This document shows, piece after piece, positions 1-40,153 of a DNA stretch of 40,153 nucleotides. The stretch is from contig JAJRUD010000232.1 of the NCBI GenBank assembly GCA_024277995.1, positions 1 through 40,153 of the forward strand, in the 5' to 3' direction. The DNA comes from Chloroflexota bacterium. GTDB lineage: Bacteria > Chloroflexota > Anaerolineae > Anaerolineales > E44-bin32. The notes beneath the pieces are model-generated. The model was given only the letters and a program-made list of their open reading frames with translations. It had not been told where the DNA came from and made no database searches. The position numbers and the translations under genes are program-made. Each line of letters begins with the position of its first letter. Positions within the stretch are counted from its first letter, which is position 1.

Positions 1-613
1 CGAGGGGAAGACGGCCATGGCGGTGGCGCTGGACGACCAGGTGCTGGGCGCGATCGCCGTGGCTGACGTGGTCCGTCCGGAAGCGCGCAGCGCCATCGCC
101 GCCCTGCGCCGCCTGGGAGTCGAGCGGACGATCATGCTCACGGGCGACAACCCGCGCGTCGCGGCGGCCATCGCCGAGCAGGTCGGTCTGACGGCCTACC
201 GGGCTGATCTGCTGCCGGAGGACAAGCTTAGGGTCATCGAAGAACTGAGCGAGGAATACGGCGCGGTGGGTATGGTGGGCGATGGGGTGAACGACGCCCC
301 GGCGCTGGCGCATGCCACGGTAGGGATCGCCATGGGCGGCGCGGCGACGGATGTCGCGCTGGAGACGGCCGATGTGGCCCTGATGGCCGACGATCTCTCC
401 CGGCTGCCCTTCGCTCTGGGTCTGGGCCGCGCCACACGGCGGATCATCTTGCAGAATCTGAGCATCTCTCTGGGTGTGATCGCAACCCTGGTGGTCACGA
501 GCATCACGGGCCTGGCGGGCATCGGCGTGGCCATCCTCTTCCACGAGGGCAGCACGCTGCTGGTGGCCTTCAACGCCCTGCGCCTGCTGCGCTATCGAAA
601 GGCACTGGCATGA
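1..613 (+). CDS. P1B-type heavy-metal ATPase, C-terminal part (5' end outside window)
   Basis: Metal-exporting P-type ATPase in the inner membrane, cut by the window edge. The frame is open from the first bases (EGKTA before the first ATG at 17), so that ATG is internal, not the start. What remains is the end of the ATP-binding/P domain with MLTGDN and the hinge motif MVGDGVNDAPAL, then two C-terminal membrane helices ending in HEGSTLLVAFNALRLL. The HEGST/NALRLL ending is common in Zn/Cd/Pb-type pumps, so a divalent cation substrate is likely, but the CPx motif and N-terminal metal domain are not in view. The stop overlaps the start of the next small gene by four bases (ATGA), which suggests co-translation. 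Confidence 0.93.
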   Translation, partial: EGKTAMAVALDDQVLGAIAVADVVRPEARSAIAALRRLGVERTIMLTGDNPRVAAAIAEQVGLTAYRADLLPEDKLRVIEELSEEYGAVGMVGDGVNDAPALAHATVGIAMGGAATDVALETADVALMADDLSRLPFALGLGRATRRIILQNLSISLGVIATLVVTSITGLAGIGVAILFHEGSTLLVAFNALRLLRYRKALA

Positions 614-894
614 CGGAATCGGCGTGGGATCGCTTCTTTGGCGTCCTGCGTTCCTTTCTGTTCGGCGCCGCCATGTCCTGGGTGATGGCGCCCTACCAGA
701 TCCAGCAGCGCCGCACGCTGGAACGCTTCTACGGTCTCATGGCCACCATGGATCTGCACGGCCTGCCCCTGCTGCGCGAGGCTGACATGCTGCGCCTGCT
801 GCCGTATTTCGTGCCCAGCATGCTCTACTGGCGTCGGCTGACGATCTTCGACCGGGAGCTGGAGGGCGCGGACCTGAAACACATCGGGCACTGA
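610..894 (+). CDS. small conserved-looking protein coupled to the P1B ATPase (unknown function)
   Basis: A 94-residue protein whose ATG overlaps the stop of the ATPase gene (ATGA), so it is probably translated together with the pump. It has one moderately hydrophobic stretch near residues 10-28 (FGVLRSFLFGAAMSWVMAP) followed by a charged, helical region rich in Leu, Arg and Glu. There is no Cys cluster or His-rich tail that would mark it as a metal chaperone. I do not recognise the family. By position it may be a membrane-associated accessory of the efflux pump; that is inference. Confidence 0.75.
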   Translation: MTESAWDRFFGVLRSFLFGAAMSWVMAPYQIQQRRTLERFYGLMATMDLHGLPLLREADMLRLLPYFVPSMLYWRRLTIFDRELEGADLKHIGH

Positions 895-905
895 GGGCGC
901 AGGTG

Positions 906-934
906 GCTGATCTTGTCCCGTTGGGAAGATCAGC
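906..934. other. perfect 9-bp inverted repeat (hairpin) after the small ATPase-linked gene
   Basis: GCTGATCTT and AAGATCAGC are perfect complements separated by 11 nt. It lies 11 nt after the stop of the small gene and before the broken methyltransferase. There is no T-run, so it is not a clear intrinsic terminator; it could be a Rho-dependent 3' end, an mRNA-stabilising hairpin or an operator. Confidence 0.4.
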
Positions 935-1031
935 GCCTGAGCCAGACCTTGAGGGACCGGGCACGGCGCTGGATCACGGCCACGCCTGGACAGGGATGCC
1001 GATCCGGAGTCGGCTATCAGGGGGTGGGAGG

Positions 1032-1584
1032 TTGGGTGACGCACTGCGGCGCACCGCGAAACGCAGCCTGTTGCGCGCAATCCAATCGGCTCGCGCCGTC
1101 CAGGGAAGGGAGCTGATCGATTGGCTGCAGGTTGGGGCTGAGGATGCGGCGCTGGACGTCGGTTGCGGAACGGGGCTGCTGACCCTGCCGCCGGCCGAGC
1201 GCGCCCGCCGGACGGTCGGGCTGGATCTCAGCCCGGCGATGTTGAAAGAAGCTGGCTGCCAAGAGCGCTCGTCTTGGCTCGGCGGTCGAACTGCAGGAGG
1301 GGAGCGCCCTGGAACTGCCCTTCGGCGACGGCGAGTTCACCGTGATCGCCACGGCTTTCATGCTGCTCTATCTGACGCGGGATGAGAAGCTCCAGGCGCT
1401 GGCGGAGCTGCGCCGCGTGCTGGCGCCCGGCGGCCGGCTCGGTTGTCTGAGCAGCCTGGGCGAGGTCGCCGAGGTCTTCCTGCCGCGTGATGAGTGGGAT
1501 GAGCTGCTGTAGGAAGTCGGCTTCAGCGCGGTGGAGATCCGGGAGTGGCATGACGTCTTCCGGCTGGTGAGGGCCCGCAAATAG
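1032..1584 (+). pseudogene. class I SAM-dependent methyltransferase, broken by a frameshift and a stop codon
   Basis: The N-terminal half reads in one frame with SAM motif I (LDVGCGTGLLTL) and LDLSPAMLKEA. Near 1250-1260 the homology jumps to another frame (ELQEGSALELPFGDGEF, then LRRVLAPGGRL), and that frame has an in-frame TAG at 1510-1512 before resuming as EVGFSAVEIREWHDVFRLV to the TAG at 1582. Two independent lesions argue for a real pseudogene rather than one sequencing slip. The start is uncertain: a TTG at 1032 has GGGAGG-like purines just upstream. The final TAG abuts the ATG of the next, intact methyltransferase, so the pair probably once formed an operon. Confidence 0.75.
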
Positions 1585-2199
1585 ATGGACAATCGGCGCA
1601 ATCTCCAGATCTATCGCTGGTGGGCGCTCATCTACGATCGATGGGTGCCGCTGCTCTATGGTCGCGCCCGCCGGCGGGCCATCGCGCTGCTGGACCTGCG
1701 TCCCGGAGAGCGGCTGCTGATCCCGGGCGTCGGTACCGGCCTGGACCTGCCTCGAATCCCACCTCAGGTCTCCGTGGTAGGGGCCGACCTCAGCCCGCAC
1801 ATGCTGGCCAGAGCCGCTCCCAAGGCTGCAGGTCGCGATGTGCGCCTGCTGTTCATGGACGTGCAGGCCCTGGGCTTTCGCCAGGCCAGTTTCGACGCGC
1901 TGCTCTTCAACCTGATCCTCACCGTCGTCCCCGACGGGGCGGCCGCCTTCCGCGAGGGCTGGCGGGTGTTGAAACCCGGCGGCCGCGCCGTGATCTTCGA
2001 CAAGTTCCTCCCCGAGGGCGCCGCCCTCACCGCGCGTCGCCGCGCGCTGGGTCGCCTGCTCATGGGCGTGGGCACGGACCCCAACCGCCGCCTGAGCGAG
2101 ATTCTCGATGGGGTCGCAGGGATGACCGTCGAGCGTGATGAGCCGATCCTGCTGCGCGGGCACTTCCGGGTCCTGCTCCTGCGCAAGGCGCCAGCCTGA
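1585..2199 (+). CDS. class I SAM-dependent methyltransferase
   Basis: A 204-residue Rossmann-fold methyltransferase of the UbiE/PmtA-like type. Motif I is IPGVGTGLDL (residues ~51-60), motif II carries the acidic residue in VVGADLSPHML, and the post-I/IV region is FDALLFNLILTVVPDG, followed by VLKPGGRAVIFDKF (motif VI). The N-terminal RRNLQIYRWWALIYDRW pattern is typical of small lipid or quinone methyltransferases, but the substrate is not determined. It starts directly after the stop of the broken methyltransferase (TAGATG) and ends 12 nt before the MerR-type gene. Its place between metal-efflux genes leaves open a role in metal or metalloid methylation, but no conserved Cys set supports that. 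Confidence 0.85.
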   Translation: MDNRRNLQIYRWWALIYDRWVPLLYGRARRRAIALLDLRPGERLLIPGVGTGLDLPRIPPQVSVVGADLSPHMLARAAPKAAGRDVRLLFMDVQALGFRQASFDALLFNLILTVVPDGAAAFREGWRVLKPGGRAVIFDKFLPEGAALTARRRALGRLLMGVGTDPNRRLSEILDGVAGMTVERDEPILLRGHFRVLLLRKAPA

Positions 2200-2211
2200 A
2201 AGGACCTTCCC

Positions 2212-2613
2212 ATGATGCGCATCGGCCAGGCGGCCCGCGAGCTGGGGATCAACCCCAGGACCATCCGCTACTACGAGTCCATCGGCCTGGTCCCCGAGCC
2301 GCCGCGTTCCCCCTCCGGCTACCGCCTCTACGGCGAAGAGGATCTGGAGCGGCTGGCCTTCATCCTGCGCGCCAGGGCACTGGACCTGACGCTGGAGGAC
2401 ATCCGCGAGATCCTGGCCTTCCGTGAGCGCGGCGAGGCGCCCTGCCGCTACGTGGCCGGCCTGATCGACGAGAAGATCGCACAGGTGGAGGCCAGGATCG
2501 AGGCGCTGCGGCTGCTGCGGAAGGAACTCGAGGAATTGAGCCGGGCGGCGCAGGAGCTGCCGCCGCAGGCGATCCAGGAGAAACACTGCATCTGCCACAT
2601 CCTGGAGGGCTGA
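2212..2613 (+). CDS. MerR-family metal-responsive transcription regulator
   Basis: Cytoplasmic dimeric DNA-bending activator. The N-terminal winged helix ([20 protein letters not shown], with [15 protein letters not shown] as the wing) is followed by a long coiled coil (residues ~83-115). Cys78 lies at the position where divalent-metal members (MerR, ZntR, PbrR) have a metal Cys and CueR-type Cu(I) sensors have Ser. The tail carries a compact HCICH cluster (H125, C126, C128, H129). This points to a thiol-binding metal sensor. The obvious target is the dyad-containing promoter about 95 bp downstream, in front of the YPC ATPase. Start could be 2212 or the next ATG at 2215. It lies 12 nt after the methyltransferase. 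Confidence 0.9.
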
Positions 2614-2630
2614 AGGACGCCCATCGGCCG

Positions 2631-2659
2631 CCGCGACTTCCGAAGTCGCGGGCCATTTT
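2631..2659 (+). terminator. putative intrinsic terminator after the MerR-type gene
   Basis: Nine-base-pair stem CCGCGACTT/AAGTCGCGG with a 3-nt loop, followed after GCCA by a TTTT run at 2656-2659. It sits 17 nt after the regulator's stop and upstream of the next promoter, which fits separate transcription of the ATPase. The T-run is short and offset, so termination efficiency is uncertain. Confidence 0.5.
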
Positions 2660-2705
2660 CCCGCGCCGTTTGACTTCCCAATTTGCTCGAACACGACCTC
2701 TGCCC

Positions 2706-2736
2706 TTGACCTTCCAGTCGCTGGAAGGTGTAGCAT
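2706..2736 (+). promoter_or_regulatory. MerR-type promoter and operator for the YPC P-type ATPase
   Basis: -35 TTGACC (2706-2711) and -10 TAGCAT (2731-2736) are separated by 19 bp, the overlong spacer characteristic of MerR-activated promoters. The spacer holds a perfect dyad ACCTTCCAG-TCG-CTGGAAGGT (2709-2729), closely resembling the ACCTTCC...GGAAGGT operators of the CueR/ZntR/MerR metal-sensor group. The -10 hexamer overlaps the ATG at 2735 given by the longest ORF, so that ATG cannot be the translation start of a transcript from this promoter. Confidence 0.88.
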
Positions 2737-2791
2737 GGATGCAGAAGCCATGGCTCGGGGCCGTGCCCGGGGTCTCGCGGGAGAGTGTGAA

Positions 2792-5071
<2,280 letters not shown>

Positions 5072-5089
5072 TCCTCTGGCTGCCGGGAG

Positions 5090-5362
5090 CGTGGGTCGCC
5101 CGGCGCTGCTGATTGAGATGATTGGGAAAGCAGGGGCGGCTGCCACGCCGCCCCGGTGTGCGCTCGCTCGGGCGTGGGAGCCCGGCGCTGCTGAACGTGC
5201 CGGGGGCGTGGCTCTCCCGGGCGCCGGCGGCTCCTGCGCGGGCGCATCAACGCCGGGCGTGGGAGCCCGGGCTGCTGATTGAGATGATTGGGAAAGCAGG
5301 GGCGGCTCCCACGCCGCCCCGTCGTGCGCTCGCCCGGGCATGGGAGCCCGGATCTGCTGAAC
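5090..5362. repeat. two ~107-bp direct repeats with palindromic GC-rich cores
   Basis: Copies at about 5090-5196 and 5257-5362 share long identical stretches, including CTGCTGATTGAGATGATTGG and GAAAGCAGGGGCGGCT. Within each copy, GGGGCGGC...GCCGCCCC can fold into a hairpin, and the middle GGCTCCCACGCC is the exact reverse complement of the flanking GGCGTGGGAGCC boxes. A degenerate third piece lies between the copies. They fill the ~350-bp gap between the two ATPase transcription units, and no protein gene is convincing here. The structure is REP/BIME-like; it may also serve as a transcription end for the upstream ATPase. Confidence 0.75.
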
Positions 5363-5423
5363 CTGGCGTGAGCATGGATCGCTCGGGCGTCGGCCGCTCT
5401 CACGTTGCCTTGATGGGAAGCTC

Positions 5424-5452
5424 TTGACGCAGGCAGGGGAAGGGAGTAATAT
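5424..5452 (+). promoter_or_regulatory. sigma70-type promoter of the ArsR/ATPase operon
   Basis: -35 TTGACG (5424-5429), 17-bp spacer, -10 TAATAT (5447-5452), a strong match to the housekeeping consensus. The predicted transcription start (~5459) falls inside the operator palindrome that follows, giving a simple steric repression layout for the ArsR-family product. Confidence 0.8.
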
Positions 5453-5468
5453 CAGCCATTGCTGATAT
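5449..5468. promoter_or_regulatory. ArsR-family operator, perfect palindrome over the -10/start region
   Basis: ATATCAGC-CATT-GCTGATAT is a perfect 8-4-8 inverted repeat overlapping the -10 element and the predicted transcription start. ArsR/SmtB repressors bind imperfect or perfect dyads in this position and release on metal binding. The ORF-track ATG at 5467 lies inside this palindrome, which supports the downstream ATG at 5494. Confidence 0.8.
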
Positions 5469-5493
5469 GTTGTCTTGCCCCGGGAGATCGCTC

Positions 5494-5862
5494 ATGCTCA
5501 AAGGCCCGATCCTGCAGACCCTGCCGCTCAAGGCCAAGCTCTTCCGCGGTTTCGGCGACCCCTCACGCCTGGCCATCCTGGAGGCACTGCGCGCCGGCCC
5601 GATGACCGTGGGCGAACTCGTGCGCGCCACGGCCCTCACCCAACCCAATACCTCCAACCACCTGGCCTGCCTGCGCGAATGTGGCCTGGTCCGCACGCGA
5701 CGCCGAGGGCGCTTCATCGAATACCGGCTCAGCGACGCGCGCGTGGACCAGATTCTGGACCTGGCCGGCGCGCTGCTGGCCGAGACGGCGGAGGGCCTGG
5801 AGGCCTGCCCGCGCTACGCCGACCCGGAGCGGGAGACCGCGGCGCGCGAGGGGGTCTCATGA
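5494..5862 (+). CDS. ArsR/SmtB-family metal-sensing repressor, CmtR-like
   Basis: A 122-residue winged-helix repressor (FGDPSRLAILEAL, then TQPNTSNHLACLRECGLV recognition helix, RGRFIEYRLSD wing). Cysteines at 59, 63 and 105 match the CxxxC-plus-tail-Cys arrangement of CmtR-type Cd(II)/Pb(II) sensors (C57, C61, C102 in the mycobacterial protein, from memory). That makes cadmium/lead the best guess for the inducer. ATG 5494 is chosen because GGGAG lies 8 nt upstream and the earlier ATG (5467) sits in the operator. The gene is preceded by its own promoter/operator and overlaps the downstream ATPase start (ATGA), so pump and repressor are co-expressed and autoregulated. Confidence 0.93.
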   Translation: MLKGPILQTLPLKAKLFRGFGDPSRLAILEALRAGPMTVGELVRATALTQPNTSNHLACLRECGLVRTRRRGRFIEYRLSDARVDQILDLAGALLAETAEGLEACPRYADPERETAAREGVS

Positions 5863-7976
5863 GCGCCGCGGCGCCCGAGACCCTTGAAGTGCGCGTCGCC
5901 AACCTGGATTGCGAGAACGAGGCCGCGGCCATCAGGCGCCGGATGGAGGGCGCGCCGGGTCTGCTGGCTCTGGAGATCTTTCCCCGTTCTGCCAAAGTGA
6001 TCCTGCGCTACGACCCCAAGCGCACCGATCCTCGGGCCCTGAAAGAAGGGCTGGCCGAGGTCGGCTTCCCCGTTCAGCAGGGGCTGGCGCTCCCGGAACC
6101 TCCCCGGCCGTGGCGAAACCCCAAGATGATCACCTCCGTGGTCTCGGGTTCCCTGCTGGGCCTGGGCTGGCTGCTGGGCTGTTCATCATCTCCGGACCGG
6201 GTGAGCCAGGTGCTGTTCTTGCTGGCGCTCACCATCGGCGGGTACTACTTCGCCCGCGAGTCGCTGGAAGCGCTGATCTACCAGCGCCGGGTGGGGATCG
6301 AGCTGCTCATGAGCGTGGCGGCCGTCGTCGCCGCGGCCATGGGCCAGGCGGCCGAAGGCGCCATGCTGGTCTTCCTCTATTCCCTCTCTGAGGCGGCGGA
6401 GACCTACACCGAGGACAAGACGCGTTCCGCCATCCGGGCGTTGATGGAGCTGACGCCGAAGCGGGCCCTGGTGCGGCGCGACGGCCGCGAGGTCGAGGTG
6501 CCCGCCGAGAGCCTGCGGGTGGAGGAGGTCTTCATCGTGCGCGCCGGTGAGGCGGTGGCCACCGACGGGGAGGTCGTCGCCGGCGAATCGGCGGTCAACC
6601 AGGCGCCGGTCACGGGGGAGAGCGTGCCGGTGGAGAAGCGCCCCGGCGATACGCTCTTCGCCGGCAGCGTGAACGGCCAGGGCGCGCTGGAGGTGCGGGT
6701 CATCAGACCCTTCGCCGACAACACGATCCATCGCATCATCCGCATGGTGGAGGATGCTCAGGAGCGCAAAGGTCGCCGCCAGCGCTTCATCGAGCGCTTC
6801 GGAGAGCGCTACAGTCCCGCCGTTCTGGGGGTGGGCGTGCTGCTGGCCTTGCTGCCCCCGATCGCCTTTGGGGCCCCCTGGGAGATCTGGATCGGGCGAG
6901 CGACGGTGTTCGTGGTGGCCGCAGCTCCCTGCGCGCTGGTGATCTCCATCCCCGTCACCTTCGTGGCCGCGCTGGGCACGGCGGCCCGCAGCGGTGTGCT
7001 CTTCAAGGGTGGCGTATACCTGGAGGAACTGGCGCAGGTCACGGTGGTGGCCCTGGACAAGACGGGAACCCTGACCCGGGGCGAGCCGCAGGTGACGGAT
7101 GTCGTGCCCGACCTGGACAGGAGCGCCGATGATCTGCTGGCCGCGGCGGCGGGGGTGGAGGCGCGCAGCCAGCATCCATTGGCGCGTGCCATCCTGGACC
7201 ATGCGCGGTCGCAGGGGATCGACCCTGTCCAGGCGGGGAATTTTCAGGCCCGGACTGGCCTGGGGGCTTCGGCGCTGATCGGCGGCAGACGCGTCTTCGT
7301 CGGCAGCCCTACGCTCTTCGAGGGGGAGCTCGGGATCACGCTCGAAGGGCTGCGGGGGAGCCTGGAACGCCTGGAGACGGAGGGGAAGACGGTGGTGGTT
7401 GTGGGCGATGAGCGCGGCGGCTGGGGACTGATCGCGCTGCAGGACTCCCTGCGCGAGAACGCCCGCCAGGCGGTGGAGGCAATGCGCCGGGAGGGCGTGC
7501 GCAGGGTGGTGATGCTCACCGGCGATCATCAAGCCACGGCGGAGGCCATCGCTCGTGAACTGGGAGTCGACGAGGTCCATGCCGAACTGAAGCCGCAGGA
7601 CAAGCTCGAGCGCGTGCGCCAGCTCACCGAACGCCATGGTCACGTGGCCATGGTGGGCGATGGCGTCAACGACGCCCCGGCCCTGGCGCAGGCAAGTGTG
7701 GGTGTGGCCATGGGTGCTGCCGGCAGCGACGTGGCGCTTGAGACGGCCGACGTGGCCCTGATGGCCGACGACCTGGAGAAGTTGGCTTACGCCCTGCGCC
7801 TGGCGCGGCGCACGCACTCGGTCGTCCGGCAGAACCTGGTGCTCTCGGCCCTGGTGATCGGAGCCCTGGTGGCCGGCGCGCTGGCGGGGGCCTTCAGCCT
7901 GCCGGTGGCCGTGATGGGCCACGAATTGAGCGAGTTCGTGGTGATCGGCTCCGGCCTGCGCATGCTGCGCGGTTGA
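5859..7976 (+). CDS. P1B-type Cd/Zn/Pb-like ATPase (APC motif)
   Basis: Inner-membrane metal pump of 705 residues. It starts with a degenerate HMA fold in which the metal loop is LDCENEAAA (DCxxE instead of CxxC), a variant seen in divalent-metal pumps. Then come the membrane helices, the actuator motif VTGESVPVEK, the transport motif AAPCALVISIP (A356-P357-C358), DKTGTLT (D400), the SQHPLA nucleotide-binding motif, MLTGDH and MVGDGVNDAPAL. The C-terminus ends in MGHELSEFVVIGSGLRMLRG, with an acidic pair in the last helix. The ATG overlaps the repressor stop, so the ORF-track start at 5475 is a frame extension through the ArsR gene. With a CmtR-like sensor, Cd/Pb/Zn export is most likely. Confidence 0.95.
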   Translation: MSAAAPETLEVRVANLDCENEAAAIRRRMEGAPGLLALEIFPRSAKVILRYDPKRTDPRALKEGLAEVGFPVQQGLALPEPPRPWRNPKMITSVVSGSLLGLGWLLGCSSSPDRVSQVLFLLALTIGGYYFARESLEALIYQRRVGIELLMSVAAVVAAAMGQAAEGAMLVFLYSLSEAAETYTEDKTRSAIRALMELTPKRALVRRDGREVEVPAESLRVEEVFIVRAGEAVATDGEVVAGESAVNQAPVTGESVPVEKRPGDTLFAGSVNGQGALEVRVIRPFADNTIHRIIRMVEDAQERKGRRQRFIERFGERYSPAVLGVGVLLALLPPIAFGAPWEIWIGRATVFVVAAAPCALVISIPVTFVAALGTAARSGVLFKGGVYLEELAQVTVVALDKTGTLTRGEPQVTDVVPDLDRSADDLLAAAAGVEARSQHPLARAILDHARSQGIDPVQAGNFQARTGLGASALIGGRRVFVGSPTLFEGELGITLEGLRGSLERLETEGKTVVVVGDERGGWGLIALQDSLRENARQAVEAMRREGVRRVVMLTGDHQATAEAIARELGVDEVHAELKPQDKLERVRQLTERHGHVAMVGDGVNDAPALAQASVGVAMGAAGSDVALETADVALMADDLEKLAYALRLARRTHSVVRQNLVLSALVIGALVAGALAGAFSLPVAVMGHELSEFVVIGSGLRMLRG

Positions 7977-7989
7977 GAGGGGTGAGGCC

Positions 7990-9177
7990 GTGAGTGGAGA
8001 AGAGGGTTTCCTGCTGCGGGGGGTGATCTTGCTCGAAGGGGCGCAGATGGTGCACGACGCGGCCGTGGCCGTAGAGCAGGGGCGAATCAGCTTCGCCGGG
8101 AGGGAGAGCGAGATCGGAGCCGCGCCGGGCCTGCCCGTCTTCGACGGCGGGGGCATGTACCTGGCCCCTGGTTTCATCGATCTGCAGGTGAACGGCGCTT
8201 TCGGGCATGATTTCACCTCCGATCCCGATTCCATCGGTCGGGTCGCGGCGCGTTTGCCGCAGTGGGGCGTGACGGCTTTCCTGCCCACCTTCGTCAGCAG
8301 CCCGCTGGGCGATTACCGGCAGAAGCTGCAGGCGGTGACGGCGGCCCGCAAGGAGGCGCGCGGCGCGCGCGTGCTGGGGGCGCATCTGGAGGGCCCCTTC
8401 ATCAACCCGGCTAAGGCGGGGGCGCACGATGCGGACCTGCTCCTGGAGCCGGGCCTCGAGGCGCTGAAAGAGATGGGCCCCCTGGACGCCCTGCGTCTGC
8501 TCACCCTTGCCCCGGAGCTGCCCGGCGCGCTGCCGGTCATCCGCTGGCTGCGCGAGCGGGATGTGGTCGTCGGGTTGGGGCACAGCCAGGCGACGGAAGC
8601 TCAGGCATTGTATGCGCTGGAAGCCGGTGCGACCTGGGGGACTCATCTCTTCAACGCCATGGGCCCCTTCCACCACCGTGAGCCGGGGCTGGCGGGTGCC
8701 CTGCTCACCTCTCCCTCGGCGAACAGTGGGATCATCGCCGACGGGCGGCACGTCGCACCCGGAGCGCTGCGCCTGGCCTTTTTCTGCCTCGGTCCTGACA
8801 GACTGGCCCTGGTGAGCGACGCCATGGCCGGCGCCGGCGCGCCGCCGGGGGAGTACGCGCTGGGGGACCGCCGGGTGCGCTGCGCCGACGGGCGTGCATT
8901 GCTCGCCGATGGCACCCTGGCCGGCAGCCTGCTGACCATGGCTCGGGCCGTGGGCAACGCGGTAGCGCAGGTCGACTGCACGCCGGCTGAGGCGGCCTTC
9001 ATGGCGTCGGCGGTGCCGGCGCGCGTCCTGGGCCTGGCAGGCAGCCTGGGGCGATTGCGCGCCGGTCGTATGGCGGATCTGGCCCTGCTGGACAGCGACC
9101 TGCAGGTACAGGCCGCCTGGGTAGGCGGGTGCTTGCTCTACGTGGGGGAGGGGGCGCCTGCGAGGATGGTGTGCTGA
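7990..9177 (+). CDS. nagA: N-acetylglucosamine-6-phosphate deacetylase
   Basis: Cytoplasmic amidohydrolase (395 residues) that removes acetate from GlcNAc-6-phosphate in amino-sugar and peptidoglycan recycling. Family motifs are all visible: APGFIDLQVNGAFG (strand 1, with Q-x-N in place of the HxH of other amidohydrolases), HLEGPFINPAKAGAH (metal Glu), VGLGHSQA and THLFNAM (metal/substrate His), LVSDAM (catalytic Asp) and GTLAGS. Length is normal for the family. GTG start at 7990 has GAGAGGGGTGAGG just upstream. It lies 13 nt after the metal ATPase, so it probably shares that transcript although the function seems unrelated. No other amino-sugar gene is next to it. Confidence 0.95.
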   Translation: MSGEEGFLLRGVILLEGAQMVHDAAVAVEQGRISFAGRESEIGAAPGLPVFDGGGMYLAPGFIDLQVNGAFGHDFTSDPDSIGRVAARLPQWGVTAFLPTFVSSPLGDYRQKLQAVTAARKEARGARVLGAHLEGPFINPAKAGAHDADLLLEPGLEALKEMGPLDALRLLTLAPELPGALPVIRWLRERDVVVGLGHSQATEAQALYALEAGATWGTHLFNAMGPFHHREPGLAGALLTSPSANSGIIADGRHVAPGALRLAFFCLGPDRLALVSDAMAGAGAPPGEYALGDRRVRCADGRALLADGTLAGSLLTMARAVGNAVAQVDCTPAEAAFMASAVPARVLGLAGSLGRLRAGRMADLALLDSDLQVQAAWVGGCLLYVGEGAPARMVC

Positions 9178-9205
9178 AGTGGGAGGCGGTGAGCGTGGGC
9201 GCCAC

Positions 9206-9233
9206 TTGAAGCCGGGCTGTATTCTGGTATAGT
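9206..9233 (+). promoter_or_regulatory. promoter of the small basic protein gene
   Basis: -35 TTGAAG (9206-9211), 16-bp spacer, -10 TATAGT (9228-9233) preceded by TGG, an extended -10. The predicted start at ~9240 gives a ~55-nt leader before the ATG at 9296. The ORF-track start (9233) falls in the -10 and is therefore rejected. Confidence 0.65.
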
Positions 9234-9295
9234 TGGTGGTGGTCCCTACGAAGCGTTGGGGGCCGGCACCACTTGAGAGAGGGAGAGAAGCGAAT

Positions 9296-9463
9296 ATGCC
9301 GATGCGTGAGAAAGACCGACAACTTCGCCGACGCCGACGCCGGGTGCTCAAGCTGCGCAAGCTCAAGCGCCGCCTGGTTGAAGCGACGGATACCCGAACT
9401 CGCAGGCGCATTGTCGAGAAGATCAAGCGACTGGACCCCTGGACGGAGATCCCTGAGGTCTAG
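9296..9463 (+). CDS. very small, highly basic protein (55 aa, unknown; DUF6800-like pattern)
   Basis: Fifty-five residues, almost half of them Arg or Lys, with a run of six Arg (LRRRRRRVLKLRKLKRRL), a TDTRTRRRIVEKIKRL helix and a short WTEIPEV tail. The GGGAGAG ribosome site 10 nt upstream and a separate extended -10 promoter support a real gene. The basic helix followed by a (S/D)PW..IP end resembles short proteins I associate with DUF6800, from memory and not certain. An RNA- or ribosome-binding role is possible but unproven. It stands alone: nagA ends 118 nt before it and a terminator follows ~145 nt after. Confidence 0.72.
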   Translation: MPMREKDRQLRRRRRRVLKLRKLKRRLVEATDTRTRRRIVEKIKRLDPWTEIPEV

Positions 9464-9608
9464 CGGCAGTCCGGCCGGAAGGTGACGGCCGCGCTGAGCA
9501 GCCGCTGATCCTGAGAGCGGCACCGCCCGAAATCGGAATCAGATGCCATGGCCGCTACGCTGGGTGCGCCGCGAACTGGTCGAGTTGTTGGCATAATGGC
9601 AATTTGAG

Positions 9609-9635
9609 GACCCGCCTTTCCAAGCGGGTCTTTTT
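9609..9635 (+). terminator. intrinsic terminator before the sensor kinase gene
   Basis: Stem GACCCGC/GCGGGTC (9609-9615 with 9624-9630), 8-nt loop, followed at once by TTTTT. A classic Rho-independent terminator on the plus strand, closing the small basic protein unit. The 9464-9608 stretch before it holds no gene I can support. Confidence 0.85.
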
Positions 9636-9698
9636 GGCTTCTTCAGGATGCACGCCTCCGAGTTGATGTCCCCCGAACGAATGCGAGGAAACCGAGTG

Positions 9699-12296
9699 AT
9701 GGTCGCAGGCAGTGCGATGGCGAAAGAGGTGGCCGCTCTACTGGAGCGCCACCGGGAGGCGATCGCCGACCGCTGGGCGGAGCGAGTGCAATCGCTCCCC
9801 GACTCTCATTACCAAGAAAGGCCTGTAGGTGAGCTGCGCGCCTCGACGATGAGAGGGTTGCGTGCCATCATCGAAGCTCTGACCACTGAATCATACACCG
9901 CGCTGGAAAACTATCTCACTGACGTCAGTCTCACCCGGCTGCGCATGGGATTCGACATCGCCGAGGTCATCGAGGCCTTGTTGCTCTTCGAGGTCTCGGC
10001 GTTGCCTATCATCTGGCAGACCTATGCCCCCGATTCCCCGCAGAGGCGTGAGGCTCATGAATTGATCGCCAGCTGTTCGCGCTGGATGGCCGGTCGCTTC
10101 GGCGCCCTGTATGCCGGAGAAGGCAATCGCATATTGCGCCGCGAGCAGCGCCGGACGGCTCTGATGCTGGATGCTGCCCGCGCCGCCAGCGGTTCGCTGG
10201 ACCTGGAGGAGGTTTTGCGGCGCGTGGCGCGCGGCATCGCCGAAGCGGTCGGTGTGCGGAATTGCGGCATCTACCTGCTGGACCCGGAAAAGGGGCTGCT
10301 GATGCCGACGGAGGGCAGGGCGGCACCGGAGATCATGGGTCCGGAATTCAGCGCGAGTTTCCTGGGGAGGCCGCTGGACCCGCGGCGGGATGCCTTCACC
10401 CGCGAAGTGCTGGAGGCCGGGCGGCCGGTCGTATGCCTGGACGCCGAGAGCGATCCGCGAACGGACAAGGAGCTGGTGCGGCTGCTGGGCCTGAAGTCGA
10501 TCCTGGCGGTGCCCTTCGTGGTCAAGGAGAGAGTGCTGGGCGTCGCTATGGTGAGCACCTTCGACGAGCCCTACGCCTTCAGCCAGGAGCAGATCGAGCT
10601 CGCCTGGGGCATCGCCAATGCGGTGGCTCTGGCCATCGAGAACGCGCGCCTCTATCAGACGGAGCAGGACCGGCACGCCGAGGCCGAGCGGCGCCGGCGG
10701 GTGGCTGAAGGCCTGCGGGAGATATTGGCGATCCTGAACTCGCAGCGCTCACCGGAGGAGATCCTGGATTGCGTCGTGGCCCAGGCCGGCGGGATGCTCG
10801 ACGCCGACGCGGTGAGCGTCTACCAGGCTCGACCGGAGGAGGGGGTGCTGCAATTGCGCGCCTCGCATGGGCTGGAGGAGGAACTGGTGGTGCCGCGCAT
10901 TCCCCTCGGGAAGGGGGCCGGCGGGCGGGCGGTGGTCGAAGGCCGGCCGGTGGCGGTGCCCGACAGCCTGGAAACCATTCCCGAGCGGGGAACTGAGCCC
11001 CTGTCGCCGGAGCGGCGCGATCTCCTGCAGCGTGTTGCGCGGCGTTATCGTGCCATGTTGGCCGTCCCGCTCATCGTGCAGGGCGAAGTGTACGGGGCGC
11101 TCACGCTGCGCTATCGTTCGCGGCGCGAATTCTCTCCGGAGGACGTTGCTCTGGCGAAGAGCTTCGGTGACCAGGTGGCCCTGGCCCTGGAGAACGCGCG
11201 CCTGCATCAGGAAGAGCAGGAGCGGCGACAGGAGCTGCAGACATTGCTGGACGTCGCCGCGGCGGCGAGCAGCTCGCTTGAGCTGGATGAGATGCTGCAG
11301 GCGACGCTGGATCGGCTGGTGGTTCTGGTGGGGGCCTCGCGTGCGGGCGTCATGCTGCGTGATGACTCCACGGGCGAATTGGTGCCCTACATGGTCCGAC
11401 CGCCGCGGCCGATCTCCCCGCAGGACATGGCTGAGTTGATCGGGGCCTGCCAGGGCGTGATAGCCAGCGGGCAACCGCTCTACATCCTCGACAGGGAGCA
11501 CCCGGAGCCCGGCGTGCTGTTGCCCCTGCGTTCGCATGGAGAGGTTCTGGGCGTCCTGGTGATCGTGGGGCCGGCCGGCAAGGCTTTCAGCGAGGTGCAA
11601 AGAGCGCTCTTCGAGGCCATCGCCGATCAGGTGGGTGTAGCGGTGGAGAAGGCCCGGCTCTACGCCAACGCCGAGGAGGCCGCTGCGGCCGCCGAACGCA
11701 GTCGCCTGGCGCGAGAGTTACACGACGCCGTGACGCAGACGCTGTTCTCCGCCAGCCTGATCGCCGAGGTGCTGCCGCGGCTCTGGGAGCGCGATCGTGA
11801 GGAAGGCCTGCGGCGCCTGGAGGAGCTGCGCGAACTCACGCGCGGCGCCCTGGCGGAGATGCGCTCGCTGCTTCACGAGCTGCGGCCCACCTCGCTGACG
11901 GAGGTGCCCCTGCCGGATCTGCTGCGCCAGCTTGCGGAAGCGGCCAGGGCGCGGGCCCGCCTCTCGGTGGAGGTGAGCGTGGAGGGAGAGTGCGCCTTTC
12001 CCCCCGACGTGCAGGTGGCGCTCTATCGCATCGCGCAGGAGGCGCTCAATAACGTGGCCAAGCACGCCGCGGCCAGGCAGGTGACGATCTGCCTGCAATG
12101 TGCTCTCTCGGGGGAGGTGGTGCTCGAAGTGCGCGATGACGGGATAGGGTTCGACCCCGGCGAGGTCTCGCCAGACCATCTGGGGCTGGGGATCATGCGG
12201 GAACGCGCCGAGTCCGTCGGTGCGCAATTCACAGTCAACAGCCAGGCCGGGCGGGGCACGACGGTGTCCGTCCGCTGGCGTCCCAGGGAAGGGTGA
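9699..12296 (+). CDS. cytoplasmic sensor histidine kinase with three GAF domains (NarL type)
   Basis: Soluble kinase of about 865 residues with no membrane segments. Order: an N-terminal all-helical RsbRD/sensor-like domain ([20 protein letters not shown]), then three GAF domains (around residues 150-330, 345-510 and 530-660), the HisKA_3 dimerisation helix with [16 protein letters not shown] (His near residue 675), and a HATPase_c domain with [18 protein letters not shown] and [10 protein letters not shown]. Three GAFs suggest sensing of small molecules, redox or light; conserved haem or bilin Cys residues were not evident. ATG 9699 is preferred (GAGGAAA upstream). The longest ORF starts at 9648, only 13 nt after a terminator. 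It overlaps or abuts the response regulator gene. Confidence 0.93.
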
Positions 12297-12304
12297 TAGG
12301 CACA

Positions 12305-12946
12305 ATGGCCGAGTCAGATCGCATCCGCGTGCTCATCGTCGACGACCATGCCGTAGTCCGCAGCGGCCTGGCCAGTTTCCTGCTGGCCTTTGACGACCTG
12401 GAGCTGGCCGGTGAGGCCGCCAGCGGTGAGGCCGCGGTCCAGCTTTGCGAGAAGTCCCGGGTGGACGTGGTGCTGATGGACCTGGTGATGCCCGGCATGG
12501 ACGGCGCGCAGGCGACGGCTCTCATTCGTCAGCGCTGCCCCGAGGTGCAGGTGATCGCCCTCACCAGTTTCAAAGAGGAGGATCTGGTGCAGCGCGCCCT
12601 GCAGGCGGGCGCCATCGGCTATTTGCTCAAGAATGTGTCCGCCGAGGAGCTGGCCCAGGCCATCCGCGCCGCCAAAGCCGGCCGCCCGACGCTGGCCCCC
12701 GAGGCGGCCCAGGCGCTGATCCGGGCCACCACGAGACCGCCCGAGCTGGGCTTCGATTTGACGCCGCGCGAGCGGGAGGTGCTGGCCCTGATGGTGGAGG
12801 GCTTGAGCAACCCGGAGATCGCTGAACGGCTGGTGGTGAGCCGTTCTACGGTGAAATTCCACGTGAGCAGCATCCTCTCCAAGCTGGGCACCGCCAGCCG
12901 CACCGAGGCCGTGGCCCAGGCTTTGAAACACAACCTGGTGGACTGA
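12305..12946 (+). CDS. NarL/FixJ-family response regulator (receiver + LuxR HTH)
   Basis: DNA-binding partner of the upstream kinase. The receiver has the acidic pocket VLIVDDH, phosphoacceptor Asp59 in [12 protein letters not shown], Thr in ALTSFKE and Lys in [12 protein letters not shown] short linker leads to the LuxR-type helix-turn-helix ([44 protein letters not shown]). ATG 12305 lies 8 nt after the kinase stop; a GTG at 12293 that overlaps the stop is an alternative. The kinase-regulator order and spacing imply one operon. Target genes are not evident from sequence; the flavodoxin/hydrolase run downstream is separated by a terminator. Confidence 0.94.
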
Positions 12947-12963
12947 CGGCCGGACTGCTGGGC

Positions 12964-13190
12964 TGCGAGAGCGGAGTCCGCAGGCCCGGCTCTGAGGCGG
13001 TATGCGGTGGTGGTGCGTTGAATGGTGAGAAGAGGCCGCCGGCTGCCTGGGGTGCGAGGGCGGAGTCCGCAGGCTTGCCTGCGATCCGCGGCGCAGCCGC
13101 GGGGCTGAGGCGATACGCCGTGATGACGCGCTGGGTGGTGGGAATGGTCCCCCGGCTACGCTGGAGCCCGGCGGGGAGCCGCCGGGCTCC
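12964..13190. repeat. degenerate direct repeats and strong hairpins in the gap after the response regulator
   Basis: Two related copies begin with TGCGAG(A/G)GCGGAGTCCGCAGGC (12964 and 13053) and end with CTGAGGCG(G)TA-like sequence. The second copy contains an inserted perfect hairpin CCGCGGC-GCA-GCCGCGG (13086-13102). It is followed by a 12-bp perfect hairpin GGAGCCCGGCGG-GGAG-CCGCCGGGCTCC (13163-13190). No protein gene is convincing in this ~400-bp gap. This looks like REP/BIME-type intergenic DNA, different from the 5.1-kb repeat apart from a shared GGAGCCCGGC word. Confidence 0.6.
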
Positions 13191-13256
13191 TGGAATCGTG
13201 TCAGGGTTTGGGATGGCTGGCCTCTTCTGACAAGACCCCCCATCTGGCCAGGTAGT

Positions 13257-13295
13257 GACCTCCCCGGTTGCCGAATGCAACCGGGGAGGTCTTTC
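13257..13295 (+). terminator. strong intrinsic terminator
   Basis: Perfect 15-bp stem GACCTCCCCGGTTGC/GCAACCGGGGAGGTC with a 5-nt CGAAT loop, followed by TTTCT. It separates the two-component operon from the flavodoxin/hydrolase run. Confidence 0.88.
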
Positions 13296-13345
13296 TGTAG
13301 AGTACGTGTGAGGACGGCGAGAACAGAAGACTTGGAGGATGGGCT

Positions 13346-13876
13346 ATGCAGGCCTCGATGGAGAACCATGCGCTAGTGGCCTTCGCGAGCAAACACGGCG
13401 CGACGGCGGAGATCGCCGAGCGTATCGGACAGGTGCTGCGTCAGGCTGGCTTGCCGGTCGACGTGCTGCCTGTGGAACGCGTCGGCGATCTGGCGCTGTA
13501 CCAGGCCGTCGTGCTGGGCAGCGCGGTCTACGCAGGCCAGTGGCGCAAGGAGGCGATCCGGTTCCTGGAGGCCAGAGAGGCGGAGCTGGCGCAGCGTGCC
13601 GTATGGCTCTTTTCCAGCGGACCCACAGGCGAGGGTGACCCCGTTGAGCTGATGAACGGCTGGCGTTTCCCCGAGGCGCAGCGACCCATCGCCGAGCGCA
13701 TCCAGCCGCGCGACATCGCCTTTTTTCATGGGGCCCTGGTTGAGGAGAGACTCAGCCTGGCCGAGAGGCTGATCGTGAAAGGCGTCAAGGCGCCGCTGGG
13801 TGATTTCCGGGATTGGGAGGGCATCACTTCTTGGGCAGTGGGCGTGGCCGACGCGCTGAAACAAGGGGGTTCGTAG
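13346..13876 (+). CDS. flavodoxin-domain protein (HemG/flavodoxin_5-like)
   Basis: A 176-residue cytoplasmic flavodoxin-fold protein. The FMN phosphate loop region is VAFASKHGATAEIAERIG, followed by VVLGSAVYAGQW and WLFSSGPTGEGDP, which fit the flavodoxin_5 group that includes protoporphyrinogen oxidase HemG. FFHGALVEERLSLAERLIVKGVKAP matches the helix near the end of that family. It probably binds FMN and transfers electrons; the haem-pathway role of HemG should not be assumed. TTGGAGGA 5-10 nt upstream supports ATG 13346. It is the first gene after a strong terminator and abuts the next start (TAGGTG), so it likely heads the downstream operon. Confidence 0.85.
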   Translation: MQASMENHALVAFASKHGATAEIAERIGQVLRQAGLPVDVLPVERVGDLALYQAVVLGSAVYAGQWRKEAIRFLEAREAELAQRAVWLFSSGPTGEGDPVELMNGWRFPEAQRPIAERIQPRDIAFFHGALVEERLSLAERLIVKGVKAPLGDFRDWEGITSWAVGVADALKQGGS

Positions 13877-16213
13877 GTGCTTACGCCGGGGAATGTGCCG
13901 CCCAGATCGAGTGCCGGGCTTGAGAAAAGGCGCAAGATGACGAGTCAGACGTATCGTAAGCAGCGGCTGTTCAAACGCATCGCTGGGCGGCTGCAGTGGG
14001 CATGGAAGGGCGTTGCTCCTGGCCCAAGGGCCTGGCGCGGGGCAGCGTGGGGCGCGCTCGTCGCCCTGGCCTCGATCCTGCTGGCGACGGCCTATGGCCT
14101 GTTCGCTCCCGCAGGAATGCTGCGTTTCGCCGTCGGCACGTCGCTCTTGCTGGGCGCGATCGCGCTGGCCGGAGGCCTGGTGGTGCTGGCCTGGCGCCTC
14201 TTGCAGGGCCTTCCAGCCTTCTACCTCTGGGTCCTGGCCTGTACGGTGACGGCCTTCGGCCTGCTGGCCCTCTTTGCGCTGCCCGTGGTGTTCGGCTTGC
14301 TGGCCTTCGTCTTCGGTGCCATGGCCCTCGCCTCACTCTTGGGCGCCGGCCTGGGGGCGTTGGCGCGCCGCGGCAGGCGGGAGACGGGCAGATTGCGGCG
14401 AGCTATCGCAGTCGCCGGATTGGCGCTGGGCGGGGTGGGGCTGGCATGGGGCGGTCTCTGGTTCCTGGGGGATGGCTCGCCGGCGGTGATGGCGCCGCGC
14501 GCGGCTTCGGCAGTCGAACCGCTGGACGCACCCGATCCTTCGCAACCGGGACCATACACCATACGTACCCTGTTCTACGGAAGCGGGCAGGACCGCCATC
14601 GCCCCGAGTATGGTGTGGACGCGAACCTGCTCACGGCCTCCGTGGACGGGTCGGCCCTGGCGGGACGATGGACTGGCCTGCGGACGGGCTACTGGGGCTT
14701 CGGCCCCGACGCGTTGCCGCTCAATGGGAGGGTGTGGTACCCGCGAGGCAATGGTCCTTTCCCGCTGGTGTTGATCGCGCACGGCAACCACGAGATGGAA
14801 GACTATTCGGATGCGGGCTACGCCTACCTGGCCGAACTGTTGGCCAGCCGCGGTTTCATCGTGGTCTCGGTGGACCAGAACTTCCTCAACCTCTCTCCCT
14901 TTGCCGACGCGCTGGTCTTCACGCCCTCGAAGGATGAAAACGACCTGCGGGGCTGGCTGCTGCTTGAGCACCTGCGGGTGTGGCGCGAGTGGAGCACGAC
15001 CCCGGGCAACCCCTTCTACAGGAATGTGGATCTGAGCAACGTGGCCTTGATGGGCCACTCGCGGGGCGGCGAGGCGGTGGCTGTGGCGACCGTATTCAAC
15101 CGGCTGCCATATTACCCGGACGACGCGAGCGTGCGCTTCGATTATGGATTCGGCATCCGTTCGCTGGTGGCCATCGCGCCGGTGGACGGCCAATACCGAC
15201 CGGCCGGCCGTGAGATGGTGCTGGAGGATGTGAATTACCTCGTCCTGCACGGAGTGCACGACATGGACGTGGTCTCTTTCGCAGGAGCCAGGCAGTACGC
15301 GCGCGTGCGCTTCACCGATGGGGGGAACTGGTTCAAGGCGGCGCTGTACATCTACGGCGCCAACCACGGGCAGTTCAATTCCTCCTGGGGGCGCAAGGAC
15401 CTCTTCGAGCCGTTGATGCGGGTGTTCGACCTGCAGCAGCTCATGCCAGCCGAGCAGCAGGAGCACATCGCCCAGGTCTATATCAGCGCGTTCCTCGAGG
15501 CCACCCTGCATGATGAATCAGCCTATTGGCCCCTCTTCCGCGATCATCGCCGGGCGCGGCAGTGGCTGCCGGACACGATCTACGTCAGCCAGTACGAGGA
15601 CGCGGCCACGCATCTGGTGAGCACGTATCAGGAGGACGTCAACCTGGTGACGACCACGCTGCCGGGAGGCGTGCAGCAGGGCGAGAACCTGGCCCTCTGG
15701 CGGGAGCAGCTGGTGGGGGCAAAGTGGGGCGACATGGGCAACCACGCGGTCTACCTGGGCTGGGAGGCGGCAAGCGCGGCCTCGCCGGCCAGCTATGCCA
15801 TCCGTCTGCCTGAGCGCGGCCTGAGTTTGACTCGCAAGAGCATCCTGGTCATGGCGCTGGCCGAGGTGAAGGCGGACCCTGCCATGGAGAAGGCAGAAGC
15901 GGGACCGCCGGACGCACGCGGGCCGATCGACTTCACGCTGGAATTGGTGGACGGAGCCGGGGAGAGGGCCCGCCTGCCGCTGAGCCACTTTGCGTTCTTG
16001 TGGCCGCAATTGGAGGGGCGGATCGGCAAAGCGGCCTTCATGTCGCCGCTGCCTGCGTCGGAGGTGGTGTTCCAGCATTTCGAATTGCCGTTGGCAGACT
16101 TCGCGGCGGCGAACCCCGCCTTCGACCCTGCCGGGCTGGCCCAGGTGCGTCTTATCTTCGACCGCACCCCGGCGGGAACCATCGCCCTGGACGATGTCGG
16201 CTTCCGTGATTGA
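13877..16213 (+). CDS. large membrane-anchored alpha/beta hydrolase with C-terminal beta-rich domain
   Basis: A 778-residue protein. N-terminal ~200 residues hold about five hydrophobic helices. The hydrolase domain follows (PLVLIAHGNHE oxyanion loop, nucleophile Ser395 in MGHSRGGEA, His497 in YGANHGQFN), resembling the chlorophyllase/PHB-depolymerase-like group. The last ~180 residues form a beta-rich domain ending LAQVRLIFDRTPAGTIALDDVGF, a pattern typical of jelly-roll carbohydrate-binding modules. It is probably membrane-tethered with the catalytic part outside, acting on an ester or lipid-like substrate; the substrate is unknown. GTG 13877 has AGGGGG 7 nt upstream and abuts the flavodoxin stop; ATG 13937 is an alternative start. 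Confidence 0.85.
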   Translation: MLTPGNVPPRSSAGLEKRRKMTSQTYRKQRLFKRIAGRLQWAWKGVAPGPRAWRGAAWGALVALASILLATAYGLFAPAGMLRFAVGTSLLLGAIALAGGLVVLAWRLLQGLPAFYLWVLACTVTAFGLLALFALPVVFGLLAFVFGAMALASLLGAGLGALARRGRRETGRLRRAIAVAGLALGGVGLAWGGLWFLGDGSPAVMAPRAASAVEPLDAPDPSQPGPYTIRTLFYGSGQDRHRPEYGVDANLLTASVDGSALAGRWTGLRTGYWGFGPDALPLNGRVWYPRGNGPFPLVLIAHGNHEMEDYSDAGYAYLAELLASRGFIVVSVDQNFLNLSPFADALVFTPSKDENDLRGWLLLEHLRVWREWSTTPGNPFYRNVDLSNVALMGHSRGGEAVAVATVFNRLPYYPDDASVRFDYGFGIRSLVAIAPVDGQYRPAGREMVLEDVNYLVLHGVHDMDVVSFAGARQYARVRFTDGGNWFKAALYIYGANHGQFNSSWGRKDLFEPLMRVFDLQQLMPAEQQEHIAQVYISAFLEATLHDESAYWPLFRDHRRARQWLPDTIYVSQYEDAATHLVSTYQEDVNLVTTTLPGGVQQGENLALWREQLVGAKWGDMGNHAVYLGWEAASAASPASYAIRLPERGLSLTRKSILVMALAEVKADPAMEKAEAGPPDARGPIDFTLELVDGAGERARLPLSHFAFLWPQLEGRIGKAAFMSPLPASEVVFQHFELPLADFAAANPAFDPAGLAQVRLIFDRTPAGTIALDDVGFRD

Positions 16214-16226
16214 GAGGAAGGGAACG

Positions 16227-16652
16227 ATGAAACGCATTCTGTTGTCACTGGTGCTCGCGGCGCATGGCCTGATCCACCTGCTTGGCTTCGTCGTGAACTG
16301 GCAATTGGCCGCGCTGGCGGAGATGCCCTACAAGACCATCCTGCTTGCCGGTCTCCTGGATGTCGGAGAGGCGGGCATCCGTGCGGTCGGCGTGCTCTGG
16401 CTGCTGGCGGCCGTCGGCTTCGCGATCGCAGGCGTCGCCCTGCTGGCGCGGCGCCGCTGGTGGAGAGCGCTTGCGCTTTGGGTGACGCCCTTCTCGCTGG
16501 CGCTCTGCATCCTTGGCTGGCCCGACTCGCAGTTCGGTCTGTGGGTAAACCTGGGGCTGTTGATCTATCTGTTCCTGGGCGGCGGGAGGCGTTGGTCTCT
16601 GGAGCATCGCAGGACCGTGCTGAGCGTGACGGGCGGAAGGGGCCTGTCGTGA
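16227..16652 (+). CDS. small polytopic membrane protein (about four helices)
   Basis: A 141-residue inner-membrane protein with four hydrophobic segments ([65 protein letters not shown] and [16 protein letters not shown]). The [11 protein letters not shown] motif near the N-terminus recurs in small membrane proteins found beside DUF6544-like genes, in my recollection. ATG 16227 has GAGGAAGGG 5 nt upstream; the longer ORF from 15990 is a frame extension. It lies 13 nt after the hydrolase gene and its stop overlaps the next GTG (GTGA). Function unknown. Confidence 0.83.
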
Positions 16653-17482
16653 GCCGCGCGATGGAGGTGATGGCGATCATCCTCGGCCTGCTGGTGCTCT
16701 TGGCGGGTGCCCTCTGGCTGGGGCTTCGGGTGGAGCCGGCGCCTTACCCCGCCCATGAGGGCGATGCGCCGGCCGTGGAGACCATCGCGCTGCCGGGGGA
16801 TTTGCCGGCGCCCGTCGCCCGCTACTTCAGGACCATCATAGGCGATCAGATCCCGCTCGTCCAGACGGCGGTGGTCTCGGGACGGGCCAGGCTGCGGCTC
16901 TTCGGCCTGCGCTTTCCGGCGCGCTTCCGGTTTGTCTATCTGGCCGGTCGGGCTTACCGGCACGACATCGAGGTCACCTTCTTCGGCCGTCCGCTGATGA
17001 AGGTGCACGAGGTCTACCACGATGGCAAGGCCCGCCTGGAGTTGCCCTTCGGGGTGATCGAGGGGGAGCCGAAGGTGGACGCGGCTGCCAACCTGGGCCT
17101 GTGGGGCGAGTCGATCTGGCTGCCCTCGATCCTGGTGACCGACCGGCGCGTGCGCTGGGAGGCCATCGATGGGACCAGCGCCCGCCTGATCGTGCCTCTG
17201 GGTGATGATGAGGAAGACCGTTTTACGGCGACCTTCGACCCGCAGAGCGGGCTGCTCGTCAGCCTGGAGGCCATGCGCTGGAAGGACCCCGACAGCGAGA
17301 CGAAGCTGCGCTGGAGCAACGTGCCGCTTGGGTGGCGGTCCTTCCACGGGGTAATGATCCCCTCACCGGCCTCCACCACCTGGCAGGACGAGGGGGCGCC
17401 CTGGGCCGTGTGGACCATCGAGCAGGTGGTCTACAACGTGGACGTCACCGACTACTTCGAGACGAGGGGAGAACAGGAGTGA
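16649..17482 (+). CDS. DUF6544/DUF6920-like membrane-anchored protein
   Basis: A 277-residue protein with one N-terminal membrane helix ([20 protein letters not shown]) and an exported, beta-rich body. The stretch [22 protein letters not shown], then [39 protein letters not shown] and a lipocalin-like series of strands, match the DUF6544-type family as I remember it. It may be a lipid- or metabolite-binding protein on the membrane; no catalytic motif is visible. GTG 16649 overlaps the upstream stop (GTGA); ATG 16661 is an alternative. The next gene starts 3 nt after its stop. Confidence 0.75.
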
Positions 17483-17485
17483 CCA

Positions 17486-18460
17486 ATGGAGAAGGTGAGA
17501 GTGGGCTGGCTGCTCGCCGCCGCGCTGGGAGCCTTGCTCACGGTGATCTACCTGCGCTTTCGCCGCGACCTGCGTGCGGCCCGTGAGCGGCTGCAAGAGG
17601 GCCGCAGCCGGGTCGTGGCGACGGACTGCGGGCCCATCGAATATGCAACCCTCGGTGACGGTTATCCCGTGCTGATGGTGCACGGCATCTTCGGCGGCTT
17701 CGACCAGGGCCTCGTCACGGCGCGGGGCCAGTTGGAGGAGGGATTCCGAGCCATTGCTCCCTCCCGTTTCGGTTACCTGCGCACGCCGCTGCCTGCGGGT
17801 GCCTCGCCCGCCGCACAGGCCGACGCGTTCGAGTGCCTGCTCGATGCGCTGGATGTCGAGCGGGCGGCGATCATAGCCACCTCCGCCGGGGGCACCTCGG
17901 CCATTCAGTTTGCCCTGCGCCATCCCGACCGCTGCCGGGCCCTGGTGCTCGTTTCCTCCAACGCTCCCGGAGAGAGCCAGGCGGCGCTGCCGCCCAGGCC
18001 GTTGGCGGAGGCGCTCTTCAGGTCCGACTTCGTCTTCTGGATGCTGACGACCTACTTCCGGTCGGGGATGATGTCCATAATGGGTGTGCCGAAGGGCTTC
18101 GAGGTGACGCCTCAGGATGAAGCCGACGTTGCTGAGACGATGGGAACTATCCTGCCCGTCAACCCGCGCGCCGATGGGGCGCTCTTCGACATGTACGTCT
18201 CGAACCCGGACATCAACGCGGGCTATCCGCTGGAGGAAATAGAGGTTCCCGTGCTGATCATTCACGCCGTGGACGATCCGCTGGCGAGCTATGACAACGC
18301 GCGCGCGATGGTGCAGAGGATCCCCGATGCACGCCTGATCACGGTGCAGAGCGGAGGCCACATGTTGCTCGGGCACGCGGAGAGGATCAGAACGGAGATC
18401 GCGGGCTTCCTGCGGCGGCAAACTTCCACCCGCCCCCAGGCCCGCCGCGTCCGTGAATGA
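17486..18460 (+). CDS. alpha/beta hydrolase with N-terminal membrane anchor
   Basis: A 324-residue hydrolase with an uncleaved N-terminal helix (WLLAAALGALLTVIYL) followed by positive charges. The fold motifs are LMVHGIFGGFDQG (oxyanion region), AIIATSAGGTSA (nucleophile Ser; the usual first Gly of GxSxG is Ala-Thr here), VLIIHAVDDPLA (acid Asp) and SGGHMLLGH (catalytic His). The triad looks complete. Substrate unknown. It is the third membrane-linked gene in the run after the large hydrolase, with 3-nt spacing to the DUF6544-like gene, which suggests a joint role at the envelope. Confidence 0.87.
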   Translation: MEKVRVGWLLAAALGALLTVIYLRFRRDLRAARERLQEGRSRVVATDCGPIEYATLGDGYPVLMVHGIFGGFDQGLVTARGQLEEGFRAIAPSRFGYLRTPLPAGASPAAQADAFECLLDALDVERAAIIATSAGGTSAIQFALRHPDRCRALVLVSSNAPGESQAALPPRPLAEALFRSDFVFWMLTTYFRSGMMSIMGVPKGFEVTPQDEADVAETMGTILPVNPRADGALFDMYVSNPDINAGYPLEEIEVPVLIIHAVDDPLASYDNARAMVQRIPDARLITVQSGGHMLLGHAERIRTEIAGFLRRQTSTRPQARRVRE

Positions 18461-18503
18461 CGGGCCGATCACTATGATCCGGGCTCCAGAAAGGAGGGAA
18501 ACG

Positions 18504-19478
18504 ATGGCTGAAGAAAGGCACCGTAATGCTTCTGCCGCCGGTGCCCTGGGAGTGCTGTGGCGCAGCCTTGTGACCGGTCTGGGCTTCACCCTGGCCATCA
18601 TGACTGGCGGGATGGCCGCTCAGGCCCTGGGCCTGCCCCTGCCGGATGTGGCTGGCAGGGTGGATCCGACCCAGGTCCTGCTCACCACCTTCCTGGCCGG
18701 CCTTGTGATCGGCCTGGCCCTGGGGCCGCTCTCGGCCCGGCTGGCTCTGCCCACCGCCCAGCGTGCTGGCCTGCTTTTCGTGCTGATCTTCGTGTTGAAC
18801 AGCGTAGTCAGCGTGCTCGAAGCCCTCTTCTTTACCACCATCCCTGCGGCTGAGCACCTCTATGGCCTGGTGACCTCGGCTGTCGGCGACGCTGGCCTGG
18901 CATCCCTGCTGGCCTTGCTCTTCCGGCCGCCGTCCGTGGAGCAGGGGCTGGCCATGGCGCTGCGTGAGGCCCTCTCCGTGCGACGCTGGACCTCTTGGGT
19001 CTGGCGATCGGGGCTGGCAGCGCTGCTCTACCTGCCCATCTACTTTTTCTTCGGCATGCTCATCTACCCTCTCGTCCGTACCTACTATGAGGATCCGGCT
19101 CTGGGCCTGAGCCTGGCAGTGCCGGGGTTTGGGGTGATCCTTCCCCTGGAAGTGGGCCGCGGGCTGCTCTTCGTCCTGACGGCGTTTCCCTTGATCGCCG
19201 TCCTGCGCCGCTCCCGGCGGTCGCTGGCCTTCTGGTTAGGGATGACTATCACCGTGCTGAGCGGTGTGACGCCCATGCTGCAGGCCGGTTGGTTTCCGCC
19301 AATTATGCGTATGGTACATGGCCTGGAGCTCACGGCGGACTCGATCCTGCATGCGCTCGTCATCGTCTGGCTCCTGGCTGCGCCAGCCGGAGAATCGGCA
19401 AGAACTTCCTTATCAGCCGCGAGAAGCTGGGTATCTGGAGGATCTGTCCCTTCGCTTACGGAGGGAAAGTATGCCTGA
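18504..19478 (+). CDS. polytopic membrane protein, paralogue of the protein at 33.3 kb
   Basis: A 324-residue protein with about eight hydrophobic segments and no recognised enzyme motif. ATG 18504 is chosen for the AAAGGAGGG 8-14 nt upstream; the ORF-track start at 18453 adds a poor N-terminus. The C-terminal half aligns by eye with the membrane protein at 33263-34153: GLAALLYLPIYF vs IALLYVMVYIGF, LPLEVGRGLLFVLTAFPL vs FQLLRGLMWGALALPV, and PPIMRMVHGLE vs PPVIRKAHLVE. Both copies are followed, after a 200-290-nt gap, by a CPBP protease gene. I do not recognise a named family. Confidence 0.8.
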   Translation: MAEERHRNASAAGALGVLWRSLVTGLGFTLAIMTGGMAAQALGLPLPDVAGRVDPTQVLLTTFLAGLVIGLALGPLSARLALPTAQRAGLLFVLIFVLNSVVSVLEALFFTTIPAAEHLYGLVTSAVGDAGLASLLALLFRPPSVEQGLAMALREALSVRRWTSWVWRSGLAALLYLPIYFFFGMLIYPLVRTYYEDPALGLSLAVPGFGVILPLEVGRGLLFVLTAFPLIAVLRRSRRSLAFWLGMTITVLSGVTPMLQAGWFPPIMRMVHGLELTADSILHALVIVWLLAAPAGESARTSLSAARSWVSGGSVPSLTEGKYA

Positions 19479-19682
19479 TGATTGGATGGTCACCCCGGGC
19501 CGCGATAGCGCGCATGCCGTTGGGCTTCCAGGGGATGGATGTCTCTCAGTTCGTCCTGGCCAGGAGGTCAAGAGAAGCACCCGTTCCTGCCGTTATCCTG
19601 AGGCACCGGAAAAAGCATTCGCCGGATCGGCTGCCAACAGGATGGAATTAGAGATGGCAGCGTGATAGGCGCGGAGGCAGAT

Positions 19683-20540
19683 ATGGTCGATCGCAGAGGG
19701 ATCCTTTCCTTTCTTGCCATCACTTTCGGTATCACCTACTTGGTCGAGGGGCTGCTGATCGCGAGCGGCTTCCGCATCGGGGGGCGGCCGGCCATCTATG
19801 GTCAGCTTGCCGTCGCTGGGGTGATGTGGGCGCCGGCATTGGCCACCGTCTTGACCATCAAGTTCGTCACCCGCGAGGGCTTCGCCGTCACAAACGTGCG
19901 CTTTGGCTCCTGGCGCCCGTATCTGGAAACAGCGCTGGTCATCCCGGCCGTCTTTGCCGTCATCTACGGCCTGACGTGGCTCTTGGGCCTGGGGCGCCCC
20001 GATTGGAATCTGATCCAATTTCGTGCCCAAATGGAGTCGCTGGGCGCCGACCTGTCTTCCATGCCCCCATCCTCCCAGGTCTTGCCCCTGATGCTGCTGG
20101 CGACTATGCTCTTCACGCCGTTCATCAATGGGCTCTTGGGCTTTGGCGAGGAGTTGGGTTGGCGCGGCTACCTGCTGCCCAAACTGATGCCTCTCGGTAA
20201 GGCCAGGGCTTACGTCCTGGTGGGTGTCATCTGGGGGTTGTGGCATGCACCCTTGATCCTGGTGGGCTTCAACTACCCGGGCCATCCCCTGCTGGGGGTG
20301 CTCTGGATGAGCGGCCTGACGACGACCCTGGGCGTCTATATCAACGAACTGAGCCTGCGCTACCGCAGTTCGATCCTGGCGGGCTGGATGCACGGCATAT
20401 TCAACAGCCAGGCCTATGGAATCTGGCGCTTGCTGTTCCCCGGCGTGAACGCGCTGTGGGGCGGGGTGACCGGTGTGGTTGGCATACTGGTCTGGCTGGT
20501 GCTGGGCATCTGGCTGATGCGGCGGGGTGATGTGGGATGA
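19683..20540 (+). CDS. CPBP-family intramembrane metalloprotease (CAAX protease-like)
   Basis: A 285-residue polytopic membrane protein. The family's signature motifs are present: EExxxR as FGEELGWRGYLLP, FxxxH as GVIWGLWHAPLIL, and a third conserved helix with AGWMHGIFNSQ. These residues would form the intramembrane active site; many bacterial CPBP proteins act in bacteriocin self-immunity, peptide maturation or scaffolding rather than prenyl-protein cleavage. ATG 19683 has GGAGG 5 nt upstream; the longer ORF from 19662 is not needed. Its stop overlaps the next gene's ATG (ATGA). The 204-nt stretch before it holds no convincing gene. Confidence 0.92.
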   Translation: MVDRRGILSFLAITFGITYLVEGLLIASGFRIGGRPAIYGQLAVAGVMWAPALATVLTIKFVTREGFAVTNVRFGSWRPYLETALVIPAVFAVIYGLTWLLGLGRPDWNLIQFRAQMESLGADLSSMPPSSQVLPLMLLATMLFTPFINGLLGFGEELGWRGYLLPKLMPLGKARAYVLVGVIWGLWHAPLILVGFNYPGHPLLGVLWMSGLTTTLGVYINELSLRYRSSILAGWMHGIFNSQAYGIWRLLFPGVNALWGGVTGVVGILVWLVLGIWLMRRGDVG

Positions 20541-21256
20541 CTGAGGCCTTGCCGTGGTACGTTGAGCTCTACCGGGATTTTGATGCGTACGGCGCGGAGC
20601 CCTACACGCAAAACACCTGCTCGGAAGTGGACTTCATGGAGCAGGTGATGGCCGGCGATCGGTCGCTGGCCATCCTGGACGTCGGCTGCGGCAACGGTCG
20701 CCACAGCCTGGAGCTGGCGCGTCGGGGATACAGCGTCCTGGGCGTCGATCTGTCGGCCTGCATGCTGGGGCAGGGCCGCCGGGTGGCCGCCTCTGAGCAA
20801 CTGCCGGTGCCTTTCGTGTGCGGCGATGCCCGCGAGCTGCCCTTTGAGCGGCGGTTCGAAGTGGCCATTATGCTCTGTGAGGGTGCGTTCTCCCTGATGG
20901 AAAGCGACGAGATGGATCTGCTGATCCTGAAGAACATCGCTCGCGCGCTTGAGCCGGGAGGTCGGTTGATCATGACCGCGCCCAACGCGGCCTTCATGCT
21001 GGCCCAGCCGCCAGGCGAGGCCTTCGACCTGACCACGCTGCGCGAGACCTTCACTCTGGAGGTGGCGAAACCCGATGGGTCCCGCCGCGTGCTTGACTGC
21101 GCGCAGCGCTATTACACCTGCCCGGAGCTGGCTGGTCTGCTGCGGCAGGCGGGCTTCCAGCGTGTCCGGTTTTTCGCCTGCAGCGAGTCCGGCTATGACG
21201 GCAGCCGGAAACCCGCTCGGCGAGACTTCGAGTTCGGGGCCATTGCAGAGAAATGA
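20537..21256 (+). CDS. class I SAM-dependent methyltransferase
   Basis: A 239-residue methyltransferase (Methyltransf_25/11 type). Motif I ILDVGCGNGRHSLELARRG, motif II VLGVDLSACML, post-motif FVCGDARELPF, motif IV VAIMLCEGAFSLM, motif VI LEPGGRLIMTAPN. The N-terminal helix LPWYVELYRDFDAYGAEPYT is typical of small-molecule members. Substrate unknown. It is translationally coupled (ATGA) to the CPBP gene, an unusual pairing also echoed loosely at 30-35 kb. A 118-nt gap separates it from the Lnt-like gene. Confidence 0.88.
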   Translation: MTEALPWYVELYRDFDAYGAEPYTQNTCSEVDFMEQVMAGDRSLAILDVGCGNGRHSLELARRGYSVLGVDLSACMLGQGRRVAASEQLPVPFVCGDARELPFERRFEVAIMLCEGAFSLMESDEMDLLILKNIARALEPGGRLIMTAPNAAFMLAQPPGEAFDLTTLRETFTLEVAKPDGSRRVLDCAQRYYTCPELAGLLRQAGFQRVRFFACSESGYDGSRKPARRDFEFGAIAEK

Positions 21257-21374
21257 CCGCTGGGAAACGCAGTCGTCCTTCTCGAAACGAGCTCGTGGCG
21301 CGGCCTGGTCCTGGCCTGCGCCGTCGTCGGGACCGGGGGCCGCTGCTTCTCTTCCCGCCTGCGAGGAGGGATCC

Positions 21375-22814
21375 GTGAACACTCGGCACAGCGTCATGCT
21401 GGGCTCAGCCCTGGCCATCCTCAGCGCGGCCATGTTCACCCTTGCCTTCCCGCCCTATGGCCTGTGGCCTTTGATCTTCATCGGTCTGGTGCCGATGATC
21501 CTGGCGCAGCACCGGGTGCTGCCCCGCCGCCTTTCCGGCCTGGCTCTGGGTCTGGGTGTGGGAGGATTCTTCTGGGGCTATTTCGGGGATATGTTCGCGG
21601 GTGGTCCCTGGTTCATGCGCTGGCTTCCCCTGATGGTTGGTGTCGTGGCGGCGCTGATCGGGCAGCGCGACCGCGGCTTCCACGAAGCCACTGGCTATCG
21701 CTGGTTCGTGCTCCATGGTGCGGCCCTCTGGGTGGGTATCGAGCTGATCCGCGGCTTTCTCCCAGCCGTCGGTACCTGGGGCTTCGTCGGCTACGCCCTC
21801 TACGGCCAGCCCTGGCTGATCCAGCCGGTGAGCCTTTTCGGGATTTACGGCCTGGATCTGCTGATCCTGCTGACCAATTACGCTCTCGCTCTGGGGGTAA
21901 TGGCCCTGCTCGATGCGCGCCGGCCGCCGGTGCCCGATTCGGCGCCAGTGGAAAGTCTACTGGCCAGACGCTGGCTGCTCATTGGCGGAGCTCTGCTGAT
22001 GGGGTGGACCGTCTCCTCCATGGTGAGCCTTCAGGCTTTGCGTTCGACCCCCTCGCTGCGCGTCGCTGCCATTCAACCGGCCTTCAAGATCGAAAGCCAG
22101 CAGGGGTTGCGAAGGCTCTTCGACCTCACGCGCGACGCGGCCGGCCGGGGTGCACAATTCATCGTCTGGCATGAGGGCGCCCTGCCTTTCGATCCTCAGC
22201 AGCAGCACACCGAAGCGATACGGGCATTGGCCGCCGAAACGGGTGCCTATCTGGCCATAGGCTATGTCGTGCGCACGGGGCAGGGCCTGCGCAACGAGGT
22301 GACCGTACTGACCCCTGAGGGGCGTTTCCTGGGCGTCTATGGTAAGGATCACCCGGTGGCCTTCGCCGGAGAGTCCAGCCTTACGCGCGGAACCTACCCG
22401 GTCTACGAAACTCCGTTGGGGCGCATCGGGGCGATCATTTGCTACGACCTGGACTTCACCGACACCGCCCGCAAGATGGCCCGCAAGGGCGCTCAGGTGG
22501 TCGCTGTGCCCTCCTTTGATTGGCCTGCCGTGGCTTCCAAGCACTACAGCCACCTGGTCTTTCGGGCAGTAGAGAATCGCGTCGCCATGATCAAGGCCGA
22601 CGTGGCCTTCGACTCGGCCATCGTTGACCCCTACGGGCGGGTGCTTCGCCGGGCGGTGGCGAGCGATCCGCAGGCTGCCTTGCTGGTCGCAGACCTGCCC
22701 GCAGGCACGGCAAATGCCCCCGCCATCCTGTTGGGTGACTGGGTCGGTTGGCTGTGTCTGGTGGGTGCTGTGGGCCTGCCATTGGCAGGGTTGATCAAGG
22801 GGCCTCTCGAGTAA
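21375..22814 (+). CDS. lnt: apolipoprotein N-acyltransferase-like protein
   Basis: A 479-residue inner-membrane protein: six or more helices in the first ~230 residues, a carbon-nitrogen hydrolase domain (~240-450), and a final C-terminal helix (WVGWLCLVGAVGLPLAGLI). The nitrilase triad is in place: Glu in VWHEGALPF, Lys in VYGKDHPV and Cys in IICYDLDF. In Gram-negative bacteria Lnt adds the third acyl chain to lipoproteins; here that would act on secreted lipoproteins such as the one at 24.9 kb. GTG 21375 is chosen for GAGGAGGG 4 nt upstream and the normal family N-terminus; the ORF from 21075 runs through the methyltransferase. Sequence is somewhat short for Lnt, so a related C-N hydrolase is possible. 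Confidence 0.88.
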   Translation: MNTRHSVMLGSALAILSAAMFTLAFPPYGLWPLIFIGLVPMILAQHRVLPRRLSGLALGLGVGGFFWGYFGDMFAGGPWFMRWLPLMVGVVAALIGQRDRGFHEATGYRWFVLHGAALWVGIELIRGFLPAVGTWGFVGYALYGQPWLIQPVSLFGIYGLDLLILLTNYALALGVMALLDARRPPVPDSAPVESLLARRWLLIGGALLMGWTVSSMVSLQALRSTPSLRVAAIQPAFKIESQQGLRRLFDLTRDAAGRGAQFIVWHEGALPFDPQQQHTEAIRALAAETGAYLAIGYVVRTGQGLRNEVTVLTPEGRFLGVYGKDHPVAFAGESSLTRGTYPVYETPLGRIGAIICYDLDFTDTARKMARKGAQVVAVPSFDWPAVASKHYSHLVFRAVENRVAMIKADVAFDSAIVDPYGRVLRRAVASDPQAALLVADLPAGTANAPAILLGDWVGWLCLVGAVGLPLAGLIKGPLE

Positions 22815-22907
22815 GCTGACAAGCATCGCGCCGGATCACCCGCCGCCAACGGCCGAGGCGTGCAGCATAGGAGGCGCAGAGAGGATATCCTGGTGCTGGT
22901 CCTCGGC

Positions 22908-22932
22908 TCCCCGGCGGCCTGCCGCCAGGGGA
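22908..22932. other. GC-rich hairpin after the Lnt-like gene
   Basis: TCCCC-GGCGG-CCTG-CCGCC-A-GGGGA forms a stem with one bulge. No T-run follows. It may mark the transcript end of the lnt-like gene or be another intergenic palindrome. The rest of 22815-22960 shows nothing coding. Confidence 0.35.
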
Positions 22933-22963
22933 CAAGGTCGATCTTGAGAGCGTGGGCGGTGGG

Positions 22964-22992
22964 TTGGATAGGTGGATGGGGTTGGATATGAT
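22964..22992 (+). promoter_or_regulatory. candidate promoter for the small ORF/epimerase unit
   Basis: -35 TTGGAT (22964-22969), 17-bp spacer, -10 TATGAT (22987-22992). The predicted start at ~23000 is about 96 nt upstream of the ATG at 23096. The spacing is ideal and the -10 fits well, but this is an eye-based call in a low-information region. Confidence 0.5.
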
Positions 22993-23095
22993 CATTACCG
23001 TGTCATTCGAGACCCCCTGGGCAGTCAGGTGTCCTTACACATCGTTCTGGCAGACAGCAGCGTCACGAGGGCGCGATCGACAGAAGGAGCAAGAA

Positions 23096-23217
23096 ATGGA
23101 ACCAAAGGCAAGCAAGGGGGAAAGCCCCGCGAGATCGGCTATTGTGCGGGAGCAGGGCTGGCTATCGGAGCCGCCATCGGCATGGTCCTCGGCTTAACAG
23201 GGATGCCTGAGCAATGA
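23096..23217 (+). pseudogene. tiny glycine-rich membrane-like protein, apparently frameshifted
   Basis: ATG 23096 has GGAGC just upstream and opens as MEPKASKG. After the G-run at about 23117 the meaningful reading moves to another frame as QGGKPREIGYCAGAGLAIGAAIGMVLGL, ending at the TGA of 23215-23217. That stop overlaps the epimerase ATG (ATGA), the usual sign of a translated upstream gene. The GxGLAIGAAIGxxLGL pattern is a glycine-zipper-like helix seen in many tiny bacterial proteins of unknown function. No start codon lies close upstream in the second frame. The cause could be a base lost or gained in the homopolymer (natural or sequencing error). Confidence 0.55.
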
Positions 23218-24143
23218 AATACTCGATTATCGGCGCCACGGGCGCCATCGGAAGTACCATTGTGCGGCAACTGGCTGCGGAAGGGAAGCAGGTTCGCGCC
23301 TTGGTGCGCGACGCGGAGAAGTTCTACCGGCTGCTGCCGGACATTCTCGCCGAGGCGGTCATCGGCGATGCATTGAATCCGAAAGACGTGCGGCGGGCGG
23401 TGGCGGAGGTGGACGTCGTCTTCCACTGCGTCAACTTTCCGCTGACGCAGTACGAGCGCACGCTGGAGGCGGCGCATGTGCTGGTCGAGGCCGTCCTGTC
23501 TGAGAAACCTCACGTCGTCTTCCCGGGAAATACGTGGGTATTCGGCAAGCCTGCCCGGCTGCCCATCACGCCCGAGACGCCTTTTGGCCCTCCGTCGGCC
23601 ATCGCCCGCCTAAAAGCCAAGGTGGACGAGATGCTGATGAACTCCGGGCTTCCCGTCACCGTGGTGCATCTGCCTGACTTCTATGGGCCGAACGTGGCCA
23701 ACCCGCTGATGAAGCCGCTGTTCGAGAGCGCCTTGGCTGGAAAGAACATCTTCTTCCCCGCTCCGGTGAACGTGCCGCACCAGTTCATCTACATTGACGA
23801 CGCGGCGCGAGCGCTCATCGCCGTGGCGGGGCAGGAGGGGTGCCACGGGCGGCGCTACACCGTGGGGGGCGTCGAGCCGATCACCGTGCGACGCTTCGCT
23901 GAGACTATCTATCAAGCGGCCGGCACCCAAGGGCGTGTGCGGGGGATGCCACTCTGGCTGCTGCGGTTGCTTGGATTGTTCAGCGCCGAGGCGCGAGCGG
24001 GTGCCGGGATGATGCACACTTTCGCCTGGGACGTCTCAATGGATGGGACGGCGCTCCAGCGCGACACCGGCTTTATGCCGCAGGTGGGATCTGTGGATGG
24101 GATCGCCCGGACGCTGGCATGGTTTCACCAGAGCGCATCGTGA
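23214..24143 (+). CDS. NAD(P)-dependent epimerase/dehydratase-like (extended SDR)
   Basis: A 309-residue extended short-chain dehydrogenase. The nucleotide-binding turn is IIGATGAIGSTIVRQL, followed by ALVRDAEK, VIGDALNPKDV and VDVVFHC. The usual YxxxK is not clear: around the expected site the sequence reads PFGPPSAIARLKAKVDEM, so the catalytic Tyr seems to be missing, which fits the atypical/NmrA-like SDR groups. Substrate loop HLPDFYGPNVANPLMK is typical. It may act on a sugar nucleotide or a lipid-linked group, or be a regulator-like NAD-binding protein. Start overlaps the tiny ORF's stop. The gene is followed by decayed sequence. Confidence 0.85.
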   Translation: MKYSIIGATGAIGSTIVRQLAAEGKQVRALVRDAEKFYRLLPDILAEAVIGDALNPKDVRRAVAEVDVVFHCVNFPLTQYERTLEAAHVLVEAVLSEKPHVVFPGNTWVFGKPARLPITPETPFGPPSAIARLKAKVDEMLMNSGLPVTVVHLPDFYGPNVANPLMKPLFESALAGKNIFFPAPVNVPHQFIYIDDAARALIAVAGQEGCHGRRYTVGGVEPITVRRFAETIYQAAGTQGRVRGMPLWLLRLLGLFSAEARAGAGMMHTFAWDVSMDGTALQRDTGFMPQVGSVDGIARTLAWFHQSAS

Positions 24144-24182
24144 GCAAACGGCGGCCAACTATGAGTTGGAGCTGATCTGAAC

Positions 24183-24590
24183 ATGGATTACGGAAGATTG
24201 CTCGGTCAGGACTGAAACATCATCAGGGAGAACAAGTGCCTGATGCCGCTCGGAGCGCTGATCTGCGTGCTTCTCCGCATTGCATTGGTGCTGAGCGCGC
24301 TGCGGATCTTCGCCAACCGGGCCTGCATACTTGAAGACCGCGGCGGATTCGCCTCCTATCGTCGGAGATTGGAGGTTCTGCTTGAGCATATCGGCCCGGC
24401 GCTGATGCTGTTCCTGCTTCAGATCGCCATCAGCATCGGGCTGGGGGTCGTGCTCTTCATGCCCCACATTGTTGCGCAACTGTGCTGCGTGCTGTGGCCG
24501 CTGTTGCTGCTCGTTCAGGGAGCAGTGGCCGCGTACTTCTCGACGCTGTGGACGCTGGCCTGGCGAGAATGGACGCGTCTGGGGCAGGCT
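24183..24590 (+). pseudogene. decayed polytopic membrane protein gene (in-frame stop plus internal deletion)
   Basis: In one frame from ATG 24183 the sequence reads MDYGRLLGQD, a TGA stop (24213-24215), then NIIRENKCLMPLGALI, and continues into the ORF-track frame (LVLSALRIFANRACILEDRG, then LEHIGPALMLFLLQIAISIGLGVVLF and WTLAWREWTRLG). The opening resembles the MDxGRLLxxAWxIxxxxKVLW start and the remainder resembles the C-terminal half of a family of multi-helix membrane proteins I know in related bacteria, with the middle part missing. The ORF-track start at 24243 is therefore a leftover inside a dead gene. It follows the epimerase gene directly. Confidence 0.6.
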
Positions 24591-24628
24591 GGTGGCGTGG
24601 TGACTGGATGCGGTCAGGATGATGAAGA

Positions 24629-24862
24629 GTGCGCTTCATCGGCAAGCGATTGCATTTGCTGGTGCTGGCCTCAGCCGTACTCCTGCTGCACAACAGGGTC
24701 CACGAGAGTATTCACTAGCTGGCCATCTGGCTCTTGGGCGAGGGCTTGCAGGAGTTCCGCTTCATGACCATCGGCTGGCTCAGCAGCCAGGACATCTACG
24801 CCACACCGGTGGCTGAGCGCTTTGGTGTCCATTCGCCCGGTCCGCCGACAGCGTTGCGCTGA
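24629..24862 (+). pseudogene. remnant of a hydrophobic ORF with in-frame stop
   Basis: Reading from GTG 24629 gives RFIGKRLHLLVLASAVLLLHNRVHESIH, a TAG stop, then LAIWLLGEGLQEFRFMTIGWLSSQDIYATPVAERFG to TGA at 24860. The two halves read smoothly across the stop, which suggests a dead gene rather than noise. No family is recognised. Together with the preceding pseudogene it shows that 24.1-24.9 kb is a decaying stretch. No other gene is supported in it. Confidence 0.4.
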
Positions 24863-24906
24863 CAACGGCCATACTCACCTAGTGGAGCGAAACCCGCCCT
24901 AGATTG

Positions 24907-26292
24907 TCACCTCTGAGCAAGCTCCTTGATGGTCTCATAAGTGTCGAACTCTGGGGCAAGGGCATCGTAGATTCTGTACTCGCCGAAAGCGAGCCTGGTT
25001 GTTACTTCCCCGCGCCCCATGTATCCCCCGTGGAGCGGGTAGACAAAGGTTACACCGATCGCCTCCAGGGCTTCATCAAACGCCCTCAGCACCTCGCTCT
25101 GCTCTTCAGGGGTAAGCTCCTGGCTGAAGACGACGGTCTGTGATTCGTCAAAGGACCAATCGATGAAAGCGAAAACAGGGATGTCGCCATACTCGGATGC
25201 GGTGACGCGCAGCAGTCCCTCCCATCTTGACGGGTCCAGTTTCTTCTCTCGAATCTCCAGTATGGTAGGCGAGACGGTGATGAAATCCACGTCCGGGGGT
25301 GCATAGGGCCACTCCTGGCCGGCCAACTCGGCCCACACAAAGGCACCGGCCCAGCTTCCCACGTAGACATGTTTACCGCGCAATTCGCCGTAGGCATGGA
25401 TGGCGTCCACAATCTGCGAGGCGGCCTGCATGGATTCGGCCACCGCAGGATGGTGCACATCGCCTGTGACCTGAGCCAGGAGGTATGCCTGGCGGTACAG
25501 CATGTCGATCCAGATGCCGTCTGCCCCGCAATCGACCTGTTTCTGCGCCCAGCTCAGCATGAGTTCCTGGAATTGAGGGTTCGTGAGATCGGGGAAGTAT
25601 GCCGCGGTGGTCCGTGGGTCGTACTCTTCCATGGGGCCACCATAGGGATGGACGCCGTAGAACCATGCCTGGAGCGCCTCCTTGGTGACCGGCTTGCCGT
25701 CGCGTTCAATACCCCACTTCTGCGGGTCGAGGGCCATGGCCCACGTCTCCTCAGAATCGTAAACGCGGCCTGTGATGGGGTTCCACTCTACGCGAGGCAG
25801 GGTTTGGGCCGGGATGGCTCCGATGAAAAGGAGGTCCGGCAGGTCTGTCTTGATCGCCGCGATCCAGCGCTGCAATTCTTCATAGTAGTGGCCGTTGCTG
25901 CGCAAGTTGTCCGCGATCTGCTGTGGCGTCGGCGGGGAGACGCCCCGCTGTTGGGCCAGTTCGACGGCGAACCGGGACAACTCCGGAGGGATCTCCTCTG
26001 GCGAGTTGACGACGGGCATCCATTTCCAAAAGCCCCGGAAGACCAGGTCCGTTTGCGTTTCCGCGAGGATCTCGATAGTGGCGTCGACGCTCCTGCCGAG
26101 CATCACGCCGTCGGTGATGTTCTCGTAGAGTGAAGCCACTTTGACGCGGGATAGCCCCCCGGCCATATCCTCGCGGTTGGGACCTGGGCCGGTGTCCCCC
26201 TCGGGGATGGGCGCGATTGGCGGAGCACACGCGTGCAACCATCCTGTGAGGAGGATCATCAGCGCCATCCCAGCGACGGTTCGGGATTTCAT
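24907..26292 (-). CDS. secreted lipoprotein with TIM-barrel glycoside-hydrolase-like domain
   Basis: The only protein gene on the minus strand. The 461-residue product has a lipoprotein signal peptide (MKSRTVAGMALMILLTGWLHAC, lipobox LHAC, Cys22) and a Pro/Gly linker. The body has features of a (beta/alpha)8 barrel: KVASLYENITDGVM, LVFRGFWKWMP, LLFIGAIPAQTL, DCGADGIWIDMLYRQ (an Asp-rich strand end) and VYVGSWAGAFVW. It resembles putative glycoside hydrolases of archaea and bacteria, but no specific GH family can be assigned. ATG at 26292 is used because AAGGAG lies just upstream on this strand and the ORF-track start adds 33 residues without signal features. It would be anchored outside the membrane. 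Confidence 0.85.
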   Translation of the reverse strand: MKSRTVAGMALMILLTGWLHACAPPIAPIPEGDTGPGPNREDMAGGLSRVKVASLYENITDGVMLGRSVDATIEILAETQTDLVFRGFWKWMPVVNSPEEIPPELSRFAVELAQQRGVSPPTPQQIADNLRSNGHYYEELQRWIAAIKTDLPDLLFIGAIPAQTLPRVEWNPITGRVYDSEETWAMALDPQKWGIERDGKPVTKEALQAWFYGVHPYGGPMEEYDPRTTAAYFPDLTNPQFQELMLSWAQKQVDCGADGIWIDMLYRQAYLLAQVTGDVHHPAVAESMQAASQIVDAIHAYGELRGKHVYVGSWAGAFVWAELAGQEWPYAPPDVDFITVSPTILEIREKKLDPSRWEGLLRVTASEYGDIPVFAFIDWSFDESQTVVFSQELTPEEQSEVLRAFDEALEAIGVTFVYPLHGGYMGRGEVTTRLAFGEYRIYDALAPEFDTYETIKELAQR

Positions 26293-26560
26293 GATCAGCT
26301 CCTTCCCTGAGCAAAAGCCAAACGGTGTACGCGCCGCATTTGCGCTTCCCGTCCAAGGCGACGGAGGCGCCCAATGCCGATGCGTATCCAATATCCCACC
26401 CGATCGTAAGGGGGGCGTTGTGCTTAGGTAACCTGCCTGTAAGAAACTTCCCAGCCGCCAGTCACAGCTGCGCCGCGGGATCAGATCCTGGCTCTTTCGA
26501 ACCGCTCATGTGGCGGACGGGTTCGCGTTCGACAGACCGCTGGCCGACAATGTCTCATCA
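26293..26560. other. intergenic region upstream of the lipoprotein gene
   Basis: Divergent gap between the minus-strand lipoprotein and the IS remnant. I see no convincing ORF, no clean promoter pair for the lipoprotein, and no strong hairpin. It probably carries the lipoprotein promoter on the minus strand, but no hexamer pair stands out. Confidence 0.5.
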
Positions 26561-26760
26561 AGTGGTGTAAAAGCAGGTTGAGAGAATGGCCATCGTGTGC
26601 ATCCTTAAGGAATCGGCAAACCACGAAAGGAGCACAACGATGACCGATCCAACTATCCCGTAGGGACGCCGGGAGGGTACGACACTGATGGAATATCTAC
26701 GCAAGGTGGGTGTGGACCTGGAGGGCGACTTCCTGCGGGAAGGGGTGCGGCACCTGGCCA
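26561..26760 (+). mobile_element. 5' remnant of an IS256/Mutator-like insertion sequence with broken transposase start
   Basis: ATG 26640 is preceded by AAAGGAGC and reads MTDPTIP, a TAG stop (26661-26663), then GRREGTTLMEYLRKVGVDLEGDFLREGVRHLA in the same frame, after which similarity stops. The DFLREGVRxLA stretch resembles the N-terminus of IS256-type transposases (the part before the LMExEV..GA..YERTPER block), and AGTGGTGTAAAAGCAG upstream (26561) resembles terminal sequence of that family. Both identifications are from memory. Only ~40 codons remain, so it cannot transpose. It sits exactly at the front of the 26.9-36.9 kb gene run. Confidence 0.45.
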
Positions 26761-26875
26761 GATGGCCAAGTCTCGGATCACCCAGAAGACCCAAGGGCAA
26801 ACCCGTCGGGGGGATGGAGACGGCCTTCGAACCCTGTTGGAGAATAGGAACACATCGCGAGAGAGGACTCGCAGC

Positions 26876-27649
26876 ATGGGAACTCCCGTCGTCATCGTTA
26901 CTGGGGCTGGAAAGGGCATCGGGCTGCACATGACGGCCGCCCTGCTCGAAGATGGCTATCGCGTGGCCGGCCTGGACATGTCCCTGGGGTGCCTGCAGGT
27001 TCTGGAGGAAGGCTATCGCGAAAGCCTGCTCGCCCTGCGCTGTGACGTCACCGATGATGCACAGGTCCAGCAGGCGGTATCTGCCGTGGTGGATGCCTGG
27101 GGCCGAATCGACGTGCTGGTCAACAACGCCTGCCTGGCGCTCTTCCGCCCCTTTGAGGCCAGGAGCCTGGGGGACACGCGGCGCGAATTCGAGGTCAATT
27201 ATTTCGGTTATCTGCGCACCATCGTCGCCGCTCTGCCGCACATGAAAGCCCAGGGCGGAGGTATCATCCACAACGTCAGCTCCGGCGTGGGGCTCACCGG
27301 CTTCCCGGGCCTCTCCGGATACGCCTCGACCAAGGGGGCCATCGAGGCGCTCACGCGAACGCTGGCATTGGAGCTGCAGCCGTTGGGCATCACCGTGAAC
27401 CTCATCCACCCCCCGCTCACGGATACCGAGTCGGCTCGCCCGCTGGGGATCCCCGCCCAGGCCATGGCCGATCCGGCGCAGGTTGGCCGGGCGCTGGCCC
27501 GAAAGATCTTCTCCACCAGACCCGTCGTCACACCGGATTTCCGCACGGCGGCGTATCTGTTCTTCGCCCGCCGGCACCCCGAGGTGTTGGGAAGGCTGTT
27601 CAGCAAATTGGCAGGGAAGGGAAACAGGCCGGCCGAGGGTACCAGATGA
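26876..27649 (+). CDS. short-chain dehydrogenase/reductase (classical SDR)
   Basis: A 257-residue classical SDR with cofactor turn VTGAGKGIGLHM, CDVTDDAQ, VLVNNACLALF (NNA), catalytic Ser in IHNVSSGVG and YASTK (YxxxK), and PxxTDT in the substrate loop. It likely reduces or oxidises a hydroxyl with NAD(P). ATG 26876 has GAGAGG 8 nt upstream; the longer ORF begins in the IS remnant. Its stop overlaps the next gene's start (ATGATG). The C-terminal extension (FRTAAYLFFARRHPEVLGRLFSKLAGKG) suggests membrane association or a lipid substrate. Confidence 0.92.
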   Translation: MGTPVVIVTGAGKGIGLHMTAALLEDGYRVAGLDMSLGCLQVLEEGYRESLLALRCDVTDDAQVQQAVSAVVDAWGRIDVLVNNACLALFRPFEARSLGDTRREFEVNYFGYLRTIVAALPHMKAQGGGIIHNVSSGVGLTGFPGLSGYASTKGAIEALTRTLALELQPLGITVNLIHPPLTDTESARPLGIPAQAMADPAQVGRALARKIFSTRPVVTPDFRTAAYLFFARRHPEVLGRLFSKLAGKGNRPAEGTR

Positions 27650-28461
27650 TGGAGACACGCAAAGCTCGAGTGATCGACGACGTACGGCTCGAATACCTGC
27701 TCGCAGGCCCGCAGGGAGGCGAGACCCTGCTCTTCGTGCACGGACTGGGAGCCAACCTGCGCCAGTTCGAGCCGCAGCGGGAGTTCTTCGACCGCGAATT
27801 CCAGGTGCTGCTTGTTTCCCTGCGCGGTCACGGCGGCTCATCCGCCCCGGCGCGGCCGACCCCGGCAGCGTACACCGTCGGGAGGCTGGCCCGCGACCTG
27901 GCAGCGCTTCTGTCATATCTGCAGATAGAGCGAGTGCACATGATCGGCAACTCCCTGGGCGGCCTGGTCGGCTACGAAATGCTGAAACTTGCTCCTGAGC
28001 GCCTGATTTCGCTGACCACCTTCGGCACCACGGCCGAGCTCCATGCGTCACGACTGCTGCTCTGGTCTCAGTTGGGCCTGATCCGGCTGCTGGGGCCGCG
28101 CGGGATGGCCTGGCTCGTTAGCCGAACCGCCTCACGGGACAAGGCCGTCGCCGCGCAGGTGGGCCGGATGTTTCGGAGGGCTTCCAGGGACGCTCTGGCG
28201 CGCATCACCCGGGACATCGCCGATTACGACTACACCAGGATCATCCGTCGGAGCCAGCTGCCCATGCTCTTGATGCGGGGCGCGCTGGACCGGGAGATCA
28301 ACGCCCGTCTGGCCTCGACGCTGGAGGCGATGCGTGGGAAGCCGGGCTCCGATGTTGTTGATCTGCCGCATGCCGGGCACTTTGCCAACATGGAACAGCC
28401 GAAGGCTTTCAACGAGTGTCTGCGTGGATTCCTGCACTCCGTCGCATCTGCGGGGAAGTGA
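27646..28461 (+). CDS. alpha/beta hydrolase
   Basis: A 271-residue alpha/beta hydrolase with LLFVHGLGANLRQF, the loop SLRGHGGSS, nucleophile elbow IGNSLGGLVG, an acidic residue in LLMRGALDREI and the catalytic His in PHAGHFANMEQP. The full triad is present. Substrate unknown; the family includes lactonases, esterases and C-C hydrolases. The start overlaps the SDR stop by four bases, and the next gene begins 11 nt after its stop, so it is clearly part of the operon. Alternative start ATG 27649. Confidence 0.92.
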   Translation: MMETRKARVIDDVRLEYLLAGPQGGETLLFVHGLGANLRQFEPQREFFDREFQVLLVSLRGHGGSSAPARPTPAAYTVGRLARDLAALLSYLQIERVHMIGNSLGGLVGYEMLKLAPERLISLTTFGTTAELHASRLLLWSQLGLIRLLGPRGMAWLVSRTASRDKAVAAQVGRMFRRASRDALARITRDIADYDYTRIIRRSQLPMLLMRGALDREINARLASTLEAMRGKPGSDVVDLPHAGHFANMEQPKAFNECLRGFLHSVASAGK

Positions 28462-28472
28462 GGAGGGAGGTC

Positions 28473-29756
28473 GTGCTCGTCGAGAAGATGGGCCTGCCGC
28501 GTGATGCGCTAGCCGGGAAAGTGGCCGTCATCACGGGCGCGGGGAGGGGCATCGGCAAGGAACTGGCACGGGCTCTGGCCTGGCTGGGGGCCTGGGTGGT
28601 CATCGCTGAGATCGCCGAGACGGGCGCCGAGACCGAGGCGTTGATCCGCGCTGAGGGCGGAAGGGCGCTCTTCGTCCACACCGATGTCGCTGATGAGGAG
28701 AGCATCCAGGCGTTGGCCCAGGAGGTCCTCGAGGCTTTCGGCAGGGTGGATATCCTGGTGAACAACGCCATCATCTACCGCACAGGGGCCATCCTGGAGA
28801 CCCCTATCGAGGTCTGGGATCAGGTCTATGCCGTGAACCTGCGCGGGGCGGTGGTGGCCATCCGGGCGTTCCTGCCGTGCATGCTGGAGCGCCATGAAGG
28901 GGTCATCGTGACCATCACCTCCCAGGAGGGGATGCCCTATGCCGCATCCTACTTCGCCTCGAAGGCCGCGCTGCGCTCGCTGGCGCTATCGCTGGCTGCG
29001 GAACTGGGTGAGGGGTCGGGTGTGTACGCCTTCGCCTTCGCCCCGGGCATGGTGGACACGCCGGGCGGGGAAGAGGCTTTTCGGGCCATGGCGCCCCGCC
29101 TGGGCATGTCCTATCAGGCCTTCACCGGCATGGGCACAAATCCCGGCTATGAGGGGCTGATGCCGGCCGAGGATTGCGCCGCCGGCTTCGCCTACGCCAT
29201 CCTCCATGCCCGCCAGTACCACGGTCAGGTGGCTGATCCTTTCCAGCCGCTGGCCAAGGCCGGGCTGTTGCCGGGCGAGGCGGCCGTCCAGGCTTCCTCA
29301 AGACCATCCGCGACGGTGTCCGCTCATGCCGGAATCTCCCCCTCTTCGAAACTGCATTGCGCCGTTGAATTGCGCTCGGTGTTGGAAGAAGTCAATCGGG
29401 AGTTCGATGAACTGGACATGTTCCGCAGGACTTACGCCCGACGCGACTTTCAACGCAAATCGGGGATGAGCATCGACCATTGGTTGGAGGCGGCCGGGGA
29501 GCTGGTCTCGGAACTGGAAATCCTGGCCCGGGCGGCGGAAAAGCGCAAGAGCGAGCCGGCGCGCCGGTTGCGAGCCAGGCTTCCGTGGCTGCAAGGGAAC
29601 CTCGAGAAGCTGGCCGGCTACTTTCGCAAGACCAAGAAGGACGCTGAGGGTTTCATTCGGGAGCCTCAGGCCCTGTCCGCCGCACTGGAGGCACTGGCCC
29701 GGCGCGAGCGTGCGGTGCGGGCGCTGATGGCTGCGCTGGAAGAGGTCCCCCGGTGA
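28473..29756 (+). CDS. SDR domain fused to a C-terminal helical domain
   Basis: A 427-residue protein, far longer than a normal SDR (~250). Residues ~8-265 are the SDR: VITGAGRGIGKEL, FVHTDVADEES, ILVNNAIIY (NNA) and SYFASKAAL (Tyr and Lys of YxxxK). After a Ser/Pro-rich linker (~275-300), residues ~300-427 are charged and helical (HCAVELRSVLEEVNREFDEL, then LARAAEKRKSEPARRLRARL, LEALARRERAVRALMAAL) with no known motif I recognise. GTG 28473 has AGGAGGGAGG directly upstream. The stop overlaps the PHP gene. The extra domain may be for oligomerisation or for holding partner enzymes in the pathway. Confidence 0.88.
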   Translation: MLVEKMGLPRDALAGKVAVITGAGRGIGKELARALAWLGAWVVIAEIAETGAETEALIRAEGGRALFVHTDVADEESIQALAQEVLEAFGRVDILVNNAIIYRTGAILETPIEVWDQVYAVNLRGAVVAIRAFLPCMLERHEGVIVTITSQEGMPYAASYFASKAALRSLALSLAAELGEGSGVYAFAFAPGMVDTPGGEEAFRAMAPRLGMSYQAFTGMGTNPGYEGLMPAEDCAAGFAYAILHARQYHGQVADPFQPLAKAGLLPGEAAVQASSRPSATVSAHAGISPSSKLHCAVELRSVLEEVNREFDELDMFRRTYARRDFQRKSGMSIDHWLEAAGELVSELEILARAAEKRKSEPARRLRARLPWLQGNLEKLAGYFRKTKKDAEGFIREPQALSAALEALARRERAVRALMAALEEVPR

Positions 29757-30406
29757 TCGTCGATCTGCACAATCATGCCGAACTTTCCCGCAACACCACG
29801 GTCGGGCTCGATGACTACATCCGCCGGGCGAAGAGGCTCCAGGTCGCTCTCGCCATCACCGAGCACAACCGGCTATATGATCGGGGTGGCGCGATCGAGG
29901 GCGTGCTCGTAGTGCCGGGCATGGAGATCCTCAACGACTACGGCGATTACCTGGTCTTCGGCGCTCCGCAAGAAAGTGTGGAATGCAGAGACATCTTCGC
30001 CCTCGTCGATTTCGTCCACCGCTGTGGCGGGGTGATCATCGCCGCGCACCCCTTCTCCGGCTATGGGGTGTGCCGCGTGACCGATAGCGAGACAGCCGGG
30101 AGAATCATCGCCCGGATGGACGCAGTGGAGGTCCTGAATGGGAGGGCTTCGGCAGAGGATTGCCGGAAGGCAGAGAGACTGGCCATGACCTACAACAAGC
30201 CGCGCGTCGGCGGCAGCGACGCGCATCACGCAGAAGGGATGTTTCGGGCCGGGACGCGCTTTGTGCACAGGATCGGGAACGTGAGTGATCTGGCACGGGA
30301 GATCAGACATGGGCGTTGTGAACCGGTCATTATCGATGCGGCCGGCTTGGAGGACCACTCGTCACCCCGCAGGCGCGCAAGCGGCGGCCGACGAGGTCAA
30401 GGATAG
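29753..30406 (+). CDS. PHP-domain metal-dependent phosphoesterase-like protein
   Basis: A 217-residue PHP protein. The four metal-binding motifs are visible in order: DLHNHAELS (HxH), ITEHN, PGMEI with AAHPF, and GSDAH. Such stand-alone PHP proteins hydrolyse phosphomonoesters or phosphodiesters, or act as nucleases. GTG 29753 overlaps the SDR-fusion stop (GTGA), so it is translationally coupled. The C-terminal tail (SPRRRASGGRRGQG) is low complexity and may be a read-through into the next leader. A PHP enzyme with two SDRs and a hydrolase hints at processing of a phosphorylated or hydroxylated metabolite. Confidence 0.92.
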   Translation: MIVDLHNHAELSRNTTVGLDDYIRRAKRLQVALAITEHNRLYDRGGAIEGVLVVPGMEILNDYGDYLVFGAPQESVECRDIFALVDFVHRCGGVIIAAHPFSGYGVCRVTDSETAGRIIARMDAVEVLNGRASAEDCRKAERLAMTYNKPRVGGSDAHHAEGMFRAGTRFVHRIGNVSDLAREIRHGRCEPVIIDAAGLEDHSSPRRRASGGRRGQG

Positions 30407-30412
30407 GAGAAG

Positions 30413-31267
30413 ATGTTCGATTACGACCTGGACCATCATGTGGCTGAACTCTATGATCAGCTTATCACCACCACGGAGGATGTCGGCCTCATCAGGCGCT
30501 TAATCGGCGGACGGGGAAAGCTGCGCATCCTGGAGCCATTCTGCGGCACCGGGCGGATCGCCATCCCGCTGGCCCTGGACGGGCATACAGTGGTGGGGCT
30601 CGACCGTGCTCAGGGCATGCTGGCTCGAGCGGAGGCCAAAATCAGGGCGCTCGCGCCCGATGTCCAGCGGCGGATTACCTTGCTGCAGCGAGACGTCCTG
30701 TGGGAGGCGTGGCCGAAGGACTTCGACCTTGTGATCCTGGCAGGCAACTGCCTTTACGAGCTTTCGACGCCGGAAGAGCAGGCCCGGGTCATCGCCGCGG
30801 CGGCGGATGCCTTGCGAGTCGGCGGGCACCTCTTCGTGGACAACGATCACATGGAAGGAGAATTGGAGCGCGCGTGGTACGACCCGCCGGTGCGCGAGCG
30901 CGTCTTTCCTACAGGAGAATGTGCCGACGGTGCGCGCCTGGAAAGTCGCTGGGAGGTAATCGGGTACGACGCGCCTCGGCGGCTGATCCGCCTCCTGCGC
31001 CAGACGTGCATCAGCCTGCCCGATGGAAGCCTCGTGGAACATCAGTGCATCCAGGCAAAGCACCCAGTGAGCGCGGAGGAGGTGGGCGGTTGGCTGGAGG
31101 CTCAAGGATTGAGGATCGAGCGAATGCTGGGAGACTATGAGGGCCATCCGTACACGGATTCCGCCCCGCGCGCCATCTTCTTGGCCAGGAAGATGGATCC
31201 GGCACGCCCAGCAGGTCAACAGGAGCTTGCGGGAGGAGCTGATGGCAGAGCGAACCATGCAGGATGA
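30413..31267 (+). CDS. class I SAM-dependent methyltransferase
   Basis: A 284-residue methyltransferase. Motif I is ILEPFCGTGRIAIPLALDG (motif with FCGTG rather than GxGTG), motif II VVGLDRAQGML, motif IV DLVILAGNCLYEL, and motif VI LRVGGHLFVDNDHM. The C-terminal half (RLLRQTCISLPDGSLVEHQC and EEVGGWLEAQGLRIERMLGDY) is typical of small-molecule methyltransferases. AGGAG 5-9 nt upstream fits ATG 30413. The 3' end overlaps the DinB gene start by 26 nt, so the last ~9 residues may be dispensable. Confidence 0.9.
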   Translation: MFDYDLDHHVAELYDQLITTTEDVGLIRRLIGGRGKLRILEPFCGTGRIAIPLALDGHTVVGLDRAQGMLARAEAKIRALAPDVQRRITLLQRDVLWEAWPKDFDLVILAGNCLYELSTPEEQARVIAAAADALRVGGHLFVDNDHMEGELERAWYDPPVRERVFPTGECADGARLESRWEVIGYDAPRRLIRLLRQTCISLPDGSLVEHQCIQAKHPVSAEEVGGWLEAQGLRIERMLGDYEGHPYTDSAPRAIFLARKMDPARPAGQQELAGGADGRANHAG

Positions 31268-31769
31268 GGAGATCCTGTCCCGTTTCCTGGAAGGAGCGAA
31301 AGAGCTGCAGGGACTCGTGAAAGGCCTGTCCGAAGCGGACCTGGATTCGGCTGGGGGAGATGGTGGCTGGACGATTCGCCAGATCGTGCATCACGTCGCC
31401 GATGATTGCGACGTGTGGTCCATGTGCATCAAGAAAGCCATCGCCACGCCGGGGGTCATGGTCCGCTTCGAGGGTTTCCCGGGCAACGAAGCCTGGGCAG
31501 AGGCCTTGCACTTCGACAGGCGCGAGATAGGGGCTGCAGCAGACTTGATAGGCGCACACCGACGCTACCTTGCCCGATTGCTGGAGCACTTCGCTGATGC
31601 CTGGGATCGTCTGCTGCGCCTAGCCAACGCCGAAGGCGAGGTCATGCGAGAGATGAGCGTTCGCGAGATGGTGCAGATGCTGACCGATCATCTGCAGGAG
31701 CACGTTGAGAGGATCGCGCAGATCCTGTCGGAAAGGGGCAAGGATAGAGGCATGGAATCGAAAGTGTGA
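31242..31769 (+). CDS. DinB/YfiT-like metal-binding four-helix protein
   Basis: A 175-residue DinB-superfamily protein. The three metal-ligand His positions can be seen: VHHVADD after GGWTIRQI, and HLQEH in LTDHLQEHVERI. The family includes thiol-dependent transferases (bacillithiol, mycothiol) and many unknowns. ATG 31242 has GGGAGGAG just upstream; ATG 31257 is an alternative. It overlaps the methyltransferase end by 26 nt and is followed 3 nt later by the peptidase-like gene. A role as thiol transferase in the same pathway is plausible but not shown by sequence. Confidence 0.87.
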   Translation: MAERTMQDEEILSRFLEGAKELQGLVKGLSEADLDSAGGDGGWTIRQIVHHVADDCDVWSMCIKKAIATPGVMVRFEGFPGNEAWAEALHFDRREIGAAADLIGAHRRYLARLLEHFADAWDRLLRLANAEGEVMREMSVREMVQMLTDHLQEHVERIAQILSERGKDRGMESKV

Positions 31770-31772
31770 GGC

Positions 31773-33266
31773 ATGGAGAATAGATCGCACTCCACGCGTC
31801 CCTGGGACTGGGAGGCTCTGGAAGCCGAGGCGGCCGGTTCGGGCGTGCTTGAGGAACTCGCCCAACTCAAGAAGCTGCTGCCTCCGCAGGACATCGGTTT
31901 TCTCTTTGAACAGCTCGGCAGGCTCGACGAGCCAGCGGAGATCCGGTTGTTGAGTGGCTATCGGCAGATGCAGGAGGAATGGGGGGGCGGTTTCTATGGC
32001 ATGTTGCCGGACGAACTCGGTCAAGAAGAGATCCCCCTCCCCTCACGTTTCCCGGGGTGCGTGAGGACGGCCCTCCTGCTGGCGCAGGTCAGGGCACGCA
32101 ATCTGGCAGCCATACGGCGCGTCAACCCCGACTATCCACTGGAGTTCACGCGACGCTCCTTCCCCTCGCTCGCCCCGATGCGCTATCCGCCACGGTGGGG
32201 CCTGGAGCTGGACTTCTCCGCCATCCGGGAGGTGCTCCACCTGTTTGAGGGGGAGAAGGTCAGCATGGAGGAGGCCGCGGCCGTCGCCCGGCTGCCCGCT
32301 TTCCGGGAGATGATCCGGCATCGCCGGGAGCTGGGCTACCTGCCGGAGCCGCTCGTCAGTGAAGAAGGTCTCGCCCACCTCTTGCAGCAAGCCGCGAGCC
32401 GCGCGCCGCTGGACATGATCTGGAAGTGGATCAGCCCCCACAATCTTTTCGATCTGGCGGACCTCTTCCTTCATCGGCGAGAATACCAGGGACTGCTGGA
32501 AGCGCTGCAGGCCCGGGCGGAGGCGATCATCGGCCATATCCTGGGAGCGATCGCGCAGTACGCCACCGAAGAGATGCGCAGGGTGTCCTTCCAGGATCGG
32601 GTGAGTTTCACCGTGGGCTGGGGGATCGCCGGCTGGGCTACCGCGGCCACCGGCGGGATCAACCTCGAGCACTTCAAGGACGACTACCGCCGCCTGCTCA
32701 CCACGTTGACCCACGAGACCTTTCATCGCTGGCAGCTTCACGTGTGCCCGGCTGACCCTGCCGCGCCAGGCGCGGCGCGATCCTTTGATGCCCTGACCCA
32801 CTTTCCCTTCGCTAACGAGAGGCACCGCAAGCTCTACGAGGTCCTCAGCTACATATTCCTCGAAGGCACAGCGACTTTCGTTGCTCCCTCTCATCCTCCG
32901 GCCGATCGGGAGGAAAGCGCGAGGCGCGGGGCTGAGCTGCTCGGGGAGTGCGCCGCGGCCATCTATCTGCTGGGGGATTTGGAAAAAGCCGATGAACTGC
33001 TCAACGAGGGGCTGAAATCGAATGGCCCCTTCTATTGGTTCGGCGCCCATATGGCGCAGGAAATCACAGCCCGCTATGGGGATGCCGAGCTTGGCCGCAC
33101 ACTGTGCGAAGGCAGCCCCGCGTTCTTCCTGCGATACTTTTCCGCCGCAACGGATGCAAGGCTTCACCCGGGCCCTGATGTGCAGGCCAGGGTGCGAAAC
33201 CTGGCATCCTTGATGGAGAAGTGGGAGACGCCCGGCCGTGATGTTGGAAAAAGGAGAGAGAAATGA
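31773..33266 (+). CDS. DUF5700/DUF2268-like protein with HExxH zinc-peptidase motif
   Basis: A 497-residue soluble protein without signal peptide. The C-terminal half contains HETFHRWQ (HExxH; zinc His pair and catalytic Glu) and about 50 residues later EVLSYIFLEGTATFVAP, where Glu in the EG(T) motif is the likely third ligand. This is the gluzincin-like layout of the DUF5700/DUF2268 group, as I recall. The N-terminal ~230 residues are helical and of unknown function. It could be a true protease or an inactive metal-binding relative. Ribosome site is weak (TGAGGC). Its stop overlaps the ATG of the membrane protein downstream (ATGA). Confidence 0.78.
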   Translation: MENRSHSTRPWDWEALEAEAAGSGVLEELAQLKKLLPPQDIGFLFEQLGRLDEPAEIRLLSGYRQMQEEWGGGFYGMLPDELGQEEIPLPSRFPGCVRTALLLAQVRARNLAAIRRVNPDYPLEFTRRSFPSLAPMRYPPRWGLELDFSAIREVLHLFEGEKVSMEEAAAVARLPAFREMIRHRRELGYLPEPLVSEEGLAHLLQQAASRAPLDMIWKWISPHNLFDLADLFLHRREYQGLLEALQARAEAIIGHILGAIAQYATEEMRRVSFQDRVSFTVGWGIAGWATAATGGINLEHFKDDYRRLLTTLTHETFHRWQLHVCPADPAAPGAARSFDALTHFPFANERHRKLYEVLSYIFLEGTATFVAPSHPPADREESARRGAELLGECAAAIYLLGDLEKADELLNEGLKSNGPFYWFGAHMAQEITARYGDAELGRTLCEGSPAFFLRYFSAATDARLHPGPDVQARVRNLASLMEKWETPGRDVGKRREK

Positions 33267-34153
33267 AGGCCAAGTCCTTTACATTGCTGGCAGCGAAGAT
33301 ACTCGTCCTGACCGTGCTGCTTTTCTTCATCACATCGGCGGCGGCCGTGTTGGCGGGAATGGGGAAGTTCGTGCAGGTCCCTGACCCCACGGCGGCTGCG
33401 ATGGCCAGCCTGATGGTCTCCTTCCTGCAGGCTCTGGTCCTGAGCTATGCCATCCTGCGTTCTCGCTGGACGGGATGGCGGCTGGTCCTGACGATCTTCT
33501 TCGTCTTCTACGGTGCGACCACCTTCATGTCCCAGATCGAGACGGTGGTGTTCCTAAGATACCTGGTAGACGTCGTCCCCGCGGCGATGATCCCCGGGCT
33601 GTTCCTGCAGGGCGCCATCACCGCAGCTGTCTTTGCGCCGCTGGCTGTGTGGTTCCTGGGAAAGATGAAAGAGGCCCCGCAGGTGGAGGGGGCCGAGAGT
33701 GAGGCGGGTCTGCCGGGCGGCGAGGCCGGCAGCCGGCCCTGGCGGGAGTGGGTCGGGCGATGGGCGCTCATCGCGCTCTTGTATGTGATGGTGTACATCG
33801 GCTTCGGGGCTCTGGTCTTCAGACCACTGGCGGGTCCGGCCTTCGAGGCCTACTACGGCGATCTGCAGCTCCCCGGCTGGATCATCCCCTTCCAGCTGCT
33901 GCGCGGGTTGATGTGGGGCGCGCTGGCGCTGCCGGTGGTGCGGATGACACGCGGGCGCTGGTGGGAGCCGCGCCTGCTGGTGGCCCTGCTCTTCTCCGTG
34001 CTGATGGCGGCCAACCTGCTGATCCCGACGGAGATCATGCCGCCCGTCATCCGCAAGGCGCATCTCGTGGAGGTGTTCTCCTCGAACTTCCTCTTCGGCT
34101 GGGCAACCGCCTGGCTGCTGACGGGCCGCCGAGGTCTCCGTCAGGAGGGTTGA
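33263..34153 (+). CDS. polytopic membrane protein, paralogue of the protein at 18.5 kb
   Basis: A 296-residue protein with about eight helices (ILVLTVLLFFITSAAAVLAG at the N-terminus, WALIALLYVMVYIGFGAL in the middle). It has no enzyme motif I know. Its second half aligns by eye with 18504-19478 (see that entry), including the P(P)V/IxR..H element near the end. The start overlaps the peptidase stop (ATGA), so it is co-translated. A 287-nt gap with a terminator-like hairpin separates it from the CPBP gene. Confidence 0.85.
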   Translation: MKAKSFTLLAAKILVLTVLLFFITSAAAVLAGMGKFVQVPDPTAAAMASLMVSFLQALVLSYAILRSRWTGWRLVLTIFFVFYGATTFMSQIETVVFLRYLVDVVPAAMIPGLFLQGAITAAVFAPLAVWFLGKMKEAPQVEGAESEAGLPGGEAGSRPWREWVGRWALIALLYVMVYIGFGALVFRPLAGPAFEAYYGDLQLPGWIIPFQLLRGLMWGALALPVVRMTRGRWWEPRLLVALLFSVLMAANLLIPTEIMPPVIRKAHLVEVFSSNFLFGWATAWLLTGRRGLRQEG

Positions 34154-34220
34154 GTGCCTTCACTGGAGAGATCCACCCCTGGCCAACTGACCAGGAGGAG
34201 AATCTCTCCACCTGACCAAG

Positions 34221-34266
34221 GTCCTTCCCACCGATGCGCCGGGTGCCGTCGGGGGGAAGGACTCTT
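34221..34266 (+). terminator. putative intrinsic terminator between the membrane protein and the CPBP gene
   Basis: Fourteen-base-pair stem GTCCTTCCCACCGA/TCGGGGGGAAGGAC with one A-G mismatch and a 14-nt loop, followed by TCTT. The T-run is weak, so it may be a partial terminator. The flanks (34154-34220 and 34267-34440) show no gene. Confidence 0.55.
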
Positions 34267-34440
34267 AACATGTCGATGGAAACAGGACCGCGAGAACAGG
34301 CGTGAGACGATGGCCGCATCAAGCCTGTGATCGCTGACAGGCTTGCGTTGGGCCAGACCGCCCGGGCGCATGCCACGGTCGGGAGCGCCTCGGTGGCGGC
34401 AAAGCTCGTTTTGATGCTGGATGGGCGAGGAGGTCTTGGG

Positions 34441-35097
34441 ATGAGAAGCGAGGCTCGAATCACCCCATGGGTCTTGTGGACCGCACCCCTGCTGCTCATT
34501 CCATCGATGGTCGTTGCATTTCAGGTGCTCGTCCATCGTCTGGGATTCAAGACCGGATACCTGGCCGCGTTTCTGATCTATTGGTCGGTATGGGGGGCGC
34601 TTTTCCCGCTTCTGACTTTGGGGAGCCGGGGAGTACGGGTCCTTCTTGAGGAGGGCGTCCGGCCCGGCCGAGGCGAGCGGCGAGTCTGGTTGGCGCTGCT
34701 GGCCATCCCGCCGCTCCTGGCGGCCGTCACCGTCCTGCCGACAAAGTTTTCCCAGGCCACGCCGGCGGTCATCCTGGGGTCCGCCGCACTGGCGCTGGTG
34801 AACGGCATCCTGGAGGAGCTTCTGTGGCGGGGGCTCTACGTGTGGGGGTTCCCGGAGCTTCTGGGCAGCGGCTACCTTTACCCCGCCATCGGCTTTGCGC
34901 TGTGGCATCTGGCGCCGCAGGCGGTGCATCCCACCGCCATGCCGGGCGGTGTCCCCGCCTTCCTGGCCGGCGCCCTTTTCTTCGGCCTGTGCTGGGGCTG
35001 GGTGGCCCGGCGCAGCCGATCGATCCGCTGGGTGGTCATTTCGCACGTGCTGACGGATTTTCTGGGGCTGGGGGCCCTGGTTTACCTGGCTGGCTGA
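34441..35097 (+). CDS. CPBP-family intramembrane metalloprotease
   Basis: A 218-residue CPBP protein, shorter than the one at 19.7 kb. Motifs: EELLWRGLYVWGF (EExxxR), IGFALWHLAPQAVH (FxxxH) and ISHVLTDFLGL (HxxxD), so the active-site residues look complete. ATG 34441 has GAGGAGG upstream; the ORF-track start (34327) includes an unlikely N-terminus. Only 13 nt separate its stop from the ABC ATPase, so the three downstream genes form an operon. Bacterial CPBP proteins next to ABC transporters often belong to peptide export or immunity systems, but no bacteriocin precursor is seen here. Confidence 0.9.
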   Translation: MRSEARITPWVLWTAPLLLIPSMVVAFQVLVHRLGFKTGYLAAFLIYWSVWGALFPLLTLGSRGVRVLLEEGVRPGRGERRVWLALLAIPPLLAAVTVLPTKFSQATPAVILGSAALALVNGILEELLWRGLYVWGFPELLGSGYLYPAIGFALWHLAPQAVHPTAMPGGVPAFLAGALFFGLCWGWVARRSRSIRWVVISHVLTDFLGLGALVYLAG

Positions 35098-35110
35098 CGG
35101 AGAGAAACTC

Positions 35111-36049
35111 ATGGCGGATGATGTCGTATTGATCGCTCAAGGCCTGGCGCGCGCTTTCGGCGAGGTGGTCGCCGTGGACGGCCTCTCACTGCAGGTGCGG
35201 CGCGGGGAGATCTTTGGATTCCTGGGACACAACGGCGCCGGCAAGACGACCAGCGTGCGCCTGCTCAATGGAGTGCTGCGCCCGGACCAGGGCCATGTGC
35301 AGGTGTTGGGGCTGGACCCAACGAGCCAGGGGCCCGAGCTGCGTCGACGCACGGGTGTGCTCACGGAGACGCCAGCGTTGGAGGAGCGCCTGACCGCGCG
35401 CGAGAATCTGCTCTTCTACGCCGAGCTGTACGGCCTGGCGCCGGAGCGGATGACGGAGCGAGTGGAAGCGCTCCTGGAAATCTTTAATCTGGCCTCGCGC
35501 GCCGACGACAGGGTGAGCGGTTTCAGCAAGGGCATGAAGCAGCGCCTGGCTCTGGCGCGTGCCCTGGTGCACGAGCCTGAAATCCTCTTCCTGGATGAGC
35601 CGACCTCGGGGCTGGATCCCGTGGCGGCGCGCGCGGTTCGGCGTCTGGTCGCCCGTCTCAGCCGAGAAGAGGATCGCACGGTCATCCTCTGCACGCACAA
35701 CCTGATCGAGGCGCAAACCCTGTGCGACCGCGTGGCGGTGCTCAAGGCTGGCAGGCTCATGGCCCTGGGTCGCCCCGCTGACCTGGCCCGGCGCTGGGGT
35801 CGGAACCTGCGCTTGGACTTCGAGGTGTCGGGGGCCACACGCGGCTTGGCTCTGAGCGTGCTGCGCGCCACCCCTGGCGTCGCAGAGCTGGCCAGCGAAG
35901 ACGGGGTGATCAGCGTTCTGGGAATCGACCGCGAGAGAGTGCCAGACTTGGTGGAGGCATTGGTCGGCGCCGGCGTGCGCCTGTATCGTGTATCGCCGCG
36001 TGAGCCCACGCTGGAGGATATCTACTTCGCCTTGCATGGATTGGATTAG
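35111..36049 (+). CDS. ABC transporter ATP-binding protein (CcmA/NatA-like)
   Basis: A 312-residue ATPase. Walker A GHNGAGKTT, Q-loop region ending VLTETPAL, signature VSGFSKGMKQR, Walker B ILFLDEPTSGLDP and switch His in LCTHNL. The C-terminal extension after LARRWGRNL is that of the ABC-2 drug/lipid/Na+ exporter group. Substrate unknown. It is followed 14 nt later by its permease. Confidence 0.96.
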   Translation: MADDVVLIAQGLARAFGEVVAVDGLSLQVRRGEIFGFLGHNGAGKTTSVRLLNGVLRPDQGHVQVLGLDPTSQGPELRRRTGVLTETPALEERLTARENLLFYAELYGLAPERMTERVEALLEIFNLASRADDRVSGFSKGMKQRLALARALVHEPEILFLDEPTSGLDPVAARAVRRLVARLSREEDRTVILCTHNLIEAQTLCDRVAVLKAGRLMALGRPADLARRWGRNLRLDFEVSGATRGLALSVLRATPGVAELASEDGVISVLGIDRERVPDLVEALVGAGVRLYRVSPREPTLEDIYFALHGLD

Positions 36050-36063
36050 GGGAGGGGTGAGAG

Positions 36064-36885
36064 ATGAATCTGCGAGCCATGCGCGCCATCGTGCGCAAAG
36101 ACCTGAAGGTACTGTGGCAGAGCAAGGCAGTCACCGTCCCGCTGATCGTCGTCCCGCTGATCTTCCTGGTCGTGCTGCCGGCGCTGGCGGCCCTCTTGCC
36201 TTCGGCCGCTGTGCAGGCCGGGGGTCCCCTGGCGCAGATCGATCGGTACCTGCAGCAGATGCCGCAGGGCCTGCAGGCTGAGCTGGCTGGCTATGACCAG
36301 GCCCAAAAGATCGTGGTGCTGGCCCTGGTGTACTTCCTGGCGCCGATGTACCTGATCATCCCCCTGATGGTGGCCAGCGTCGTGGCCGCCGACAGCTTCG
36401 CCGGCGAGAAAGAGCGCAAGACCCTAGAGGCGCTTCTCTATTCGCCGACGACGGAACGCGAGCTCTTCGTGGCGAAAGTGCTCTCGGCCTGGCTCCCGGC
36501 GATGGCCGTGGCGCTGATCGGGTTCCTGCTCTACAGCATGGTGGCCAACCTGGCGGCGTGGCCCGTGATGGGCCGCCTCTTCTTCCCCAGCGGAATGTGG
36601 CTCGCGCTGGCCTTCTGGGTCGCCCCGGCGGTGGCCGGGCTGGGCCTGGGGGCGACCGTACTGATCTCGGCGCGGGTGGAAACCTTCCAGGAGGCCTATC
36701 AGTTGGGCGCAGTGGTGGTCTTGCCCATCCTTTCCCTGGTGATCGGCCAGGCGACGGGGGTGATGTACTTCAACCTGGTGCTGGTGATGGCGCTTGGCCT
36801 GTCCCTGTGGGCCATCGATGCCCTGCTGTTGTGGCTTGGAGGCAGGCTCTTTCGGCGCGAAGAACTGATGGCGCGCGTGGGCTGA
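36064..36885 (+). CDS. ABC-2-type transporter permease
   Basis: A 273-residue inner-membrane protein. It starts MNLRAMRAIVRKDLKVLWQSKAV (ABC-2 hallmark of cytosolic N-terminal helix), then six hydrophobic segments with the conserved DSFAGEKERKTLEALLYSP motif between helices. It pairs with the adjacent ATPase to form an exporter (a homodimer is probable as only one permease gene is seen). Together with CPBP the unit may export or modify a lipid or peptide. Confidence 0.94.
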   Translation: MNLRAMRAIVRKDLKVLWQSKAVTVPLIVVPLIFLVVLPALAALLPSAAVQAGGPLAQIDRYLQQMPQGLQAELAGYDQAQKIVVLALVYFLAPMYLIIPLMVASVVAADSFAGEKERKTLEALLYSPTTERELFVAKVLSAWLPAMAVALIGFLLYSMVANLAAWPVMGRLFFPSGMWLALAFWVAPAVAGLGLGATVLISARVETFQEAYQLGAVVVLPILSLVIGQATGVMYFNLVLVMALGLSLWAIDALLLWLGGRLFRREELMARVG

Positions 36886-36990
36886 GAGCTGGCCGGATGG
36901 CCAGGGGCAGAACGCACCATCCAGCGGGGGCCCTTTCCGCCCACCTGCCGGGAGACTCCCAGGGATCGGGAGAATATCCTGGTGGCAGGA

Positions 36991-37009
36991 GCGAGGCAGG
37001 GTGCCTCGC
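36991..37009. other. 8-bp hairpin in the leader of the 60-aa ORF
   Basis: GCGAGGCA-GGG-TGCCTCGC, 8 bp with a 3-nt loop, lies about 8 nt upstream of the GGAGG ribosome site of the small ORF. It could affect translation of that gene, or be a chance palindrome. Low weight. Confidence 0.3.
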
Positions 37010-37028
37010 CCGGGATGGAGGTGGCATC

Positions 37029-37211
37029 ATGTTCAACTGGCATCTGGCCTTCGAGTTCGGTCGCATGAAGCAGGAAGAGGCGCTTCGCCAGGCGGAGGAA
37101 GAGCGTCTCCTCCGCCAGGGCCGGCAAGGGGAGGGGCCGAGAAGGCTGGGGATGGTCCTCATGGTCTTGGCTGGATTGTCCTTCGTGATGCTTCTGACCT
37201 GGCGGGCCTGA
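37029..37211 (+). CDS. small single-helix membrane protein (60 aa)
   Basis: MFNWHLAFEFGRMKQEEALRQAEEERLLRQ forms a charged amphipathic helix, followed by a GPRR linker and a single C-terminal hydrophobic helix (LGMVLMVLAGLSFVMLLTW). GGAGG 8-12 nt upstream supports ATG 37029; the long ORF from 36558 is a frame extension through the permease. The layout is tail-anchored. No family is recognised. It is 143 nt after the permease and 117 nt before the receiver protein. Confidence 0.6.
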   Translation: MFNWHLAFEFGRMKQEEALRQAEEERLLRQGRQGEGPRRLGMVLMVLAGLSFVMLLTWRA

Positions 37212-37328
37212 ATCCACGAGAGGGATCGGACGCTCTCGCCGGCGACGGGGTTGCGTCCGACATCCCCCTCGAGAGGGGGAGAAAACAGAGGGTTTTCGTG
37301 GGTGTGTGAGTGGGTTGGGTGGAAGTCG

Positions 37329-37682
37329 ATGCGCGTATTGATAGTGGATGACCAGATGGTAGTGCGATCGGCGCTGAGGTTGTTGCTGGAGCAAGAAGCT
37401 GCGATGGAAGTGGTGGGCGAGGCCAGCGATGAGGATGCGCTGCACGCACTGATGGCGGACACAGAACCGGATCTCGTGCTCCTGGATTGGCAGTTGACCT
37501 CCCGGTCCTCGGGCGCGCTTTTGGCGGCGTTGAAAGCACGCCATCCCGGGCTGAAGGTGATCGTGCTCAGCGGGCAGCCTGGTTCCCGGCGGGCGGCACT
37601 GGGGGCAGGTGCGGATGCCTTCGTGAGCAAGGGAGAGCCCCCTGAGAGGTTGCTGGCAGCCTTGCGGGCCGTCGCCGCCTGA
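37329..37682 (+). CDS. stand-alone receiver-domain response regulator (CheY-like)
   Basis: A 117-residue receiver with no output domain. Acidic pocket VLIVDDQ, phosphoacceptor Asp53 in LVLLDWQL, Ser in VLSGQ and Lys101 in FVSKGEPP. All key residues are present, so phosphorylation should be possible. There is no kinase next to it; it could be served by the GAF kinase at 10 kb or another. ATG 37329 is preceded by GGTGGAAG. Confidence 0.9.
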   Translation: MRVLIVDDQMVVRSALRLLLEQEAAMEVVGEASDEDALHALMADTEPDLVLLDWQLTSRSSGALLAALKARHPGLKVIVLSGQPGSRRAALGAGADAFVSKGEPPERLLAALRAVAA

Positions 37683-37709
37683 GCCGCCTCTATCGAGGGG
37701 TCGCGGCCG

Positions 37710-37744
37710 GTAGAGGGCCCGCACCGAGGCGGCGGGCCCTCTAC
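37710..37744. terminator. strong hairpin after the receiver gene, likely terminator
   Basis: GTAGAGGGCCCGC-(9 nt)-GCGGGCCCTCTAC, a perfect 13-bp stem 27 nt after the stop of the receiver. No T-run follows, so it may act with Rho or as an mRNA end-stabiliser. The remaining gap to rubrerythrin (37745-37915) holds no other gene. Confidence 0.55.
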
Positions 37745-37915
37745 GCTATCTGAGGACGTACCTGGAGCGTATGCCTGCGGCGGAAGATGTCCCCTCTTCC
37801 CGAACCCTGTCTGATCCTGTGAGCCGTCTCGCTGGCGACTGAGGCCGATGTGCGCTATATTCGATGGCGGAAGCTATTTGAAGGGACATTTCCCGCCGAG
37901 GAGAAGGAGGCCATC

Positions 37916-38413
37916 ATGCCAAGCACAGAGGAGAATCTCAAAGTCGCGTTCAGCGGCGAGAGTCAGGCCAACCAGAAGTACCGTGCTTTTGCCGAGAAGG
38001 CAGAACGGGATGGTTTCCCCAATATCGCCCGCCTGTTCCGCACGACGGCCGAGGCAGAACGGGTACACGCCGAAGGCGAACTGAAGGCCCTGGGCGGCGT
38101 CGGATCAACCGTTGAGAACCTGCAGACGGCCATCGCGGGCGAGACCTACGAATACAAGGAGATGTACCCACCGATGGTCGAGCAGGCCGAGGCCGATGGT
38201 CACAAGGCCAAGCGCGTCTTCGGCTACGCGATGAAGGCGGAGGAGGTGCATGCCCGGCTCTACGAAATGGCGCTGGAGGCGGCCCGCCGGGGAGAAGATC
38301 TGACCGAGGCGGAATTCTACCTCTGCCCGTTCTGCGGGTACATCGAGTTCGGCAAGCCGCCGGAGGCCTGCCCGATCTGCGGGGCGAAAGGATCCAAGTT
38401 CGTTCAAGTCTAG
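37916..38413 (+). CDS. rbr: rubrerythrin (diiron peroxidase with rubredoxin tail)
   Basis: A 165-residue cytosolic peroxide scavenger, typical of anaerobes or microaerophiles. The N-terminal ferritin-like domain carries the diiron Glu/His set (SGESQANQKY, AEAERVHAE, AGETYEY, KAEEVHARLY). The C-terminal rubredoxin domain has CPFCG (C137, C140) and CPICG (C152, C155), so the Fe(Cys)4 site is complete. AAGGAGG 4-10 nt upstream fits ATG 37916; the earlier ORF start (37850) lies beside a TATATT -10-like sequence at 37856-37861, which suggests the leader starts later than that ATG. Confidence 0.97.
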   Translation: MPSTEENLKVAFSGESQANQKYRAFAEKAERDGFPNIARLFRTTAEAERVHAEGELKALGGVGSTVENLQTAIAGETYEYKEMYPPMVEQAEADGHKAKRVFGYAMKAEEVHARLYEMALEAARRGEDLTEAEFYLCPFCGYIEFGKPPEACPICGAKGSKFVQV

Positions 38414-38474
38414 CATTGGGCTGAGCGGCCCCGGCGCCAGGTCTGCCTTGCCGCGGGCTGTTCGGGAAAAGGGA

Positions 38475-38498
38475 CCGGAGCGGCGAAAGCCGCTCCGG
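38475..38498. terminator. bidirectional hairpin terminator between rubrerythrin and tRNA-Asn
   Basis: CCGGAGCGGC-GAAA-GCCGCTCCGG, a perfect 10-bp stem with a GAAA loop. On the minus strand it is followed by TCCCTTTTCC, a reasonable T-run for ending the tRNA transcript; on the plus strand the following CTTGACT is weak but may serve rubrerythrin. Confidence 0.65.
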
Positions 38499-38535
38499 CT
38501 TGACTCTCAGGGCTGCGCCACAGATTGGGCTCAGG

Positions 38536-38608
38536 CTCCTCGGGTAGGACTCGAACCTACAACCTAGCGGTTAACAGCCGCCCGCTCTGCCGATTGAGCT
38601 ACCGAGGA
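38536..38608 (-). tRNA. trnN: tRNA-Asn (anticodon GTT)
   Basis: The minus strand folds as a cloverleaf: acceptor TCCTCGG/CCGAGGA, D-stem GCTC/GAGC, anticodon stem GGCGG/CCGCT with loop CTGTTAA (anticodon GTT), a 5-nt variable loop and T-arm GTAGG-TTCGAGT-CCTAC. The discriminator is G. The 3' CCA is not encoded (CCT follows). It lies between rubrerythrin and the DUF2085 gene, transcribed against both. Confidence 0.96.
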
Positions 38609-38618
38609 TCGCGCAGGG

Positions 38619-38648
38619 ATTATAACCACCCGCGGTGGAAGGCGTCAA
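38619..38648 (-). promoter_or_regulatory. promoter of tRNA-Asn
   Basis: On the minus strand TTGACG (38643-38648) and TATAAT (38619-38624), with 18 bp between. The -10 ends 10 nt before the tRNA 5' end, so the primary transcript would start close to it. Confidence 0.8.
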
Positions 38649-38791
38649 GCAGAGAGGCAAAGGCGCGTCGCTCATGAAAGAGACAGGAGGAGCGATGCCC
38701 TGGCATCGGCCCGGACGTCCGATCGGCTGCCCAGGCCCCCGGCACGCGGACAGCGCCGGGGACCTGACGTGGACCAGGAAGAAAGGGCCGG

Positions 38792-38819
38792 TTGTCCCCG
38801 AAGGCCGCTGGGCTATAAT
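38792..38819 (+). promoter_or_regulatory. promoter of the DUF2085 gene (probably leaderless)
   Basis: -35 TTGTCC (38792-38797), 16-bp spacer, perfect -10 TATAAT (38814-38819). The ATG at 38827 is 8 nt after the -10, at the usual distance of a transcription start, so the message would begin at or next to the start codon. Confidence 0.65.
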
Positions 38820-38826
38820 GGCATTC

Positions 38827-39663
38827 ATGGAAGCCCCCTCGCTTGCCCCTTCGGCGCGCGCGCTGGTCCACGCTCATCTCAGCCTGCGCCGCCTGGCCGT
38901 GCTGGCTCTGGCAGGCACGGTGGCCGGGTTGTGGCTCTTCAACACGCCGGCCGGGCTGTTGGGCAAGGCTGACGCCATCGGCTACGCCGTTTGCCATCGC
39001 ATCGACCTGCGCTCCTTCCATCTGGGGGGACGTGCCCTGCCGCTCTGCGCCCGCTGTAGCGGCATGTACCTGGGCGCGCTGCTGGCGATCGGATACCCAA
39101 TGCTTGCCGGGCGGGGCCGGGCCGGAAATTACCCTGATTGGCGCATCATGACGCCCTTCGGTCTCTTCTTTCTGGCCTTCGCGGTGGACGGTGTCAACTC
39201 CTATCTGAGTTTCTTCCCCCAGGCCCCGCAACTTTACCCCCCCAGCAACCTGCTGCGCCTGGTCACGGGGACGCTGGTGGGATTGGGTATGGGGGTGGTG
39301 GTGTACGCGGCCTTCAATCAGAGCGCGTGGCGTGATTGGCGCCGAGAGGCGCCGCTGGGTTCCTACCGGGACCTGCTGCTCCTGTTGCTGCTGGCGGCCG
39401 TCCTGGTCCTGGCACTTCTCTCGGGGAACCCCCTGGTGCTCTACCCCCTGGCTCTGCTGAGCGGGCTGGCTGTGCTGGTGGTCCTGGCGGCGGTCTATAC
39501 CACCGTCGTACTGTTGGTGCTGCGGCTGGAGAACCACGCAACGTCCTGGATGGGGCTGTTCTTCCCGGCGCTGCTGGGATTTACGCTGGCCCTGCTGCAG
39601 ATCGGGGCGCTTGACCTCTTGCGCTTCAAGCTCACGGGCACGTGGGCCGGATTCAGCCTATAA
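38827..39663 (+). CDS. DUF2085 family membrane protein
   Basis: A 278-residue protein. The family signature CHRIDLRSFHLGGRALPLCARCSGMYLG is present (residues ~56-83, with Cys/His pattern C-H-R...C-x2-C), followed by about seven helices. Function unknown; the cysteines may bind a metal. ATG 38827 is used since the ATG at 38818 overlaps the -10 hexamer and the 38635 start is far upstream of it. No Shine-Dalgarno sequence is present, which fits leaderless translation. Next gene starts 10 nt after the stop. Confidence 0.85.
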   Translation: MEAPSLAPSARALVHAHLSLRRLAVLALAGTVAGLWLFNTPAGLLGKADAIGYAVCHRIDLRSFHLGGRALPLCARCSGMYLGALLAIGYPMLAGRGRAGNYPDWRIMTPFGLFFLAFAVDGVNSYLSFFPQAPQLYPPSNLLRLVTGTLVGLGMGVVVYAAFNQSAWRDWRREAPLGSYRDLLLLLLLAAVLVLALLSGNPLVLYPLALLSGLAVLVVLAAVYTTVVLLVLRLENHATSWMGLFFPALLGFTLALLQIGALDLLRFKLTGTWAGFSL

Positions 39664-39673
39664 GGAGGCGATA

Positions 39674-40153
39674 TTGGAGTTCCTGGGCGGGGTATTGGGG
39701 GCTTTCGGTCTCTCGGCGAGCGCCGGGCTGAACGCCTACGTGCCGCTGCTCGTCGTGGCGCTGCTCGCCCGCTTCACGAACTGGATCGCGCTGGCTTCAC
39801 CCTGGGATGCGCTCAGCAGTTGGTGGGTCATCGGAGCCCTGCTCGTGCTGGGGTTGATCGAGTTCCTGGCGGATAAAGTGCCGGCCGTCAATCATGCCAA
39901 CGACCTGCTGCAGACCTTTGTGCGCCCGGCTGCGGGGGCGGTGCTCTTCGCTGCCAACACTCAGGTGGTGGCCTACTTGCATCCCGTTCTGGCCATGATC
40001 GCCGGACTGCTCGTGGCCGGCGGCGTGCACGCCGCGAAGTCGGCGGCCATCCGTCCGGTGGTGACGGCCACCACCGGGGGAGCGGGCAACGTGATCGTCA
40101 GTCTGGCCGAGGACGTGCTGGCGACGGTGCTGTCCATCCTATCGGTGGTGATC
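39674..40153 (+). CDS. DUF4126 family membrane protein (3' end outside window)
   Basis: Open frame of 160 codons running off the window, absent from the ORF track because it starts with TTG. AAGGAGG lies 5 nt upstream of TTG 39674. The product begins EFLGGVLGAFGLSASAGLNAYVPLL and continues through several helices with DKVPAVNHANDLLQTFVRPAAGA, a conserved DUF4126 stretch. Function unknown. It is 10 nt after the DUF2085 stop, so probably in its operon. Confidence 0.88.
   Translation, partial: MEFLGGVLGAFGLSASAGLNAYVPLLVVALLARFTNWIALASPWDALSSWWVIGALLVLGLIEFLADKVPAVNHANDLLQTFVRPAAGAVLFAANTQVVAYLHPVLAMIAGLLVAGGVHAAKSAAIRPVVTATTGGAGNVIVSLAEDVLATVLSILSVVI

Follow-up and report, generated by a model that had tools for sequence, protein, structure and literature searches.

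A predicted MerR-type promoter with a copper-type operator upstream of a YPC P1B-ATPase gene, and its putative divalent-type sensor

Positions 2706-2736 of the window (the whole 40,153-nucleotide stretch of DNA analysed here) probably form the promoter-operator of a gene encoding a YPC-type P1B ATPase. We place at roughly 0.87 the probability that this promoter belongs to the CueR/HmrR class and is switched by metal through the adjacent MerR-family protein, with the pump predicted to be translated from GTG 2792. The site itself appears to be an ordinary, well-conserved MerR-type promoter of a known class, and what makes it modestly interesting is that a copper-type operator occurs together with a sensor of the divalent type and pumps of a YPC clade with more than one plausible substrate. 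The features of the region are as follows:

1585-2199, + strand: SAM-dependent methyltransferase gene (Pfam Methyltransf_11, E 2.7e-16), ending 12 bp before merR
2212-2613, + strand: gene for a MerR-family metalloregulator of 133 aa (Pfam MerR_1, E 4.8e-21; MerR-DNA-bind, 2.7e-18)
2631-2651, + strand: perfect inverted repeat CCGCGACTTC-C-GAAGTCGCGG followed by GCCATTTT, a putative weak merR terminator
2706-2711, + strand: -35 hexamer TTGACC, read in the sequence; nearly all homologous boxes retain TTGAC
2709-2729, + strand: operator, a perfect 9-3-9 dyad ACCTTCCAG-TCG-CTGGAAGGT whose arms are paired across 31 homologous boxes
2731-2736, + strand: -10 hexamer TAGCAT, read in the sequence; homologous boxes keep TANNNT
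2779-2785, + strand: Shine-Dalgarno-like GGGAGAG, read in the sequence, ~6-8 nt before GTG 2792
2792-5071, + strand: gene for a P1B-type ATPase, 759 aa from GTG 2792, with one N-terminal HMA domain (GGMSCSFC) and DKTGT

The first-pass annotation had described a 19-bp spacer and a perfect 21-bp dyad between the MerR-type gene and the P1B-ATPase gene, and recomputation from the sequence returned exactly this: the dyad is 21 bp long (9+3+9) with 9/9 arm positions paired, fills the 19-bp spacer (2712-2730) and overlaps the terminal bases of the -35 hexamer. Positions 2700-2736 read CTGCCC-TTGACC-TTCCAGTCGCTGGAAGGTG-TAGCAT, and transcription would be expected to start near 2743, ~7 nt past the -10 hexamer. 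A generic sigma-70 scan for spacings of 16-18 bp did not report the site, a miss that is expected because the spacer is 19 bp.

Promoters of MerR-family metal regulators carry a strong palindrome within a spacer of 19 or 20 bp (Permina et al., PMC1526738). The window promoter has the 19-bp spacer, a palindrome within it and, downstream, a metal transport gene with a linked MerR-family regulator, an association that is kept in relatives. Its operator is identical, letter for letter and with both arms perfect, to the published HmrR consensus, ACCTTCCAG-(3)-CTGGAAGG with a 19-bp spacer (PMC1526738). The CueR operator is ACCTTCCC-(5)-TGGAAGGT, also with a 19-bp spacer (PMC1526738), and the Escherichia coli copA promoter, PcopA (TTGACC-TTCCCCTTGCTGGAAGGTT-TAACCT in the K-12 record), has a near-identical layout, TTGACCTTCCCCTTGCTGGAAGGTTTAACCT, in which the -35 hexamer, the spacer length and the outer half-sites are those of the window. 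A P1B-ATPase gene lies downstream of the HmrR/CueR copper-ATPase promoters (PcopA and rhizobial actP), as it does here. In contrast, the ZntR operator, ACTCTGGAGTCGACTCCAGAGT, and the MerR operator, TCCGTAC-4-GTACGGA (PMC1526738), are unlike the window operator in sequence.

Allowing up to 3 mismatches, a scan of the 40-kb window finds the dyad pattern once, whereas 100 shuffles average 0.00 occurrences. The exact dyad is single-copy in the 3.36-Mb genome to which the window belongs (a fragmented assembly, 86% complete), and so is the looser form TTGACNTTCCN7GGAANGT. Perfect 9+9 repeats around a centre of 3 or 4 bases number four in the window, and only the one at 2709-2729 lies between promoter hexamers. 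Three further TTCCAG-N3-CTGGAA sites in the genome were considered as additional regulon members and rejected, all being devoid of promoter elements; two fall within long ORFs and one at a contig end. The predicted regulon in this genome is one promoter. A search for the full box in viral contigs gave no match.

Further genomes of the phylum, presumably Chloroflexota, encode orthologs of the ATPase, as do plasmids from Deinococcus and from haloarchaea. A strict box (TTGAC, a spacer of 19 or 20 bp, TANNNT and at least 6/9 dyad pairs, on the coding strand and no more than 1 kb upstream) was present in 20 of the 34 YPC-ATPase loci, which include the window and one archaeal plasmid and are not 34 independent events, with close relatives among them (L118/L119, L159-L161), compared with 0 in 3,400 shuffled upstream regions (100 shuffles per region). 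Together with the operator identity to HmrR and the match to PcopA, this bears out the MerR-type promoter proposed in the first-pass annotation; a chance dyad was ruled out by the shuffles (0.00 expected) and by the conservation upstream of YPC-ATPase genes. The 14 loci without a strict box within 1 kb comprise variants outside the strict rule in L111 (two identical TTGCGTTTCCAGCTACTGGAAACTGTACAAT copies) and in L116 and L121 (CCTTG-type boxes), one masked upstream region, two loci with a box farther upstream by the regulator, and some with none. Part of the clade is without any box, and regulation would therefore differ in that part. Pairing of the inner arms is kept in nearly every one of 31 boxes, and some arm changes are compensatory, such as pair 7 changing from C-G to A-T in L162 and L163. 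The spacer is 19 bp in the nearer relatives of the window and mostly 20 bp in the more distant ones. The conserved operator ties a poorly characterised clade of YPC pumps to MerR-type control.

The pump is predicted to start at GTG 2792, which is residue 20 of the ORF that opens at 2735 and lies ~57 bases downstream of that position. It had been claimed that the 2735 start falls inside the -10 hexamer, and the first two bases of ATG 2735 are indeed shared with it; the proposed shift to GTG 2792 held up when the suggested alignment of ortholog N-termini was run. In tblastn alignments of 34 other orthologs, the first matched residue falls between 19 and 32 of the 2735 ORF, and L123, L156, L158, L160 and L171 each have an in-frame stop shortly before the point where homology starts, so no longer N-terminus is possible in these five. 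It is very improbable that translation starts at ATG 2735 or ATG 2750 and that the dyad is fortuitous or merely a terminator or repressor hairpin. Both ATGs are in frame and open, but no ortholog aligns before residue 19, ATG 2735 overlaps the -10 hexamer and, whereas a good Shine-Dalgarno site precedes GTG 2792, neither ATG has one; the dyad, moreover, is conserved in relatives and not expected by chance. ATG 2750 would lie no more than ~10 nt from where the transcript is expected to begin. The predicted GTG 2792 start fixes the gene where automatic calling of the longest ORF would place its start in the -10 box.

In the proposed mechanism, the MerR-family protein encoded at 2212-2613 would occupy, as a dimer, the dyad between the -35 and -10 hexamers. 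Without metal, the over-long 19-bp spacer would put the two hexamers out of register, keeping transcription low, while binding of a thiol-loving metal to Cys78 and the C-terminal CxC loop would cause the regulator to distort the spacer, making both hexamers usable by RNA polymerase and allowing the pump to be made from GTG 2792. MerR-family regulators repress without metal and activate by spacer distortion when metal is present (PMC1526738). Spacer distortion and metal activation are assigned here by analogy with that behaviour, and the anatomy of the site appears to fit every sequence requirement of it.

Activation by the neighbouring regulator, as first suggested from the window alone, is supported at the sequence level by a recurrent linkage of regulator, box and ATPase. 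In L111, L117-L121, L129 and L158-L160 the regulator has the box or a variant of it either on its upstream side or between itself and the ATPase, and the box also precedes homologous regulators in the ATPase-less loci L125-L127 and L130. There is little likelihood that the box is real but served in trans by another MerR-family regulator. Some boxes have no regulator in the fetched region (for example L161, L167, L172 and L173), and a second regulator in trans is possible because the assembly is fragmented and 86% complete; however, only one relative of the neighbouring regulator was found in the genome, the linkage recurs in many families, and homologous regulators are themselves preceded by the same box. 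Within the window, no box was found in front of the regulator gene.

The neighbouring regulator probably shares a transcript with the methyltransferase gene. It may start at ATG 2212 or ATG 2215, of which ATG 2215 appears the better by homology. The hairpin at 2631-2651 has a fold z-score of -1.05 and a weak T-run, and a terminator scan made no call; it is tentatively a possible weak terminator of the merR transcript, in which case the ATPase would have its own promoter.

All NCBIfam scores of the regulator lie below cut-off: CadR-PbrR 113.1 bits (TIGR02047, cut-off 151.45), the Zn-responsive PRK09514 104, MerR 96.3 (TIGR02051, mercury, cut-off 150.85), ZntR 94 and CueR 82 (TIGR02044, cut-off 147.4). 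Alignment with E. coli CueR and ZntR places Cys78, in the dimer helix, at the position of CueR Ser77. In the loop, CueR C112 has no counterpart, C120 is matched by C128, and an additional cysteine, C126, creates a CxC, so that the C-terminal HCICH loop contains Cys126 and Cys128. Serine at the CueR-77 position goes with monovalent sensing and cysteine with divalent sensing, and a CueR carrying S77C reacts to both classes of ion (PMC11591864). The regulator thus departs from the Cu(I) set of CueR/HmrR (Ser77 with C112 and C120), having Cys for Ser77 and CxC in place of the first loop cysteine. It shares the dimer-helix cysteine and its best family scores with CadR/PbrR, ZntR and MerR, but falls under every curated cut-off and is missing the first cysteine of the C-terminal loop. 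Nor does it match the cysteines of mercury-sensing MerR (C82/C117/C126), the missing first loop cysteine being judged against CueR and ZntR and not against Tn501 MerR. The operator is of copper type, yet by the metal-site test the predicted sensor lies outside CueR. In some homologous regulators (L118, L119, L116, L121 and L123) the loop cysteines are reduced to one, as in GVCPAIE, VVCRIIE and QICRIIE, and the metal site therefore varies within the group.

The pump belongs to the P1B heavy-metal ATPases, with 546 bits for TIGR01525 and 446 bits for TIGR01511 (cut-offs 346 and 397), an HMA domain (E 2.7e-12) and DKTGT. It has three cysteines in 759 residues, namely the HMA pair at 21 and 24 and Cys388 of a YPC motif at 386-388 in TM6. 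YPC stands where P1B-1 copper ATPases have the canonical CPC, which also sets the pump apart from those of the CueR/HmrR systems. The form GYPCA(L/V)G is common to the orthologs whose TM6 motif was displayed (not L120, L121 or L129), and the string GYPCALG gave no match in a literature text search. The 32 YPC-group rows make up a single, 100/100-supported clade apart from CPC relatives, in a tree rooted at the midpoint for drawing only, and the clade spans Chloroflexota, Deinococcus and haloarchaea. YPC pumps are already described and are not new. The CopA of Sulfolobus solfataricus is a YPC protein with verified copper function (PMC4541151), while the metagenomic CopAL6, also YPC, lowered copper resistance and raised copper content in E. 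coli delta-copA (PMC11082258); both are likened to the window pump by the YPC described in place of CPC in TM6. Halobacterium YvgX was considered as a characterised copper member of the clade.

Two readings of the metal signal are about equally plausible. The first, to which we give somewhat less than an even chance, is that Cu(I) or Ag(I) is the signal, the regulator functioning as a CueR/HmrR and the pump exporting Cu(I). The operator identical to that of HmrR and close to PcopA points this way, as do the pump's score above the cut-off of the copper-translocating ATPase family TIGR01511, its best solved relatives, which are copper ATPases, the verified function of S. solfataricus CopA, and a Deinococcus relative that adjoins a four-helix-bundle copper-binding protein. 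Against copper stand the cysteine at the Ser77 position, a mark of divalent sensors (PMC11591864), the absence of the first CueR loop cysteine and the behaviour of CopAL6. In addition, the genome already has a CPC CopA with a CsoR-like repressor gene, a second, separate copper circuit in which the CsoR-like protein scores below its family cut-off:

L194 (G000:C1:22000-28500) 1654-4624, - strand, same genome: CPC CopA preceded by a CsoR/RicR-like gene

The second reading, likewise credible but short of even odds, takes the signal to be Hg(II) or a different soft, divalent metal and the pump to be part of a mercury- or multi-metal-resistance module. It draws on Cys78 and the CxC loop, on CadR-PbrR, Zn-responsive and MerR family scores that exceed that of CueR, and on copper seemingly being served by the CsoR-like/CPC CopA pair. 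MerA also lies beside the regulator in L112 and L114, merA lies beside the pump on haloarchaeal plasmids, and in L159 the regulator, box and YPC ATPase adjoin weak MerT- and MerE-like matches, a CopZ-type chaperone and a MerA-like reductase. However, the operator is of the copper type and not the MerR TCCGTAC type, the MerT/MerE matches and the reductase of L159 are below family cut-offs, and no merTPA genes came to light over the window's first 9 kb. The MerA of this genome is on another contig, and its control by the box was rejected, as there is no box on that contig stretch.

It is possible, though rather doubtful, that the system represents a distinct subtype, in which a copper-type CTTCCAG/CTGGAAG operator is paired with a divalent-type Cys78/CxC sensor and the substrate of the YPC clade would not be copper, or not copper alone, but possibly Hg(II), within a module with an HMA chaperone, a CcdA-like protein and DUF7482. 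Because operator type and sensor type disagree, the metal specificity of the clade can be tested directly.

DUF7482-type proteins adjoin YPC ATPases or are fused to them C-terminally, or adjoin homologous regulators, and genes for a small HMA chaperone and/or a CcdA/DsbD-like membrane protein lie near homologous regulators:

L111 2787-3368: DUF7482-type protein, Pfam-tested
L155 7240-7800: DUF7482-type protein, Pfam-tested
L113 and L115, ATPase C-termini: DUF7482-type, by similarity
L130 1942-2538: DUF7482-type protein, by similarity
L125 4664-5814: small HMA chaperone and/or CcdA/DsbD-like membrane protein
L130 2564-3677: small HMA chaperone and/or CcdA/DsbD-like membrane protein
L128 4760-5644: small HMA chaperone and/or CcdA/DsbD-like membrane protein

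The DUF7482-type gene of L111 has its own copy of the box, and its product is a likely unnamed member of the regulon. A DUF7482 search gave no match in the window's own genome, and none in control genomes either. The HMA chaperone and CcdA/DsbD-like neighbours suggest a wider metal-handling module. In L159 (G636:C211), a cluster at 1500-11000 comprises two MerR-family regulators, three boxes, a YPC ATPase and a methyltransferase, together with MerT-like, MerE-like, CopZ-type [2Fe-2S] chaperone, MerA-like reductase, DUF7482-like and HMA genes; the methyltransferase, a distant homolog (32% identity) of the one in the window, comes after the YPC ATPase. In the window itself, positions 5467-7976 contain an ArsR/SmtB-family regulator gene and, immediately after it, a second P1B-ATPase gene; these genes and an ATPase fragment at 17-613 make up a metal-ATPase cluster.
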